DNA from: Chrysiogenes arsenatis DSM 11915
GTDB taxonomy: Bacteria; Chrysiogenota; Chrysiogenetes; Chrysiogenales; Chrysiogenaceae
DNA length: 64,000 nucleotides
NCBI RefSeq assembly: GCF_000469585.1
Contig: NZ_AWNK01000001.1
Coordinates: forward strand, 124,731-188,730
Reading direction: 5' to 3'
Part shown: one piece after another, positions 1 through 64,000 of the stretch
Layout of the letters: each line of letters starts with the position of its first letter
Numbering within the stretch: the first letter of the stretch is position 1
Made by a program: the position numbers and the translations under genes
The notes under the pieces: model-generated
Databases searched by the model: none
What the model was told of the DNA's origin: nothing
The model's input: the letters and a program-made list of their open reading frames with translations, nothing else

Positions 1-482
1 TGACAACTTCCTCTTTGCTGGTTCCGATGAATGCTACCGAAGATGCGCTACGGAGAAATGTGACTTGCTGCCGTTTAGATACCCTATACAATAAGCACGA
101 GTGGCTTGCCCCTTTTCTATTGAAAATCGACACACAAGGCGCAGAATTGCTGGTACTTGAAGGAGCTCAGGAGGTGCTCAATCATACTGAAGTAGTGATG
201 CTTGAGGTGTCACTTTTTCCTTTTTCTCCTGGGCTCCCTGAGTTTTATGAAGTAGTTTGCTACATGAAGACTTGTGGGTTCGTTGTATATGACTTATTTA
301 ACGGGCATAACAGGCCTCTTGATAATGCGAGAGGACAGGTAGATGTGGTATTCGTTAAAGAAAATGGAATATTCCGAGAGGATAGCCGATGGGGCACTGA
401 AGAGCAATGTCAAGAGTTTCTGCAATGTAAATTCAGAAATGAGGTTTACCAAAAATTGAATCCTCATTTCTCTCCAGACTGA
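1..482 (+). CDS. FkbM-family methyltransferase, 5' end cut by window edge
   Basis: This is the C-terminal part of an FkbM-type SAM-dependent methyltransferase. The frame is open to the window edge, so the start and the SAM-binding glycine motif lie outside. The visible part holds the family's second motif (LKIDTQGAE, followed by LEGA), the strand TEVVMLEVSLF, and the C-terminal stretch RPLDNARGQVDVVFV. The same layout recurs in the gene at 6692 (IKVDVQGFE, RPLDDALGQVDVVF), so the two are paralogs that have diverged in sequence. Members of this family O-methylate sugars in glycans or antibiotics; the substrate here cannot be read. It is the first visible gene of a long same-strand glycan locus. 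Confidence 0.85.
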   Translation, partial: TTSSLLVPMNATEDALRRNVTCCRLDTLYNKHEWLAPFLLKIDTQGAELLVLEGAQEVLNHTEVVMLEVSLFPFSPGLPEFYEVVCYMKTCGFVVYDLFNGHNRPLDNARGQVDVVFVKENGIFREDSRWGTEEQCQEFLQCKFRNEVYQKLNPHFSPD

Positions 483-512
483 ATTCACTAGAGTAACGAT
501 TTTTCAGAAAAT

Positions 513-529
513 GCTCCTCTAGGAGGAGC
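513..529. other. Short perfect hairpin between genes
   Basis: GCTCCTC and GAGGAGC form a 7-bp perfect stem with a 3-base loop, 31 bases after the FkbM stop. No T run follows it on the + strand; on the minus strand a T-rich stretch follows. It may stabilise the 3' end of the upstream transcript, but it is not a standard intrinsic terminator for the + strand genes. Confidence 0.3.
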
Positions 530-589
530 AACAACGATGTGTCATTGACAATGTGTTACACTTGAATAGTGCCTAGGAGGCATATGGTG

Positions 590-3376
590 ATGACATCTAT
601 CCGTCAAGTATTTAAATTACAAACCGGCCTTATAGCGCGTATCAGTTTGGCCATGTTTTGTATTGTTTGCTTTGGAACAACATTCGCCCATGCACAGCGT
701 CCATATAAATTCCTGAATGAACTTCCTGTACCAGAACAGCCAACGCTGTCAGCCATCATGGTTCACAGCTCGGGGGAATTGCCTGAACGGGTTAAGGAGA
801 CTGTGGGACGTTTGCGCGACAAAGTGCAACGCGAGGGCACCACACGGGTTATTGTCCGTTTAAACGTAGTTCACGACCCTGAACACCAGCTATCCGGCTC
901 GAGCGTTGTCGACCAGCGTGAGCGCGTTGCGATCAAACGGGAACAACTCGCACGAAGAATGTCTGATAAAATTCCCCCGTACCAAGCCTCGCGACTGGGC
1001 TTCAAAGAATTCGAGACTATTCCGTATGCGAGCATGGAAGTTGATGCTCAATTACTTGAGGAACTTCTGGACATGCCAGACGTGATTGACGTGGAAGAGG
1101 ACTATCTGTCTGCCCCGACACTCGCGCAGTCCATACCGCTCATAAAGGCTGATGCCGTGTGGGCCAGCGGCCATAGCGGTAGCGGGCAAACAGTCGCCAT
1201 TCTTGACACAGGGGTTAATAAGAATCATGCATTTTTATCCGGAAAAGTAGTCTCTGAAGCCTGTTACTCAACAACGAGTGGCAGTACCATCCTGAGCCTG
1301 TGTCCTGGTAGTGTCAGCGCATCCACGGCTGTCAATTCCGGACTGGACTGCAACACTGCTATTGCCGGATGCGGTCATGGTACCCATGTGGCGGGCATTA
1401 CGGCAGGTTCCGGGGGAAGTTTTTCCGGTGTCGCAAAAGATGCCTCTATCATTGCCATTCAGGTATTCAGCCGCTTTAACAGCGCTGCCCAATGTGGCAG
1501 CACTCCTGCCCCGTGTGCTCTGAGTTACAGCTCTGACCAGATAAAAGCCCTCGAACGCGTGTACGCTTTACGAAACACATATAGTATCGCCTCCGCCAAT
1601 ATGAGCCTTGGCGGCGGCTCTTATAGTGCCCACTGTGACGGCACAAATACCTCGCTGAAAACGATCATCGACTCTTTGCGGGCTGCCGGTATTGCAACAG
1701 TAATAGCTTCCGGCAACAATGGTTATACGTCATCTATCAGTGCCCCAGCCTGTATATCAACCGCAATCAGCGTTGGATCGACAACGAAAAGCAACACTGT
1801 AAGCCCCTTTTCAAACAGTGCAGCAATACTTGACCTACTCGCGCCTGGTTCCTCTATCAACTCATCCATTTCCAGTGGTGGCTATGCGTCCTGGAACGGA
1901 ACATCCATGGCAACACCACATGTAGCGGGAGCATGGGCTGTTCTCAAATCAATGAAACCCAGCGCAACCGTAACTGAGATACTTTCTGCTTTTCAATCGA
2001 CCGGCCTTTCAATAACAGATACCCGTAATGGTATTGCAAAACCACGAATCGATGTTCAGGCTGCTGCGAATTCATTTGGCAAAGGCTCTATATTCGTCAG
2101 CATCACCCCGCAAGGAGCAATCAATGACGGCGCTCAATGGCAGATAAACAGCGGGGAGTGGAGAAGCAGTGGAACTACCGTCGCTGACGTACCAGTAGGA
2201 TCATATACCATCAACTTTAAAAGCATTACTCACAGCTCTGACGGATACGTGTGGCGAAAGCCAGCAAGTATAACCGCAACCATTGCCGCCGATCTGGATA
2301 CTGAAAACCTGAGTGGTGAATATACTGCGGCCGAAAAAAGTGGAGGTGTGCGCTCTGATTTTGATGGTGATGGAAAGTCAGATATCGCTTTCAGAAGAGT
2401 CAATGGTGGCTCCATATCAATATGGACGATGGATGGCAAAGATATAACAACCTATGGTCAGGCTACTCTTCCAAACGGCGTGATCCCTAATGTTCCCGCT
2501 TCGGCGTGGGAAATTATCGGAACGGGTGACTTCGATGGTGATGGAAAGTCAGATATCGCTTTCAGAAGAGTCAATGGTGGCTCCATATCAATATGGACGA
2601 TGGATGGCAAAGATATAACAACCTATGGTCAGGCTACTCTTCCAAACGGCGTGATCCCTAATGTTCCCGCTTCGGCGTGGGAAATTATCGGAACGGGTGA
2701 CTTCGATGGTGATGGAAAGTCAGATATCGCTTTCAGAAGAGTCAATGGTGGCTCCATATCAATATGGACGATGGATGGCAAAGATATAACAACCTATGGT
2801 CAGGCTACTCTTCCAAACGGCGTGATCCCTAATGTTCCCGCTTCGGCGTGGGAAATTATCGGAACGGGTGACTTCGATGGTGATGGAAAGTCAGATATCG
2901 CTTTCAGAAGAGTCAATGGTGGCTCCATATCAATATGGACGATGGATGGCAAAGATATAACAACCTATGGTCAGGCTACTCTTCCAAACGGCGTGATCCC
3001 TAATGTTCCCGCTTCGGCGTGGGAAATTATCGGAACGGGTGACTTCGATGGTGATGGAAAGTCAGATATCGCTTTCAGAAGAGTCAATGGTGGCTCCATA
3101 TCAATATGGACGATGGATGGCAAAGATATAACAACCTATGGTCAGGCTACTCTTCCAAACGGCGTGATCCCTAATGTTCCCGCTTCGGCGTGGGAAATTA
3201 TCGGAACGGGTGACTTCGATGGAGATGGAAAGTCTGATATCGCTTTCAGAAGAGTCAATGGTGGCTCCATATCAATATGGACGATGGATGGCAAAGATAT
3301 AACAACCTATGGTCAGGCTACTCTTCCAAACGGCGTGATCCCTAATGTTCCCGCTTCGGCGTGGCAAGCACCTTAA
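590..3376 (+). CDS. Secreted subtilisin-like (S8) serine protease with six FG-GAP/VCBS-type repeats
   Basis: This is a predicted exported S8 endopeptidase of about 928 residues. A signal peptide (hydrophobic core, then AHA-Q near residue 34) is followed by an I9-like propeptide and the catalytic domain. The triad is visible: Asp in AILDTG (about 206), His in GHGTHVAG (about 263) and Ser in GTSMATPHVAG (about 439). After a linker that includes a WQINSGEW segment, six 57-residue repeats carry the calcium-binding pattern DFDGDGKSD. The protein ends at the last repeat with no sorting domain. GTG 569 is in frame, but AGGAGG at 575-580 lies inside that extension and suits GTG 587 or ATG 590, so 590 was chosen. 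It may process cell-surface or glycosylated proteins; that link is inference. Confidence 0.9.
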   Translation: MTSIRQVFKLQTGLIARISLAMFCIVCFGTTFAHAQRPYKFLNELPVPEQPTLSAIMVHSSGELPERVKETVGRLRDKVQREGTTRVIVRLNVVHDPEHQLSGSSVVDQRERVAIKREQLARRMSDKIPPYQASRLGFKEFETIPYASMEVDAQLLEELLDMPDVIDVEEDYLSAPTLAQSIPLIKADAVWASGHSGSGQTVAILDTGVNKNHAFLSGKVVSEACYSTTSGSTILSLCPGSVSASTAVNSGLDCNTAIAGCGHGTHVAGITAGSGGSFSGVAKDASIIAIQVFSRFNSAAQCGSTPAPCALSYSSDQIKALERVYALRNTYSIASANMSLGGGSYSAHCDGTNTSLKTIIDSLRAAGIATVIASGNNGYTSSISAPACISTAISVGSTTKSNTVSPFSNSAAILDLLAPGSSINSSISSGGYASWNGTSMATPHVAGAWAVLKSMKPSATVTEILSAFQSTGLSITDTRNGIAKPRIDVQAAANSFGKGSIFVSITPQGAINDGAQWQINSGEWRSSGTTVADVPVGSYTINFKSITHSSDGYVWRKPASITATIAADLDTENLSGEYTAAEKSGGVRSDFDGDGKSDIAFRRVNGGSISIWTMDGKDITTYGQATLPNGVIPNVPASAWEIIGTGDFDGDGKSDIAFRRVNGGSISIWTMDGKDITTYGQATLPNGVIPNVPASAWEIIGTGDFDGDGKSDIAFRRVNGGSISIWTMDGKDITTYGQATLPNGVIPNVPASAWEIIGTGDFDGDGKSDIAFRRVNGGSISIWTMDGKDITTYGQATLPNGVIPNVPASAWEIIGTGDFDGDGKSDIAFRRVNGGSISIWTMDGKDITTYGQATLPNGVIPNVPASAWEIIGTGDFDGDGKSDIAFRRVNGGSISIWTMDGKDITTYGQATLPNGVIPNVPASAWQAP
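2357..3376 (+). repeat. Six in-frame tandem repeats, 171-bp unit
   Basis: Units start at 2357, 2528, 2699, 2870, 3041 and 3212, exactly 171 bp (57 codons) apart. The inner copies read as identical at the DNA level. The first differs at its left edge (GATTTT for GACTTC). The last carries synonymous changes (GGAGATGG, AAGTCTGAT) and is cut short at its 3' end, where GAAATT is replaced by CAAGCACCTTAA. Each unit encodes one FG-GAP-like blade with a DxDGDGxxD calcium loop. Such DNA identity indicates recent amplification or continual homogenisation, so copy number is likely to vary between strains, and assemblies may collapse it. Confidence 0.95.
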
Positions 3377-3408
3377 GTGCTATACAATAACTTCTAATCG
3401 GGAGGGAT

Positions 3409-5403
3409 ATGCAATTTATAGAGCATTTATTATTTCAGGCTCCACGAGTTGACCACAGATGGCTGCAAGATTTTAACGGTGTACTAGCAGAACACCCTAC
3501 AGTGCAAGTCTGTCATATTGAGAAATTGATACATGACATGTACTCTACTCAACCTCACATCAAGGATGGATATTCGCGTCTTGCGTACTATATGCTGAAT
3601 GTCAAAGAAGATGTTGATACCGCTAACCGCCTTTTTGTAATGGATGCACAACTCGGCAGGCAATCGTGGTTTCATAGATTAAAACACGCAGAGTGTATAG
3701 CTATCCAAGGAGATATGGCAGGCGCTTTTCAACAAGTCGAGCAAATTTATAAAAACCATCAGGACGCTGTGAATGGATATGCTAGCATCGCGTGGCGATT
3801 TAAAGCTTGCCCAGACCAAGTGGAGTCACTGTACTCACTGGCACGTAAAGACATCATAAACGGCAGAATTACCGCGGGATATATGTTATTAGTTGCTGAG
3901 CTTGCAATGTTGCATGGCTCAACAGGCGAGGCTGCTCAGCTAGTAGAAGGGGCGTACCGACAAGATTCCACACTTATGGATGGTTTTTCGAGATGCGCTT
4001 GGCCTTTTTTCTGGCCGCAGAAAAAATATTCCATATTGCATGACTGGATGAGGCGTGACGAAGTCGGAAAGAGAATGTCTCCAGAATGGAAGCTCAAATA
4101 TGCATTGGTGAGGGCAAATATTGGCTTACCGCATGATAGCGTAGACCTTATTGAGTCTGCATATCTGGAAAACCCTAGCCTTAAGGATGGTTTTTACCAG
4201 CTGGCAAATCACCACTATATCCCACTAAAAAATTACCAAACATCCATTGATTTTTGCTTGAAAGATTTGAACCAGAACCGCCTTTCTCAGGTAGGACAAG
4301 CTGCCCTATTCAAATTATATTTGATGACGGGTAAATTTGATCATGCTCTTGAAATCTTGCATATAATCGATACCTTGCCCACGAACTTGCTAATTTATGC
4401 TGTTAAGCAATGGTTAGATTCGCTGCACTGGCTTGCTGGGTCAGGCAATTTCTCTGACATTTTTATATCTAAATTGTCCAGCAAGTGCCCAAAAGATGCC
4501 CAATTAGGCCAAAGGGCGCTAGCTGATGCTAACGTTGAAATGATGTTCGTTCGTAATCGTTTGTCCGCAATGAGCGAACGGATGGGAATAGACTTATGTG
4601 CTCAGATTTTAGAGTTATCTAAGACACCGCATTCTTGTGAAGCAACCCGGGAGCCCATCAACTTCCTCAACTCAAAGCTCTATTATGCTAGCGCACTTGA
4701 CACGTTAACATTATATAAAGAAATAATTTTAAACGAGTCTGACCGTTTTGAATCAACAACGGATATGCCCCTCATTATTGATGGTGGTGCAAATATAGGG
4801 ACAGCACTAGCCTACTTTAAGTGGCTTTATCCAAAAGCGCACATCATTGCATTTGAGCCTAACCCTACTCTATTCAAGATCTGTTCACGAAATATTGCAT
4901 TAAACAACTGGAAAAATATTCGATTGTATCCCTACGCTTTAGCAGAAGAGGTGGGCACGGCAACCTTCTATTGTGATAGCGAAATGCCAATGGCGTCTTC
5001 AATTTTAACCCGATCTCAAGAGGAGGGACGCTCGTACTCTGCGGTAGCAGTTGAAACAAGAACTCTAGGAGAGTTTATTGATAGACCTATCGACTTTTTA
5101 AAACTTGATATTGAGGGTGCCGAGAAAAGTGTTGTAACCTCAAGTGCATCTTCTTTGAGCTTGGTGCGTCAGGGGTTAATCGAATACCATTACGGAGACG
5201 CGTCCAATTCACTTTCAGCAATACTACGCGTCCTTGAGGATTGCGGCTTTCGATACATTATAAGTGAGCCGTTTTCGTCAAAACAGCAACCTGACTATCC
5301 TGCAATTAAGCAAAGATGGTCAAGGTCAATTTATTTCACTCAGATTGGGGAGAATCAATTGAGATCAGTTGTTCAGGCAAAATTAAAGGAGTTTGGCGTT
5401 TAG
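3409..5403 (+). CDS. 69-residue-repeat protein fused to an FkbM methyltransferase domain
   Basis: This is a 664-residue two-part protein. Residues 1 to about 300 hold four degenerate helical repeats with an exact 69-residue period: D/N-G-Y/F-x-x-x-A lies at residues 53, 122, 191 and 260, each preceded by a segment like LVEGAYRQDSTLMD. These resemble TPR-type solenoids but the unit is about twice a TPR. The C-terminal part is an FkbM methyltransferase, with the SAM-binding motif DGGANIGTALAYF near 454, the acidic end of strand 2 in AFEPNP, and FLKLDIEGAE near 562. GGGAGG just upstream supports ATG 3409. It probably methylates a surface sugar, with the solenoid binding a partner; the role of the repeats is unknown. 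Confidence 0.85.
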   Translation: MQFIEHLLFQAPRVDHRWLQDFNGVLAEHPTVQVCHIEKLIHDMYSTQPHIKDGYSRLAYYMLNVKEDVDTANRLFVMDAQLGRQSWFHRLKHAECIAIQGDMAGAFQQVEQIYKNHQDAVNGYASIAWRFKACPDQVESLYSLARKDIINGRITAGYMLLVAELAMLHGSTGEAAQLVEGAYRQDSTLMDGFSRCAWPFFWPQKKYSILHDWMRRDEVGKRMSPEWKLKYALVRANIGLPHDSVDLIESAYLENPSLKDGFYQLANHHYIPLKNYQTSIDFCLKDLNQNRLSQVGQAALFKLYLMTGKFDHALEILHIIDTLPTNLLIYAVKQWLDSLHWLAGSGNFSDIFISKLSSKCPKDAQLGQRALADANVEMMFVRNRLSAMSERMGIDLCAQILELSKTPHSCEATREPINFLNSKLYYASALDTLTLYKEIILNESDRFESTTDMPLIIDGGANIGTALAYFKWLYPKAHIIAFEPNPTLFKICSRNIALNNWKNIRLYPYALAEEVGTATFYCDSEMPMASSILTRSQEEGRSYSAVAVETRTLGEFIDRPIDFLKLDIEGAEKSVVTSSASSLSLVRQGLIEYHYGDASNSLSAILRVLEDCGFRYIISEPFSSKQQPDYPAIKQRWSRSIYFTQIGENQLRSVVQAKLKEFGV

Positions 5404-5488
5404 TTTCATATTATAATTCATGTTACGATTAGTCCGTTCTCTCACTGAATGCGGCGCTACACACTTATGTACAAAAATGTGGAAAAGT

Positions 5489-5518
5489 TTGAGATGAGCT
5501 TGTTTATTTTGGTATAAA
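5489..5518 (+). promoter_or_regulatory. Candidate sigma70 promoter for the GSCFA-FkbM-DUF115-GT2 block
   Basis: A -35 like TTGAGA (5489-5494) and a -10 like TATAAA (5513-5518) are separated by 18 bp in the AT-rich gap before the gene at 5660. Each hexamer has one mismatch to consensus. The resulting leader would be about 135 bases. The gap from 5404 to 5659 holds nothing else that was recognised. Confidence 0.4.
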
Positions 5519-5659
5519 AAACCCTGAAGTTAGCGACAGCGCCTAATGGTTATATTTTTCCCTAAGTGGTTACAGTAAAAGTAAAAAACAAATACATCTT
5601 GCAGAAAACGGATCAGCACATGGACGCAGAACAGATCTCTTTATTATGAGGAAATTCAT

Positions 5660-6679
5660 ATGGGTAACAATGCCGGAATAAAAAATGATGTTTACAGTTT
5701 CAGGAGCATGAAGGACGTGCTTAATGATAGAAAGAAAAACAAATACTCCTTGTGGCATAAGGAAACAGGTAATGATGCTGCCTTTACTGCCAGTTACAGA
5801 CTGAAGCAAGAAGAGCTTTTTGTTAGTATAAAGCCAGAAGTGCAACTGAAGAAAGATAATGTTTTTTTCACTGTAGGTTCATGTTTTGCTAGAAGGCTCG
5901 AGCAGGCGCTCAATAGACGTGGCATCGCCGTTCCTGCGTTCACGCACATGCTTGGCGAACGTGAAGCTTTTCCGACACTGCAATATATTAACAAGTACAA
6001 TTCATACACAATTCTTTATGAAATAGAGTACGCTCTCGGAATTAAAGAAAATCCGTATGAAACAATTTTTGGTTCAGATACAAATGGTTACACCTGTGGT
6101 CAGTCGGTGCATCTCAATAAAGAGGATTACGCCGCAGTAAAGAACAGGAGGAGCATTATTCTTGAATGTTTTCGGCAGTTCATCAATGCGGATGTACTGG
6201 TCTTTACTCTTGGGATGACAGAAGCTTGGTATGATAACCTCAGCGAAAGGTATCTAAACACTTTTTCGCCGGCTATTATGATGAATGAAGCTGACAGGTA
6301 CTCTTTCAAAACGATCTCGCTTGAGGAAAACATAAACAACCTTCATCGGATTTATGGATATATTAAGGCATTCAGCAAAAAGGATTTCAAAATATTTGTC
6401 ACTGTTTCTCCTGTTCCTTTACTTGCCACTTTTTCTCGAAAAGATGTACTCGTTGCCAACAGTCTTTCAAAATCAATACTGAGAGTTGCTGCGGATATAT
6501 TTTCGGAGTCATACGAAAATGTGTATTATTTCCCAAGTTATGAACTAGCCATGTGCTCTCCAAGAGAGAAGATGTTTGAGAGCGACTTGAGACATATCAG
6601 CGAACATGGAGCAGGGTGTATAATAGACTCGTTTCTTAAAGTATATATGCCTGATTGCACCAACTCGACACAATTGTAA
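5660..6679 (+). CDS. GSCFA domain protein
   Basis: This 339-residue protein carries the name-giving motif of the GSCFA family: FFTVGSCFARRLEQAL near residues 70-85, then VFTLGMTEAWYD near 180 and FVTVSPVPL near 250. The layout resembles a GDSL/SGNH-type hydrolase fold, and members occur in polysaccharide loci, but no reaction is established to my knowledge. GAGGA at 5648-5652 sets ATG 5660. It opens a four-gene unit with 12 bp to the next gene and then two 4-bp overlaps. Its DNA is visibly more AT-rich than the genes from 9344 onward, which suggests separate origin. Confidence 0.8.
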   Translation: MGNNAGIKNDVYSFRSMKDVLNDRKKNKYSLWHKETGNDAAFTASYRLKQEELFVSIKPEVQLKKDNVFFTVGSCFARRLEQALNRRGIAVPAFTHMLGEREAFPTLQYINKYNSYTILYEIEYALGIKENPYETIFGSDTNGYTCGQSVHLNKEDYAAVKNRRSIILECFRQFINADVLVFTLGMTEAWYDNLSERYLNTFSPAIMMNEADRYSFKTISLEENINNLHRIYGYIKAFSKKDFKIFVTVSPVPLLATFSRKDVLVANSLSKSILRVAADIFSESYENVYYFPSYELAMCSPREKMFESDLRHISEHGAGCIIDSFLKVYMPDCTNSTQL

Positions 6680-6691
6680 GCGGGAGGAAAA

Positions 6692-7426
6692 ATGTTTAAA
6701 CGTAACAGTCTTTTATCAGTGCTTACCCATATAAAAAATAAAGGTGTAAATCCTCAGACGGTTATAGATGTGGGAGTGGCTTACGGAACAAACGGACTGT
6801 ACGGAGCCTTTGACTCCGTACGTTATCTTATGGTAGAGCCGTTGGAGGAGTACAAAGGGGTTCTCGATAAAATTGCATCTGAGTATCCGGCAGTTTACAC
6901 ACTGGCAGCTGCTGGGAGCAGAGAAGGAAGCATTATAATGAATGTGCATCCCGATATGAGCGGCTCCTCTGTTTTAAAGGAGTCTGAGGGAGCTCATGTA
7001 GATGGAGTGGAAAGAACTGTTCCCGTGGTGACCTTGGACGGTGAGACAAAAAAATACGGCCTTAAAGGACCGTTCATAATAAAGGTAGATGTTCAAGGTT
7101 TTGAGCTTGAAGTGCTTAAAGGCGCAGAAGAAACTCTTAAAGAGACGGAAGTCGTGATTATGGAAGTCTCTCTATTCCAGTTTTACAAAGAGTCGCCAAC
7201 TTTTCTTGATGCAGTTGCATTTATGAGTCAAAAAGGTTTCTCTCCCTATGACATTTTTGGAGCAACGTACCGGCCACTCGATGATGCATTAGGGCAGGTA
7301 GATGTTGTATTTGCATCAGATAAGGGCATACTAAAGCAATCATCACATTTTGCCTCTTTTGAGCAAAGAAAAAAATTTACTGAAGAGCGTATTAACAAGC
7401 TAAACCCCGCGAGCAAGTCAGTATGA
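6692..7426 (+). CDS. FkbM-family methyltransferase
   Basis: A complete 244-residue FkbM methyltransferase. The first SAM motif is VIDVGVAYGTNGLYGAF near residue 22, the strand-2 acidic residue is in LMVEPLEEY, and the second motif is IIKVDVQGFELEVLKGAEE near 130. Its C-terminal half matches the truncated gene at the window's left edge, so they are paralogs. The start follows GGGAGGAAAA. It overlaps the next gene by 4 bp (ATGA), which implies translational coupling. Likely role: O-methylation of a sugar added by the neighbouring glycosyltransferase; the acceptor cannot be predicted. Confidence 0.88.
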   Translation: MFKRNSLLSVLTHIKNKGVNPQTVIDVGVAYGTNGLYGAFDSVRYLMVEPLEEYKGVLDKIASEYPAVYTLAAAGSREGSIIMNVHPDMSGSSVLKESEGAHVDGVERTVPVVTLDGETKKYGLKGPFIIKVDVQGFELEVLKGAEETLKETEVVIMEVSLFQFYKESPTFLDAVAFMSQKGFSPYDIFGATYRPLDDALGQVDVVFASDKGILKQSSHFASFEQRKKFTEERINKLNPASKSV

Positions 7427-8142
7427 GTAGGATTGCGATTAATAAGGACGCGCATAAGGATTGTAGAGGCTTTCTCGTCGCGACCGGACCAAGCCTCACG
7501 ATTTCTGACCTTGATATGATTAAGGGTAATCTCTCTCTCTCGTGCAATAAAATATATCTTGCTTTTGACCAAACCGAATGGCGCCCAGATTACTATTCCG
7601 TAATAGACCGACTCGTTGCCCAAAATAATGCTGAAGCGATAGCAAGTGTGCGTGCAGTAAAAATTTTCAGCAGTGTCATTAAGCCTTTTATCCAGGACAG
7701 GGATGATATCTTTTGGCTTAAAGACTTGCCTACTCCTGTCATAAACGGCATAAGACAACCAAAATTCTCTGGTAACATAGCTGAAGGCACCTACGGCGGT
7801 CACACAGTAACATACACTTTAATGCAAGCAGCATATCACCTCGGCATAAAGGAGCTTTTTCTTCTCGGGCTGGATTTCAGTTTCGACAAATCAATGCCAG
7901 CAAATAAAACAACGGATGCAGGAGAAAATATTCTGGTTCAGAATGATGAAGTCAACCATTTTCACAATGATTATAGAAAAAAAGGAGAAGAATGGACTGT
8001 GCCTAGGCTTGACATACAGTATGATGCCTTCAAATGCGCTAAGGCAGCTTTTGAGAAAGACAACAGAAAAATATTCAACGCATCTAGAAAAACAATGCTT
8101 GATCTTTTTCCACTTGTTCAATTGGAGGATATTCTCGTATGA
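7423..8142 (+). CDS. DUF115 / MptE-like protein
   Basis: A 239-residue protein of the DUF115 family, often labelled 6-hydroxymethylpterin diphosphokinase MptE-like. The signature is VATGPSLTISDLDMI near residues 20-34 (an N/T-GPSL nucleotide-binding loop), then NKIYLAFDQTEWRPDYY, GGHTVTYTLMQAAYHLG and LFLLGLDFSFD. The same domain is found in Maf-type flagellin glycosylation proteins and in many glycan loci, where a pterin role is unlikely. It is a paralog of the gene at 16146. It overlaps both neighbours by 4 bp. I infer a role in sugar transfer or activation; the exact reaction is not known. Confidence 0.8.
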   Translation: MSRIAINKDAHKDCRGFLVATGPSLTISDLDMIKGNLSLSCNKIYLAFDQTEWRPDYYSVIDRLVAQNNAEAIASVRAVKIFSSVIKPFIQDRDDIFWLKDLPTPVINGIRQPKFSGNIAEGTYGGHTVTYTLMQAAYHLGIKELFLLGLDFSFDKSMPANKTTDAGENILVQNDEVNHFHNDYRKKGEEWTVPRLDIQYDAFKCAKAAFEKDNRKIFNASRKTMLDLFPLVQLEDILV

Positions 8143-9263
8143 ACGCGAGTCCATTTATCTCTGTTCTTATCAATAATTACAATTACGGCCGTTTTATAGC
8201 CCAGTGCGTGGAGAGCGTTCTAAAGCAAACTTACACCAATTATGAACTCATAATTGTCGATGACGGCTCGACAGATGATTCAGTAAATGTACTGGAATCC
8301 TTCTCTGATCCAAGAATAACAAAGATATATAAGAAAAACGGCGGGCAAGCCTCAGCCTTCAATGCAGGATTTGAGGCGTCAAAGGGTAGAATAATTGCTT
8401 TTCTAGACAGTGATGACTGGTGGTTGCCCCACAAACTCGAAACCATTGTGAAATGGGATAACTTTCTGGGCAGTAGTTATGGAGTGCTGCAGCACATGAC
8501 CACAGTCTGGGACAACGGCAAAACTTACCCCTTTCATCATGCCATGTATTCAGGTGATTGTTTCAGGCTCAGTGCATCCCAAGGCATTTTGGGGATTTTT
8601 GTAGGCACCTCCGGTCTTTGTTTCCGTAGGGAAGTCTTGGAAAAAGTGATGCCAGTTCCACTTCAACTCAGAATAAGTGCTGATGCATACCTCACTAGAA
8701 CATGCTGGCTGTTTAATGGAGTTATTTCCATACCGGAATCTTTAAGTTACTATCGTAAACACAACAATGCTGTTTTTGGCAACTCATCCTATAGTCATAA
8801 TAAATTTCATCACAATGTTCTCTTTCCTGTACTAAACCAATTTTACGAAAAAACCGGTTTGGATTTTCGCTTCTCATCACAGCAGCCTGAAAGAAAGAAT
8901 CACTCTCAAGTGCTGCATAGATTGATGCTTGAAAATAGATTAAGCGAGGTGACAAGAGCTTATCCCCGCATAGCTTTTTTTGGAGCAGGACAGTATACAG
9001 AGTGGCTAAGCGACTTTATGTCTGATTACAAAAAAGAGCATATAACAGCAATTTTAGACGATTTCCCTGACAAGACGAAGGCCTTCTGGGGACTCACACC
9101 CCAAAATCCCATTGATTGGGACACCTCACAGGCAGATGCAATAATACTCTCATCAGACTGTAAGCAGGAAATGATGCGTAAAAGGTGTTTAGACCTCTTT
9201 GGAGAGGCACTGCCTCTGATAGATTTGTATGAAGGACTCCCTGAAGGGCCGTATCCGAAATAG
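8139..9263 (+). CDS. Family 2 glycosyltransferase with C-terminal Rossmann-like domain
   Basis: A 374-residue protein. Residues 5 to about 230 are a GT2 (GT-A) domain: SVLINNYNYGRF at the start, IIVDDGSTDDS (UDP-sugar site), GGQASAFNAGFEAS and the metal-binding FLDSDDWW. Residues from about 265 form a second domain starting IAFFGAGQYTEWL and reaching ILDDFPDK, a GxGxx...D pattern like PglD N-termini. Similar modules lie at the N-termini of the proteins at 16146 and 18092. It ends with GLPEGPYPK. A homologous but more GC-rich C-terminus lies just downstream (9293-9325). Predicted to add a sugar in the cytoplasm. Confidence 0.88.
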   Translation: MNASPFISVLINNYNYGRFIAQCVESVLKQTYTNYELIIVDDGSTDDSVNVLESFSDPRITKIYKKNGGQASAFNAGFEASKGRIIAFLDSDDWWLPHKLETIVKWDNFLGSSYGVLQHMTTVWDNGKTYPFHHAMYSGDCFRLSASQGILGIFVGTSGLCFRREVLEKVMPVPLQLRISADAYLTRTCWLFNGVISIPESLSYYRKHNNAVFGNSSYSHNKFHHNVLFPVLNQFYEKTGLDFRFSSQQPERKNHSQVLHRLMLENRLSEVTRAYPRIAFFGAGQYTEWLSDFMSDYKKEHITAILDDFPDKTKAFWGLTPQNPIDWDTSQADAIILSSDCKQEMMRKRCLDLFGEALPLIDLYEGLPEGPYPK

Positions 9264-9292
9264 TAATATTGCGCAAAACAGCCTCTACTCAC

Positions 9293-9325
9293 AAAGGGCT
9301 CCCGCCGGGGCCATATCCCAAGTAA
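9293..9325 (+). pseudogene. Remnant of a second GT2 C-terminus (recombination scar)
   Basis: Directly after the GT2 stop at 9263, the bases 9293-9325 read K-GLPPGPYPK-stop, which matches the last residues of that GT2 (GLPEGPYPK-stop). Codon choice differs and is more GC-rich (CCG, GGG, CCC, AAG against CCT, CCG, AAA), like the downstream genes. No open frame continues upstream. The simplest reading is that an older paralog once sat immediately upstream of the gene at 9344 and was replaced by the AT-rich 5660-9263 block, leaving its last codons. The match is short, so the call is inference. Confidence 0.55.
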
Positions 9326-9343
9326 ACCAAGGAGGGTTGCACG

Positions 9344-9937
9344 ATGGAAACCTTTATCAAAACGTATTTTTCTCGTTTAGCAGACGTTTTAAGTGCACTG
9401 GACACCACCACGGTAGCCAGAATCATTCAGGTGTTCGAACAGGCTCATACAAAACAGGCTACAATTTATTTCGCAGGTAATGGCGGAAGCGCATCTACCG
9501 CATCTCACTTCGCAAATGATCTTGGAGTTGGCCTGAAATTGCGGAGTATACGCAGTTTTCATGTGCAAAGTCTGGCCGACAACCCCGCGGTCACTACCTC
9601 CATCGCTAATGACGTCGGCTACGACAATATTTTCTACGTACAGCTGCTGGACATTCTTCGCCCGGATGATGTTCTGGTTGCAATCTCCGCCAGTGGTAAC
9701 TCACCAAACATTATCAAAGCCGCAGAATATACCAAAAACATTGGTGCCACACTCATCGGGTGCACCGGATTTGACGGAGGAAAACTCAAAGATCTGGCAG
9801 ATATAAGTTTCCACATTCAGAGTGAAAAAGGTGAATATGGTCTTGTGGAGGATGTGCATATGATTCTGGATCACGCCATCTATTCGTATTACCTCTCGCT
9901 CAAAGAAGGTTCATCAACTCGCTATACCGTGCGATGA
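9344..9937 (+). CDS. SIS-domain sugar isomerase, phosphoheptose isomerase (GmhA)-like
   Basis: A 197-residue single SIS domain protein, close to GmhA length (about 190). Phosphosugar-binding motifs are FAGNGGSASTASHFANDLG near residues 44-62 and ISASGNSPNI near 115; the C-terminal helix reads GLVEDVHMILDHAI, where GmhA carries a catalytic His and Glu. GmhA turns sedoheptulose 7-phosphate into a heptose 7-phosphate. In E. coli GmhA the loop reads CGNGGSHCDAMHF, so this variant may use another phospho-ketose. AAGGAGGG upstream sets ATG 9344. It precedes the sugar-biosynthesis set, from which it is separated by the ATPase gene at 10016. Confidence 0.78.
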   Translation: METFIKTYFSRLADVLSALDTTTVARIIQVFEQAHTKQATIYFAGNGGSASTASHFANDLGVGLKLRSIRSFHVQSLADNPAVTTSIANDVGYDNIFYVQLLDILRPDDVLVAISASGNSPNIIKAAEYTKNIGATLIGCTGFDGGKLKDLADISFHIQSEKGEYGLVEDVHMILDHAIYSYYLSLKEGSSTRYTVR

Positions 9938-10015
9938 AGGATACTCAACCCACTCTATCTGGGGCAATCATACGGAACTGATAGGTCACTATGCACCAGC
10001 ATGAAAGGTTCATTT

Positions 10016-11599
10016 ATGCATAAATTCTTCAATACTGCTGGGCCGACTAAGGCAAATTTGCACTATCATATCAATCCACTGAGTCGCCTGAATTGGGATG
10101 AGATTCGTCTGCTTATCGATCAGCAGAAGTACTTCTTGCTCCATGCGCCACGGCAAACGGGGAAGACTTCAACGTTGCTAGAAATGATGCATAGATTGAA
10201 CCAAGAAGGGAAATACGTTTGCGCATATGCCAATATCGAGGGGGCACAGGCGGCACGGGGCAATGCTTCGGATGGTATTGCAGCGGCGTGTAGTGCGATT
10301 GCGCGGAGTATAGAAGATTATACTGGCAGTGTAGATGTCAATGTGTGGTGGACGCAGGAGGGACGGCAGCATCAATCGCAGGATCAGTTGACTCAGCTGC
10401 TACGATACTGGGCAAAGCATTCGCCAAAACCCACCATCCTCCTGCTCGACGAAGTTGATGCACTTATAGGCGACACATTGATTTCGCTGCTCAGGCAGAT
10501 TCGTGCGGGGTATGCGCAACGTCCAGAAGCGTTCCCGCAAGCGATGATTTTATGCGGTGTGCGCGATATTAAAGATTACCGTATTCATACTAAAGATCAG
10601 GAAATCATCACTGGCGGGAGTGCTTTTAATATTAAAGCCACGTCTTTGGTGATGGAGAGTTTTACGTTTGAAGAGTGCAAACAGCTCTATTGGGAACATA
10701 CCAAAGAGACGGGGCAGGTGTTTGACAAGGCGATTTTTCCAAAGCTTTGGAGCGATACGAAAGGGCAGCCGTGGTTAGTCAATGCGCTCGCGTACCAAAT
10801 GACATCAGAAAATCGCACGCTTCGCGACCGTTCAATAAAGATTGAATTTGAACATTACATGAAAGCACGCGAGGAGTTGATTCAGTCGCGGGCGACGCAT
10901 CTGGATCAGTTGACAGATAAGTTGCGTGAACAGCGGGTGTATAATGTTATTTCGGCGATTCTTTCGCAAGTTGATGCTAGCGACGCTCATTTTGATGACA
11001 GGGATTTGGAGTATGTTCAGGATTTAGGGCTGATTGTTCGCAAGCCGTTTGTGCATATATCAAACGATATTTATCAAGAAGTTATTCCGCGCGAGCTTAC
11101 GATTGCGAAACAGCAGTCGATTGTAGAACAGGATCTTGCCTGGTACTTGAACAGCGATAATACGATCAACTTTGCGAAACTGATGACGGCGTTTCAGCAG
11201 TTTTTCCGTGAAAATAGCGATTCTTGGATTGAGAGATTTGATTACAAAGAAGCCGGGCCGCAGTTGCTGTTGCAAGCGTTTCTGCAGCGTCTTATCAACG
11301 GTGGCGGGCGGATTAATCGTGAATACGCTTTGGGTCGCAAGCGAACTGACATATTTGTTGAATGGCCAACGTCTGATAAAGGTTTTTTTGGGCCGGTACA
11401 ACGGGTGGTATTGGAAACGAAGCTTTTGCGTGCGAATTTGGAAAAGACGATAGAAGAAGGTATTGCGCAGGTTTCGGAGTACGCACGGACGGTTGGTGCG
11501 GGCGAGATGCATTTGATCATTTTTGATAGGAAGTCTCGTGATTGGGAGCAGAAAATCTGGCACAAGCGGGTGGATGGGATTGATGTGTGGGGATGTTAG
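10016..11599 (+). CDS. AAA ATPase with C-terminal PD-(D/E)XK nuclease-like domain
   Basis: A 527-residue protein. Residues 15-300 form a P-loop ATPase: Walker A in APRQTGKTS (about 44-52), Walker B in ILLLDEVDAL (about 142-151). The C-terminal part has TDIFVEW (about 443) followed by VVLETKLL (about 463), the D-x(n)-E-x-K pattern of PD-(D/E)XK nucleases. This two-part architecture is common as multi-copy genes in bacterial genomes; its function is unclear, and defence or a mobile role has been proposed for relatives. AAAGG seven bases upstream supports ATG 10016 over 10001. It has no glycan role that I can see and interrupts the sugar set, so it probably arrived by insertion. Confidence 0.8.
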   Translation: MHKFFNTAGPTKANLHYHINPLSRLNWDEIRLLIDQQKYFLLHAPRQTGKTSTLLEMMHRLNQEGKYVCAYANIEGAQAARGNASDGIAAACSAIARSIEDYTGSVDVNVWWTQEGRQHQSQDQLTQLLRYWAKHSPKPTILLLDEVDALIGDTLISLLRQIRAGYAQRPEAFPQAMILCGVRDIKDYRIHTKDQEIITGGSAFNIKATSLVMESFTFEECKQLYWEHTKETGQVFDKAIFPKLWSDTKGQPWLVNALAYQMTSENRTLRDRSIKIEFEHYMKAREELIQSRATHLDQLTDKLREQRVYNVISAILSQVDASDAHFDDRDLEYVQDLGLIVRKPFVHISNDIYQEVIPRELTIAKQQSIVEQDLAWYLNSDNTINFAKLMTAFQQFFRENSDSWIERFDYKEAGPQLLLQAFLQRLINGGGRINREYALGRKRTDIFVEWPTSDKGFFGPVQRVVLETKLLRANLEKTIEEGIAQVSEYARTVGAGEMHLIIFDRKSRDWEQKIWHKRVDGIDVWGC

Positions 11600-11668
11600 G
11601 TTAACTTTGCTCTAAGATGCCCTTTTCCACTCGGGGCAAACGGGAAAAAGCATAATGAAGGACATACG

Positions 11669-12670
11669 ATGCTAAAAATGGGAATTGCTGGACTGGGCAA
11701 AATGGGTCAGATTCGTGCGGCAGAGATTGCAAAGTCAAAGACCTCTGAACTTAAGGCAGTATTTGATATTAATCCAAATGCTTCGGTAGGAAGTGCCGTC
11801 GAATGCCGTACCTTTGATGAATTGCTTGAGCAGGATATTGATGCCGTCTTTATCAGCACATACAATTACTGCGCAGCAGAATACACTATACAGGCACTCA
11901 AACGAGGCAAGCATGTCTTTTGCGAAAAGCCGCCAGCCATCAACGTGGCTCAACTACAAAAAGTCGTCGAAGCTGAACAGCAAACCGGTCTCGTACTCAA
12001 ATATGGCCTTAACCACCGCTTTCACTACTCCGTCATGGAAGCCAAAAAACGCATCGACCGAAACGACCTCGGTCGCATTCTGTGGATGCGTGGCGTGTAT
12101 GGAAAAGCGGGCAGTATTGATTATGACAAAAACTGGCGCAACTATAAACAATACAGCGGCGGCGGTATTTTAATTGACCAAGGGCTTCACATGCTCGATC
12201 TTATGCTCCATTTCTCAGGAAAGCCATTTACTAAGGTAAACAGTTTTGTTACAACGCTTTTCTGGAACATCGAGGCAGAAGATAATGCCTTTGCCATTAT
12301 GCAAACAGACGATCAAGTAACTGCCATGCTCCACTCTTCCGCCACACAGTGGCGTCACAAATTTCTGCTCGAGATATGCTGCGAAAATGGATACATCAAC
12401 CTTGACGGCATACTCTCTTCAACACGGAGTTACGCCCCTGAGAAACTTGTCATTGGTTACCGGGAGTTTGAGGATGTTACCCACGCGATGGGCAAACCAC
12501 GCGAGGAAACTATCTGGTTTGAGTATGACGACTCTTGGAAGCTTGAGCTGGCAGACTTCGAGCAGGCTATTCAGCAAAAAACATCGGTAACGCACGGCAG
12601 TAGTCGAGAAGCGATGGAAGCACTGGCACTCGTTGAAAAAATTTATGAACGATCGAGCATGTCTGAATGA
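11669..12670 (+). CDS. Gfo/Idh/MocA-family sugar dehydrogenase
   Basis: A 333-residue NAD(P)-dependent oxidoreductase. The N-terminal Rossmann motif is GIAGLGKMGQIRA (residues 5-17), the family motif is HVFCEKPPAI near 90, and the catalytic-region segment GGGILIDQGLHMLDLM lies near 168. Members oxidise or reduce hydroxyls of sugars, inositols and nucleotide sugars. AAGGACAT upstream supports the start. It overlaps the following dehydrogenase by 4 bp, starting a run of five tightly linked genes. I infer it oxidises an intermediate for, or made by, the cyclase at 14337; an inositol-type substrate is equally possible. Confidence 0.85.
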   Translation: MLKMGIAGLGKMGQIRAAEIAKSKTSELKAVFDINPNASVGSAVECRTFDELLEQDIDAVFISTYNYCAAEYTIQALKRGKHVFCEKPPAINVAQLQKVVEAEQQTGLVLKYGLNHRFHYSVMEAKKRIDRNDLGRILWMRGVYGKAGSIDYDKNWRNYKQYSGGGILIDQGLHMLDLMLHFSGKPFTKVNSFVTTLFWNIEAEDNAFAIMQTDDQVTAMLHSSATQWRHKFLLEICCENGYINLDGILSSTRSYAPEKLVIGYREFEDVTHAMGKPREETIWFEYDDSWKLELADFEQAIQQKTSVTHGSSREAMEALALVEKIYERSSMSE

Positions 12671-13599
12671 AACTTCCGTATACACTCGGCATCACATCCG
12701 CAGCGTTTGCAGGCCGCCAGGATCTGGTGGAAAAGGCAAGTGCCATCTTTGACAGAATGCACCTTGTCCCTCCAGTCGGACGACTACCAGAAAAAGATAT
12801 TATTGCCATGCTCCAGCATTGCGATGCCGCCATAGTTGGATTAGATAAGATTACACCCGCACTTTTGCAACAATGTCCTCGTGTAAAGGTTATTTCGAAG
12901 TTTGGCGTCGGTTTAGATAATATTGATGTCGCTGCGTGCGAACAACGAGGCGTCCGTGTGTTGGCAGCTTTTGGCGTAAATCGCCGTTCCGTTGCCGAAC
13001 TAACACTAAACTTTATGCTCTCGCTGATCAGGAACTGCTACCGGAGCGCAACATCGTTAAAAGCCGGTCAATGGGTCAAAAATGGTGGGCGATGCCTCAC
13101 CGAAAAAAAAATTGGCATAATCGGTGTCGGGAATATTGGCAAGGAAGTTATTCATCTTCTGCAACCATTTCAGTGCGAAATCCTTGCCAATGACATTCTT
13201 GACCTCGACGTGTACTATGCGGGCGTTGGGGCAAAGTCTGCAACCAAAGACGAAATTTTTCGCAGTTGCGATATTATCACGCTCCACACTCCCCTTACAC
13301 CGCAAACTCAACACATGGTTACACTCGATTCCCTTAAGCGCATGAAGAACGATGCCTTTCTCATCAATACCGCTCGCGGTGGTATCGTAAAGACAGAAGA
13401 CCTGAAGGAGGCACTTCGCCAACAGCTTATTGCAGGTGCGGCGCTAGATGTTTTTGAGGTTGAACCCTTCTATGACGACGAACTGTTAAACACGATGAAT
13501 GTTTTGTGCACCCCACACATTGGAGGCAACGCACAGGAAGCTGTTTTTGCTATGGGCGAGTCGGCACTCAACCTTTTGGTGAATCACTATGGAAGATAA
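12667..13599 (+). CDS. D-2-hydroxyacid dehydrogenase (phosphoglycerate dehydrogenase-like)
   Basis: A 310-residue NAD-dependent D-isomer-specific 2-hydroxyacid dehydrogenase. The NAD-binding motif is IGIIGVGNIGKEV near residue 145, the catalytic Arg lies in NTARGGIVKTEDL near 238, the Glu in DVFEVEPF near 266, and the His in CTPHIGGNAQEA near 283. It lacks the ACT domain of many SerA enzymes, and nothing here points to serine synthesis. It is embedded between a sugar dehydrogenase and an SDR with 4-bp and 11-bp overlaps, so its substrate is probably a 2-keto acid or keto-sugar of this pathway. Confidence 0.85.
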   Translation: MKLPYTLGITSAAFAGRQDLVEKASAIFDRMHLVPPVGRLPEKDIIAMLQHCDAAIVGLDKITPALLQQCPRVKVISKFGVGLDNIDVAACEQRGVRVLAAFGVNRRSVAELTLNFMLSLIRNCYRSATSLKAGQWVKNGGRCLTEKKIGIIGVGNIGKEVIHLLQPFQCEILANDILDLDVYYAGVGAKSATKDEIFRSCDIITLHTPLTPQTQHMVTLDSLKRMKNDAFLINTARGGIVKTEDLKEALRQQLIAGAALDVFEVEPFYDDELLNTMNVLCTPHIGGNAQEAVFAMGESALNLLVNHYGR

Positions 13600-14317
13600 T
13601 CGTTTGCCATCACTTCCGGTCGCACTTATCACCGGAGCCTCGCGCGGGATAGGGCGGGCGATAGCCGAGCAACTCTATGCTGATGGATTTACCATCTATG
13701 CAACGGCTACGTCTGTAAATTCGATCCCGCCTGAGATCTCTCACTGGAAGTGGTTTCTGGTAGACTTTAGCAACAGTATAAGTTTCCAGAACTTCCTTCG
13801 TGAACTCGACGCCCACGAGCCTGTTACCGCGCTGGTGAACAACGCCGGAATCAATCGCATCCATCCAATAGCACAGATTTCAGAGGCTGACTACGCTACC
13901 GTTTCAGCCGTCAATCTTGATGCACCATATTTTTTATCGCAACGGATTCTGCAACGTATGCCCTGCGGTGGCCGCATCGTCATGATCGCCTCAATCTGGT
14001 CAACCATCAGCAAGGCAAACCGCACACTGTACGCGACCACAAAATCGGCTTTGACCGGACTTACGCGCACATTAGCCGCTGAACTGGGTTCCCGCGCTAT
14101 TCTGGTGAACGCCGTTTCGCCAGGATTTACCCGCACAGAACTCACCCAGGCTTCGCTCAGCATTCAGGAGCAAGAAGCACTCGCGCAGCAAATCCCACTT
14201 GGCAGAATGGCAATGCCTCACGAAATTGCGCAACTGGTGAGCTTTCTTGTGAGTAACAAGAACAGCTACATCACCGGACAGAATATTGTCATTGACGGAG
14301 GATTTACCATTGTGTAA
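13589..14317 (+). CDS. Short-chain dehydrogenase/reductase (FabG-like)
   Basis: A 242-residue classical SDR. The cofactor motif is ITGASRGIGRAIA (residues 11-23), then NNAGI near 90, catalytic Ser in MIASIWS near 134, YATTKSA (Tyr-x-x-x-Lys) near 148, and the C-terminal GGF close. It overlaps the upstream gene by 11 bp. FabG itself is unlikely because no fatty-acid genes are adjacent; a ketoreduction on a sugar or cyclitol is the natural reading in this operon. Substrate unknown. Confidence 0.85.
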   Translation: MEDNRLPSLPVALITGASRGIGRAIAEQLYADGFTIYATATSVNSIPPEISHWKWFLVDFSNSISFQNFLRELDAHEPVTALVNNAGINRIHPIAQISEADYATVSAVNLDAPYFLSQRILQRMPCGGRIVMIASIWSTISKANRTLYATTKSALTGLTRTLAAELGSRAILVNAVSPGFTRTELTQASLSIQEQEALAQQIPLGRMAMPHEIAQLVSFLVSNKNSYITGQNIVIDGGFTIV

Positions 14318-14336
14318 CGCCGCCCACCCCAAGCAT

Positions 14337-15416
14337 ATGAAAATCCTCAGCTATAAAGGAGAATATGAGGTTCAGTTCGTCTCCGATATCCGCAACGCGC
14401 TGCAAACTCTCTTGCAACTAGGTGATGTGGTTCTTCTGGATATAAACGTTGCGGAAATTTACGCCGCGCGCTTCGATAACATTTTTGGCAACAACAAAGT
14501 GATTCTTATTTCACCGACAGAGAATCAAAAGAGTTACCAACAGGTTGAACCTCTCATTGCCGAGTTGCTCGCAGATAACTTCAAACGCAACTATCGCCTG
14601 ATTGCCATCGGTGGCGGAATAACACAGGACACCTGTTCGTTTATTGCATCCATTCTTTTCCGTGGTGTTGACTGGATATTCGTTCCGACTAATCTTCTGG
14701 CGCAGGCGGACAGCTGCATCGGTAGCAAAACGTCACTGAATTTCGCTCACTACAAAAACCAGCTCGGCGGCTTTCATCCGCCAAAGCTCATCTTATTGGA
14801 TACATGTTTCTTACAAACGCTGGATCAGCGCGAGATCCGCTCCGGCCTCGGCGAAATACTGCACTATTTTTTAATTTCCGGCTACGATGCAATGGAACGC
14901 TTTGAACGGGAATATTCCCGAGCTCTTCATGACACAGAAACGCTGCAAGGGCTCATACAACAAAGCCTTGGCATCAAAAAAACCATGATAGAGTGTGACG
15001 AATTTGATCGTGGCCCGCGAAACATTTTCAACTACGGACATTCATTCGGGCACGCTCTGGAAAGTTACACTGATTACGCCATCCCACACGGAATCGCGGT
15101 AAGTTTCGGTATGGACATCGCGAACGAAGTTTCTGTCGCGCTTGGCTTTATGGAAGCGCAGGAGGCAAGTGCCATGCGTAACGTAATTGAGAAAATCTGG
15201 TGGCCATGTGACTTTCCGGAAGTCGATCTGGATCGTTTTCTGGCCTTGCTGGGAAAAGATAAAAAAAATATTGGTACATCGTTACGTTTTGTGCTGTCGC
15301 GTGGCCCCGGCAAAATGTTTCTGCACAGCGTAGGTGATCAGGCTCTGTTGCGAGATATCCTTTCGAAAAAATTTACCTATTTCTTTAACGAGGCAAAAAA
15401 ACATGGACACCGGTAA
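14337..15416 (+). CDS. Dehydroquinate-synthase-like sugar phosphate cyclase, divergent
   Basis: A 359-residue member of the sugar phosphate cyclase superfamily. Matching motifs are GGGITQD (92-98; GGGVxGD in AroB), VPTNLLAQADSCIGSKTSLN, KNQLGGFHPP and SGLGEILHYF. The metal ligands are kept: Glu173, His235 (NYGHSFGHA) and His251 (PHGIAV). The lysine that follows the ligand Glu in AroB (EVIKYG) is His176 here, and GD has become QD. The family includes 3-dehydroquinate synthase, deoxyinosose synthase and sedoheptulose-7-phosphate cyclases. Context (GmhA-like isomerase, dehydrogenases, CMP-type cytidylyltransferase) argues against the shikimate pathway. ATG 14337 was chosen; TTG 14310, behind GGAGG, is an alternative. 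Confidence 0.75.
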   Translation: MKILSYKGEYEVQFVSDIRNALQTLLQLGDVVLLDINVAEIYAARFDNIFGNNKVILISPTENQKSYQQVEPLIAELLADNFKRNYRLIAIGGGITQDTCSFIASILFRGVDWIFVPTNLLAQADSCIGSKTSLNFAHYKNQLGGFHPPKLILLDTCFLQTLDQREIRSGLGEILHYFLISGYDAMERFEREYSRALHDTETLQGLIQQSLGIKKTMIECDEFDRGPRNIFNYGHSFGHALESYTDYAIPHGIAVSFGMDIANEVSVALGFMEAQEASAMRNVIEKIWWPCDFPEVDLDRFLALLGKDKKNIGTSLRFVLSRGPGKMFLHSVGDQALLRDILSKKFTYFFNEAKKHGHR

Positions 15417-16149
15417 AATCATTGCGCATATACCTGCACGGGGTGGCAGTAAACGTGTTCCGGCAAAAAACCTACGACTCCTTGCCGGCAAACCCATGAT
15501 CGCGTACGCCATTGAAGCAGCGCTCAAATGCTCGGAACTGCATGATGTGTATGTGAACACTGACTCTGATGACATCGAAAAACTCTCCCATTCTCTGAAC
15601 TGCCACGTCTATCGCCGCCCGGCGGAACTCGGATCTGACACCGCTTCTGGAGACGATTTCACAATTGACTTTATCAACGCCAAAGATCCCGACACGCTGG
15701 TTCTCATTAACCCGGTATGCCCACTGATTACGTCTGAAGATATCTCGCGCGCAATACAGGCGTATTCGCACAATGCTACGGTCGACACACTCATCAGTGG
15801 CACCGAAACACGTATGCAGACATTCTGCGATGGGGCCGCCATTAACATTGTACCCGACGGCCCACTGGCACCAACCCAAGACAACCCACCCGTATTTATC
15901 TGCAATTGGGCCATTGCGATATGGAATGCCAGGGTGTTCCGGGAACTCTATCAGGAATTTGGTGGCGGCTACTGCGGAAGGAACCGGCTTTTCTGGCCAA
16001 TGGATCCGTGGAGAGCCGTCAAGGTAAGTATTGAAAATGACTTTATAATGGCGGAAAAACTTTTGAGCGCTACACAGTGCCATACCACAGAAAACACTGA
16101 GAGTATTCGCTACTGGACACCGTCAATGAACAACTCCACATCAAAATGA
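15403..16149 (+). CDS. CMP-sugar synthetase-like cytidylyltransferase (NeuA family)
   Basis: A 248-residue nucleotidyltransferase. The N-terminal signature is IAHIPARGGSKRVPAKN (residues 7-23), followed by YVNTDSDDI near 48 and RPAEL; a metal-binding Asp region follows at WPMDPW near 204. Family members transfer CMP from CTP to 2-keto sugars such as sialic, legionaminic and pseudaminic acid. No NeuB-type condensing enzyme is seen nearby, so classic sialic acid synthesis is not supported. The start at 15403 sits 14 bp inside the cyclase gene behind GAGGC; the in-frame upstream extension reads like cyclase-antiphase sequence. It implies that the product of this set is CMP-activated. Confidence 0.82.
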   Translation: MDTGKIIAHIPARGGSKRVPAKNLRLLAGKPMIAYAIEAALKCSELHDVYVNTDSDDIEKLSHSLNCHVYRRPAELGSDTASGDDFTIDFINAKDPDTLVLINPVCPLITSEDISRAIQAYSHNATVDTLISGTETRMQTFCDGAAINIVPDGPLAPTQDNPPVFICNWAIAIWNARVFRELYQEFGGGYCGRNRLFWPMDPWRAVKVSIENDFIMAEKLLSATQCHTTENTESIRYWTPSMNNSTSK

Positions 16150-17171
16150 AAAATCAGAACTCTCCTTACGCCATATTCGGCACAGGACAGGCTGCAGAGC
16201 AGGCGCTTGCGTATGCAAATGCAAACGACCTGGTCGTCACGCACTATGTTGATGACTTGGCTGCGGGCATGCACCACGGGCTCGCCATACTGTCGTGGGA
16301 AAGCTTTCTACTCAGGCAGTTGGAATTTACCGCCCTGCTTATGGGTCGCCATCAAAGAGGTGAGGTGGCAAGCCGGGAGAATCTGATTATTCCCTTACTT
16401 CTTATAGATCAGAAGCTGGTCAATCCACCCACGTACAATACCATCGACAACATCCAAAAGCTCACTTCATTAAAGCAAAAGCATGCGGGGAAGCGCTGTT
16501 TCATCATTGGTAATGGCCCCAGCCTGACCGCGTCAGATCTGAGCTTGCTGAAAAATGAAATTACCTTTGCCTCAAACAAGATTTATCTGGTGTATCCGGA
16601 AACTGACTGGCGACCAACGTACTACTTTGTAGAGGATTACCTAGTCGCCAAAAACAATGCGCAAGTTATCAATTCCTTGCCGGGAGTAAAGTTTTTTGAA
16701 TTCTCGACGCTCGCCTTTCTTCGCGTCAGCAGCGCAACCTGCGTTTACCAATTTACTCATATTCCCACCAATACGGTTTTTTCACGCGACATCGTGAACG
16801 GCGTTACCCATGCACACACCGTAGTCGGGTCACAATTACAATTCGCTTATTATATGGGTTTCGCGGAAGCTATACTGCTGGGCGTTGATTTCGACTTTAT
16901 CATTCCCAATGGCAACTGTGGCAAACTCTTCGGCACCATTGACATACTGCGCAGCCAAGGGGAAAAAAACCACTTTCACCCCGACTACCGGCCTCTTGGT
17001 GAAGTCTGGAGCTATCCCAATTTGGAGAAACAACAACAATTCTTCAACGCAGTGCTGCCGTCACTCCCCGAACAGAGCTTCACCATACGCAACGCCTCGC
17101 GCTTTTCAAAGCTGACCTCTTTTCCCCGCTGTGACCTTGAAAGCCTTCTTCACGGATCAGCCCATGAGTGA
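16146..17171 (+). CDS. DUF115 / MptE-like protein with N-terminal Rossmann-like domain
   Basis: A 341-residue protein. Residues 1 to about 105 start YAIFGTGQAAEQALAYA and continue to HYVDDLAAG, the same GxGxx...DD module seen in the GT2 at 8139 and the FkbM protein at 18092. The DUF115 domain follows: CFIIGNGPSLTASDL near 120, NKIYLVYPETDWRPTYYFVEDYLVA, AHTVVGSQLQFAYYMGF and AILLGVDFDF. It is a paralog of the shorter gene at 7423. It overlaps the cytidylyltransferase by 4 bp and the next GT2 by 8 bp. Role inferred as glycan or glycoprotein sugar transfer. Confidence 0.8.
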   Translation: MKNQNSPYAIFGTGQAAEQALAYANANDLVVTHYVDDLAAGMHHGLAILSWESFLLRQLEFTALLMGRHQRGEVASRENLIIPLLLIDQKLVNPPTYNTIDNIQKLTSLKQKHAGKRCFIIGNGPSLTASDLSLLKNEITFASNKIYLVYPETDWRPTYYFVEDYLVAKNNAQVINSLPGVKFFEFSTLAFLRVSSATCVYQFTHIPTNTVFSRDIVNGVTHAHTVVGSQLQFAYYMGFAEAILLGVDFDFIIPNGNCGKLFGTIDILRSQGEKNHFHPDYRPLGEVWSYPNLEKQQQFFNAVLPSLPEQSFTIRNASRFSKLTSFPRCDLESLLHGSAHE

Positions 17172-18108
17172 ACATGCTCCGCTGGTCTCTGTTATTCTTG
17201 ATAATTACAATTACGCTGACTATCTGCCCGAAGCCATCGAATCGGTATTGCAGCAAACGTACCCACATTTCGAACTGATCGTTGTTGACGATGGCTCTAC
17301 CGACGCTTCGCGAGACGTCATTAACACCTATGCCGAGCGCGATCACCGCATACGACCAGTTTTCAAGCTCAACGGAGGGCAAGCAAGTGCCTTTAACGCT
17401 GGATATGCGGCTTCAAACGGAGACATCATTTGCTTCCTTGACAGCGACGATCTGTTCATGCCCAACAAACTTGCAAAGCTTGTCGAGTGTCACGAGGCAG
17501 GAAATAGCTTTGTGCACACTGATCATCAGAGCATCGACACACAAGGCTCTCCGTGCACTGACACAATAAAACGCTACCGCTACGATGGGTATAACCTTTT
17601 CCTCGTTTATTATCTTTCGAAGTATCCGGGAAATGTTACGTCTACACTATCGCTTACCCGCGCATTGGCTGAAAAAATCTTTCCTCTTCCTCACGAACAA
17701 GACTGGCGCATTCAGGCTGATGATGCCATTGTCTTTCAGGCAGCAATGATGACACGCTCGACATTTTTTGATCAGAAACTCACACGATACCGTATTCATC
17801 ACGCTAACGGGCATTACGGAAAAAAAAACAGCCACGACTATCTCTACGAGCTTCTTAAAAAGCGTAATACGCTGAAGGATATCGCGATGCAGAAGATCAG
17901 CACGGGGAGAACATTTCTCGGCAATAGTTATAATCTGGCATGGGAATTTTCAACCCATCGCACTATCGACTTGAATTTAGTGCAGTTATACATGAAAGTG
18001 CTCTGGTTCGAAATGGAGCAACCGTTTTTGAAAAAAATGGAAACATCTTTGAGTCTCTGGAATTTTTACCGAAAACAGACTATGGTGAAACGTGCAAAAA
18101 ATACCTGA
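17164..18108 (+). CDS. Family 2 glycosyltransferase
   Basis: A 314-residue GT2 (GT-A fold) enzyme: VSVILDNYNYADYLPEA at the start, LIVVDDGSTDASRDV, GGQASAFNAGYAAS and the metal-binding CFLDSDDLF. It is clearly related to the GT2 at 8139 but lacks its extra C-terminal domain. ATG 17164 overlaps the DUF115 stop by 8 bp; a longer frame from 17131 would overlap by 41 bp with no better ribosome site. With its neighbours it repeats the DUF115-GT2-FkbM set of 6692-9263 in a different order. Donor and acceptor unknown. Confidence 0.87.
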   Translation: MSEHAPLVSVILDNYNYADYLPEAIESVLQQTYPHFELIVVDDGSTDASRDVINTYAERDHRIRPVFKLNGGQASAFNAGYAASNGDIICFLDSDDLFMPNKLAKLVECHEAGNSFVHTDHQSIDTQGSPCTDTIKRYRYDGYNLFLVYYLSKYPGNVTSTLSLTRALAEKIFPLPHEQDWRIQADDAIVFQAAMMTRSTFFDQKLTRYRIHHANGHYGKKNSHDYLYELLKKRNTLKDIAMQKISTGRTFLGNSYNLAWEFSTHRTIDLNLVQLYMKVLWFEMEQPFLKKMETSLSLWNFYRKQTMVKRAKNT

Positions 18109-19219
18109 CATTGACCAGCTCCCATCTGGGAAATCTGTCGCCATCTATGGATATGGTGGCTACGGCAAAACCCTTGAAGCGCTTCTTGTAACGCGCCGTC
18201 CGGATATCCGCGTGAGTTTCATTATCGATGACCAGTACAGCACATTGCTTGAAGGAGCACCCTCCTTCTGCAATCTCGCGACCTTCTGTCACATATATAA
18301 TGACCAGTCACCGCAGATATTACTCGGAGTCGTAGATCAGACTCTTGTACGAAAATTATCTCATAATCTTACTCAGGTGCGGCTGCCGTTTACCATTATT
18401 GAAGCGCTCCAGAGATATTTACCCTGTGAACACACCTTTGATAAAGCTTTCCGTACTGCACATCGAGATAAATTTCAGCAAACCAGAGCCTTACTCTTCG
18501 CAGAACCTGACCGGCAGCTGTTTGATACACTGGTAAAATATCGCAGTTCAGATAGCCCAGTCTATGCCCAAGAACTTGCTCCGGAGTGGGTGCGTCCGTG
18601 GCCAAAACAATACACTGATTATGTCAACCCTTATACTATTACCTGTGCTATTGACGGCGGAGTATTTGAAGGAAATACGACAAATCACATGATTGAACAC
18701 CTCTATCAGCGTAGCCCGTTACAGGCACTTTATGGTTTTGAGCCTCTGATAGAAGTATACCAAACCAGCCGCTTTCGGACGGTGCTTGAGCACATGCTTC
18801 CTTTAACCGTGTGTGAAAAAGCACTGTGGAGCAGTGAGGAAATACTCCATTTCAAAGAGTCAGGAACATCATCCCGAGTGGTTTCTTCGGGGATTACGGG
18901 TAACGTCCGGGAAGTGAGCGCTACCTCGCTTGACACATACATTGTGCAGCAGAGAATCGCCAAGGTAGACTTTCTGAAACTCGATATCGAAGGGGCAGAA
19001 CTCATGGCTCTCCAAGGGGCTGCCAACATGATTCAACAGGATCGCCCGCAAATGGCAATTTCGATCTATCACCTCAAGGAACATCTGTTTGAAATTCCGC
19101 TCTACCTTAATTCGCTCTGTTCAGACTATATTTTCCGTCTTGGGCACTATTCGAAAATCTTCAACGAAACCATTTTTTACGCTATCCCCAGAGAGTTGTA
19201 CCGTGAATCCTATGACTAA
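18092..19219 (+). CDS. FkbM methyltransferase with N-terminal Rossmann-like domain
   Basis: A 375-residue protein starting at GTG 18092, 17 bp inside the preceding gene. Residues 12-100 hold the module VAIYGYGGYGKTLEA ... FIIDDQYS. The FkbM part follows: AIDGGVFEGNTT near 187 (SAM site), GFEPLIEVY, and VDFLKLDIEGAELMALQGA near 292. The first motif is a variant with a gap in the usual GxGxG. It is the third FkbM enzyme in the locus that is unlike the first two in length. Likely methylates the glycan made here. Confidence 0.83.
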   Translation: MQKIPDIDQLPSGKSVAIYGYGGYGKTLEALLVTRRPDIRVSFIIDDQYSTLLEGAPSFCNLATFCHIYNDQSPQILLGVVDQTLVRKLSHNLTQVRLPFTIIEALQRYLPCEHTFDKAFRTAHRDKFQQTRALLFAEPDRQLFDTLVKYRSSDSPVYAQELAPEWVRPWPKQYTDYVNPYTITCAIDGGVFEGNTTNHMIEHLYQRSPLQALYGFEPLIEVYQTSRFRTVLEHMLPLTVCEKALWSSEEILHFKESGTSSRVVSSGITGNVREVSATSLDTYIVQQRIAKVDFLKLDIEGAELMALQGAANMIQQDRPQMAISIYHLKEHLFEIPLYLNSLCSDYIFRLGHYSKIFNETIFYAIPRELYRESYD

Positions 19220-20492
19220 AATTGAACAAGCACGCGCACTGTATAGCTGCAAAAAAGCTCTCCACGTCAAAGCCGCAGTGAGCCGGGAAAAGGCACTCAC
19301 AAAGCGCGGAGTTTTATGGCTGGGACAAACGTGCAATCTCAGATGCTTTTTTTGTTATTTTGTCGATAAAATTGCCGACAAACACCATCCAGAACATCCC
19401 TTTATGGATCTTGAAAAAGCAAAACGAATTTGTCGCGCCTTACGCACCGTCTATGGAAATACCTCCGTTGACATTCAGGGAGGTGAACCGACAATTTATC
19501 CGCAAATATTTGAACTTGTTGGGTATTGTGCCAGTATCGGCCTGAAACCAACACTTATTACCAACGCTATTGTTCTATCCAATATTTCACTCTGCGAACA
19601 GTTCCTCTGCGCAGGAGTGCATGATTTTCTTGTCAGCGTTCATGGACTTGGCGATGTGTATGAGAAAGTCGTCGGATTGCCTGGTGGAAGTGAAAAGCAG
19701 ATGCGCGCCCTTTATAATCTGCAAACGCTTGGCATCCCATTCCGACTCAACTGTACTCTGACCAAAGAGGTCGTGCACGAGCTTGAAGACATTGTCACGC
19801 TGGCTAAGGAAACAGGAGCCCGCGTGGTGAACTTCATCGCATTCAACCCATTTGCGGATCAGCAAGACAAAAATGTGCGCAATTCAGAGAATGTTCCAAG
19901 TTACCACACCATCAAAGCCAAACTTACCTCCGCTATCGACCAGCTTGAATGGTGTGGCATTGAAACCAATGTTCGCTACCTTCCTTTATGCATAGCAGAA
20001 GAGCGGCATCGGAAGAATTTTTATAATTTCCAGCAACTGAGCTACGATCCCCGCGAATGGGATTTCAACTCGTGGACGTGGACAACTCGCCTGAATCAGC
20101 GCTCAAGCACTCCGGAGCTTGATGAGCCTATTCCGATTTTGCTCTATGACATTTACGAATACAATGACATCGCATTCGGCGACACCGCTCGACACGGCAC
20201 AAAAGCGCATTACATGCGAGAGATTGATGTGCGGGAACACCTGCTCAAGCTTTTCAGCGCTGATATCTCTAAGGATTTGCTCTATCGCCAGAACGCCCGG
20301 TTGCGTGCAGAAAAACACTGTAAATATGAATATAACCAAACCTGCCATACCTGCTCACTGCGCCTGATTTGCGATGGTTTCCATAATGACTACGCTTCTA
20401 TCTTCGGCACCAGTGAAGCGTGCGCCATTCTAGGTGAACTGATCGATGATCCGACCTATTTTATCCAACATCAGGAGAAAATCGTTGAGTGA
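19212..20492 (+). CDS. Radical SAM protein with C-terminal cysteine cluster
   Basis: A 426-residue radical SAM enzyme. The [4Fe-4S] motif CNLRCFFC (CxxxCxxC) lies near residue 38, the GGEP motif in DIQGGEPTIYP near 82. The C-terminus has C-x(6)-C-x-x-C-x(5)-C (CKYEYNQTCHTC...LIC), as in auxiliary-cluster (SPASM/twitch-like) enzymes. ATG 19212 overlaps the FkbM stop by 8 bp; the frame is open to 19089 but that part lies inside the FkbM gene. Such enzymes in glycan loci may do dehydration, epimerisation or peptide modification; the reaction cannot be told. Confidence 0.82.
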   Translation: MTKIEQARALYSCKKALHVKAAVSREKALTKRGVLWLGQTCNLRCFFCYFVDKIADKHHPEHPFMDLEKAKRICRALRTVYGNTSVDIQGGEPTIYPQIFELVGYCASIGLKPTLITNAIVLSNISLCEQFLCAGVHDFLVSVHGLGDVYEKVVGLPGGSEKQMRALYNLQTLGIPFRLNCTLTKEVVHELEDIVTLAKETGARVVNFIAFNPFADQQDKNVRNSENVPSYHTIKAKLTSAIDQLEWCGIETNVRYLPLCIAEERHRKNFYNFQQLSYDPREWDFNSWTWTTRLNQRSSTPELDEPIPILLYDIYEYNDIAFGDTARHGTKAHYMREIDVREHLLKLFSADISKDLLYRQNARLRAEKHCKYEYNQTCHTCSLRLICDGFHNDYASIFGTSEACAILGELIDDPTYFIQHQEKIVE

Positions 20493-21612
20493 CACATCCG
20501 CTCTTCAAGCATTGCAAGCACATCGGACAACCCAATGCTCCATCGGTAAGGCGCGCCTGCCGCGTGTTTCGCTAATTATAACGAATTATAACTATGCTGA
20601 CTTTCTGCGTGAGTGTATTGAATCGTGCCTGACACAAGACTACCCGTATTATGAAGTTATCGTTGTGGACGATAACTCCACTGACACCTCACAAGAGATT
20701 CTGGCACAATTTCGGGAACAGGTCACGGTTATGGCGCATACCAAGAATCAGGGGCAACTTGCAGCATTTTTCAGCGGATTGGAAGTGGCGTCAGGGGAAT
20801 TCATCGTATTCGTTGATGCTGACGACTTTCTGGATGCCGATGCGGTTTCCGCCCACCTTTCGCTGCACCTTTTCGAAAAGCCACCCGTGGCGTTTACCTG
20901 TCTGCGCAATCGCCAGGTGTCTGCCCGCTCCGAACTCCTGAACGATTTCCACATGGATATGCAGAATAACAGTTGCGAACTCGCGTATATCGCTCCACGA
21001 GTCATTCATACACCAACGTGGAGCTGGACAACGACCAGTGCGATGATGTTTCGTACTGATGTACTTCGCCTTATCCAAACCAAACGCACCGAAGAATTTC
21101 GTGTTTGTGCTGACTATTACATGGTTCACTTTGCTAATCTTCTTGGCGGAAGCATGCTTTTTGACCGGGCAAAAGTAAATTACCGCAGGCATGGTAAGAA
21201 TAACTTTTCAAAGAATTTTTTAATAGGCGGGCACCGCCCAACCGGAAACTCAAAATACCATACTCACCCATCACAGCACTCTCTACAAATTGCCATCTTG
21301 GAAAAACTTATTCAACAACGAGAAGAATTTGAACCTTATTACCCTAGCCTTGAGAGGTACGCCGAAGCCATTCTTTATGTCGCTCCGTTATCTTTCATTC
21401 GTGAACAATTTACACTAAATAAAGATATGCTTACCGCTCTTATGAGGCAGGTACAAAGTGTTGAAAAGCAAAGAAAGTGGCAGATTCGCGAAAAATCACT
21501 GGCCGTCCGATGGTTTGTGCTGAAAAACCGCTTCCAGCGCATCGGCGCGATAGTCGATAACCTTACCAATCTTTATGGAAATCGCCCCACAGGAGGTGGA
21601 CGTGCTCAATAA
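20485..21612 (+). CDS. Family 2 glycosyltransferase
   Basis: A 375-residue GT2 enzyme: [48 protein letters not shown] and FVDADDFLD (DxD-like metal site). TTG 20485 was chosen because AGGAGA lies seven bases upstream and the codon overlaps the radical SAM stop by 8 bp; an ATG at 20446 would extend 13 codons into that gene. A basic, low-complexity C-terminus follows the catalytic domain. It differs more from the two GT2 enzymes upstream than they do from each other, so it probably makes another linkage. Confidence 0.85.
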
Positions 21613-22549
21613 AAGAGTGTTAGTCACAGGAGGCTCCGGATTCCTCGGTTCTCACCTGTGCGAACAGCTTTTAGCGCAGGGAAGCGAAGTGCTCTGTGTT
21701 GACAATTTTTTTACCGGACGCCGCCAGAACATTACCCATTTGTTGGAAAACAAGAGCTTTGAACTTCTCAGGCATGACATCACGTTCCCTCTTTATGTAG
21801 AGGTTGATGAAGTATATAACCTCGCCTGTCCCGCATCGCCGGTGCATTATCAATTTGATCCGGTTCAGACGACAAAAACCAGCGTAATGGGCGCCATTAA
21901 CATGCTCGGGCTGGCCAAACGCCTAAAAATTAAAATATTACAGGCTTCGACCAGTGAAGTATATGGTGACCCAGAGATACATCCCCAGCCAGAATCATAC
22001 CGAGGCAACGTAAATCCTATTGGCCCGCGAGCGTGCTACGATGAAGGCAAAAGATGTGCCGAGACCCTTTTCTTTGACTATTATCGGCAACACAATGTCA
22101 AAATCAAAGTTATCCGGATCTTTAACACGTATGGCCCTCGGATGCACCCCAATGATGGTCGTGTTGTCAGTAACTTCATAGTGCAGGCTCTTCGCAACCA
22201 GAATATAACCATCTACGGTGATGGCAGGCAGACGAGGAGTTTTTGCTATGTGGATGATCTAATACACGGTATGATTGCGATGATGCGGAGTGATGACGCT
22301 CTCACTGGCCCGGTCAATCTCGGCAATCCATCAGAATTTACTATTCGCGAGCTTGCGGAAAAAGTCATTGCGCTGACAAACTCTCGCTCCAGCATTGATT
22401 ACCGACCATTGCCGCAGGATGACCCTATGCAACGAAAACCCATTATTGACCTCGCACAACAAAAACTGGGCTGGAGTCCTACCATACACCTCGACGAAGG
22501 GTTAATAAAAACCATTGATTACTTTGAGTCACTTCTCAAAACATACTAA
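21602..22549 (+). CDS. UDP-glucuronate decarboxylase (UDP-xylose synthase)-like epimerase/dehydratase
   Basis: A 315-residue extended SDR. Motifs are [16 protein letters not shown] (NAD site, residues 6-21), CPASPVHYQ near 80, the catalytic STSEVYGDP and [13 protein letters not shown] (Tyr-x-x-x-Lys), then [10 protein letters not shown] and [14 protein letters not shown]. The sequence follows UXS enzymes that convert UDP-glucuronate to UDP-xylose through a 4-keto intermediate. GTG 21602 stands five bases after AGGAGG and overlaps the preceding gene's end by 11 bp. UDP-xylose or a pentose would be a donor for the local glycosyltransferases. No UDP-glucose dehydrogenase is in the window. Confidence 0.87.
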
Positions 22550-22597
22550 GGTTTTTTAGCGCTGCATGTAAAAATGAACAGAACAGGAGCATAATTT

Positions 22598-23701
22598 ATG
22601 GGTTTCAGAATCGAAGATATTTCCTACACTATAACTGAGTTTTGCCCAGGTCCGTGCAGGTATTGCTCCATGTGGAAGCTCCCTGACCGACAAGCAGAAG
22701 AGTTAAATACTCGTGAAATAGATTCGATTTTCTCCTCACAATATCTCGACCTAAAGAAGATTCACCTGACCGGTGGTGAGCCGCATATGAGCGATACCTA
22801 CCTACGCGTTGTTGATAGTGTGCATACTTTTCATCCCGACGTCATTATCGACTCGCCTATCACTGGCTGGTTCCCTGATCGGCATGAAGAAATTGCTCGT
22901 TATGTATTGCGCAAATCACCACTCATCCGACTGGACATTTCGCTTGATGGTGACGAAGCTACGCATTCCAAAATTCGACTACATAAAGATGGGTTTCATA
23001 AATCGCTGGAAACAATTGAGCGGCTGAAGAAAATCCCTGGAGTTGTACTTCGTTTCCAATTCACAATTTACCGTGAAAACCTACACCTCATTGAATGGGT
23101 CTACAACTTTGCTAAGCAACTCGGCATCGGGCTTTATCTTGGCTATGGACGCTTCAATCCGGAACGATACCGGAATAAAACGGATAACCTAACGCAAAAT
23201 GCCTTGAGTCGTGAAAGTTTTGTTTTTAGTAAAGACGAATTACAAGAGATAGATCGTCAACTACGCACCATTGGTTACCACTCTGGTCGTTATGCCAGTA
23301 AATATCTTCTGCAAAAAGCGGTATTTGACGGAAAAAATATTGAGTTTAACTGTTATATGGGATCGCGCAATATTGATATCGATCCATACGGAAATCTGTA
23401 CCCTTGTCTTTTATGGCTCCCATATCTGAAAATTGGTAACATTCGTGAAGCCGGAGGCTTCAGTTCGGCGTTGGAAACACCTCAGGCGCATGAAGTGCTG
23501 GCAAAGATTTCTCAAAAAGAGTGTCAGCCTGACTGCCTTTATACCTGTGCCAATAAATGTGAGCTTATTGATCCACCAGTTAAAGCGGTTGGTATGATCG
23601 ACTATCATGGGGGGAAATATGGTTTCATTTTCAGTGATCTTGACGTTATTCCCATACGCCCTTGGTGGTACGAAGACTATCAAAAGCGAGGAATCATTTG
23701 A
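22598..23701 (+). CDS. Radical SAM/SPASM-type protein
   Basis: A 367-residue radical SAM enzyme. The cluster motif is CPGPCRYC (CxxxCxxC, residues 13-20), then HLTGGEPHMSD near 50. The C-terminal part has cysteines in FNCYMGSRNIDIDPYGNLYPC and CQPDCLYTCANKC, the pattern of a SPASM domain with auxiliary clusters. GGAGC before ATG 22598 is the ribosome site. It overlaps the DUF354 protein by 4 bp (TTGA), so the two probably act together. It is the second radical SAM protein of the locus and only distantly similar to that at 19212. Substrate unknown. Confidence 0.83.
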   Translation: MGFRIEDISYTITEFCPGPCRYCSMWKLPDRQAEELNTREIDSIFSSQYLDLKKIHLTGGEPHMSDTYLRVVDSVHTFHPDVIIDSPITGWFPDRHEEIARYVLRKSPLIRLDISLDGDEATHSKIRLHKDGFHKSLETIERLKKIPGVVLRFQFTIYRENLHLIEWVYNFAKQLGIGLYLGYGRFNPERYRNKTDNLTQNALSRESFVFSKDELQEIDRQLRTIGYHSGRYASKYLLQKAVFDGKNIEFNCYMGSRNIDIDPYGNLYPCLLWLPYLKIGNIREAGGFSSALETPQAHEVLAKISQKECQPDCLYTCANKCELIDPPVKAVGMIDYHGGKYGFIFSDLDVIPIRPWWYEDYQKRGII

Positions 23702-24756
23702 TCTGGTTTGACTTAGTTACTCCCAAAAGTGTGATGTTTTTTAAGACATTTATAGAAAGAGTCAAGCTTCGTGGCCGTGAAGTGCTTGTTACCGCGCGGG
23801 AAGGGGCTGGCTATAGTGAAGTTGTCGCACTTCTCTCTTTGTACAATATTGAATTCTTCAACCGTGGCACTTTTGGTGGCGCTAACCTCAATGACAAGCT
23901 AAAGGCATCAATTCATCGTCAACTGAGCCTGATGGAATTTATTGAAAGCCACGATATTTCCCGCTTAGTGTGCTTATGCAGTGTTGATGCAAACCGTGTG
24001 GCGTTTGGATTAGGTATACCGATCATAAACTTCTATGATATTCCACTTTCTGACCATACAACGAATTTCAGGAAAGCGTTACCACAAGCCCGTTTGACTC
24101 TCCCACTTTCTAATAAGGCATTTCGCCCGTACATGGTGCCGCAGGAAATTTTTGAACGATTCAGCCTTGAAAGTGACCAAATACATTCGTACCCATTCCT
24201 TGATGTGGTTGCGTGGCTGCATGATTTTGTGCCGCAACGTGAGTACTTCGAAGGTGTTTTACTGCAATACGACCTCGACCCAAACAGGCCGACTATCGTT
24301 ATTCGCGAAGAGGAATACAAAGCGAGCTACGTACAGAAGAAATACCCGATTCTCTACGAAGGGCTTGGTAAAATTCACCAGTTATTGCATGCTAACATTA
24401 TTATAATCCCTCGCTATGAAACAGAACCACTTGAGCGTGAGTTTCCATATGCCGCAGTTTTGAAAGACAAAATGGTAGTACAGCATCTCCTTGCTTTTGC
24501 TGATCTGTTCATTGGTGGCGGCGGAACGCTTAATTCCGAGTCGTGCTATTTCGGCACACCAACTATTTCTACGCGTTCATTTGTGTCCCACTATGATAAG
24601 CTTTTAATTGACGAAGGGCTAATGGTGAAGGTTGATACCGTCGCAGAGTTGATTGATACCTCTTGCAATATGCTAAGCAAGCGCAAAGACCCTTCAATTT
24701 TATTTGGCACAATGCGCTTCAATCCTGATGAAATTGTTGATGAAATTTTAAAATAA
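23698..24756 (+). CDS. DUF354 family protein (glycosyltransferase-like fold)
   Basis: A 352-residue protein of the DUF354 family: IWFDLVTPKSVMFFKTFIE at the start with VLVTARE near 36, and the C-terminal IGGGGTLNSESCYFGTP near 280, which resembles the donor-binding loop of GT-B enzymes such as MurG or UDP-GlcNAc epimerase. TTG 23698 lies five bases after GAGGA and overlaps the radical SAM stop; the frame open to 23662 has no ribosome site. DUF354 is common in archaea and in bacterial polysaccharide loci. It is the last + strand gene of the locus. Confidence 0.78.
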   Translation: MIWFDLVTPKSVMFFKTFIERVKLRGREVLVTAREGAGYSEVVALLSLYNIEFFNRGTFGGANLNDKLKASIHRQLSLMEFIESHDISRLVCLCSVDANRVAFGLGIPIINFYDIPLSDHTTNFRKALPQARLTLPLSNKAFRPYMVPQEIFERFSLESDQIHSYPFLDVVAWLHDFVPQREYFEGVLLQYDLDPNRPTIVIREEEYKASYVQKKYPILYEGLGKIHQLLHANIIIIPRYETEPLEREFPYAAVLKDKMVVQHLLAFADLFIGGGGTLNSESCYFGTPTISTRSFVSHYDKLLIDEGLMVKVDTVAELIDTSCNMLSKRKDPSILFGTMRFNPDEIVDEILK

Positions 24757-24785
24757 TCAAGATCTGGGACATCCTGCTTGATCAA
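24757..24785. terminator. Weak hairpin between convergent genes
   Basis: ATCAAG and CTTGAT flank a 15-base loop exactly between two convergent stop codons. The stem is only 6 bp and the T run on the minus-strand side is interrupted, so any terminator function is doubtful. Confidence 0.25.
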
Positions 24786-25952
24786 TTAGCGCGCCAGCCG
24801 TCTCGTCCTAGCACTGTTGTCATTTCTTAAATCGCTGACTTGCTGTTGAACTTCGCGCACAACCCTTTCGAATTCTCCGATAGAATGCAACGCATTCGAT
24901 ACTTCCGCCGTTATTTCCTGTAGATCTTTATTCAGCGCTTGGATATTGCGATCTTGTTCTATCGCAGCGTAGCCGACCATCCCATTGCTTTGGTCAATTT
25001 CTTGCGACAGATCCATAATGTCCTTAAAAATCCCACTCGTTGTGGCAATGACCGCTACCCCTTCATCGACTAGGCTCCGTGCTTTTCCCATTTCTGACGA
25101 TGCACTCTGCGTTTCCTGATACAGGTTATCCACAATGCTGGAAACTTCCCGTGTTGCCAGTTGCGTCCGTTCGGCCAGCTTACGCACTTCGTCGGCTACC
25201 ACGCTAAAACCTCTGCCTGCTTCACCAGCTCTGGCTGCTTCTATAGCAGCATTCAGCGCCAATAGGTTTGTTTGATCGGCAATATCGTTGATACTCGATA
25301 AAATCCCTGTGATTTTACTAGAAGACTGCGAAAGCTCTTCGATAGTTGCACCAAGGTTACCGGTTTTTTCGTTGATTTGCCCGATACTCACTACCGCTTT
25401 ATCAAGGTGGCCACTCCCTTCGTGAGTGCGCTGATTAGCAAGGTTGGTTTTCTCGATTAACTCCCGAAAGCTTGGTATAGCGACGGAAGACGCCGACGCC
25501 ATATCCGCCATTGCGTGAGCGGTTTTGGCGAGAGTTTCTGTTTGCTGACGGACGCTGTGAGTGATCTCGTCTGCCATAGCAGATAATTCACCAAGTTGGT
25601 TGGAAAGTGATTGTACCCGCTCTTCATTGACGCTGCCAGCTTGAGCCGAAGAAGCAAATTGCTCCTGAAAGGCAAGGGCGTGCGAAAACTCTTCGCACTC
25701 GCGTAGTTGAGCATCGTGGTCGTCATTGGCGAGTAACTGAACGCACCGTTCGAGTCGCAGAGCCGAACTCCCAAGGATACTCCGAAATAGCACTATGTTA
25801 AGCGACATGCCGACGAGTATAGTCAAAAGAAACACCGCGAATGGTGCACTGAGCAGCGACGTTCCGGTTACTCCATAAGCGATTCCACCAACAACGATTG
25901 CTACACACCAAATTCCCACAGTAGCAAACACAAAAGAACGGTGACTCTTCAC
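24786..25952 (-). CDS. Methyl-accepting chemotaxis protein without a large periplasmic sensor
   Basis: A 388-residue MCP. Two transmembrane helices lie close together at residues 8-27 and 33-53, leaving no real periplasmic domain, so the input is probably cytoplasmic, membrane-borne or through a partner. The cytoplasmic coiled coil has the signalling hairpin [19 protein letters not shown] and [16 protein letters not shown]. The start is GTG 25952, behind GGGGAGG. It stands alone between the glycan locus and the transketolase operon. Such receptors signal through CheW/CheA, which are not in this window. Confidence 0.9.
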
Positions 25953-26138
25953 GAGAACCTCCCCATCACAAATTTTCTCTCATTCGCATGTATCTAATTG
26001 CTAAATGTTACTGCGTATTGCAGTGCAAATCAATCTTTTCCTCATACCGAAGCGAGTCAAAAAACATGCTGGACAATCAAGGCGGGGTTCCATAAAGTAC
26101 GCGTTTTCTCGGATTATATATTATGCTTAGGAGTTACA

Positions 26139-28136
26139 ATGAATAGCATTGCTCAAGATTGCGTTTCCGCAGCACTCAACACGGACGAATCATTGGTTGC
26201 CATCCTGAAAGGACTCATTATGGACGGCGTCCGACAGGCAAACTCAGGTCATACTGGCGGAGCTTTTTCTTCTGCTGATTTTGCGTATACGCTCTTCAAA
26301 AAGCACCTCCGTTTTGACCCTGACGATGCGGCGTGGTGGGGGCGTGATCGCTTTATTCTTTCAGCCGGACACGAATCAATGTTGCTCTATTCACTCCTGA
26401 CGATGGTCGGCTATCTCGATACAAGCGAGCTCGCTCGCTTTCGCCAGCTTGGCAGTAAAACGCCAGGACATCCTGAGTTCGGTTATACGCCAGGGGTAGA
26501 AGCCACCACCGGCCCACTTGGACAAGGAATTGCCATGGGCGTTGGTATGGCGCTTGGCACCCGTATTGCTCAAGCGCATCTTGGCAAAGGGATTATTGAC
26601 AACGCGACCTATGTGCTTGTTGGCGATGGCGATTTGCAAGAACCAGTTGCCTTGGGCAGTGCCCAGTTGGCCGGACACTATGGCCTTGATTCACTGATCG
26701 TGTACTACGACTGCAATAAAATTCAAATTTCTGGGAAAATTTCCCGTAACGACAGCACCGACATCCCTGCCATGTTCCGCGCCTTCCAGTGGAATGTTGT
26801 CGAAGTTGACGGCCATAACCGCCAGCAAATTGATGCGGCACTCACGCTTGCTCGTCACGGGAATGGAAAACCAACTATTATCATCGGTCACACGACCATG
26901 GCACATGGCTGCGCGACTATGGAAGGCGACAAAGAGACGCATGGCTCTCCATTGCCGCATGCCGAAATTGCCGCCACAAAAGTCAAACTCGGACTTCCCG
27001 AAGAGCCGTTCTACCTTCCAGAATCAGCACTGGCTGATTTCCGCAGCCACTACCCAGCGTTACGCCAGTCACGCCAACAATGGAATAAATCAGTTGCTCA
27101 GGCACGCCAATCATCTGCGCTCGCCCCTTTGGTTGCTGAATTTATTGACGGAGTACTTCCTGCCGTACAGTATCCTGACCTCAACAGTAAAATGGCGACA
27201 CGTAAAGCGTTTGGGATGGCACTAGAAGCCGCAGGAAAAGCGTGCACGGCGCTCGTAGGCGGTTCTGCCGACCTTGAGCCGAGCAATAACACGACGGGCT
27301 TTATGAAACATGTTGGCGACTATACCAAGCAAAATCCTGCCGGAAGATCGTTGCCTTTCGGTGTTCGCGAATTCCCGATGGGGGCGATTACGAATGGCTT
27401 ACAGCTTTTTGGCATCAAGTCATTTGGCGCGACATTCCTGACGTTTTCTGATTACGAACGGGGTGCCATCCGCCTTGCGGCACTGCAAAATATTGGTACG
27501 ATGTTTATTTTTACTCACGATTCTATCTACCTTGGTGAAGATGGTCCGACGCATCAGCCAGTTGAACACATTCCGTCGCTCCGCCTTATACCGAATTTGC
27601 TTGTTATCCGCCCTGCGGATGCTCCTGAAACGGGTGCCGCGTTTGATTTTGCCCTGCGCACAAAACGCCCAACGCTCCTTTCGCTAACCCGTCAAGATCT
27701 GCCAGTCGTTACGCAAAACTACTACCAACAGGGTGGCTCTATTGAACGCGGCGGCTATGTGTTACGTCAAGAAAACGGCACGCTTGGGCTTGTTATCATC
27801 GCTACTGGCTCCGAAATAGAACTCGCGCTCTCTGTTGCTCAGACGATAGAAGCAGAAGCTCACGTCGGTGTTCGCGTCGTCAACATCCCTTGTGTCGAAC
27901 TTTTTGAAGAGCAATCGCAGCACTATCGCGACGAAGTGATTCCGACAGCTGTACGGAATCGTGTGTCTCTTGAAGCGGCCACTACTGCAGGGTGGTACAA
28001 ATATGTTGGGCTTGATGGTTTGGCTATCGGTATCGATACCTTTGGCGAAAGTGGCCCTGCCGAACAACTTGCGGAGCACTTCGGGTTCACCGCAACACAC
28101 GTTCGTGCCAAAATTCAGACGAAATTTGGCATATAA
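26139..28136 (+). CDS. tkt: Transketolase
   Basis: A 665-residue enzyme, the normal bacterial length. It moves two-carbon ketol units between phosphosugars with thiamine diphosphate. The cofactor motif begins GDGDLQEPVAL and ends with DCNKIQISG; the N-terminal GHTGGAFSSADF and the central GEDGPTHQPVEHIPSLR (donor-site His, Glu) are intact. AGGAGTT places the start at ATG 26139; the 47-codon upstream extension has no ribosome site. It heads an operon with queE (3-bp gap), a DUF4390 protein and a kinase. It makes sedoheptulose 7-phosphate, a possible feedstock for the isomerase and cyclase of the glycan locus, but no direct link is shown. Confidence 0.96.
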   Translation: MNSIAQDCVSAALNTDESLVAILKGLIMDGVRQANSGHTGGAFSSADFAYTLFKKHLRFDPDDAAWWGRDRFILSAGHESMLLYSLLTMVGYLDTSELARFRQLGSKTPGHPEFGYTPGVEATTGPLGQGIAMGVGMALGTRIAQAHLGKGIIDNATYVLVGDGDLQEPVALGSAQLAGHYGLDSLIVYYDCNKIQISGKISRNDSTDIPAMFRAFQWNVVEVDGHNRQQIDAALTLARHGNGKPTIIIGHTTMAHGCATMEGDKETHGSPLPHAEIAATKVKLGLPEEPFYLPESALADFRSHYPALRQSRQQWNKSVAQARQSSALAPLVAEFIDGVLPAVQYPDLNSKMATRKAFGMALEAAGKACTALVGGSADLEPSNNTTGFMKHVGDYTKQNPAGRSLPFGVREFPMGAITNGLQLFGIKSFGATFLTFSDYERGAIRLAALQNIGTMFIFTHDSIYLGEDGPTHQPVEHIPSLRLIPNLLVIRPADAPETGAAFDFALRTKRPTLLSLTRQDLPVVTQNYYQQGGSIERGGYVLRQENGTLGLVIIATGSEIELALSVAQTIEAEAHVGVRVVNIPCVELFEEQSQHYRDEVIPTAVRNRVSLEAATTAGWYKYVGLDGLAIGIDTFGESGPAEQLAEHFGFTATHVRAKIQTKFGI

Positions 28137-28139
28137 CTC

Positions 28140-28865
28140 ATGGCACAAGCCACTCTCAACGAAATTTTCTGGTCAACACAAGGCGAAGGGGTGCTCATCG
28201 GAGTGCCCCAAGTTTTCGTTCGCTTTCAGGGGTGCAACCTTTCGTGCGCATACTGCGATACGCCAGCATCATTGTCGCATGTCACCGATACCTTCAGCGC
28301 TTTCGGGGTAACACACGACAACCCGTGTCAGCTTGACCAACTCACGGGGTTTCTTGCCCACTTTTTGCCGCGCGTCCATTCGGTTAGCTTCACGGGAGGG
28401 GAGCCAACCATGCAGCCTGAGTTTCTTACTGAAATAGCGCAATGGATGGCAACACATGCTCCCGGAAAATTTTACTTGGAAACAAATGGAACCAACATCG
28501 CATGGCTACAGGAAAACAACACGCTGATCGACATCCTTTCGGTTGATCTAAAAAATGAATATTGGCGCCAGTCGCTGCAGCAAACGCCGGACGCACTGGT
28601 TACACTCCTAGCGAAGCGGCATGGCGCACACCCGCACGACCAACTCAAAATAGTGATTACGGAAGACTTCCTTGATGATGCCGCATTTTGGCTCGATTAT
28701 TTTTGCGAACACAATATAGCGACGCCAATCATTTTCCAGCCCTGCACCAAAGAAGGGGCGTTTTCTGCCGTTCGGCACGCGAGCCAACTGGTAGCCCTAT
28801 GGCGCGGAGCTGGACTGGATGTTCGTTTAATTCCCCAAGTACACGGAGTCCTGCAAATCCCATGA
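28140..28865 (+). CDS. queE: 7-carboxy-7-deazaguanine synthase (radical SAM)
   Basis: A 241-residue QueE. The N-terminus NEIFWSTQGEGVLIGVPQVFVR and the cluster motif CNLSCAYC (CxxxCxxC) are diagnostic, with SFTGGEPTMQPEFL after it. It converts 6-carboxytetrahydropterin to 7-carboxy-7-deazaguanine for queuosine or other deazapurines. It starts 3 bp after transketolase and overlaps the DUF4390 gene by 4 bp. QueC, QueD and QueF are not in the window. Confidence 0.93.
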   Translation: MAQATLNEIFWSTQGEGVLIGVPQVFVRFQGCNLSCAYCDTPASLSHVTDTFSAFGVTHDNPCQLDQLTGFLAHFLPRVHSVSFTGGEPTMQPEFLTEIAQWMATHAPGKFYLETNGTNIAWLQENNTLIDILSVDLKNEYWRQSLQQTPDALVTLLAKRHGAHPHDQLKIVITEDFLDDAAFWLDYFCEHNIATPIIFQPCTKEGAFSAVRHASQLVALWRGAGLDVRLIPQVHGVLQIP

Positions 28866-29416
28866 CAAAAAAAATTGCTGCGATAAGCCTCTCCCTTCTC
28901 TTTCTATTGTTTGCAACCGCTAGTGCGGAAACACGTTATGTCATTATTTCCATAACGCAACCGACGGATGAAAAAATACACGTCATGATGAAAACAGAGA
29001 ATCTTTTTTCTCGCGATCTGCTTGACGCGCTTGATGGCGGAGTTGAAATTCGTTATCGCTATCGCGTTGCCATCAAACAAGCGAGAACACTGTGGTTCGA
29101 CCGTACTCTGCGTAACTTTGATGTTGAGAAGGCAATCCAATATGACGGATTGCGGCGAATTTACCTTGTCAACGCACAAGAAAATGGGTCGCCACTGATC
29201 AGCATGGAATATTTGCAAAAGAGCGAGGCAATGGAAGCCTTCGCCACACATACCGTGCACTTATCCAAGGCTGACACAGACAATTCGTACCTTATTGCAT
29301 TCGCTTACTTAAAGGAGTTTTCCAATTGGTTTCCCGTGCGGGTATTTGTGAATACCTTTGCCGACTGGGAATTTGAGACGGCAAACGTACGGATTAACCT
29401 TTCGAAAATTGAGTGA
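28862..29416 (+). CDS. DUF4390 exported protein
   Basis: A 184-residue protein with a signal peptide (residues 1-22, cleaved near ASAE). The mature part matches DUF4390: an all-beta start (TRYVIISITQPTDEKIHVMM), DALDGGVEIRYRYRV and FPVRVFVNTFADWEFETANVRI. ATG 28862 overlaps the queE stop (ATGA). DUF4390 genes are commonly found directly upstream of NtrY-type kinases, as here, so it may be a periplasmic partner of that sensor. Function not established. Confidence 0.82.
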   Translation: MTKKIAAISLSLLFLLFATASAETRYVIISITQPTDEKIHVMMKTENLFSRDLLDALDGGVEIRYRYRVAIKQARTLWFDRTLRNFDVEKAIQYDGLRRIYLVNAQENGSPLISMEYLQKSEAMEAFATHTVHLSKADTDNSYLIAFAYLKEFSNWFPVRVFVNTFADWEFETANVRINLSKIE

Positions 29417-29425
29417 CAGTACAAC

Positions 29426-31573
29426 ATGCAACAACGACCCACTTCCCTCTATCTTGGTGCCGTTGGGGCTTTGGCGGCAATTGTCGCCTTCAACATCCTC
29501 TTCTTTGTGGAAGCGAAAGAGCAGGGGGTATTTCCTAACCTAAGTGTATTTTTCTTTGCCAACATCAACCTGCTCCTCTTTATTATCCTCGCTTTCTTTG
29601 CCTTTCGTAGTTATGTCAAACTTATGATTGAACGGCGCCAAGGGCATTTTGGCGCGAAGTTTCAAACCAGATTAGTGCTCATCCTTACCGCTCTTCCGCT
29701 CATCCCAATTATACTTTTGGCACTCTTTGCCAGCGGCATTATTGGCAATACCATAGAAAAATGGATGAACGATCAAGTTGACCGTGGACTCGAGCACGGG
29801 CTTGATATTGCGAGGCACTATTACGACCGACTGGAAAACGATGTTACCGAAAAAGGTGGCTACATTGCCGCCAATCTCCCTTCGACAGGACTCACCAACC
29901 TTGATCGCTTGGACGCCTATTTGTACGCGCAAAAGTCACAACGCGGTGTCGATTACATCGCGCTGCTCTCACCGACAGGCGATCAGATTGCTTCAAGCGG
30001 CATATCACCTGAAATCATTCGTGATGCAATCGCGCTCCCAATGTATCCCACCTCGTATACCGCACGCGGCGCAAGCCATGTTGTCAGCGTACATCAAAAA
30101 AAATTCCCCCAGCATGCCGAACCTTTTTATATCGTAGTGGCCATTGCAGCACCTACCGGATTGGCTGATCAAGTGATCGCCCTACAGAATGCCACCATTG
30201 ATTATCGCTCACTGAAAATTCATCGCGATCCACTCAAGTGGGGATATTACCTTGCACTCGCATTTTTCTCGCTCCTCGTCCTATTTGGATCAATTTGGAG
30301 TGGAACGTATATAGCGCGCCGCATCACCGTGCCGATACAAGAACTTGCAGCGGCAACGCGACGTGTCAGCGAAGGTGATTTGAACATCCAAGTGCAAGTT
30401 AAAGCTGAAGATGAAATTTCGACACTGATTGAATCTTTCAATCGGATGACCCAAGATCTCCGGCTGTATAAAGAAGCCATGGAGCGCTCTAATCGTGAAC
30501 TGTTAAAAACAAATATCATCCTAGAGGAAACCCGCCTCTTTCAAGAAGTCGTGCTGCGGAGCATTTCGACTGGGGTTATCTCACGCAACCCAGCGGGTGA
30601 AGTTACCTTTATCAATACCACCGCAGCACGCATCCTTGAATTAGAGCCACCGTCAGATTCAGCCACTCCGTTCCCTGACGAATGGTCACCACAAAGCCCC
30701 CTTGCCATCCTTTTACGCTCCATAGAAACCTTGCGCCAAGAAGGGGAAAGTGAACTGAAAGGTGAATCGGTTGTCCATTCAGGTGGCAAAGATCGCACCC
30801 TTTTCTTTGAAGTTATCGCGCTGTATGCAGCAGAAGAACAACGCTACCTTGGTGAAGTTATTGTATTTGACGATATGAGCGCCGTCATCCGCTCCCAACG
30901 CCTTATGGCTTGGCGCGATGTCGCCCGCAAGATTGCCCATGAAATTCGCAATCCGCTGACGCCAATTAAGCTGAGTACCGAGCGTTTATTAAAAAAATAT
31001 GACGCGCTTTCGCCGGAAGAGTTCAAATCATTGCTTGAGAAAAGTAGCAAAACGATTATTCAGCATGTCGATACCATTCGCCTAATGGTCGATGAATTCA
31101 GCCAATACGCTCGGATGCCCAAGGCCACACTGGAGCAGGGGGACATTCTCCTTGCGATCCAGGAAGTACTTGACCTCTACGCCAATTCGCATCCCGATAT
31201 CCATTTTGAGGTAAACGTCGAGGGAGATTTACCACTGCTTCCATTTGACCACGAACAAATGCGCCGTGTATTTGTGAATTTGTTTGAAAACGGTGTCGCG
31301 GCAATGGAAGGTACTGGCTGGTGCAAAACAACCATCATACGTAAAAAATTCAGTCTCGAAATACACATTACCGATTCGGGGGAAGGGATCAAAGAAAGTG
31401 ATTTAGCGAAAGTATTCGAACCTTACTTTACTACCAAAGATGGTGGAAGTGGCTTAGGACTGGCGATTGTGCGCCGAATTATCGAAGACCACTCTGGCAC
31501 GATTATCGCCATCAACTCCCCGACGGGCATAACCACCTTCGTGATTGAACTTCCCCTCGCCAGCACTCAGTAG
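29426..31573 (+). CDS. NtrY-type membrane sensor histidine kinase
   Basis: A 715-residue kinase. Three or four hydrophobic helices in residues 10-100 are followed by a periplasmic sensor stretch and another helix near 272-292. Then come HAMP (ARRITVPIQELAAATRRVSEGD), PAS (GVISRNPAGEVTFINTTAARIL), HisKA with the phospho-acceptor in KIAHEIRNPLTPIKLSTERLL, and an HATPase (N box near NLFENGV, G box DSGEGI, GGSGLGLAIVRRI). This order is that of NtrY kinases of nitrogen or redox control. No response regulator is adjacent; the usual NtrX partner must lie elsewhere. Confidence 0.9.
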   Translation: MQQRPTSLYLGAVGALAAIVAFNILFFVEAKEQGVFPNLSVFFFANINLLLFIILAFFAFRSYVKLMIERRQGHFGAKFQTRLVLILTALPLIPIILLALFASGIIGNTIEKWMNDQVDRGLEHGLDIARHYYDRLENDVTEKGGYIAANLPSTGLTNLDRLDAYLYAQKSQRGVDYIALLSPTGDQIASSGISPEIIRDAIALPMYPTSYTARGASHVVSVHQKKFPQHAEPFYIVVAIAAPTGLADQVIALQNATIDYRSLKIHRDPLKWGYYLALAFFSLLVLFGSIWSGTYIARRITVPIQELAAATRRVSEGDLNIQVQVKAEDEISTLIESFNRMTQDLRLYKEAMERSNRELLKTNIILEETRLFQEVVLRSISTGVISRNPAGEVTFINTTAARILELEPPSDSATPFPDEWSPQSPLAILLRSIETLRQEGESELKGESVVHSGGKDRTLFFEVIALYAAEEQRYLGEVIVFDDMSAVIRSQRLMAWRDVARKIAHEIRNPLTPIKLSTERLLKKYDALSPEEFKSLLEKSSKTIIQHVDTIRLMVDEFSQYARMPKATLEQGDILLAIQEVLDLYANSHPDIHFEVNVEGDLPLLPFDHEQMRRVFVNLFENGVAAMEGTGWCKTTIIRKKFSLEIHITDSGEGIKESDLAKVFEPYFTTKDGGSGLGLAIVRRIIEDHSGTIIAINSPTGITTFVIELPLASTQ

Positions 31574-31584
31574 CTACCCGCACG

Positions 31585-32805
31585 TTAGAATTTTTTATCA
31601 ACCCGCGCTAAAATCCCTGTCGCTGCGCCATTTTCTTCGGAATGATCCGCACTTGGTGAATAGTCAAGTCTTACCATCAGGCGACTTGCCAGCAAGAAGG
31701 GCGAAGAAACCCCAAGGGAAAAACCCGTAACCGTGCTGTCGGCAAAGAACGTGCCGCTCTCTGCATGATCATTCCTAAAGTGCAATACCGTCCCTTCAAC
31801 AAAAGCAACAATATACGAGTTTTCAAATCGAGCAACTTTTTGCGCATACGAAAGACCACCCAGATAGTAGGAGTCGGCAGCGATCTCATTCTGGTACCAG
31901 CCGGGAATATAGGGACGATTTTCATCATACAGCACCGTACCGCCAATACGGAACTTTGTATCACGGTCAAGCCCTTGCCCATGACCGGCCATAACTTTAT
32001 ACCCCACGGTGCTGTAGCGATAATTATGATACCCACGCCAGCTGAATGTGTATTTGATAAACTGTTTCAGGTTTCCCGAAAGGGTATAATGCGCCTCGGC
32101 AGGTCCCCATGTAGAATAGTTTTTCCGCTGACCAATGACCGCTTCCGCTTCAATGCGATTGGATGTTTTGGGGTGGTAATGCATGTCTTCCGCAAGATCG
32201 CCTACGATGGCACGAACCGAAGCGGTATACACTTGATGATTGACGGGGCGATCAAAAGCGGTTGATACAATCGCATCAGCATCAGCCGCCGGATCGGCGG
32301 CAGGAAACGTCGCCGCATCTTTGTAGCTCTTGCGCTGATACCCAAGTCCGACTTCGATATTGGCATGCTTCCCAATTGGAATGCCTGCTCCCGCCTCAAT
32401 GCCATATTGGGTTCGCCCATACGCTTCTTGCTGCCGCTTTTTGCCGTACACATACTCCACTTGCTCCTGCTCACCAAGGTCAGCCGAAAACTCAAGAAAC
32501 GTGTACATAAACAGGGGGTTATACCGGTTGACCAGTCGAAGTTCTATCCGTTCGCTGTTCAGCTCTGCCCGCAGCTCATCAAGCGTACCCAGAATATCTC
32601 TGTTTTCATACACGACTTGAAAAAGGCCATGCGTATCGCTTTCGCCTTTACTATCGGGCGCATACGCGCCAAGACTGACGGATATACCGCGATTCGGGTT
32701 ATGTATGTCGTAGGTCGATACGGGAGAGGCTGACGAGGGGGTAAACAACCCGCCCAAGAGCGCTAGTGCCACAGGAAAGAGAGGGATAGAGTGACGACTC
32801 ACCAT
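31585..32805 (-). CDS. Predicted outer-membrane beta-barrel protein
   Basis: A 406-residue exported protein. The signal peptide (residues 1-25) ends near SSAS. The mature part has many alternating polar/hydrophobic strands separated by short turns (for example FMYTFLEFSADLG, YGIEAGAGIPIGKHANIEVGLGYQRKS, LMVRLDYSPS) and ends in Phe (RVDKKF), the usual signal for outer-membrane assembly. I do not recognise a specific family. GAGGAG before ATG 32805 sets the start. It converges on the kinase gene with only 11 bp between stops. Confidence 0.7.
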   Translation of the reverse strand: MVSRHSIPLFPVALALLGGLFTPSSASPVSTYDIHNPNRGISVSLGAYAPDSKGESDTHGLFQVVYENRDILGTLDELRAELNSERIELRLVNRYNPLFMYTFLEFSADLGEQEQVEYVYGKKRQQEAYGRTQYGIEAGAGIPIGKHANIEVGLGYQRKSYKDAATFPAADPAADADAIVSTAFDRPVNHQVYTASVRAIVGDLAEDMHYHPKTSNRIEAEAVIGQRKNYSTWGPAEAHYTLSGNLKQFIKYTFSWRGYHNYRYSTVGYKVMAGHGQGLDRDTKFRIGGTVLYDENRPYIPGWYQNEIAADSYYLGGLSYAQKVARFENSYIVAFVEGTVLHFRNDHAESGTFFADSTVTGFSLGVSSPFLLASRLMVRLDYSPSADHSEENGAATGILARVDKKF

Positions 32806-32873
32806 GAGGCTCCTCACGAAAGAATTCAACCGTTTATACCGACTTTCCCGTGATCTGGCAAGCTGCTGTACAC

Positions 32874-33491
32874 CTATTCCTGCGATTTTATCCGAAAAGA
32901 GCGGCGGTGAATCGGCGAAAGCCCGTACTCACGGATCGCCTGCAGGTGAAGCGCCGTTCCATACCCTTTATGCCGAGCAAAACCATATTCGGGATACTGC
33001 TCGTCAAAAGCGGCCATCAAACCGTCACGGTACACTTTTGCTATGATAGAAGCGGCCGCTATCGACAAAGAACAATGATCCCCGCCAATAACTTTTACTG
33101 ACGAATACTGTGGTGCAAACGCTCCGTCCATCCCATCAACTAGGAGTCCATCAATATGTCCAACAAGGCCGGCGACCGCCTGAGCCATAGCGTGCCGCGT
33201 CGCTTGCAAGATATTTATGCGGTCAATGTCGGTTGCATCAACACAGGCGATAGCGTACCCCAAAGCATTTTCTCGTATAAACGCATCCATCTCCACCCGT
33301 TTTTTTTCCGTCATCTTTTTGGAATCGCGAATAGCCGGGTGGTCGCAGGCTGGCGGCAGCACAACCGCAGCAGCACACACGGGCCCAGCGAGAGGCCCCC
33401 GACCAACCTCATCAATTCCGGCTATGTATGACCACTGGCGTGCGTGACGCACAGCCTGATCAAATTCCCAGTAGGGCGTCGCCATCGTCAT
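32874..33491 (-). CDS. rnhB: Ribonuclease HII
   Basis: A 205-residue RNase HII that cuts RNA in RNA-DNA hybrids and removes misincorporated ribonucleotides. The acidic site is visible: IAGIDEVGRGPLAGPV (Asp, Glu), DSKKMTEKKR, LVDGMDG and GGDHCSLSIAAASIIAKVYRD. ATG 33491 overlaps the stop of the upstream phosphoesterase by 4 bp, so the two are coupled; starts at 33503 and 33485 are alternatives. Confidence 0.94.
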   Translation of the reverse strand: MTMATPYWEFDQAVRHARQWSYIAGIDEVGRGPLAGPVCAAAVVLPPACDHPAIRDSKKMTEKKRVEMDAFIRENALGYAIACVDATDIDRINILQATRHAMAQAVAGLVGHIDGLLVDGMDGAFAPQYSSVKVIGGDHCSLSIAAASIIAKVYRDGLMAAFDEQYPEYGFARHKGYGTALHLQAIREYGLSPIHRRSFRIKSQE

Positions 33492-34267
33492 GAGTCCAGA
33501 CATCTCGCAATCCGTTCAATACGGAGTGCTTTCCCTTCAGCATCCGTTTCAACGAACACCCCGTGCAGGCGAATATCGGAGAGCTCAACTTCAAACTTTG
33601 AAGGGATTTGATACAGATAACGATTCACCACGGAGTCATAGCGCATCCCGATCACGCCACCCATTCCGCCACACATACCCGCGTCGCTCAAGAAAGCCGT
33701 CCCCGCATTGATCCGCTCGTCAGCGGTCTGCACATGCGTGTGTGTGCCAATGACGGCACTGACGCGCCCTTTGAGATAGTGAAATAACGCCGCTTTTTCG
33801 GAAGTCACTTCGGCATGAAAATCGATAAATATCGTCCGAACATCGGCGGGAATAGCATCAAGGAGCGTATCTGCCATCCGGAACGGACAATCAAAATTCC
33901 CCAGAAATACGCGACCAATCAAATTGATAACGGCTATTTTTTCCCCTGATGAAGTTTCAAAAATCAGCATCCCTTTTCCAGGCGTTCCTGCAGGGTAATT
34001 TGCGGGGCGAAGAATGAGTGGATATTCATCCAGCTTGTCAGCGGTCTCTTTTTTATCCCAGATATGATTGCCACTTGTAAAAAGGTCTATACGGTGAAAA
34101 CGAAGTTCATCATAGACCTTGCGCGTTACCCCAAAGCCTCCGGCACTGTTTTCACAATTCGCGATAACGATATCCGGCTGATAATGTTCAATAATGTCTT
34201 CACTTAAGTGCGATACCGCTTTGCGCCCGGCTCTCCCCATAATGTCGCCAAAAAAAACTATTCGCAT
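33488..34267 (-). CDS. YmdB-like calcineurin-type metallophosphoesterase (TIGR00282 family)
   Basis: A 259-residue metallophosphoesterase. Metal-binding motifs are MRIVFFGDIMGRAGR (Asp), NCENSAGGFGV (Asn-Glu-Asn), SGNHIWDKKE (Asn-His) and IGTHTHVQTADE (His-x-His). The family includes B. subtilis YmdB, which acts on 2',3'-cyclic nucleotides and affects biofilm choice. ATG 34267 gives the conserved N-terminus; the in-frame extension to 34312 adds unrelated residues. Confidence 0.88.
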   Translation of the reverse strand: MRIVFFGDIMGRAGRKAVSHLSEDIIEHYQPDIVIANCENSAGGFGVTRKVYDELRFHRIDLFTSGNHIWDKKETADKLDEYPLILRPANYPAGTPGKGMLIFETSSGEKIAVINLIGRVFLGNFDCPFRMADTLLDAIPADVRTIFIDFHAEVTSEKAALFHYLKGRVSAVIGTHTHVQTADERINAGTAFLSDAGMCGGMGGVIGMRYDSVVNRYLYQIPSKFEVELSDIRLHGVFVETDAEGKALRIERIARCLDS

Positions 34268-34469
34268 TTCGTCACTTCCCTTCTCGTTCCCATTTTGGCA
34301 TAAGCAGGGCAAGGCACAAAAGCAAAAAATGAGGCTACAGTCTCTATTCGCGCCACGGTAAAATGCCGAAGAGTGAATAATTCCGGTAGATATTGTGACT
34401 TATTTGGTATAAATAAAGCACGTTTAGCGCGAGTAATTTTTGAATGTTTTCCGAGGGAGCATCGCAGCC

Positions 34470-36251
34470 ATGAGTGAACCAACCTCAACGATGGTAATGA
34501 CCGAAAATATCGCGGCAACACTCAACGATCATGCTATGAATTTCAATATACTGCCTGATGACCTCGATTTTACCATATATGAAGAGAGTAAGCCGTTCCA
34601 AACGAGTGATGGCAACTATGCAAAATCATGGAAAATTTCGATTACCCCTCGGCCACCAAAGTCTGCGCATCGCCCCATTATGGACATTCGCCCCAGCAGT
34701 GAGGACCCTGATCTTTTCGAACTCCTTGTGTACCGCACGAGTCGATTCGATGCGAGTGACCCGAAACTTTTCGACTACATCACGAATGAAATCACCAAAC
34801 TATTAGCACTCCGCCGCATTGTTTTTGGCATTGTCCCTGCCAAAGAGCTGCGCATTATTACGACCAACATTATGGAATCTTTTGCGACGGGCTCTATCCC
34901 TGAGAAGTTTCTGGCTTATCCCATTGCCTATGGACAAAAAATTGTCAATGGAACTGACTCCAAGGTATCGTACCACTTTGATAAGTATAACGCAGTTGGC
35001 AAAGAAACCGCGAATGGTGGCATTGACTATTCTAAAAAAAACTTCACCCAATACGTGGAAGCCAATAAAAAACTTTTAACGTTTCACCGCCCTACGCTGG
35101 GGCAGCCCGGCATTTCTCCGTTGGGAAAAATCGCCAAACAATATCAAGGTCAAGAAGTAGAAATATTTCCGTTTAAAACCATTTCACCGAAACTAAAACT
35201 GATTGACCGCGGCCCAACGCTTGAACTCTACTCACTGAAGGCAGGAAACTTCTCTATCGATGCCCAAAAAGTAGCCGATATCCGTGATGACATCACGGTG
35301 CAGGGCGGCATTAACCTCGGCGTTACTGGTGATATTTACTTCGATAAGGATGATCGTAAAGATGTAAACGTCAGCAACGAAGGGGTCCTCACTGAAGCAG
35401 TCGGCTCAGGCCGTACGGTGCAAGGCGAACATATTAAAATCAAAGGGAATGTTTCGTCGAATGCCACGCTGCATGGACGCATTGTTGAAGTGGAAGGGAG
35501 CATTCACCGCACAGCGAAATTGATCGGTGACGATAAAGTCATTATTACTATGGGGAGTGGCGCGGTCGAGTCTCCCTTAGTCGAAGCCAAAAGCTTCCAA
35601 CAGGGTGCTATTACCAGCGACAAAGTTACCATCGCTGGCGATGTCATTAATGCGAAAATTATTTGCCGTTCTTTTCTCGGGCAAGGAACAATGAGGAATA
35701 CTGAGCTGATTGTGGCAGGTCCGATTGTCGAAATTGCGGCCATGTCGGGCGAAGAAAATCTTATCATCGTCGACCCCTATCAAGTTCCCGTAACCAGTAA
35801 ATTATTGAATAAACTTGACGAAGAAATCAAAGAAATGGAAAACAAATTGATTCAACTGACGCGTGAAATCAAAAAAGTCGCTACGGAGATGCAGATGGAT
35901 AAACCACGTGTTGAAGCCGCTGTCAAAAGCATTCGCAACTCCAAAGCTCAAGGGACACCTCCATTAGCCAATGCAGCACGGCAGCTACAAATATTTCAGC
36001 AGAAAAAGTCGATTTTCGAGCGCCATAACGAAACCTACAAAGACCTCAGTACGCAGTTCAAAGCATTAAAAGAGAAGAAAGAAGAGTTACTGGCCGGGAG
36101 CCGCTCCACGGTCATAAAAATAGCCAAAGGAGCTGGGAAAGGGAGTCGGGTGCGGTTTTTCGGACAAGATCACCCGGTTATGTTTCACCTCGACGGTTCT
36201 GGCAGCGTAACCGCTTGTCCGCAGAAAAAAATTCGGATATCGCATGGCTAA
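34470..36251 (+). CDS. FapA-like (DUF342) protein, copy 1
   Basis: A 593-residue protein of the DUF342/FapA family. The centre has stacked short beta repeats of the right-handed helix type (GDIYFDKDD, then IKIKGNVSSNATLHGRIVEV and TIAGDVINAKIICRSFLG), followed by a coiled coil (LDEEIKEMENKLIQLTREIKKV to about residue 545). Relatives are linked to flagellar assembly and polar placement in Vibrio-type bacteria. GAGGGAG precedes ATG 34470; a TTG at 34440 is also in frame. It overlaps copy 2 by 8 bp, and the two probably work as a pair. Confidence 0.8.
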   Translation: MSEPTSTMVMTENIAATLNDHAMNFNILPDDLDFTIYEESKPFQTSDGNYAKSWKISITPRPPKSAHRPIMDIRPSSEDPDLFELLVYRTSRFDASDPKLFDYITNEITKLLALRRIVFGIVPAKELRIITTNIMESFATGSIPEKFLAYPIAYGQKIVNGTDSKVSYHFDKYNAVGKETANGGIDYSKKNFTQYVEANKKLLTFHRPTLGQPGISPLGKIAKQYQGQEVEIFPFKTISPKLKLIDRGPTLELYSLKAGNFSIDAQKVADIRDDITVQGGINLGVTGDIYFDKDDRKDVNVSNEGVLTEAVGSGRTVQGEHIKIKGNVSSNATLHGRIVEVEGSIHRTAKLIGDDKVIITMGSGAVESPLVEAKSFQQGAITSDKVTIAGDVINAKIICRSFLGQGTMRNTELIVAGPIVEIAAMSGEENLIIVDPYQVPVTSKLLNKLDEEIKEMENKLIQLTREIKKVATEMQMDKPRVEAAVKSIRNSKAQGTPPLANAARQLQIFQQKKSIFERHNETYKDLSTQFKALKEKKEELLAGSRSTVIKIAKGAGKGSRVRFFGQDHPVMFHLDGSGSVTACPQKKIRISHG

Positions 36252-38013
36252 AGATAATTTTGGCATGCTGCGCGAAAATGTTGTCACCGACAATATTGCT
36301 TTGACACTCAAGCAAATTGCCGATGAACAATCGCTGCCAGTTGAACAGATGGACTTTACCCTTTCCCATACCTCGACCCCCTTTCGAGATGGCGAACGTT
36401 TTATACGGCACTACACTATCGACGTTTTCACAAAGGGGTTCAGCCCAATTGAGCTGCGCTTTACGCTCCGCCTTATGGGTATCGAACTGATGATGCGAAT
36501 TGAACGCGAAACCAAAGTCGACACCGCCCTCGTTTCGCCCGTTGAGATTTTAGCTGCCATTCACCGGGAATTAGCTCTTGCTGGAATTGTTTATGGTTTA
36601 TTTGATGATGATATTCTGTACACCGTAGCGGCGAAAATATTCCAAGCTTCAGCCACACGTAAACCATTTGATGACGCGCTTTTTCCGATAGCCCGCGGGC
36701 AGGTTGCTCACAAAAGCGACACCCCGCTTGCTGAGCCGGAATACCATTTTGACCAGTACGATATTCTACAAGGGGAAAAGCGCTCCATTGTTGATGTACT
36801 GGAAAACAGCCAAGATACCTTCATTACACGCAGCGGTGATTTGCTTATTACGGTTCCGGAAATACCCGTGCGCTTCCTACACATCAGCCCATATGGCGAA
36901 ATCACCCGTCCACACAATACACAACCACTCTTTTTCCGCAAAGTATCACCAAGTATCCGCACAGAAAAAACAGAGGCTTCAGCGCGCTACTATGCGCTTT
37001 GTGATGGCTATCTCGCCTTACGCGACCAAACGCTTACGATAGTTGAGCAACTTACTCTGCGCTCTGGCGTCTCCCTGGGAGAGACTGGCGACATTACCGC
37101 CACCGACAGCGACATTCGCATTGAAGCCCCAGATGGTCAGCACGACGCGGTTGCAGCCGGAAGAATCGTCGAAGGGAAAAATATTGTCATCAACGGACAT
37201 GTCGGCGCACGAGCCATTATCCGCGGAGAAAATGTAACCATCAATGGCGTACTCCATAAAGATGCAACCGTCGAAGCGGTCAATAACGCTACGATTAAAA
37301 TTTCCAAAGGGACGGTAAAAGCTGATAATGCCACTATTCATATGCTAGAAGCTGGCTTGGTAGAGTGCACCGCTATGGTTGAAGTCACGGGAAAGAGCAT
37401 GCAGAGCGTGATCCGATCACCGCAAATTTTTATCAACGAAATGGTCAACTCCAGTGTAACCACCGGCGGTTATCAGGTCATCATCACAAATGTCAGCGAT
37501 GGCAGCAATTTTATTATTATTGACCCGCTGATCATCGACTCCGTCAAAGAGCGATACGAAGCTGCACTCAGCAAAAAAGCCACGCTCATTAAAGGAATAC
37601 AAAATACAAAAAAGAATTACATTAATAAGCAAAGCCAAATTGCTGACCTCGAAAAACAACAAGGTGGCATGGTGGCCAAAATTGAAGAGATGCGCAAAGC
37701 GTCCCATCGCATCCCAGCTGTTTTTTCAAATATCATTGACCGCTACGATCGGCTGAATGAAGAAAGAAAGCACTATAAAAAACAACTTCTCGAAATGCTT
37801 AAACTCCTGAATAAGCTCGACGACCTCATCTACCGCGTTCAGCACGTAGAAACCATGACATCCATCACCGTCAAAAGAAATCTCCCCAAAGGCAATGTGT
37901 TGAAGTTTGGTAAAAACTCGTCGCACACCGTAATTGATCAGGATCGCAAAGCCGTTATTATCGTAAAAACACGCGACAAAGGGATCGAATTTCTACCCTA
38001 CACCGAGGGGTAA
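36244..38013 (+). CDS. FapA-like (DUF342) protein, copy 2
   Basis: A 589-residue paralog of the gene before it with the same order: an N-terminal domain (IALTLKQIADEQSLPVEQMD compares with IAATLNDHAMNFNILPDDLD in copy 1), central beta repeats (GETGDITATDSDIRI, VINGHVGARAIIRGENVTI, TVKADNATIHMLEAGLV) and a coiled coil near residues 435-540. The copies have diverged widely, so the duplication is old. Its 3' end overlaps the convergent UbiX fusion by 21 bp. Confidence 0.78.
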   Translation: MAKDNFGMLRENVVTDNIALTLKQIADEQSLPVEQMDFTLSHTSTPFRDGERFIRHYTIDVFTKGFSPIELRFTLRLMGIELMMRIERETKVDTALVSPVEILAAIHRELALAGIVYGLFDDDILYTVAAKIFQASATRKPFDDALFPIARGQVAHKSDTPLAEPEYHFDQYDILQGEKRSIVDVLENSQDTFITRSGDLLITVPEIPVRFLHISPYGEITRPHNTQPLFFRKVSPSIRTEKTEASARYYALCDGYLALRDQTLTIVEQLTLRSGVSLGETGDITATDSDIRIEAPDGQHDAVAAGRIVEGKNIVINGHVGARAIIRGENVTINGVLHKDATVEAVNNATIKISKGTVKADNATIHMLEAGLVECTAMVEVTGKSMQSVIRSPQIFINEMVNSSVTTGGYQVIITNVSDGSNFIIIDPLIIDSVKERYEAALSKKATLIKGIQNTKKNYINKQSQIADLEKQQGGMVAKIEEMRKASHRIPAVFSNIIDRYDRLNEERKHYKKQLLEMLKLLNKLDDLIYRVQHVETMTSITVKRNLPKGNVLKFGKNSSHTVIDQDRKAVIIVKTRDKGIEFLPYTEG

Positions 38014-39009
38014 CGTCCCGATAATCTTAAAACGGCCGCGAGCCTCCGCAATAACATTCCCTTCTGGCGTCGTAATCATCGCCTCCCCATGAGCCACTTT
38101 CCATTTTTTCGGAAATAACTTGCCCGTCAATACTGCTGGCTCTAACGCCTGCAGCGGCTGATGCAGCGTAATTTGCAAGTCATGCGTCACAATCATATAG
38201 CCCGCCATCGAACCTATTTTCCCCATCGCCTCATCCAATAACGCACTCAAAATCCCACCATGAATAAACCCATTGTAAGACTGATACGCGGCGCCTATTC
38301 GCAAGTGAGCATGTGAAGTAAGCGCTTCGGCATCAATGGTAAACGGTACTTGCAATCCAACGGGATTCGCCGAACTGCACACAAAACAGGTATGCGGTGG
38401 CACGTTGCCAGCACCATCACCCCACTTACGGTGGGGAATATCGACCCCTAACAGTGCGGCAAAACGCCCTAAATACTGTGAAATTTGCCCCGAAAGCGTC
38501 CCTATTCCAGTGTAAAACTCGGGCGCAAACGGCACAATCTTAACGCGAAGCCGAGCAAGTTTGGTGAGATTTTCTAAATGAATGGCGTGTAATGGACTCT
38601 CACGAGGTGCCAGAAATATCGATTTTCCCTCTTTAAGACAGACGTCAAATACGCGTTCGGCCAATGTGCTTCCAAGCCCCTGTACGACACGAGCACAATA
38701 CCCCATACTCGCGGGAAGGACAAGTAAACCATCAGGAGCATGAGAGCCACTCGCAAGGGGTGAAAAATAATCTGACGGATGGTAAAGGTTCGTAGCATGA
38801 ACGATACGTGCCGCCTCGCGCCACTGTGTTTCTGCGTCAAGCGTTGCGAGTGCTCCTGGTGAATACCCACTTTCAAGAAGCATGTTGGTAGCGCCTTGCA
38901 TGGTTAAGACAACACTTACCGTGCGCCCAGCCTGCTGGAGAAGGTCAATCATCCGCAACCCTAATTGGCTGCCGCTGGCACCAGTTATCACTACTGCGAT
39001 ATGCTTCAT
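37993..39009 (-). CDS. UbiX/Pad1-type flavoprotein fused to a PaaI-like hotdog thioesterase
   Basis: A 338-residue two-domain protein. Residues 1 to about 190 match UbiX flavin prenyltransferases: VVITGASGSQLGLRMIDLL, SHAPDGLLVLPASMGYCARVVQGL and LAPRESPLHAIHLENLTKL. UbiX makes prenylated FMN for UbiD-type decarboxylases. Residues from about 200 begin CFVCSSANPVGLQV and continue YNGFIHGGILSALLDEAMGK, the hotdog fold of PaaI acyl-CoA thioesterases. UbiX alone is about 190 residues, so the second half is a genuine fusion in one frame. GGAGG four bases before ATG 39009 supports the start. No UbiD is in the window. Confidence 0.85.
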   Translation of the reverse strand: MKHIAVVITGASGSQLGLRMIDLLQQAGRTVSVVLTMQGATNMLLESGYSPGALATLDAETQWREAARIVHATNLYHPSDYFSPLASGSHAPDGLLVLPASMGYCARVVQGLGSTLAERVFDVCLKEGKSIFLAPRESPLHAIHLENLTKLARLRVKIVPFAPEFYTGIGTLSGQISQYLGRFAALLGVDIPHRKWGDGAGNVPPHTCFVCSSANPVGLQVPFTIDAEALTSHAHLRIGAAYQSYNGFIHGGILSALLDEAMGKIGSMAGYMIVTHDLQITLHQPLQALEPAVLTGKLFPKKWKVAHGEAMITTPEGNVIAEARGRFKIIGTLPLGVG

Positions 39010-39167
39010 CCCGCCTCCATCTTGCTTCTCACGCACTCTATCGGTTGTTAGGAGGTGAGTTTTTGTTCATCTGTAAACATTTTCTTCACATTTATACCAT
39101 GAGTAAGGTAGATTGCCACTCGCTGTGAATAAAAAAATTATCCATCCGTTACAGGAGGTTCCTGCAC

Positions 39168-40124
39168 ATGATAGCCAGTGCGTTAGAGTTTGAAAAACCG
39201 ATTGTTGAACTCGAAAGAAAGATCGAAGAGCTCCAGAAATTCGCGGAAAAAGAAGGGCTGAATTTCGGCACCGAAGTAGAAAAGCTCACCACTCGACTCG
39301 CCACCCTCAAAGAAGAAGTGTACCGCAATATGAACGAATGGCAGTGCACACAAGTAGCACGTCACGCCCAACGACCGTATACGCTTGATTATGCGGTTAA
39401 TACATTTACTGACTTCGTAGAAATTCATGGCGACAGAGCTTATGCCGACGATAAGTCCATCGTCGGAGGCATGTGTCGCCTGAATGACATCCCAGTTATG
39501 CTCCTTGGCCATCAAAAAGGGCGCAATACGTCGGAAAACATCCGCCGCAATTTTGGTATGCCAAATCCCGAGGGATACCGCAAAGCCCTTCGCATCATGA
39601 AACTTGCCGAAAAATTCAACCTACCGATTATCACACTGGTCGACACGCCTGGCGCTTATCCTGGCATTGGCGCAGAGGAGCGCGGCCAAGGGGAAGCCAT
39701 TGCCCGCAACCTGATTGAAATGGCAGCGCTGGAAGTGCCTGTTATTACGGTTGTCACTGGAGAGGGGGGAAGCGGGGGAGCACTCGCGCTTGCAGTCGCT
39801 AATCGCGTCCTTATGCTGCAACACTCGATCTACTCCGTTATCAGCCCAGAAGGGTGTGCCGCTATTCTGTGGAAAGATGGAACACAGGGAGCCAAAGCCG
39901 CATCTGCGCTTAAACTCACCGCACCGAATCTTCTCAAACACCGTATTATTGATGAAATCATTGCTGAACCGCTCGGAGGGGCTCACCGTGACAGGAAAGT
40001 TGTCTATGGAAATTTACGCGAAGCTCTGATAAAACACTTAAGCGATCTGCAGCAGATGTCGAAAGAAAAATTAGTAGCCGACAGATATGCACGCTTCAGA
40101 CAGATCGGAGCCTTCGAAGAATAA
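39168..40124 (+). CDS. accA: Acetyl-CoA carboxylase carboxyltransferase subunit alpha
   Basis: A 318-residue AccA, the normal length. With AccD it moves the carboxyl group from biotin to acetyl-CoA, the first step of fatty-acid synthesis. Diagnostic segments are an N-terminal coiled region (FEKPIVELERKIEELQ), GDRAYADDKSIVGGM, LVDTPGAYPGIGAEERGQGEAIA and GEGGSGGALALAVAN, which forms the oxyanion loops. AGGAGG precedes ATG 39168. An 18-bp gap separates it from the M23 peptidase gene, so both may be co-transcribed. Confidence 0.96.
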   Translation: MIASALEFEKPIVELERKIEELQKFAEKEGLNFGTEVEKLTTRLATLKEEVYRNMNEWQCTQVARHAQRPYTLDYAVNTFTDFVEIHGDRAYADDKSIVGGMCRLNDIPVMLLGHQKGRNTSENIRRNFGMPNPEGYRKALRIMKLAEKFNLPIITLVDTPGAYPGIGAEERGQGEAIARNLIEMAALEVPVITVVTGEGGSGGALALAVANRVLMLQHSIYSVISPEGCAAILWKDGTQGAKAASALKLTAPNLLKHRIIDEIIAEPLGGAHRDRKVVYGNLREALIKHLSDLQQMSKEKLVADRYARFRQIGAFEE

Positions 40125-40142
40125 AACAACGGGAGATTCGTT

Positions 40143-41567
40143 ATGCGCCAAAAGCAGCCTTGGGCTTTTTATACACCACCACATCAAAAACCAAAACCAA
40201 GGAAGCTTACCGCAAAAGTTGTTAGGGTTCTTTCGGTCACCAGCCTCGGACTCATGCTCGGCTTCGGTATCATCTGGATGATCCAGCCAGCAGCACAACA
40301 GTCCACCACAGCGGAAGCCCCTCAGCAGACGGTCATAACCAAAGCACTACAGGCACCCGTCTCCGCGTTAAAACCCAAAACACCTATCAAGACCCAATCT
40401 GAATTTGATTTAGAAGATGATACAACACTTCCTGGCACGGAAATCCCCTCCCCCGAAGACGAAAGAATCTTTGAAGCCACCATCAAACGTGGTGACACCC
40501 TTTCGTCTATTCTCAGTTCACAAGGGCTTTCAAGCCGTGAAATTCATGGCATCGTACAACAAATGCGCGGTGTTTTTGCTGCCCACCGCATCCGGATCGG
40601 GAACAGCTATGTGGTAGAAAAAAACCCGGATGACAGTCTTAAATTATTTACGTACCATGTGAGCAACTCCGAATTATTTCACATTGAGCGCGATCCGGCC
40701 AAGAGCGAGTTTGCGGTTCGCAAAGAGACGCTTCAGTACGACACATTGATTAACTCTGCAATGGGAGTTATAGGATCTTCTCTTTCTCAGGCCTTTAGCG
40801 AAAAGCGACTTGGAGCAAAACTCGTCGCCGACCTTGAAAATATTTTTTCGTGGCAACTCGATTTTCGCCGTGATATTACCCCAGGAACCAGCTTCAAATT
40901 AGTGTACGAAGAAAAATGGATTGGAGATCAGCTTGATGGTACCGGCACTATCTTAGCTGCGGAAATTGTCACTCAGCGCGGCCGTTTTACTGCTTTCGCC
41001 TACACGGATCCGAATGGAAAATTTGGTTACTACAACGAAAAAGGGGAATCAATCCGCCGTATGTTCCTGAAATCGCCTGTGCAATATACGCGCGTGAGTA
41101 GTGATTTTGGCAATCGAACCCATCCTGTGACTGGCCAACGTCACTTTCATGGTGGGGTTGATTTAGCGGCGCCCACAGGAACTCCTGTGTATGCCGTCGC
41201 CGACGGGATAGTCGACTATCGTGGCTACAACGGAAACGCCGGCAACATGATTACGCTAACACATTCTAACAGCTATAAGACGCAATATTTGCACCTGAGC
41301 GGTTATGCTCCGCGCGTACGCCAAGGGGCGCGCATCAAGCAAGGCGAACTGATTGGTTACGTGGGATCAACCGGCAGATCAACTGGGCCGCACTTGGATT
41401 TCCGCATCGCCAAAGGCGACAAATATATAGACCCAATGCATATCCCTTCGCATTCTGTTGATCCAGTTCCCGCGAAGTATCTCGCTGACTTTCGCTCACA
41501 ACGCGGTACACTCCAAGCAAAATTGAATGAGTTGAACGTCAAGACCGCCGACGCGACCCGTCGCTAA
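40143..41567 (+). CDS. M23-family peptidoglycan endopeptidase (membrane anchored)
   Basis: A 474-residue murein hydrolase. A basic start and one membrane helix (about 37-58) anchor it; a LysM/OapA-like segment (IKRGDTLSSILSSQGLS) follows near 118, then a linker domain and the LytM/M23 catalytic domain. HFHGGVDLAAPTGTPV gives the first His and Asp ligands. The second motif reads GPHLDF where MepM-type enzymes have GPHLHY; the first His of H-x-H is present, the second is Asp. This HLD form is also known in other genomes, so activity is not ruled out. It likely trims septal or sidewall peptidoglycan. Confidence 0.88.
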   Translation: MRQKQPWAFYTPPHQKPKPRKLTAKVVRVLSVTSLGLMLGFGIIWMIQPAAQQSTTAEAPQQTVITKALQAPVSALKPKTPIKTQSEFDLEDDTTLPGTEIPSPEDERIFEATIKRGDTLSSILSSQGLSSREIHGIVQQMRGVFAAHRIRIGNSYVVEKNPDDSLKLFTYHVSNSELFHIERDPAKSEFAVRKETLQYDTLINSAMGVIGSSLSQAFSEKRLGAKLVADLENIFSWQLDFRRDITPGTSFKLVYEEKWIGDQLDGTGTILAAEIVTQRGRFTAFAYTDPNGKFGYYNEKGESIRRMFLKSPVQYTRVSSDFGNRTHPVTGQRHFHGGVDLAAPTGTPVYAVADGIVDYRGYNGNAGNMITLTHSNSYKTQYLHLSGYAPRVRQGARIKQGELIGYVGSTGRSTGPHLDFRIAKGDKYIDPMHIPSHSVDPVPAKYLADFRSQRGTLQAKLNELNVKTADATRR

Positions 41568-41616
41568 TGCCTTTTGATCGGCATTCAGCGAAGGGTCGAA
41601 AGCGATAATCAGTTAA

Positions 41617-42588
41617 TCAATTCTCGTTACAATCGGCTGAGTCAGTACTATTTTGCTGGAATGAACACCCTGCGCTAAAACCGACGGCATTCGTTGGTGG
41701 CGCCTGCTGCAAGATTCCTTGCAGAAAAGAAGGTGTTGGGCTTATAGAATTCACCGAAGGGGTACTCGGCTCAAAAATTAATCCTGGTGCAATGACAACC
41801 GGGATAGATTTGGCACCGATGCGCGCCATTGCCATCGTATTCACCTGCTCAATAAATCGTTGCTCGGACGTAATAGCCGTCTCGCTGACACGCAGAGGGT
41901 TGCTGAACAATGTCTCGAGCGCCATTTTCTCTGTCGCTCCCGTTGCTACGTCCTGATAAAAACCGGCAATGAGCAGTGAATCGTCATCACTTTTTGGAAC
42001 GAGATAAAATGCGCTCTGCTGGAGCAGCTCAGGACGCTGTAACACATTGAGTGCCAAGGTTTTACACGCCGGACACGATGGCGAAACGTAAATCTGAACC
42101 AAAGCCTCTTTGGAACCATAACTTGGAATTGGGGTAAGGAAAATCTCTTTGATTAAGCCAAAGGTAGCGACAAAAAAGAAAAACGCCCAGATACTGAAGA
42201 TACTGTAAAACCACTTACTTCTCAGGTGCGCAGATACCGAAAGCGCTGCCAACCCAATCAACCCAATAAGCGCGGCAACCACCATACAACTCATACAGAA
42301 CCAGTAAAAATATTGGTATATCAAAAACAGGGCGTCACCCGCTACCATGAGCGCCACCAACAAGACAAACAACGCATGAGCGGTTCGTCCACGCGGGAAA
42401 AGAAGTCCGGTTATCGCAATCAGTGCGAACCCTGCGGCACCGTAGAAGTACACAGAAAAACCGAAAATAGTGTAGTTCGAGTAGATCTGACAGCCATCCG
42501 TAATGCAGGCAATATCAGCGCCGAAAGCATTTAACACACAAAAGGCAAAACCAAGGATGCTGAAATTAATTACCAGTAAACGAGCCAT
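41617..42588 (-). CDS. VKOR-family membrane protein fused to a thioredoxin-like domain
   Basis: A 323-residue thiol oxidase. Four or five helices in residues 5-140 form a VKOR domain, with the loop cysteines in DIACITDGCQ (about 28-33) and the active-site pair in WFCMSCMV (about 96-100). The C-terminal domain starts with VQIYVSPSCPACKTLAL (CPAC near 172), a DsbA/thioredoxin-like active site on the outer side of the membrane. Bacterial VKOR proteins replace DsbB in disulfide-bond formation and pass electrons to quinones. A Ser/Pro/Gln-rich tail ends the protein. Start ATG 42588 lies 10 bp from the DUF445 stop, so both genes are probably one transcript. Confidence 0.85.
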   Translation of the reverse strand: MARLLVINFSILGFAFCVLNAFGADIACITDGCQIYSNYTIFGFSVYFYGAAGFALIAITGLLFPRGRTAHALFVLLVALMVAGDALFLIYQYFYWFCMSCMVVAALIGLIGLAALSVSAHLRSKWFYSIFSIWAFFFFVATFGLIKEIFLTPIPSYGSKEALVQIYVSPSCPACKTLALNVLQRPELLQQSAFYLVPKSDDDSLLIAGFYQDVATGATEKMALETLFSNPLRVSETAITSEQRFIEQVNTMAMARIGAKSIPVVIAPGLIFEPSTPSVNSISPTPSFLQGILQQAPPTNAVGFSAGCSFQQNSTDSADCNEN

Positions 42589-42598
42589 TCAATTCCCC

Positions 42599-43198
42599 TT
42601 AGAGGTAGTAAATAATCAACGCCTGAATACTCCCGATCGCAAAACCCAGTACCGCGCCAAGCACTTCAATATGGCGCAATTCTTTCTGCGCTACCTTTAA
42701 TATTAATGATTCAAACTCGTTAAGGTCATAAAGATCAAGCTTCTCCACCACGATTTCCGCAATATCAACTTCGTCATGAATCTGCTCAATCATCGCTTTT
42801 TTGATTTGAACCGCTTGCAGATAAAGCTCTTCAACAATCGCAGGTTGAATTTTTGGCAGTAAACTTTCGACCATAGGCGCCAGCATCGGAATTTTTTCAA
42901 GGATGCGATTCTTTAGTTTATTCCGCACTAACTCTTCTATCGCCGTATCAATGTGTTCCTTAATATCGAACCGTTCAAAAATACGGGTAATTTCATGGAT
43001 CGAAAGAAGCTCGTCCTGTACTGTTTCCGCAATTTTTCGAGCAATCTCTGTGCGTCGCTTCGGGAGAATTCCCTGAAAGTTTATGCCGAGAATATGCAGT
43101 GGACGGTGGGGACGAAAAAGCATTTTCACCGCAAGAACATTCGTTCCCCAACCAATAAATAAACCTATCAATGGCATAAGCAAAAGTTTGAGTTCCAC
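42599..43198 (-). CDS. DUF445 family membrane protein
   Basis: A 199-residue protein with helices at both ends (residues 5-24 and 180-198) and a long helical centre. The N-terminus (LMPLIGLFIGWGTNVLAVKMLFRP) and GINFQGILPKRRTEIARKI are the DUF445 signature. The function of the family is not known; the shape suggests a membrane-anchored coiled structure. It is transcribed from just after the ferredoxin terminator, together with the VKOR gene downstream. Confidence 0.85.
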   Translation of the reverse strand: MELKLLLMPLIGLFIGWGTNVLAVKMLFRPHRPLHILGINFQGILPKRRTEIARKIAETVQDELLSIHEITRIFERFDIKEHIDTAIEELVRNKLKNRILEKIPMLAPMVESLLPKIQPAIVEELYLQAVQIKKAMIEQIHDEVDIAEIVVEKLDLYDLNEFESLILKVAQKELRHIEVLGAVLGFAIGSIQALIIYYL

Positions 43199-43207
43199 GC
43201 GATTTCT

Positions 43208-43241
43208 CCAAAAAAAATGGACCCGCTATCGCTAGGTCCAT
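43208..43241 (-). terminator. Intrinsic terminator after ferredoxin
   Basis: On the minus strand ATGGACC and GGTCCAT form a 7-bp perfect stem with an 11-base loop, followed by eight T. It lies between the ferredoxin stop (43280) and the DUF445 start (43198), so it ends the ferredoxin transcript. Confidence 0.85.
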
Positions 43242-43279
43242 TTCCGTACATTCATGTTAATTGAAATGAAAGTGCAGTA

Positions 43280-43833
<554 letters not shown>

Positions 43834-43906
43834 CCGTTAGGGGCGCCCGCAAGGGCTGAGACGCACCCTTGCACCTGATCCAGGTAGTACTGGCGTAGGA
43901 AAACGG
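43834..43906 (+). ncRNA. TPP riboswitch (thi box)
   Basis: The conserved thi-box segments appear in order: GGGGCGCC, GGGCTGAGA, ACCCTTGCACCTGATC, then CAGGTAGTACTGGCGTAGGAA. The outer stem P1 pairs CCGTT (43834-43838) with AACGG (43902-43906). It binds thiamine pyrophosphate and lies 62 bases upstream of thiC, followed by an intrinsic terminator, so control is probably by premature transcription stop when TPP is high. Confidence 0.95.
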
Positions 43907-43926
43907 AGAGTACACACCACTCGCAA

Positions 43927-43951
43927 GCCGTCTCGTATGAGGCGGCTTTTT
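43927..43951 (+). terminator. Riboswitch-controlled terminator before thiC
   Basis: GCCGTCTC and GAGGCGGC pair over 8 bp (one G-T) around a GTAT loop and are followed by five T. It lies between the TPP aptamer and the thiC ribosome site, as the expression platform of an attenuating riboswitch. Confidence 0.85.
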
Positions 43952-43968
43952 GCATTCAAGGAGGTTTT

Positions 43969-45276
43969 ATGACGAACGTGACACAGATGCACCGTGCCCG
44001 CAAAGGGGAAATCACAGCCGAAATGAAAATCGTTGCGACAGCTGAGCAGCTCGACCCAGAGTTTATCCGCAGCGAAGTTGCCCGTGGCCGGATGGTTATT
44101 CCTGCCAATATTAACCATAAAAACATTGTGCCGATTGCCATTGGGATCAATGCCAAATGTAAAGTCAATGCCAACATCGGCAACTCGAAGCTTTCCAGTG
44201 GCCTTGACGAAGAGCTGGACAAGCTGCGCAAATCAATCCGCTACGGTGCTGATACCGTTATGGATCTTTCCACCGGCGATAATATCAACGTTATCCGCCA
44301 AGCAATAATCGACCACTCCCCCGTTCCTATCGGCACCGTGCCAATGTATCAGGCTATGGAAGAAGTGGAGCGAGTTGAAGAATTGACCGCCGCTGGCATC
44401 CTGCGCGTGATCGAAGAGCAAGCAATACAAGGGGTCGATTATATGACCGTTCATTGCGGCATTTTGCAACGCCATATCCCAATGGCAGTCAAGCGGACAA
44501 CAGGAATCGTCAGCCGTGGCGGTTCGCTGATGGCGCTATGGATGCAGCACCACAACGCGGAAAATCCAATCTACACCCACTATGACGAATTACTTCAGAT
44601 TTGCAAAAAATACGACGTTACGCTGTCGCTCGGCGATTCGCTCCGCCCCGGCTGTCAAGCCGATGCCTCTGATGAAGCGCAGCTCAGCGAACTCGAAGTA
44701 CTCGGCGAACTCTGCCTGCGTGCCTGGGAGCAAGATGTGCAGGTGATGATTGAAGGGCCAGGACACGTCCCGTTCGACCAAATCGAATACAACATTAAGA
44801 AGCAAATTGAAGTGTGCCATGAAGCCCCTTTCTACGTACTCGGCCCACTCGTAACCGACATCGCTCCTGGCTACGATCACATTACCGGTGCGATTGGCGG
44901 CACGATGGCGGCGTATCACGGCGCAGCGATGTTGTGCTATGTGACTCCCAAAGAACACCTTGGCTTGCCAAATAGCGAAGATGTCCGCAACGGCATTATT
45001 GCCTTTAAAATTGCGGCTCACGCTGGTGACATTGCCCGCAACCGCCCCGGTGCGCGCCAACGCGACGACGAAATGAGCCGAGCGCGCTTTGCGTTTGATT
45101 GGAACCGTCAGTTTGAACTCTCGCTCGATCCCGACCGTGCACGCCAGTATCGCATGGAAAGTCTGCCGGAAGAGATGAAGGGAAATTGTGAAACAGACCA
45201 CTGCACCATGTGTGGGCCAAAATTTTGCTCAATGAATATTTCACATCAAATGATAGAAACCGCAAACAAGGGGTGA
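43969..45276 (+). CDS. thiC: Phosphomethylpyrimidine synthase
   Basis: A 435-residue ThiC of the short bacterial type without the long N-terminal extension. It rearranges aminoimidazole ribotide to hydroxymethylpyrimidine phosphate using a [4Fe-4S] cluster and SAM. The cluster motif is at the C-terminus: [14 protein letters not shown] (C-x2-C-x4-C form). Other conserved parts are [26 protein letters not shown] and [20 protein letters not shown] precedes ATG 43969. It heads thiC-thiS-thiG-thiH with gaps of three bases, all under the TPP riboswitch. Confidence 0.97.
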
Positions 45277-45279
45277 ATT

Positions 45280-45477
45280 ATGGCACAGATTAACGGACGA
45301 CCCGTCGAGCTGAGTGACACACTCACCGTCAATCAACTGAAAGAAAAACTTGGCATCACGGCAACGCGCCTCGCGGTCGAAGTTGATGGCACGTTGCTCT
45401 ATCCCGAAAACTTTGAAGAAGCACGCATTACCAACGACTCCGTGGTAGAAGTCATTACTCTTGTTGGCGGGGGCTGA
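45280..45477 (+). CDS. thiS: Thiamine biosynthesis sulfur carrier protein
   Basis: A 65-residue ubiquitin-like protein that ends in Gly-Gly-Gly (VGGG); the C-terminal GG is the thiocarboxylate site used to deliver sulfur to the thiazole ring. It sits between thiC and thiG with three-base gaps. The activating enzyme ThiF is not in the window. Confidence 0.95.
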   Translation: MAQINGRPVELSDTLTVNQLKEKLGITATRLAVEVDGTLLYPENFEEARITNDSVVEVITLVGGG

Positions 45478-45480
45478 TCT

Positions 45481-46257
45481 ATGTCACAAGATTTTTTGAC
45501 CATTGCTGGCCGCCAGTTTCGCTCACGCCTTTTTGTGGGTACCGGAAAATTTGCCAGTAACCAGATCATGCGCCAAGCTATCGACGCATCTGAGAGCGAA
45601 GTGGTAACGGTCGCGCTGCGTCGCGTCAACCTTGATGCACCGCAAGACGACATGCTTGCTTCCATCGATATCAGCCGCATCTTGCTGCTCCCCAATACTG
45701 CTGGAGCGCGCAGTGCCGAAGAAGCTATCCGCCTTGCCCGTTATGCCCGCAGTGCCGGATGTCCTAACTGGATCAAGCTGGAAGTGACACCCGATCCGCG
45801 CTATCTACTCCCAGATCCGATTGAAACACTCAAAGCGGCAGAAATTCTTGTCAAAGAAGGGTTCATCGTGTTGCCGTATATTAATGCCGACCCGATCCTC
45901 TGCAAGCATTTGGAAGAAGCTGGTTGTGCCACCGTCATGCCACTTGGCAGTCCGATTGGTTCCAATAAAGGGATTAAAACACGCGAAAATCTGCAAATCA
46001 TCATTGAACAAGCGAAAGTACCCGTCATCGTCGATGCCGGACTGGGGGCGCCATCCCACGCCGCCGAAGCGATGGAGATGGGTGCCGATGCCGTTTTGGT
46101 CAACACCGCTATTGCCGTAGCAGGAAATCCCGTCGCCATGGCACGCGCCTTTGCCAAAGGGACACAAGCAGGACGTGAAGCGTATCTGGCAGCATTAGCA
46201 CCAGAATCTTCCATCGCCGAAGCGTCAAGCCCCCTCGCTGGGCTGATGTGGAGCTAA
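45481..46257 (+). CDS. thiG: Thiazole synthase
   Basis: A 258-residue TIM-barrel enzyme that joins deoxyxylulose phosphate, dehydroglycine and ThiS thiocarboxylate into the thiazole phosphate. Diagnostic segments are [42 protein letters not shown], the Schiff-base Lys in [16 protein letters not shown], and [20 protein letters not shown]. It lies in the thiCSGH unit. Confidence 0.96.
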
Positions 46258-46260
46258 CAT

Positions 46261-47370
46261 ATGTACTCTGACGTTTTCAAAACGATCAATCAGGGCGAGT
46301 TGCTCCATTGGATCGAGAACAGCACGGCGGCTGACGTACAGCGGGCGCTCGGCAAAGAAAAACTCGACGTGCGCGACTTTATCGCGCTGATCTCGCCATC
46401 CGCCGATGAATTTCTGCCAAAAATTGCGGAAAAAGCACGCCAACTGACAGTACAACGCTTTGGACGCACTATCCTGATGTACGCGCCGCTCTATGTCAGC
46501 AATTACTGCACGAACGCGTGCGTCTACTGCGGCTTCAACCATGGCAACGATGTTGGACGTGTCTGCCTGACCTTTGACGAGGTAGAGCAAGAAGCCGCTG
46601 CGATTGCCGCCGAAGGATTTCGCCATCTCCTGCTGGTTTCCGGTGAAGATGAGCGGTACTGCGATACCCCATATCTGGCGGCAGTAGCCAAACAACTCAA
46701 GCCGCGCTTTAGCTCGATTGGCGTTGAGGTACAACCGCTAAGCACAGAAGACTACAGCACACTTGTAGAGAACGGTGTTGATGCGTTAACAATTTACCAA
46801 GAAACCTACGAGCAGAATCTCTACAAACACGTCCATCCGGGTGGCAAGAAAAGTCGCTTTGCGTGGCGACTCGATACGCCGGATCGCGGTGCTCAGGCTG
46901 GAATGCGTAAAATCGGCATCGGTGTATTGCTGGGGTTAGGCAATTTCCGTCTCGATGCGGCCAACGTCGCACTGCATGCGCAATACCTGATGAAAAACTA
47001 CTGGCGCACGCAAGTGTCAGTATCATTTCCACGACTACGTGAAGCCGCTGGAGGCTATCAACCCAATGATCCGGTTTCGGATAAAGACCTCTTTAAAATC
47101 ATCTGTGCCTTTCGTCTCTTTACGGTCGATGCTGTGCTGGTGCTTTCGACCCGTGAATCGGCAAAATTCCGCGACCTCGTGTTCCCATATGGGGTAACGC
47201 AAATGTCAGCCGGATCGCGTACCAATCCCGGTGGCTACACCAACGCCGAGAGCATTGCGGAAGTGCAGTTCCATATCGAAGACGACCGCACACCGGACGA
47301 AGTGGCAAAAACCCTTGCTAAACATGGGTACGAAGCAGTCTGGAAAGATTGGGATAAGCTGCTGGCGTAA
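46261..47370 (+). CDS. thiH: 2-iminoacetate synthase (tyrosine lyase, radical SAM)
   Basis: A 369-residue radical SAM enzyme that splits tyrosine to give dehydroglycine for ThiG. The cluster motif CTNACVYC (CxxxCxxC) is near residue 82 after YAPLYVSNY. It uses SAM and works without oxygen, in contrast to the ThiO oxidase of aerobes, which supports an anaerobic or low-oxygen life style. It is the last gene of the riboswitch-controlled operon and ends 10 bp from the convergent regulator gene. Confidence 0.95.
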   Translation: MYSDVFKTINQGELLHWIENSTAADVQRALGKEKLDVRDFIALISPSADEFLPKIAEKARQLTVQRFGRTILMYAPLYVSNYCTNACVYCGFNHGNDVGRVCLTFDEVEQEAAAIAAEGFRHLLLVSGEDERYCDTPYLAAVAKQLKPRFSSIGVEVQPLSTEDYSTLVENGVDALTIYQETYEQNLYKHVHPGGKKSRFAWRLDTPDRGAQAGMRKIGIGVLLGLGNFRLDAANVALHAQYLMKNYWRTQVSVSFPRLREAAGGYQPNDPVSDKDLFKIICAFRLFTVDAVLVLSTRESAKFRDLVFPYGVTQMSAGSRTNPGGYTNAESIAEVQFHIEDDRTPDEVAKTLAKHGYEAVWKDWDKLLA

Positions 47371-47380
47371 GTAGCGTCGG

Positions 47381-48880
47381 CTAAAATTTACGCACGCTCA
47401 TTTGATATTTCGCAATCCGATACCGCAATTGCCGCACAGTGATGCCCAACACTCGTGCGGCTTCGGTTTGGATGCCACGAGCGCGCTGAAGCGCCTGCTC
47501 AATTTTTTCTCTTTCGTAAGCGACGTCATCGTCAGGATGGTGAACTTCTGTTTCAGGCATAACCGCTACCAGTGAGGCGAATTCGCCCCGCAATGGTCGC
47601 ACAAAATGGAAGCGTGCCCATCCGTCTTGTTGTTCAAGGTAAGCGCGATGAACCGCGTTCTGCAGTTCACGGACATTGCCGTACCATGGCTGGTTTCGTA
47701 AGAGTGCAAAGTCATGCGGTCGAATTTTAACCACGTTGTTTGGACTCTGCTCTTGGTTGAGTTGATTCATAAAATGTTGCGCCAGAAGTGATATGTCTTC
47801 ACCCCGGTCACGCAGTGGTGGCAACGCAATGTTTACGACGTTAATGCGATAGTAAAGATCCTCACGGAATATTCGCTTACTGACCGCTTCGGCAAGATTA
47901 ATATTGGTCGCGCATAAAATTCGCACATCTACTTTAATGGTTTCGTTGCTGCCAACCCGTTCAAATTCCCCTTCTTGCAGAACGCGTAAAAGTTTGCTTT
48001 GAAATTCTGGTGACACTTCCCCAATTTCATCCAAAAACAGTGTGCCGCCGTTGGCTTTTTCAAAACGGCCAATGCGGCGCGAAACAGCGCCGGTAAAAGC
48101 TCCTTTTTCATGCCCGAAGAGTTCGCTTTCTATAACGGTATGGGAAAGCGCGGCACAGTTTACCGCCACAAATTGGCAAGAGGAACGGATAGAAAGGTCG
48201 TGGATAGCGCGAGCAATCAACTCTTTGCCGGTGCCAGATTCGCCGGTAATAAGGACGCTTGCCCGACTAGCGGCAATACGCCGCACAAGATCGGCGACTT
48301 CACGCATAGGGGTCGACTGCCCGATAATGCCATCAAGGGCGTTGGTCGCGTTGCCCCGCTCATTACTTTCATCCCACGTCAGTCGATACCCATAATTACT
48401 CAGTGGAAAAAAAAGCATTTTTGTAAAAAGTCGCATCACCTCTATCGCTCGACCAAAGTCTGGCGTTGCAGGAAGATAGCAGGTCAGGAAAGCAGCGGGA
48501 AGGCTGCGGGTCGGTTCTTCTACCGCAAGCATGACAAAATGGGCACTCGTATCCGACACGCGAGCAAACTCGGTAAAAGGGTTTCCAGAAGCTGCAAGGT
48601 CGTCAGGCGACAAAATGACGACACCAGAGACATTGAGACTCGAAAGGAGTGGCCATTCATTTATTTGTTGTGAAATGTCACTCTTTTGGTCAGGCGCAAT
48701 TTCTGGAGATACTTCCAAGGTAAAGTGTCCGGTAACCATATCCTTGAGGAAAAGCGATGGGTAGCGCGCACCATAGTTTTCGCTGAGGAGCCGTAACACA
48801 GTATTGACGCTCATTTTTATGTTGCGGGATGAATGGATCAAAGAGAGAGCCGTTTTTAAGAAACGCATTTCCGTATTCAA
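47381..48880 (-). CDS. NifA-like sigma54-dependent activator (GAF-AAA-Fis)
   Basis: A 499-residue bacterial enhancer-binding protein. An N-terminal GAF domain (about 1-170) is followed by the AAA domain with GESGTGKELIA (Walker A), ESELFGHEKGAFTGA (sigma54 contact loop intact), GTLFLDEIGEV (Walker B) and the arginine-finger region, then a Fis-type helix-turn-helix (EAARVLGITVRQLRYRI). TTG 48880 is chosen because AAGGAG lies six bases upstream, though the frame extends to 48904. It diverges from the amt gene, whose promoter is sigma54-type, so it very probably activates it. GAF domains of NifA relatives sense nitrogen or redox signals. Confidence 0.88.
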   Translation of the reverse strand: MNTEMRFLKTALSLIHSSRNIKMSVNTVLRLLSENYGARYPSLFLKDMVTGHFTLEVSPEIAPDQKSDISQQINEWPLLSSLNVSGVVILSPDDLAASGNPFTEFARVSDTSAHFVMLAVEEPTRSLPAAFLTCYLPATPDFGRAIEVMRLFTKMLFFPLSNYGYRLTWDESNERGNATNALDGIIGQSTPMREVADLVRRIAASRASVLITGESGTGKELIARAIHDLSIRSSCQFVAVNCAALSHTVIESELFGHEKGAFTGAVSRRIGRFEKANGGTLFLDEIGEVSPEFQSKLLRVLQEGEFERVGSNETIKVDVRILCATNINLAEAVSKRIFREDLYYRINVVNIALPPLRDRGEDISLLAQHFMNQLNQEQSPNNVVKIRPHDFALLRNQPWYGNVRELQNAVHRAYLEQQDGWARFHFVRPLRGEFASLVAVMPETEVHHPDDDVAYEREKIEQALQRARGIQTEAARVLGITVRQLRYRIAKYQMSVRKF

Positions 48881-48905
48881 GATGTTCTCCTTAACATGGA
48901 GCAAT

Positions 48906-49018
48906 TGTCAGTATTGTCATTCGCAGATGGTATCTTTAGCGTGTATTCGCCTATCTCGCAAGTGGTTTATAGCACAACAGGGCCAAATGGCAGAAATGTC
49001 ATTATTGTCGTATTTGTC
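48906..49018. promoter_or_regulatory. TGTC boxes with 9-bp period between regulator and amt
   Basis: TGTC occurs at 48906 and 48915 (both in TTGTCA), and at 48997, 49006 and 49015 (TGTCA, TTGTC, TTGTCA). Within each cluster the spacing is exactly 9 bp. The right cluster ends about 55 bp upstream of the -24 element of the amt promoter, a usual place for an enhancer-binding protein; the left cluster lies just before the regulator's own start. They are candidate binding sites of the Fis-type activator, by inference from position. Confidence 0.5.
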
Positions 49019-49074
49019 ACCGGCTATTTCCGTTCACTTCACAGTAAACAACTATATAAAAACTAGTTACACCA

Positions 49075-49092
49075 TTGGCATTCCGGTTGCTA
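49075..49092 (+). promoter_or_regulatory. sigma54 (-24/-12) promoter of amt
   Basis: TTGGCA at 49075-49080 and TTGCTA at 49087-49092 keep the invariant GG-N10-GC spacing (GG 49077-49078, GC 49089-49090). The match to TGGCAC-N5-TTGC is close. Transcription would start near 49102, giving a leader of about 29 bases with GGAGG at 49120-49124. Confidence 0.88.
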
Positions 49093-49130
49093 TAGAGAGT
49101 ATCGTTCAAAAACATTATCGGAGGTGTACG

Positions 49131-50369
49131 ATGGAAGAGGTTCTAGCAGGTGCGGATGTGCAATACATCCTGAGTTCTTTCCTCATGGTCTTTGCCGGAA
49201 TTTTGGTTATGTTCATGGCAGCCGGATTTGCCATGTTGGAATCGGGGCTTACGCGCAGTAAGAACACCGCGACTATTTTAACCAAAAACGTGTTGATTTT
49301 CTCTATCGCATCCGTGCTCTATTATATTCTTGGGTATAATTTGATGTACGGCGACGGCAATGCTCTCTTCGGCACAGGCTTTGCCCTAAGTGGTATTAGC
49401 TACGATACGCATTCCGTTTATGCAGACTTCTTTTTCCAAGTGGTATTCGTAGCAACAGCAGCTTCGGTTGTATCCGGTTCGGTTGCTGAGCGGATGAAGC
49501 TTTGGCCCTTCCTGTTCTTTACGGCAGTGCTGACGATGATCATTTATCCTATTCAAGGGCACTGGACATGGGGTGGATCGCTCACTGAAGAAGGGATGAT
49601 TTTGGAAGGATTTTCTGACTTTGCGGGTTCAACGATTGTTCACTCGGTTGGCGGCTGGGCAGCATTGGCTGGCGTTCTCTTGCTGGGTGCTCGCAAAGGA
49701 AAATATGGCGAAAACGGGAAAGCTCGCGCTATTCCAGGTTCAAACATTCCCATGGCAACTCTGGGGACATTTATTCTCTGGTTTGGTTGGTTCGGCTTTA
49801 ACGGTGGTTCGCAGCTCGCCATGGGGACGATTGAAGATATCGATGCTATTGGTCTTGTCGTTGCGTCAACCAACACGGCAGCAGCAGCAGGCGCCATCAC
49901 TGCGGCTATCCTTACCGGACTTATGTACAAGAAAGTTGATATAACAATGGTGCTGAACGGAGCGTTGGGTGGCCTTGTCGGGATCACCGCTGGCCCAGAT
50001 GTCTCTCCGGCTATTGCCATCATTGTCGGTATTGTCGCTGCCATACTCATCATTATCGCCGTTCCTCTTTTCGATAAATTGCGCATAGACGATCCCGTTG
50101 GTGCTTTGTCCGTACACCTCGTCAATGGCATCTGGGGAACGCTAGCCGTCGGGATATTTAACGCTGATGTTTCGCTCTTTGCACAGATTAAGGGTATTGT
50201 CCTGATTGGCGCCTTCGTCTTCATCACTTCTCTCATCGTCTGGGGAATTCTCAAGATGGTTGTGGGTCTGCGCGTTGATGAAGATGTCGAAGTTGAAGGG
50301 CTTGACCTTGCAGAATGCGGACTGGAAGCGTATCCCGAATTCGGTAAAGGGGCTCGGAAATTGTTTTAG
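49131..50369 (+). CDS. amt: Ammonium transporter (Amt family)
   Basis: A 412-residue membrane protein with about eleven helices and the Amt signature: AGFAMLESGLTRSKN, the conserved Asp in FAGSTIVHSVGGWAALAG, and the pore histidines in VHSVGG and SVHLVNGIWG. It brings in ammonium when nitrogen is short. ATG 49131 lies six bases after GGAGG; the frame is open further upstream, but that part covers the promoter. No glnK is next to it. Expression depends on sigma54 and probably on the divergent GAF-AAA-Fis regulator. Confidence 0.95.
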   Translation: MEEVLAGADVQYILSSFLMVFAGILVMFMAAGFAMLESGLTRSKNTATILTKNVLIFSIASVLYYILGYNLMYGDGNALFGTGFALSGISYDTHSVYADFFFQVVFVATAASVVSGSVAERMKLWPFLFFTAVLTMIIYPIQGHWTWGGSLTEEGMILEGFSDFAGSTIVHSVGGWAALAGVLLLGARKGKYGENGKARAIPGSNIPMATLGTFILWFGWFGFNGGSQLAMGTIEDIDAIGLVVASTNTAAAAGAITAAILTGLMYKKVDITMVLNGALGGLVGITAGPDVSPAIAIIVGIVAAILIIIAVPLFDKLRIDDPVGALSVHLVNGIWGTLAVGIFNADVSLFAQIKGIVLIGAFVFITSLIVWGILKMVVGLRVDEDVEVEGLDLAECGLEAYPEFGKGARKLF

Positions 50370-50392
50370 TCGATAGAAGTTTTTATCGACTG

Positions 50393-50422
50393 CCGGAGCG
50401 CTTCGTGTGCTCCGGTTTTTTT
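50393..50422 (+). terminator. Intrinsic terminator of amt
   Basis: CCGGAGC (50393-50399) and GCTCCGG (50409-50415) form a 7-bp perfect stem around nine bases and are followed by seven T, 24 bases after the amt stop. Confidence 0.92.
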
Positions 50423-50427
50423 GCGCC

Positions 50428-50454
50428 AAAAAAAATGCCACCCCGAAAGGTGGC
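50428..50454 (-). terminator. Intrinsic terminator of the small secreted protein gene
   Basis: On the minus strand GCCACC and GGTGGC form a 6-bp stem around TTTCGG, followed by A and eight T. It lies about 75 bases after the stop of the gene at 50528-50887. Confidence 0.88.
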
Positions 50455-50520
50455 AAAAGAAAGAAGGAGGGATGCTATATAAGAAAGAAGAAGGAGGAGG
50501 AAAGAGAAGAAAACTCAAGA
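50455..50520. repeat. Polypurine tract (A/G-rich)
   Basis: Some 65 bases consist almost only of A and G on the + strand (runs such as AAGAAAGAAGGAGGG and GAAGAAGGAGGAGG), broken by a short CTATAT. It lies inside the 3' untranslated part of the minus-strand gene, where it would be polypyrimidine RNA. No coding meaning was found. Confidence 0.6.
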
Positions 50521-50527
50521 AAAACCG

Positions 50528-50887
50528 TTAGCTTCTTGGTAAAAACGGCCCACGCACGGTGCCCCATGGATTCACATGAAGAACAAAGTTATTTCCACTG
50601 GCATCGGTTACATCGGCAGTAAACATAGCGCCCCGAGGTGTTGCGTATGATTGAACAGCTCCCACGGTGTACCCTTTCAGGTTTGCATTCACATACTCGT
50701 CTATTGCCGTACGCGCATCAGCATCACTCAGCTCTGGTGCTTGCTGCTGAGCCGCATTCGGCCCACCTTGTGGGCAACCACATCCACCTGCACCATAACC
50801 GCCATTCCCTTTTCCGGGATACGCGAGTGCGATTGTTGAGAGTGCGGTAAAAGCAACAAGGCTTGTGAGAAGTACTTTTTTCATCAT
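50528..50887 (-). CDS. Small secreted Gly/Cys-containing protein, unknown
   Basis: A 119-residue protein with a clean signal peptide (MMKKVLLTS ... ALAYP, cleaved near residue 23). The mature start is rich in Gly, Cys, Pro and Gln (GYGAGGCGCPQGGP), with a C-x-C pair that could bind metal or be oxidised. The rest, from about residue 52 (LSDADARTAIDEYVNANLKGYTVG ... FVLHVNPWGTVRG), resembles the helix-strand shape of small PepSY-like periplasmic proteins. I do not recognise the family. AGAGGTGA precedes ATG 50887. A terminator follows, and a sigma54-like site precedes it. Confidence 0.78.
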   Translation of the reverse strand: MMKKVLLTSLVAFTALSTIALAYPGKGNGGYGAGGCGCPQGGPNAAQQQAPELSDADARTAIDEYVNANLKGYTVGAVQSYATPRGAMFTADVTDASGNNFVLHVNPWGTVRGPFLPRS

Positions 50888-50945
50888 AAGTCACCTCTGG
50901 GTGGTATTGAGCATTCACTGCATGTTTGCTCTTGACCTCCTATAA

Positions 50946-50961
50946 AGCACACAGCATGCCA
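50946..50961 (-). promoter_or_regulatory. Candidate sigma54 promoter of the small secreted protein
   Basis: On the minus strand TGGCATGCTGTGTGCT matches TGGCAC-N5-TTGCW at most positions and keeps GG-N10-GC. Transcription would start about 49 bases before ATG 50887. The mismatches are T for C in the -24 box and G for the first T in the -12 box. The same regulator that serves amt might act here; no TGTC array was seen nearby. Confidence 0.5.
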
Positions 50962-51144
50962 AAGATATATATTCCTTATATACATAGACTTAGAGCGAAA
51001 TAATATGCGCTGTGCAGTGTAATCACTTATTACACGTGAGTAATATATGCACAGAATTGCCTCATCACCTCTCATCCCAATACTGTTTCTTTTGGGTAAT
51101 TTCTGATAAAAACTGCCTAACATGTAGAGCAAGGGGGTATTCCT

Positions 51145-52566
51145 ATGGCAAAAAAACTGTTCATCAATGGACACTGGCAGGAAACATCGGAAACAATAAC
51201 AGTACGCAGCCCATATGACGGAAAAGTGGTAGGTGAAATGTATGCTGCCACACCACTTGTCGTAGCGGATGCCATCAATGCAGCGTGGGATGCGCGAAAA
51301 GCCATGGCAAGATTAACGGCGGCGGAACGTGGCGCAATACTGGATCGTCTCTCTGCGCTTCTCGTGCTTCACCGCGAAGAGATTGCGGCTACCATTACTG
51401 CCGAAGCGGGGAAAGGGATTGCCTTTTCCCGTGGCGAAGTTGACCGCAGTGCAGAGACGTTCAAGTTTGCGGCGGACGAAGCGCGTCGTTTGTGCGGCGA
51501 GCTCATACCGTATGACGCTGCTGTCTCCGGTAAGAATCGCTTTGGCTACTATAAGCGGTACCCAATAGGGGTGATTGCAGCCATTACACCGTTTAATTTC
51601 CCGCTTAATCTTGTCGCGCACAAAGTTGGGCCGGCGATTGCAGCGGGATGCCCCATCCTCCTGAAACCTGCTTCTTCAACACCACTCACCTCACACCGTC
51701 TTGTTGAGCTTCTACTCGAAGCCGGCCTTCCGGCGTGTGGCATTCAATTATTAGTTGGCTCTGGTCGCGTGGTAGGGAATGCGCTGGTGGAATCGGATAA
51801 AGTCCATATGGTTACATTTACCGGCTCTCCAGCCGTCGGTTTGGAGATTCGCGCGAAAGCTGGGATTAAAAAGGTGACGCTGGAGCTTGGATCAAACTCA
51901 GCGGCGATTATTCATGAGGACGCAGATGTGACGCAGGCCCTTCCGCGTTGTGTGATTGGCGCATTTGCGAATTCTGGGCAAGTGTGCATCAGCATTCAGC
52001 GCATTTACATTCACCGCAGTCGCTATCAGGAGTTCCGCGATGCTTTTATTGCCGCAGTGCAGGCCGCACAAGTGGGCAACCCAGCGGATGAAAAAACATT
52101 GGTGGGGCCGATGATCAATGCTAGCGAAGTTGAGCGCGTCGCGGGGTGGATCGATGATGCCGTGCGGCAAGGGGCAACACTCTTGTGTGGCGGAAAACGG
52201 AGCGGTACGATGCTTGAACCTACGGTACTCGAAAATACCACCGAAGCTATGGATATCGTCAGCGAAGAGGCATTTGCCCCAGTCGTGTCACTCATGGCAT
52301 ACGATACGTTGGACGAAGTTATTGAACGGGTGAACAACTCGCAATTCGGGCTTCAAGCCGGTATTTTTACGCGTGACATCAAAACCGCTTTTTATGCGAT
52401 CGATCACCTCGAAGTTGGCGGGGTCATGGTAGGCGATATGCCAACCTTCCGCGTCGATCAGATGCCGTATGGTGGCGTGAAGCTCAGTGGCACCGGTCGC
52501 GAAGGGGCACGATATAGTGTCGAAGAGATGACAGAATTAAAAACCGTGATGTTTAATTTAAACTGA
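51145..52566 (+). CDS. NAD(P)-dependent aldehyde dehydrogenase
   Basis: A 473-residue class-3-type ALDH. The catalytic Cys is in NSGQVCISIQR (about 278), the general-base Glu in LELGSNSAAI (about 244), the cofactor loop in TFTGSPAVG (about 220), and AAITPFNFPLNLVAHKVGPA lies near 150. It resembles lactaldehyde, succinate-semialdehyde and sulfolactaldehyde dehydrogenases; substrate cannot be told. It stands alone with a long hairpin after it. Confidence 0.9.
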   Translation: MAKKLFINGHWQETSETITVRSPYDGKVVGEMYAATPLVVADAINAAWDARKAMARLTAAERGAILDRLSALLVLHREEIAATITAEAGKGIAFSRGEVDRSAETFKFAADEARRLCGELIPYDAAVSGKNRFGYYKRYPIGVIAAITPFNFPLNLVAHKVGPAIAAGCPILLKPASSTPLTSHRLVELLLEAGLPACGIQLLVGSGRVVGNALVESDKVHMVTFTGSPAVGLEIRAKAGIKKVTLELGSNSAAIIHEDADVTQALPRCVIGAFANSGQVCISIQRIYIHRSRYQEFRDAFIAAVQAAQVGNPADEKTLVGPMINASEVERVAGWIDDAVRQGATLLCGGKRSGTMLEPTVLENTTEAMDIVSEEAFAPVVSLMAYDTLDEVIERVNNSQFGLQAGIFTRDIKTAFYAIDHLEVGGVMVGDMPTFRVDQMPYGGVKLSGTGREGARYSVEEMTELKTVMFNLN

Positions 52567-52575
52567 AAACAACAC

Positions 52576-52615
52576 TGGGTGCAGGCGATAAAAGGAACTC
52601 CACCGCCTGCACCCA
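52576..52615. terminator. Long perfect hairpin between convergent genes
   Basis: TGGGTGCAGGCG (52576-52587) and CGCCTGCACCCA (52604-52615) pair over 12 bp around a 16-base loop, between the stops of the aldehyde dehydrogenase and the quinone oxidoreductase. No T run follows on either side, so it may act as a transcript 3'-end stabiliser or a bidirectional terminator of another kind. Confidence 0.55.
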
Positions 52616-52633
52616 ATCTCATTCCGCGAAATA

Positions 52634-53623
52634 TTACTGCGCTATTTTCAAAACAATTTTCCCAAAGTGGGCATCCTCATCCATAGTACGGTGCGCGTCA
52701 ACAATCTGTTCGATCGGGAATGTCGCATGAATCAGCGGCACAATGGTGCGATCCGCGAATTTCGGCAACGCGCGACGGGTGAATTCGGCGACGATTTCCC
52801 CTTTTTCTTTCACGGGGCGTGAGCGAAGCACAGAACCGATAATCTGCTGACGCTTTACCATCATCAGAGCCAGATTTAACTCTGCCTTAATGCCACTGGT
52901 CACACCAATAATGACGAGTTTCCCTTTGTAGCCAAGTGAGTTCATGTTCGGTGCAAGATATTTTGCCCCAATATGATCAAGAATAAGATCGACGCCCGCT
53001 TTATTGGTATATTCTTTAATAATACCGGTGAAGTCAGGATTTTCCTTGTAGTTAATCACAAGGTCGACGCCCAGTTCTTGTACGCGATCTATTTTTTCCG
53101 GCGAAGCGGTGACGATGATTTTGCAGTTTGGTGCCAAGGCGCGGACAAGTTGGATGCCAGCGGTATTGACACCGCCGCCGCCGCCATGAATGATGATGGT
53201 TTGTCCATCTTCGAGTTCGCCAATCATGAAGATATTCAGAAACGCCGTAATGTAGGATTCGCACACACACGCGGCTTCTTCAAAACTCATGCTGCTTGGA
53301 ATCGGCATGAGGTGATTCGCATACGCGACGGCATATTCCGCATATCCGCCACCACCGACCAGTGTCATCACGCGGTCGCCCACCTTCCAGTTCGTCACGC
53401 CATCGCCAAGTGCTTCTACGGTGCCAGCCACTTCCAATCCCAAAATTTCCGAATCACCTTTGGGTGGCGGATAATTCCCTTCGCGCTGCACAATGTCAGG
53501 ACGGTTAATCGAAGATGCTACCACTTTAACCAACACCTGCCCTGCCGCGGGAACAGGTTTTTCTGCTTCGCCGACACGAAGGACGTCTAGGCCACCAAAG
53601 CCTGAGAGTAAAACTGCTTTCAT
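52634..53623 (-). CDS. NAD(P)H:quinone oxidoreductase (zeta-crystallin/PIG3-like MDR)
   Basis: A 329-residue medium-chain dehydrogenase/reductase without the structural zinc cysteines. The N-terminus MKAVLLSGFGGLDVLRVGE, the segment INRPDIVQREGNYPPPKG, the NADPH loop IIHGGGGGVNTAGIQL and VDLILDHIGAKYL place it near PIG3/QOR quinone reductases. GGAGG eight bases before ATG 53623 fixes the start; the frame extends to 53716 without a ribosome site. It probably detoxifies quinones or enones. Confidence 0.88.
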   Translation of the reverse strand: MKAVLLSGFGGLDVLRVGEAEKPVPAAGQVLVKVVASSINRPDIVQREGNYPPPKGDSEILGLEVAGTVEALGDGVTNWKVGDRVMTLVGGGGYAEYAVAYANHLMPIPSSMSFEEAACVCESYITAFLNIFMIGELEDGQTIIIHGGGGGVNTAGIQLVRALAPNCKIIVTASPEKIDRVQELGVDLVINYKENPDFTGIIKEYTNKAGVDLILDHIGAKYLAPNMNSLGYKGKLVIIGVTSGIKAELNLALMMVKRQQIIGSVLRSRPVKEKGEIVAEFTRRALPKFADRTIVPLIHATFPIEQIVDAHRTMDEDAHFGKIVLKIAQ

Positions 53624-53731
53624 CGAATAAACCTCCGAAAATGTACTATCTGATAATGAAACTCTGTTCTGAACTATACCAACCATAGCGCGTAAAAGTC
53701 TACGGCACTTTTGCAAGAAAAAAGGAGAATG

Positions 53732-55444
53732 CTACTCTTCTTGAATAGCAATTTTCACCTTAAAGCCGTTTCCAGGGGAAGAGTCAACCGTGAATGTCAG
53801 CCGCTTTCCGTAGTAGTTTCGCAGCCGTTCATAGACGTTACTCAGCCCGACGCCAGACATATTACCAACACCCATTTCAAGTATCTGCTGACATTGTTCC
53901 TGCGGAATACCATTGCCATTATCGGAGATATTCAGCAGGAAAATGCCACTATCAATCGTGGCATCAATCGCAATATGCCAATCACCCGGAACATTCTTAA
54001 AACCGTGCGCAATGCTGTTTTCAACCAAAGGTTGAATGATAAGCTGCGGCAGATGAAAGCGAAGTGCCTGTGGGGAAATAGTAAAGACAATATGGATTTT
54101 ATCACCAAAGCGGGCTTTCTCTAGCTCAAGATAACTTTTAACAATTTCAATTTCAGAACTCAGCGGCACCGTTCCTGAGGTACTTTTAAACGTAACACGG
54201 AAAATTTCGCTCATTTTCAAGAGAAGGCGACGTGCTTTAGGCGGATCGATACGAATGAGCGACATAATAGTGTTCAGCGAATTAAAAAAGAAATGCGGGT
54301 TAATCTGCCGCTGTAAAGCCAACAGCTCCGCTTGTACCGAAAGTTCCTTATGTTTTTGCAGTTTTGCGAGTTCTATTTGGATACCGATAAGTTGTTGCAG
54401 TCCATTGATAAGCTCACGGATATACGGAGAAAAATGTCGTTCGCCCCAATTGTGCAAGATCAGCAAGCCAGTCACTTGCTCAGACGCAAACAACGGCACA
54501 TAAAGCGCGTGATACACGTATTTTTCCTGCTTCCCTTTGCGCTGAAGCTCATCACGAATAGTTACAATCTCGCCAAGTTGCATAGCCTGATGTGCATGGC
54601 GAGTGAAGAGAAACTGCCCCTTGCGACTTTCATGTAGGGTGGGCGAATCGTCGGCAATCGCCAAAATCTCCTTCCTGTCAGTGATCGCCACGCTGTCGAC
54701 CGGAATATGGCGACGGATAATCTCGCATACCCCTTGAGCCGCTTCCGGCGAAATTCCCCCTTTGAGAACAGTAATCGTGCGACTCGCAATCTGAAGCGCA
54801 TTCGATGCGGCAAAACTATGCTCTTTGTGGCGTTGCGCTTCCAGAAAATGCAGGACATACATGAGCAGCAATGCGCCGGAAAATTCAACCAGCAAGGTTG
54901 CTGGTCCACTTTTTGTGAACAAAAACAGCGCCACCGGCGAAGCAGATAAAATAGTAGGGAACAGAAGAAATTTTCCGAAACTTATCACAAAGATGTGCAT
55001 AGACGCTTTCAGCGGGTGGAAATTTCCGTGCGAACCAACCCATCCAGCGGCAAGTCCCATAGCAATACTGAGGAAGCACAGCGGAATAGCCAGCCAGTCT
55101 GCTGTGAGCAGGTGAAATATTCCCGCTGTCGTCCCCAGCGCCAACCCCATCCCGATACCGTATAAATACCCACCAGCAAGCACAAGCGCCCCATTCGAAT
55201 ACAGGTAGGTTCCGTGGTAGGGGATGGCAAGCATTTCACCAATACCAAGTACGGCGAAAAAAAACAAAAACAACCGTATATCAAAACGATTCAGGATATT
55301 ACTCGCAAACTCGCTTCGTAAAAGCGGATGTTTCCCGAGAAGTAGAATAATCGTCGCATATACCGCGCAGTGCTGCAACAAGCTCACCAGCAGATGCAGA
55401 TTCGAGAGCGGGTCTATATGGAGAACAAGATTTTGCAGCGTCAC
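53732..55444 (-). CDS. LytS/BtsS-type sensor histidine kinase
   Basis: A 570-residue kinase. Residues 1-205 hold about six helices of the 5TMR-LYT type (with NGALVLAGGYLYGIGMGLALG), followed by a GAF-like domain (about 225-355), a His_kinase domain with the phospho-acceptor in LQRQINPHFFFNSLNTI (about 388) and an HATPase (PLVENSIAHGFKN, NISDNGNGIP, GVGLSNVYERL). Such kinases pair with LytTR regulators; none is next to it. The phospholipase gene lies 20 bp upstream in the same direction, so they may be co-transcribed. Confidence 0.9.
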   Translation of the reverse strand: MTLQNLVLHIDPLSNLHLLVSLLQHCAVYATIILLLGKHPLLRSEFASNILNRFDIRLFLFFFAVLGIGEMLAIPYHGTYLYSNGALVLAGGYLYGIGMGLALGTTAGIFHLLTADWLAIPLCFLSIAMGLAAGWVGSHGNFHPLKASMHIFVISFGKFLLFPTILSASPVALFLFTKSGPATLLVEFSGALLLMYVLHFLEAQRHKEHSFAASNALQIASRTITVLKGGISPEAAQGVCEIIRRHIPVDSVAITDRKEILAIADDSPTLHESRKGQFLFTRHAHQAMQLGEIVTIRDELQRKGKQEKYVYHALYVPLFASEQVTGLLILHNWGERHFSPYIRELINGLQQLIGIQIELAKLQKHKELSVQAELLALQRQINPHFFFNSLNTIMSLIRIDPPKARRLLLKMSEIFRVTFKSTSGTVPLSSEIEIVKSYLELEKARFGDKIHIVFTISPQALRFHLPQLIIQPLVENSIAHGFKNVPGDWHIAIDATIDSGIFLLNISDNGNGIPQEQCQQILEMGVGNMSGVGLSNVYERLRNYYGKRLTFTVDSSPGNGFKVKIAIQEE

Positions 55445-55464
55445 AATATTTCCTCAGAGATAAT

Positions 55465-56448
55465 TTACCGTACTATCGAAAATCCTATCCGCAATTGTGT
55501 ATCTTTATCAAGGTTGTAATCGAGCAAACTTTCACCATGTCCAGTGAAAAGTTGAAAGTGCAAAAAACCACCCGTACGGGCAAACAGTGGTCGACGCAAC
55601 GGATACGAAAGGTCAAACTGCCCACTGCCACGCCCACTTGTACCTATATTCAACTTGGTTGACAGTATCCACCCCTCCTCGTTGCCGTAGCGAACTACCC
55701 AGTCCGCATATCCACGATAGCGTTGAATATCAGCGTTGTCTTCTTTTTCGAGATAGAGATAGAATTTTGGAGCAAACGCCAGTGATCGCCCATCGCGAAA
55801 CGTTGTGTGCCAGACAGGCTGGGCAAAAATTGTGTTCGTACTCCGGGAGCTTTCGCCATCCTTGCCATTCGATTCGTGTTCAAAACCACCGCGCAATAGA
55901 TTGGGCGTCAACCCTTTCCCCTGCGAAGCTCCTTGCCAGAAAAAGCTTGGACGGTAGCTCGTGTCGTGAAAGGGAGCCGATTCTGCGCCGATGTTCCAGA
56001 GCGATGTTTGTGTGTACCCTAGATACATGCCTGCTAACGGCGGAAACCATTCGACTGGCAAACTATCCGGATCGAGAAGGCGATACTTGAAACTCAATTG
56101 AAAACGTGAATTCAAATCCCGCATCCCCCCCACCGTAAAGTACAGTGGTTCATGCGTGGTAAATGCCGGTTCATCGACTGGCATAAACAGGTATTCCGTC
56201 GTTTCCGTAGTATCAGCAGCAGGCGACCCGGCACCGTCCAGTGCGACACGTTCTGACGTAGCCAGAGCATGTGCTGGGAAAGCCAACAAAACAATGATCA
56301 AACACCAGAACAGAGCGGGTGTGCTTGGATGGCGCACGGTGCACCTCATTTCAGTAATTTTACGCATATGTTTGATCATGAAACATAGAGTGCTCCCGAC
56401 TGTCCAGCAAAATTTTAGGAGAGTACGCGCTGCTGAATGATCGGTCAT
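55465..56448 (-). CDS. pldA: Outer-membrane phospholipase A
   Basis: A predicted OmpLA barrel of up to 327 residues. The catalytic His-x-Ser is in GGFEHESNGKDGESSR (about 193-195) and the partner Asn lies in RSTN, as in E. coli PldA. The export signal is the hydrophobic core LFWCLIIVLLAFPAHALA. Thus three starts are possible: ATG 56448 (AGGAG four bases upstream), 56367 and 56349; the last two give a more normal signal peptide. The enzyme hydrolyses phospholipids that reach the outer leaflet when the membrane is disturbed. It diverges from the hyf operon. Confidence 0.87.
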   Translation of the reverse strand: MTDHSAARTLLKFCWTVGSTLCFMIKHMRKITEMRCTVRHPSTPALFWCLIIVLLAFPAHALATSERVALDGAGSPAADTTETTEYLFMPVDEPAFTTHEPLYFTVGGMRDLNSRFQLSFKYRLLDPDSLPVEWFPPLAGMYLGYTQTSLWNIGAESAPFHDTSYRPSFFWQGASQGKGLTPNLLRGGFEHESNGKDGESSRSTNTIFAQPVWHTTFRDGRSLAFAPKFYLYLEKEDNADIQRYRGYADWVVRYGNEEGWILSTKLNIGTSGRGSGQFDLSYPLRRPLFARTGGFLHFQLFTGHGESLLDYNLDKDTQLRIGFSIVR

Positions 56449-56481
56449 GCTGCTCCTGCTTGTTTTGGTTCATTCTCCCTC

Positions 56482-56546
56482 TTGACTTTTCTCGCGCTGA
56501 GCGCAAGAATCGCCATCTAGTTCTTATTCAAAAGATGTTCTATAAT
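56482..56546 (+). promoter_or_regulatory. Promoter region of the hyf operon with palindromic operator
   Basis: TTGACT (56482-56487), 17 bp and AAGAAT (56505-56510) form one candidate promoter. Its spacer holds a near-perfect inverted repeat, TTCTCGCGCT at 56489-56498 and AGCGCAAGAA at 56500-56509 (9 of 10 pairs), suited to a dimeric repressor. A second candidate has a perfect -10 TATAAT (56541-56546) with a poor -35. GAGGGAA follows just before the first gene. Confidence 0.5.
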
Positions 56547-56575
56547 TTCTTCAGAGAGGCGGGATAAAGAGGGAA

Positions 56576-58549
56576 ATGATTCTTGAAATGGTCATTTTCA
56601 GCGCGTTGTTGTTCGCTTTTTCGGGTATTCCAGGACTCTGTTTTTGGAATGCGTCAGCGGCTCGGCAACGCCAAGCTGAAACGATGTCTCTCTGTATTGC
56701 CCTTCTTGGCTCGGCGTGCGGCTTGGCTGCTATCGTTGCTTTTTTTGTATGCGACTCTTCGGCGCTATCACTCCCCATTGCAACCTTCCCGTGGTTTTCC
56801 CTCGATGCGATTGCGGCATTTTTTCTCCTTTCGCTCTTCTTTGTCGGCGGAATGTGCAGCTGGTATGGCTGGGGGTATTTTTCGGTAACCACAGAAGGAA
56901 ACAACGCCCACACGCTCCGCTTTACACTTGGAATGTTACTTGGCAGCATGGTGATGATATTCATTAGCGCCCATGCAATGCTCTTTCTGATTATGTGGGA
57001 AGTGATGGCACTGGCGGCGTTTTTCCTGATTATGACACTGCGCCACCGCGATAACGGAGTAGAGCGAGCCGGTTTTGTCTATTTGGCAGCGACCCACACC
57101 GGAACGCTGAGTTTAATCGCCCTTTTTGCCCTGATGGGGGCAGAACAGGGACATTGGTTTTTCCCCGCCGAGCCGCTGCTCTTAGCAGGATACGCCGCGC
57201 CGGTACTTTTGCTGACTGGGTTATTTGGCTTTGGTCTAAAAGCAGGGTTGATGCCGCTGCATATCTGGCTCCCCAGTGCGCATGCGTCCGCTCCAAGTCA
57301 TATTTCGGCGCTCCTTTCTGGCGTGGTGATTAAATCTGGGATTTACGGATTGATTCGACTGAATGATTGGGTCGCAGTTATTCCACCGTGGTGGGGCTGG
57401 ACATTGCTGGTTCTCGGCGCATTTTCGGCATTTTTTGGTGTCGCCTACGCGCTAGCACAACACGACATCAAACGATTGCTGGCCTATCACAGCGTAGAAA
57501 ACATCGGTATCATCCTCATCGGGGTAGCGCTTTTTTATCTCGGGCGAATTTATGATCATCCTGCCATGCAGATTTTCGGGCTGGCGGGCGCCTTATTGCA
57601 CGTGCTGAATCATGGTCTCTTTAAGTCTTTGCTTTTCCTGAGTGCCGGTTCCGTTATTCATATGGGGCAGACGCGCGAGATCAATGCGTATGGCGGCGTG
57701 TTGCGGCATGCTCCATGGACAGGAATTGCCTTTCTTGGTGGCGCAGCTTCCATTTGCGCGCTGCCACCGCTCAATGGATTTATTAGCGAGTGGTTTGTCT
57801 ACCTTGGTCTCTTTGAAACGCTCACCTATTCACACGCTATCTCACTTCCTGCGTTGTTGGCCGCTGGTATCCTAGCGATGGCAGGCGCATTGGCACTGGC
57901 CTGTTTCGTGAAAGTGTTCGGCACCGTATTTCTTGGCGAATCGCGCCAGATTGCTCCCGAAAAGCTGCACGATCCGGGCTGGAGTATGCGCCTGCCGATG
58001 GGACTGCTCACGCTGGCGTGTGTGCTGATTGGGCTGTTGCCATCACTCCTAGTGAACCCGTTGCTTATAGCGACCAATGACGTCACTGGAGTGCTGGCGG
58101 CAATCACCTCGTCGTTAACATGGTTCAGCGTTACAGGGCTACTCGTGTGGGGTGTGGCGGGGATAGCAATCTGGTGGCTGGTACGTCGGGCGCGTTATGC
58201 TCCGCGCAGCTCGACTTGGGGCTGCGGCTATCTTCATCCGACGGTGCGCATGCAATACACCGCGTCATCATTCGCCCAAACGTTGGTTCATCTGTTCCGC
58301 TGGGGAGTCGGCTTTCACCGTTCCCGTGGCGTTGCCGAAGGGGTGTTGCCCGCCGCTATAGCATTCCATACAGAGTCACACGATAAAATTTTGGATAGCG
58401 TACTCCTTCCGACTACGGGCCAATTCCAGCGCGGATGCAGTGCGATTAAATCGTGGTTAACGCGGGGATTTGTTGGGATCTACTTGCTCTACATTGCGTT
58501 AACGCTTGCTGCTTTGCTCTTTTGGACGTTCTGGGGAGGGGTCGCATGA
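56576..58549 (+). CDS. hyfB: Proton-pumping-type membrane subunit HyfB (NuoL/M/N-like)
   Basis: A 657-residue antiporter-like subunit, the size of HyfB/HycC (about 670). About fifteen helices are seen; the conserved Glu is in LIMWEVMALAAF (about 142), and the lysines and His expected of the channel are in GFGLKAGLMPLHIWLPSAHASAPSHISALLSGVVIKSGIYG and YHSVENIGII. It takes part in proton or sodium translocation. It overlaps the next gene by 4 bp. It opens a six-gene operon in the order B-C-E-F-G-(H-I); HyfA and HyfD are lacking. Confidence 0.9.
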   Translation: MILEMVIFSALLFAFSGIPGLCFWNASAARQRQAETMSLCIALLGSACGLAAIVAFFVCDSSALSLPIATFPWFSLDAIAAFFLLSLFFVGGMCSWYGWGYFSVTTEGNNAHTLRFTLGMLLGSMVMIFISAHAMLFLIMWEVMALAAFFLIMTLRHRDNGVERAGFVYLAATHTGTLSLIALFALMGAEQGHWFFPAEPLLLAGYAAPVLLLTGLFGFGLKAGLMPLHIWLPSAHASAPSHISALLSGVVIKSGIYGLIRLNDWVAVIPPWWGWTLLVLGAFSAFFGVAYALAQHDIKRLLAYHSVENIGIILIGVALFYLGRIYDHPAMQIFGLAGALLHVLNHGLFKSLLFLSAGSVIHMGQTREINAYGGVLRHAPWTGIAFLGGAASICALPPLNGFISEWFVYLGLFETLTYSHAISLPALLAAGILAMAGALALACFVKVFGTVFLGESRQIAPEKLHDPGWSMRLPMGLLTLACVLIGLLPSLLVNPLLIATNDVTGVLAAITSSLTWFSVTGLLVWGVAGIAIWWLVRRARYAPRSSTWGCGYLHPTVRMQYTASSFAQTLVHLFRWGVGFHRSRGVAEGVLPAAIAFHTESHDKILDSVLLPTTGQFQRGCSAIKSWLTRGFVGIYLLYIALTLAALLFWTFWGGVA

Positions 58550-59463
58550 TACTCGCTCGCATCGTCTTACATCTGACCCTTCTGCTGCTGTTTGCACCGC
58601 TGCTCTTAGGCATCATCAATAAAACAAAGGCATTTTTTGCGGGACGTTATGGTGCACCATTCCTGCAACCGTATTTCGATATCTGGAAATTGTGGCACAA
58701 AGGGATGGTAATCAGTCGCGTGACGACATGGATTTTCCAAACAGGCCCAGTGCTCGGCTTCTTTGTGCCGTTACTGGCGGTGCTATTCTTACCACTAGGG
58801 CCGCTTGACGCACCGTTTTCTTTCCAAGGCGATGTGATCCTTTTTCTTTACCTATTCGCTCTGGCACGTTTCTTTGTGGCAACAGCCGCCCTTGATACCG
58901 GTTCGAGTTTTGAAGCCATGGGTGCCGCTCGTGAAGTGAGCTACGCATCACTGGTCGAACCAACGCTGCTCTTTTGCCTGATGACGCTGATTCTCCTCGC
59001 TGGTGATTCGTCGTTGGGCGCCATGTACAATCACGCGGTAATTCGCGCTGGTTGGGAACACCACACCGCTTCGCTTGGGGTACTCTCTTTTTGCCTGTTT
59101 GTTGTGATGCTGGTAGAGAGTTGCCGCATCCCGTTCGACGACCCCAATACCCATTTAGAACTTACCATGATTCACGAAGTTATGGTGCTTGATCATAGTG
59201 GCCCCTCCTTTGCGCTGGTATTGCACGGCGCTGCCATGAAGCTCTTTGTACTCGCAGCCTTAGTCGGAAATATTGCCTTTCCATGGCGCACGGATCAGTT
59301 GGTTTTCGATACCCTTCTCTTCCTCGTCGGCATGATGGCGATAGCCGTGTTGGTCGGGGCAGTTGAATCAACCATTGCTCGACTGCGTTTGATCAGAATT
59401 CCGCAAGTTTTAATTGGCATCATGGCGATCAGCATCGTTGCCTGCATGTTGTTGATGAGGTGA
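58546..59463 (+). CDS. hyfC: Membrane subunit HyfC (NuoH-like)
   Basis: A 305-residue membrane subunit with about eight helices, equivalent to HycD/HyfC and NuoH, the subunit that links the Fe-S arm to the antiporter part. Motifs are GIINKTKAFFAGRYGAPFLQPYFD near the start, the Glu in SFEAMGAAREVSYASLVEP and the segment ESCRIPFDDPNTHLELTMIHEVMVLDHSGP, which is highly conserved. ATG 58546 follows GGAGGGG and overlaps HyfB (ATGA). Confidence 0.92.
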   Translation: MILARIVLHLTLLLLFAPLLLGIINKTKAFFAGRYGAPFLQPYFDIWKLWHKGMVISRVTTWIFQTGPVLGFFVPLLAVLFLPLGPLDAPFSFQGDVILFLYLFALARFFVATAALDTGSSFEAMGAAREVSYASLVEPTLLFCLMTLILLAGDSSLGAMYNHAVIRAGWEHHTASLGVLSFCLFVVMLVESCRIPFDDPNTHLELTMIHEVMVLDHSGPSFALVLHGAAMKLFVLAALVGNIAFPWRTDQLVFDTLLFLVGMMAIAVLVGAVESTIARLRLIRIPQVLIGIMAISIVACMLLMR

Positions 59464-59466
59464 ATC

Positions 59467-60105
59467 ATGACGTCATTTGCTGAACTGCTGCTGCTGAGTG
59501 TCCTGCTGATAAATTTTCTTTTGCTCGGATCTTCGCGTCTTGGCGCACTGATACGTGCGGTTGCGCTACAGGGGGTGGTGCTGGCAGTGCTCGTGTTGGT
59601 TAGCCAAGGGATAAGTCTTCACAGCGTCTCGCTCGCCACAATTGCGCTCGCCCTCAAAGGGGTGATTATTCCATGGTATCTTTCCCGCGCGATGGCCGAT
59701 ATTAAAATCCGGCGTGAAGTGGAACCGGTGATTGGTTACATCCCTACGTTGCTGCTGGGAGCAGTTATTACCGCTCTTGCCTTTCTTTTTGCGCAATCGT
59801 TGCCACTCATTGATGCCCATGCCACTTCGCTGTTAATACCGACGGCTCTTGCGGTACTTGGAACCGGTTTTTTGTTACTGATTACGCGGCGCAAGGCGAT
59901 TACGCAAGTTGTGGGGTATCTCGTTTTTGAAAATGGAGTTTTTCTGATTGGTCTCCTACTGGTTGATGCGATTCCGCTGGCAATCGAAGCGGGTATTTTG
60001 CTTGACGTTTTAGTGGGTGTATTTGTGATGGGAATTGTGATGAACCATATCAACCGCGAGTTTTCGTCGATCAATACCGAAAACCTCTGTTCGTTGAGGG
60101 ATTGA
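59467..60105 (+). CDS. hyfE: Hydrogenase-4 component E (HyfE)-like membrane protein
   Basis: A 212-residue protein with six or seven helices. Its beginning (LLLLSVLLINFLLLGSSRLGALIRAVALQGVVLAVLVL) and the segment VVGYLVFENGVFLIGLLL place it with HyfE, which resembles NuoK with extra helices. It lies 3 bp after hyfC and 1 bp before hyfF. It carries part of the ion path of the complex. Confidence 0.88.
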   Translation: MTSFAELLLLSVLLINFLLLGSSRLGALIRAVALQGVVLAVLVLVSQGISLHSVSLATIALALKGVIIPWYLSRAMADIKIRREVEPVIGYIPTLLLGAVITALAFLFAQSLPLIDAHATSLLIPTALAVLGTGFLLLITRRKAITQVVGYLVFENGVFLIGLLLVDAIPLAIEAGILLDVLVGVFVMGIVMNHINREFSSINTENLCSLRD

Positions 60106-60106
60106 T

Positions 60107-61546
60107 ATGTGGATATACCTCCTTATCCTGCTGCCATTACTCTTTTCAGTGCTCGTACTGACCGTCCCTTCCTTTCAGTTTCGCTCGTGGCTGCTCCTGC
60201 TCAGCGGGCTCCTTTTTGCCGGGATTGGTGTGCCGCTGGCGCTTGGTCTACTCCCTGCCGAAGTGGATACCCTGTGGATTGGCCTTGATCCGCTCGGGCA
60301 GGTTGTCTTATTCGCCACGTCACTATTGTTTGCCATGTGCGCGTGGTACGCGGTGGAGTATCTGGCCTATCGTCAGGAACGGGGCAATCGGATCTTTATT
60401 TTTTGTCTGCTAATTTTTCAAAGTTCCATGATGCTGGCAATTGTGTCGCGTCATTTGGGATTACTGTGGTTTGCCGTTGAAGCTACGACCATCGCCAGTG
60501 CGCCACTGATTTACTACAACCGCAATAGCCGCTCTATTGAAGCGACATGGAAATATATGCTGATTTGTTCGGTAGGAATTGCACTCGCCATGCTTGGCAT
60601 CCTCTTTATCGGCTATAGCGCTTTGCACGCGCAATTACCAACGGTGCTTATTCTCGACGAACTGCTGCATCATGCGGCAGCGCTCTCGCCGCCATGGCTC
60701 TTGGCGGGATATGTATTTATGCTTGTCGGATTCGGCACGAAAATGGGACTTGCGCCACTCCACAGTTGGAAGCCCGATGCCTATGGCGAAGCTTCTGGGC
60801 TCGTTGGCGCGCTGCTAGCGGGCGGCCTGACAAGCGTCGCGTTTCTGGCAATTTTACGCGGAGTACAGCTAATGAATGCCGCAGGACAAATGGCAACGGC
60901 ACAGCAAACACTACTCGCCTTGGGACTTCTTTCGTTAGTGGTGGCAGCCATTTTTGTGATGCGCCAGCCTGACTTCAAACGGATGCTCGCCTATTCAAGC
61001 GTCGAACACGTCGGAATTTTGGCCATTTCGGTTGCCATTGGTGGCGCGGCACTTTTTGGCGGGATGATTCATCTGATCGGCAACGCGCTTGTCAAAGGGA
61101 CGCTTTTTCTGGCAGCAGGGAATATTCATCGCCGTTTTGGCAGCAAACACCTTTCGCAAGTACGTGGCGCATTGGCCGTCCTGCCTATGTCAGGTGCGAT
61201 TTTCATTGCCGGCTTCTTCGCCGTCACCGGAACACCCCCAGCAGCACTTTTCTTCAGCGAATTCACCATTGTCCGCGCCATATTCAGCGCTGATAAACCT
61301 CTGATCGCACTGGTTTTTCTGGCCACGCTAGCGATAGTCTTCATCGGGATGGCGCAAACGGTTTTCCGGATGTCGTTTGGCAATGCCGATGCCAGTGTAG
61401 CCGAAAATCCCTATCGTGATTCGTGGCGCACAACACTGCCACCATTGCTGCTGCTTCTCGCAACCATCACACTCGGTATCTATCAGCCCGAACCGCTGGT
61501 GGCATTGCTGTATCAAGCCGCTGCCTTGCTAGGAGGTAGCGCATGA
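60107..61546 (+). CDS. hyfF: Antiporter-like membrane subunit HyfF (NuoM/N-like)
   Basis: A 479-residue second antiporter-type subunit with about fourteen helices. Conserved channel parts: Glu in LLWFAVEATTIASAPLIYY (about 125), Lys in WKYMLICSVGIALAM, GFGTKMGLAPLHSWKPDAYGEASGLVGALLAGG and YSSVEHVGILA. Together with HyfB it makes two ion-translocating modules in the complex. It overlaps the large subunit by 4 bp. Confidence 0.9.
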   Translation: MWIYLLILLPLLFSVLVLTVPSFQFRSWLLLLSGLLFAGIGVPLALGLLPAEVDTLWIGLDPLGQVVLFATSLLFAMCAWYAVEYLAYRQERGNRIFIFCLLIFQSSMMLAIVSRHLGLLWFAVEATTIASAPLIYYNRNSRSIEATWKYMLICSVGIALAMLGILFIGYSALHAQLPTVLILDELLHHAAALSPPWLLAGYVFMLVGFGTKMGLAPLHSWKPDAYGEASGLVGALLAGGLTSVAFLAILRGVQLMNAAGQMATAQQTLLALGLLSLVVAAIFVMRQPDFKRMLAYSSVEHVGILAISVAIGGAALFGGMIHLIGNALVKGTLFLAAGNIHRRFGSKHLSQVRGALAVLPMSGAIFIAGFFAVTGTPPAALFFSEFTIVRAIFSADKPLIALVFLATLAIVFIGMAQTVFRMSFGNADASVAENPYRDSWRTTLPPLLLLLATITLGIYQPEPLVALLYQAAALLGGSA

Positions 61547-63069
61547 GTAGCTTTATCCCGTACTGGAACGGTGTGGCCATCCCACGCCAGTCGGTTCCCG
61601 TTACGGCTTACGCCACATTTAGCGAAGTGATGCGAATCATGATCAGCGAAGGGGCGCGCGTGTTAGCCTATTTTGTCGCACCACGCTCAAAGAGCGACGA
61701 GTTTCAACTCTTTGCCCTGCTCCACACCGGCGAAACAACGCTAGAAATTGGCTCGACCATCATCGGGCAATGTTTTGATTCACTGGCCGCCGATATACCA
61801 CAACTGCAATTGTTTGAAAGGGAAATCGCCGAACAATACGGACTAGAACCACTCGGCCACCCGTGGTTAAAACCAGTGCGCTTTCATGCGTCCTGGCGTA
61901 CAGGAGCCGATGTGTGGCATCGTCCGGCTGGTCATCCCAGTGTTGGCGAAATGGCGTATTATCACGTGACGGGGCACGATATTCACGAAGTTGCTGTTGG
62001 TCCCGTACACGCAGGGGTCATTGAACCGGGGCATTTCCGCTTCCAGTGTTATGGGGAGGAAGTACTGCACCTTGAAATTTCACTTGGCTACCAACACCGC
62101 GATGCCGAACGATTGATTGAAAGGAACGGGGTATCAACCCTGAGTTTGTGGCAAGCGCAAACGCTGGCAGGAGATACCACCATTGGCCACGGTACCGCAT
62201 GGTGCGCGCTGGTAGAGGCGTTAAGTCATGCTGAAATTTCGCCGCGTGCCGCAACGATCCGTGCTATCGCGCTTGAATTCGAACGGCTTGCCAACCATGT
62301 TGGCGATATCGGCGCGTTGGCAGGCGACGTGGGATTCCTCCCAGTGGCATCATTCAATGGACGTCTGCGTGGCGATTACCTGAACCTCACAGCGGCACTC
62401 TGCGGGAACCGCTTTGGTCGCGGACTATTGCGGCCTGGTGGGGTACAGCACGACATTTCTGACGGGTTGGCAGGAACGATATTGGCAACACTATCGACTG
62501 TCGGGCGCGACACACACGGGTCGCTCGACCTCTTTTTTGAAACACCATCGGTATTGGGACGATTAGAGCGGGTTGGCGTTGTCAGCGAGCACGCAGCTCG
62601 CGAACTCGGGTTAGTGGGAATGGCGGCGCGGGCAAGTGGCATTCGTGGCGATGCACGCAGTGACTTTCCTCTCTATGAGTCAATGCGACTACAAGCAGGT
62701 GAAGCGGCTACAGCGAGCGGTGGCGACGTGTTTGCGCGCGCTAGCATTCGGCAGCAAGAAATCACCACCAGCCTGAAACGCATCGAGGGTGCCTTACAGA
62801 AACTCCCCGGTGGCGCGCTTTGCGTGGCAGATGCGCCGCTCATATTGCAACCCGAACAGATTGCCTGCACCTTGGTTGAAGGGTGGCGCGGAGTCGTCGT
62901 GCATGTCGGACTGACGGATGAACATGGCAAGTGGGCTCGGTATAAAGTGGTCGATCCGTCATTTCACAATTGGAGCGGACTGGCAATGGCACTACGCAAC
63001 GAAGAAATTTCTGATTTTCCACTGTGCAATAAGAGTTTTAACTTGTCGTACTGTGGGCACGATTTATAG
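61543..63069 (+). CDS. hyfG: NuoCD/HyfG-like large subunit lacking the [NiFe] ligands (Ehr-type)
   Basis: A 508-residue protein: residues 1-160 are NuoC-like (FEREIAEQYGLEPLGHPWLKP), the rest is the hydrogenase-3/4 large subunit fold (GPVHAGVIEPGHFRF, LEISLGYQHRDAERLIE). In [NiFe] enzymes the first ligand motif is R-x-C-G-x-C-x3-H; here it reads AGDTTIGH (209-216), so both Cys are gone while the His is kept. The second motif, D-P-C-x2-C, is replaced by DFPLCNKSF near 491 with one Cys. It therefore should not bind NiFe. This fits energy-converting hydrogenase-related (Ehr) complexes, whose electron partner is unknown. Confidence 0.88.
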   Translation: MSSFIPYWNGVAIPRQSVPVTAYATFSEVMRIMISEGARVLAYFVAPRSKSDEFQLFALLHTGETTLEIGSTIIGQCFDSLAADIPQLQLFEREIAEQYGLEPLGHPWLKPVRFHASWRTGADVWHRPAGHPSVGEMAYYHVTGHDIHEVAVGPVHAGVIEPGHFRFQCYGEEVLHLEISLGYQHRDAERLIERNGVSTLSLWQAQTLAGDTTIGHGTAWCALVEALSHAEISPRAATIRAIALEFERLANHVGDIGALAGDVGFLPVASFNGRLRGDYLNLTAALCGNRFGRGLLRPGGVQHDISDGLAGTILATLSTVGRDTHGSLDLFFETPSVLGRLERVGVVSEHAARELGLVGMAARASGIRGDARSDFPLYESMRLQAGEAATASGGDVFARASIRQQEITTSLKRIEGALQKLPGGALCVADAPLILQPEQIACTLVEGWRGVVVHVGLTDEHGKWARYKVVDPSFHNWSGLAMALRNEEISDFPLCNKSFNLSYCGHDL

Positions 63070-63083
63070 GGAAAGGTGACTGT

Positions 63084-63908
63084 ATGCTTCACACGCTCCA
63101 CGAACGCTGGCGTCAGGGCTATCGCACTGCCCCGTGGCCGCAACAACAACCAACATTGCCCGAACGGTATAGCGGCGCGCCGTTGTTCGATCAAACACGT
63201 TGCACTGTCGGGTGCGTTGTCTGCCGTAACGCCTGCCCGACGGCAGCGATTACGACAACACCACACTGGCAACTCGATATGGGGCGGTGCGTTTTCTGCA
63301 ACGAATGCGCGCAGGCGTGCCCATCTGGAGCGCTACAAATGAGCCGCGAACATCGTCTCGCAGCACGACAGCGCGAGGGGCTTATCGTCACTGCGACGAA
63401 CCATTTCCGTCCGTTGCTGCCGGAAGCGGCCTTGCCAGGGGCGATTCGCCGTATCCTTGGTCGCTCCTTAAAGCTGCGGCAAGTGTCCGCTGGTGGGTGC
63501 AATGCCTGCGAAGCAGATGTCAACGTACTGGGAACACTTGTTTTTGATATGGGACGGTTTGGGGTGCAGTTTGTCGCCTCGCCACGCCATGCCGACGGGC
63601 TACTGATAACCGGTCCGGTAAGTGAAAACATGCGTCACGCGTTGCTAGAAACCTACGTCGCCACACCAGACCCGAAAATCGTGATAGCCGTTGGCGCCTG
63701 CGCCATTTCCGGCTGCCCGTATCACGATTCACCAGAAACACACAACGGTGTTGGCGATCTCGTACCAGTCGACCTCTATATTCCCGGTTGCCCACCACAT
63801 CCATACACAACTTTAGATGGGATTCTGCGTTTGCTGGGAAGGCTCACAGAGCCTGCCGAAATACTCGGCGAAAGGCGACAAACGCGCACCCACTCACCAG
63901 CGCAATGA
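63084..63908 (+). CDS. hyfI: Fused HyfH-HyfI: 2[4Fe-4S] ferredoxin domain plus NuoB-like small subunit
   Basis: A 274-residue protein. Residues 39-85 hold two cluster motifs, CTVGCVVCRNACP and CVFCNECAQACP, as in NuoI/HyfH. From about 125 comes the NuoB/HyfI domain with all four ligands of the proximal cluster: C-x2-C in GGCNACEAD (about 138-141), then one Cys each in GACAISGCPYHD and IPGCPPHPYTTLDGI. In E. coli H and I are separate genes. AAAGGTGA precedes ATG 63084. As the large subunit has no NiFe, the cluster chain must serve another acceptor or donor. Confidence 0.9.
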   Translation: MLHTLHERWRQGYRTAPWPQQQPTLPERYSGAPLFDQTRCTVGCVVCRNACPTAAITTTPHWQLDMGRCVFCNECAQACPSGALQMSREHRLAARQREGLIVTATNHFRPLLPEAALPGAIRRILGRSLKLRQVSAGGCNACEADVNVLGTLVFDMGRFGVQFVASPRHADGLLITGPVSENMRHALLETYVATPDPKIVIAVGACAISGCPYHDSPETHNGVGDLVPVDLYIPGCPPHPYTTLDGILRLLGRLTEPAEILGERRQTRTHSPAQ

Positions 63909-64000
63909 CGCCGAAAAGGACAGTGTAGGCATCAACCGGAATGCTCGGAAGTGGTATCGAAAGTACCCGCCCCGCCGCAGCCGTTCCCAGTGCACCTGAA
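63844..64000 (-). CDS. C-terminus of a membrane protein, cut by window edge
   Basis: On the minus strand an open frame of 51 codons runs from the window edge to TGA at 63846-63844. It reads like a last membrane helix with a basic tail (PSIPVDAYTVLFGVIALVSG, then FVAFRRVFRQAL), as at the end of many transporters. It overlaps the 3' end of the H-I fusion by 65 bp in convergent orientation. The + strand frame over the same bases (63817-63999) does not look like protein. The family cannot be told from so little. Confidence 0.5.
   Translation of the reverse strand, partial: SGALGTAAAGRVLSIPLPSIPVDAYTVLFGVIALVSGCAFVAFRRVFRQAL

Follow-up and report, generated by a model that had tools for sequence, protein, structure and literature searches.

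A conserved, apparently undescribed gene cassette around the TIGR04425 cyclase family in Chrysiogenes arsenatis: gene content, distribution and putative function

The genome of Chrysiogenes arsenatis DSM 11915 (2.83 Mb, 22 contigs) encodes a gene cassette that is conserved in many phyla and is built around a sugar phosphate cyclase (SPC) of TIGR04425, an NCBI family to which only a hypothetical function is attached. The cassette is real and, apparently, undescribed: among open-licence PMC papers, we found none naming TIGR04425 or describing the cassette. Its function is putative. The reading that we favor, with a probability of about one in three, is a route that would lead from a heptose 7-phosphate via a hept-2-ulosonate 7-phosphate and a carbocyclic acid to a CMP ester. 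All coordinates below refer to the window, that is, the whole stretch of 64,000 nucleotides that was analysed.

Gene content and genomic setting of the cassette

Open reading frames and family-model matches place a SIS isomerase, a Gfo/Idh/MocA dehydrogenase (GFO), a 2-hydroxyacid dehydrogenase (HADH), an SDR reductase, the SPC and a cytidylyltransferase (CMPT) on the plus strand between 9344 and 16149 (Table 1), which agrees with an earlier note on this DNA that had named these six genes as lying in one direction. Also as described there, the last five, GFO to CMPT, overlap or nearly overlap, with a 19-bp gap at most: GFO and HADH share 4 bp, HADH and SDR share 11 bp, SDR and SPC are separated by 19 bp, and SPC and CMPT share 14 bp. 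Missing from that description were the AAA ATPase gene inserted between SIS and GFO and the terminal gene for an MptE-like protein, which overlaps CMPT by 4 bp. The ATG listed for SPC is the likelier start, as the alternative TTG at 14286 falls within the SDR gene; with this start and the ATG of CMPT, the large overlaps of the longest frames are reduced to the 19-bp gap and the 14-bp overlap given above.

Table 1. Genes of the cassette and associated features in window coordinates
Feature	Coordinates	Strand	Remarks
Second MptE-like protein	7423..8142	+	upstream of the cassette
SIS isomerase	9344..9937	+	PF13580; GmhA-like, but not an orthodox GmhA
AAA ATPase, 532 aa	10001..11599	+	between SIS and GFO
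Gfo/Idh/MocA dehydrogenase (GFO)	11669..12670	+	
D-2-hydroxyacid dehydrogenase (HADH)	12667..13599	+	nearest to phosphoglycerate dehydrogenases
SDR reductase	13589..14317	+	FabG-like
Sugar phosphate cyclase (SPC)	14337..15416	+	TIGR04425; AroB-related putative sugar phosphate phospholyase (cyclizing); likelier start ATG 14337
NeuA/PseF-type cytidylyltransferase (CMPT)	15403..16149	+	starts with ATG at 15403
MptE-like protein	16146..17171	+	PF01973; overlaps the end of CMPT

A copy of the AAA ATPase gene with 86% identity lies on contig C6 (70631), a broken fragment is found at position 102997 of the same contig, and the gene is missing between SIS and GFO in the related loci L046, L060 and L071. 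For these reasons, the gene looks like an insertion and is probably a mobile or multi-copy element outside the pathway.

The SIS isomerase reached 98.9 bits against the gmhA model TIGR00441, below the cut-off of 209.45, and the H, E, Q and H residues of the GmhA zinc site correspond to H, D, E and H in this protein; a stronger gmhA-type gene is present on contig C2 of the same genome. Although SIS resembles GmhA of the heptose pathway, the cassette includes neither a heptose kinase nor a phosphatase. GFO shows a weak similarity to IolG-type family models and has homologues in L046 (495 bits), L060 (454) and L068 (433). HADH retains the catalytic R, E and H, and its homologues are found in L060 (299 bits), L071 (290) and L068 (285). 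Phosphoglycerate dehydrogenase, to which HADH is nearest, acts on a 2-hydroxy acid with a terminal phosphate, a point in favor of the route proposed below. The MptE-like protein that follows CMPT is likely to be the transferase of the activated product; its family, PF01973, includes Maf-type flagellin transferases.

The surroundings of the cassette look like a surface or flagellar glycosylation island. In addition to the second MptE-like protein, the window holds GT2 transferases, FkbM methyltransferases and two radical SAM proteins, and the 20 kb preceding it encode a large protein that matches the flagellin-modification family PseD below the cut-off, another GFO, an SpsF-like cytidylyltransferase, a PRK06209-type aminotransferase and a YhcH family protein. 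Five large flagellin genes are located on contigs C4 and C22.

The locus encodes no NeuB-type synthase and no KdsA, as the earlier note had remarked, but this does not extend to the genome, which is predicted to encode standard nonulosonate routes elsewhere. PseI with PseG- and PseH-like neighbours is encoded on contig C15, where no cytidylyltransferase is present, and NeuB_NnaB on contig C6, where it is accompanied by a dedicated gene of the NeuA type, which scored 173.7 bits against PseF.

The cyclase family and its pocket

The SPC scored 416.9 bits against TIGR04425 (NCBIfam cut-off 400) and only 270 bits against the aroB equivalog model TIGR01357 (cut-off 305). In a maximum-likelihood tree, the 27 members of the TIGR04425 clade, including the SPC of the window, are split from AroB, aminodehydroquinate synthases (aminoDHQS) and DOIS with support of 100/99, and a canonical aroB, separate from this gene, is encoded on contig C5. 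Together, these results bear out the earlier view of the SPC as a divergent cyclase rather than the housekeeping AroB, and the C5 gene rules out that it is the sole aroB of the genome.

The AlphaFold model of the SPC (pLDDT 91) adopts the dehydroquinate synthase (DHQS) fold, with TM scores of 0.84-0.87 to the top matches, among which DHQS structures are the best. We mapped the pocket residues by motif onto the numbering of the Aspergillus DHQS. All complete TIGR04425 members retain D146, K152, N162, E194, K250, R264, N268, H271, H275, H287 and K356, and the same residues, R264 and N268 included, occur in AroB and aminoDHQS. Position 197 is H in the subclade of the window, K in the remaining TIGR04425 members and R in aminoDHQS, and accordingly the SPC of the window has the complete DHQS pocket except for the replacement of K197 by H. 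Thus the SPC resembles AroB and aminoDHQS in its fold and active-site residues and differs from them in forming a separate clade, in the replacement of the DSSVGGKT motif by the DSCIG-K-S-N motif of TIGR04425, in position 197 of the window subclade and in its cassette context.

EEVS, DDGS and DOIS belong to the same superfamily as the SPC and catalyze the same type of reaction. DOIS has G at position 264 and E at position 268, with which its solved homologue 2d2x agrees by inspection of the alignment, and so lacks both Arg264 and Asn268, which the SPC possesses. The substrate of DOIS is a hexose phosphate without a carboxylate, whereas that of aminoDHQS carries one, and R264 presumably contacts the substrate carboxylate in the DHQS structure. 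Taken together with the presence of HADH, the pocket suggests that the predicted substrate of the cyclase is a carboxylated 2-keto sugar phosphate. The support that Arg264 lends to the carboxylate is moderate, since it combines this presumed contact with a comparison of DOIS against DHQS and aminoDHQS. The neutral ketose or cyclitol product envisaged in the earlier note is weakened by the retention of Arg264 and Asn268, both of which DOIS has lost.

In DHQS, ring closure is described as possibly proceeding spontaneously once the redox and elimination steps are complete (PMC7144000), so that a ring of carbon atoms is to be expected by default in the product of the SPC.

Distribution of the cassette and the cytidylyltransferase step

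Members of TIGR04425 scoring above the cut-off were found in 2 of 385 broadly sampled genomes and in neither of two other genomes from the class of the window organism. An alignment of the two members passing the cut-off was used as the query in a scan of genome contigs, which yielded 28 relatives; one of these, L071, was taken to be the same locus as the member in the second genome above the cut-off. The resulting 29 loci, including that of the window, span more than 10 phyla. An SDR gene is present in all 29 and lies directly upstream of the SPC in 25; GFO is found in 19, SIS in 18 and HADH in 16. When the flanks were restricted to 1.5 kb, SDR was detected in 26 of 28 TIGR04425 loci, GFO in 12, HADH in 10 and SIS in 8, and none of the four in any of the 32 AroB control loci. 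The neighbourhood therefore recurs across phyla but not around AroB, and its conservation supports the proposal, already made in the earlier note, that the genes form one pathway unit. The cassette has probably spread widely by horizontal transfer. Viral contigs gave no match to the cyclase or to a central fragment of it, and in a tblastn search of plasmids with the cyclase all matches were below 60% identity, the four that were inspected being AroB, aminoDHQS-type or DOIS-type.

At least one of the SIS, GFO and HADH genes, hereafter the arm, is present in 20 of the 29 loci, and 17 of these 20 also encode a cytidylyltransferase (11 of the NeuA type and 6 of the KdsB type); the other three (L047, L049 and L051) are on short contigs or on contigs that end near the cassette. 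The presence or absence of the arm traces to one change on the cyclase tree, so the association between the arm and the cytidylyltransferase lacks independent replication. The NeuA or KdsB type, by comparison, changed at least 3 times on the same tree, which suggests that the CTP-dependent enzyme was swapped while the step itself was kept. The CMP step is thus well supported in the relatives, with the reservation that, in the SAR11 loci L054 and L055, where NeuB is encoded nearby, KdsB may serve another sugar.

In the window strain itself, CMP activation is uncertain. The CMPT matches PseF best among the family models, at 81.1 bits against an equivalog cut-off of 205.7, and its model (pLDDT 80) has the CMP-sugar synthetase fold, with 6ifd, 9t4z and 1eyr as the best structural matches and a CMP-NeuAc synthetase as the closest. 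The protein retains the conserved residues S16, R18, K22, N23, R72 and Q159; however, the acidic D-I-D that precedes the final D(F/L) is changed to K-V-S, and the QxxPTSPL motif, conserved in most other copies, to LINPVCPL. Among 15 other NeuA-type copies, including one near NeuB on contig C6, 13 have D-I-D, one has Q-I-D and one has E-I-D, and K-V-S is confined to the window copy. The aspartates of the D-x-D motif presumably bind metal in CMP-NeuAc synthetase, and the loss of D-I-D makes the CMP step of the window strain doubtful. Of the CMP activation put forward earlier, the part that stands is that the CTP-dependent enzyme belongs to the unit in the relatives; for the window strain, the claim is undermined by the lost motif.

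Other neighbours of the cassette recall the CMP-nonulosonate and CMP-Kdo pathways. An MptE-like gene adjoins the cassette in L047, L048, L050 and L052, with upstream copies in L048 and L052, and a gene of the YhcH family, to which N-acetylneuraminate anomerase belongs, adjoins it in L047, L049 and L050; in the window strain, YhcH is encoded about 17 kb upstream of the cassette, outside the window. Thus the NeuA- or KdsB-type enzyme, the MptE/Maf-like transferase and the nearby YhcH family are shared with these pathways; unlike them, the cassette contains the cyclase, HADH and GFO in place of NeuB or KdsA and, in some relatives, an HpaI-type aldolase.

In four arm-bearing loci (L045, L048, L050 and L071), this HpaI-type pyruvate aldolase is accompanied by a KynB-like hydrolase. 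The route that we propose has no step for the aldolase, whose presence speaks against it. As a condensing step in the window strain, the aldolase is ruled out, the genome having no HpcH/HpaI gene. Proteins of about 300 aa encoded near the cyclase in L046, L052 and L071 had been candidates for NanA-type aldolases but turned out to be a glycosyltransferase and methyltransferases.

The remaining 9 of the 29 loci (Lachnospiraceae, Ruminococcus and others) consist of SDR and SPC only. In seven of them, a pyruvate-type aldolase is encoded, HpcH-like in L063, L065, L066 and L072 and HMGL-like in L061, L067 and L069; a TPP enzyme is also encoded in several. On one reading, the aldolase supplies the 2-keto acid in these loci, whereas cassettes of the window type obtain it by oxidation of an aldonic acid. 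For the loci with TPP enzymes and CDP-sugar-type genes, products of the bradyrhizose type are a speculation; a literature search on bradyrhizose returned no relevant paper.

A possible route, its rivals and what it would mean

We infer the substrates, the order of the steps and the product of the favored route from the conserved genes and the pocket. SIS would convert a ketose phosphate, for example, sedoheptulose 7-phosphate, to an aldose 7-phosphate; GFO would oxidize C1 to the acid or lactone; and HADH would oxidize C2, yielding hept-2-ulosonate 7-phosphate, the C3-hydroxylated counterpart of DAHP. The DHQS-like cyclase would then expel the phosphate and close a six-membered carbon ring with geminal OH and COOH groups, and SDR would reduce the ring ketone. 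In the relatives, the NeuA- or KdsB-type enzyme would attach CMP to the hydroxyl adjacent to the carboxylate, and the MptE/Maf-like transferase would use this CMP donor. We propose this order because it is the simplest one that uses every conserved enzyme and accommodates HADH and the pocket. It is conceivable, albeit doubtful, that the product is a carba-ulosonic acid whose ring resembles that of quinate but bears one more hydroxyl, and that its tertiary alpha-hydroxy-acid center is treated by the NeuA- or KdsB-type enzymes as if it were anomeric and loaded with CMP. To our knowledge, a CMP group on a tertiary, non-anomeric hydroxyl is unprecedented in a glycosyl donor, and a CMP-activated carbasugar donor would be the first of its kind.

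Several other explanations deserve consideration, the most plausible of which, although rather unlikely, is that the SPC, like EEVS or DOIS, takes a sugar phosphate without a charged acid group (sedoheptulose 7-phosphate) as its substrate, with the dehydrogenases tailoring a cyclitol that is then activated with CMP or CDP. The GmhA-like SIS, the IolG-like tendency of GFO and the fact that known SPCs with neutral substrates feed cyclitol pathways fit this scheme. Yet it leaves no obvious place for a 2-hydroxyacid dehydrogenase, 2-keto acids are what NeuA- and KdsB-type enzymes activate, and Arg264 and Asn268, lost in DOIS, are present in all complete members of the family. It is unlikely that the SPC eliminates phosphate without closing a ring, the SDR then producing a 7-deoxy-2-ulosonic acid whose anomeric center is an ordinary one and which receives CMP in the same way as Kdo or a nonulosonate. 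A normal CMP-ulosonate donor would result, the new ketone would be reducible by the adjacent SDR, and YhcH-family genes do occur near some copies; but all the DHQS catalytic residues are retained, and the literature describes the DHQS ring as able to close unaided (PMC7144000). The same near-complete DHQS pocket might indicate a second, redundant 3-dehydroquinate synthase, an explanation that we consider hardly credible in view of the aroB on C5, the separate clade, the score that passes the cut-off of TIGR04425 and falls short of that of TIGR01357 (270 versus 305), and the cassette context.

The two other alternatives concern the CMPT. The enzyme could serve a standard nonulosonate made elsewhere, for example, by forming CMP-pseudaminate, and be merely co-located with the cyclase genes: contig C15 has PseI and no cytidylyltransferase, NeuB_NnaB is encoded on C6, and PseF is the best family model. 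This is quite improbable, however, because the PseF score is far below the cut-off (81 versus 206 bits), the NeuB of C6 already has a NeuA-type gene, D-I-D is lost in the window copy, and a cytidylyltransferase accompanies 16 of the 19 other arm-bearing loci, mostly with no NeuB in view. The alternative that the CMP branch is decaying in the window strain, with an inactive CMPT and an operon broken by the AAA insert, so that the pathway yields only the free acid or no longer works at all, would account for LINPVCPL, for the K-V-S unique to this copy among those compared and for the mobile-looking gene that splits SIS from GFO. Nevertheless, we regard it as improbable, considering that every frame is intact and overlapping, that the six conserved CMPT residues listed above are still in place and that, by inspection, the main catalytic motifs are retained in the other five enzymes.

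Whichever chemistry applies, the genomic context of TIGR04425 is reproducible in many phyla, including the abundant SAR11 bacteria of the ocean and culturable bacteria such as Draconibacterium (L050 is from Draconibacterium mangrovi). If this context reflects a pathway, the surface glycans of these bacteria would hold an unrecognized building block that is acidic and possibly carbocyclic, and the superfamily of the cyclases would acquire a branch that acts on 2-ulosonate phosphates outside aromatic biosynthesis.

An AAA ATPase gene in the cassette

The AAA ATPase gene lying between the SIS and Gfo/Idh/MocA dehydrogenase (GFO) genes has a second copy, with 86% identity, on contig C6 of the same genome (G000:C6:70631-72223), which also carries a third copy, a broken fragment. 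The window and C6 genes probably represent a mobile gene family.

Features of the source genome (G000; L043, stretch of contig C1 ahead of the window)
Feature	Position	Remark
AAA ATPase gene	window 10001-11599	splits SIS-GFO junction
Gene set without NeuB	L043:6017-12669 (G000:C1 about 110.7-117.4 kb)	

Other genes of the source genome

The C1 gene set, comprising a PseD/Maf-like protein, GFO, an SpsF-like cytidylyltransferase, a PRK06209-type aminotransferase, GNAT and a member of the YhcH family, is possibly a further CMP-sugar set. The glycosylation island includes two radical SAM proteins (window 19089-20492 and 22598-23701). Five flagellin genes, on contigs C4 and C22, have unusually long open frames (872-924 aa).

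Cassette variants in relatives

In three relatives, the cassette cytidylyltransferase is prolonged by a C-terminal cupin-like stretch (L046:11163-12329, L064:13289-14335, L068:12000-13145); in L060, there is a separate cupin gene, two genes downstream. L068 also encodes a second cytidylyltransferase (7116-8288) with a long C-terminal extension resembling HAD phosphatase. Both an HpaI-type aldolase and a KynB-like hydrolase accompany the cassette in L045, L048, L050 and L071. In L065, L066 and L069, the SDR-cyclase pairs adjoin genes of CDP-glucose type (for an NTP transferase and for members of the 4,6-dehydratase and DegT aminotransferase families) as well as the gene for a TPP enzyme resembling acetolactate synthase, gene sets that possibly specify a pathway to a branched or bicyclic sugar.
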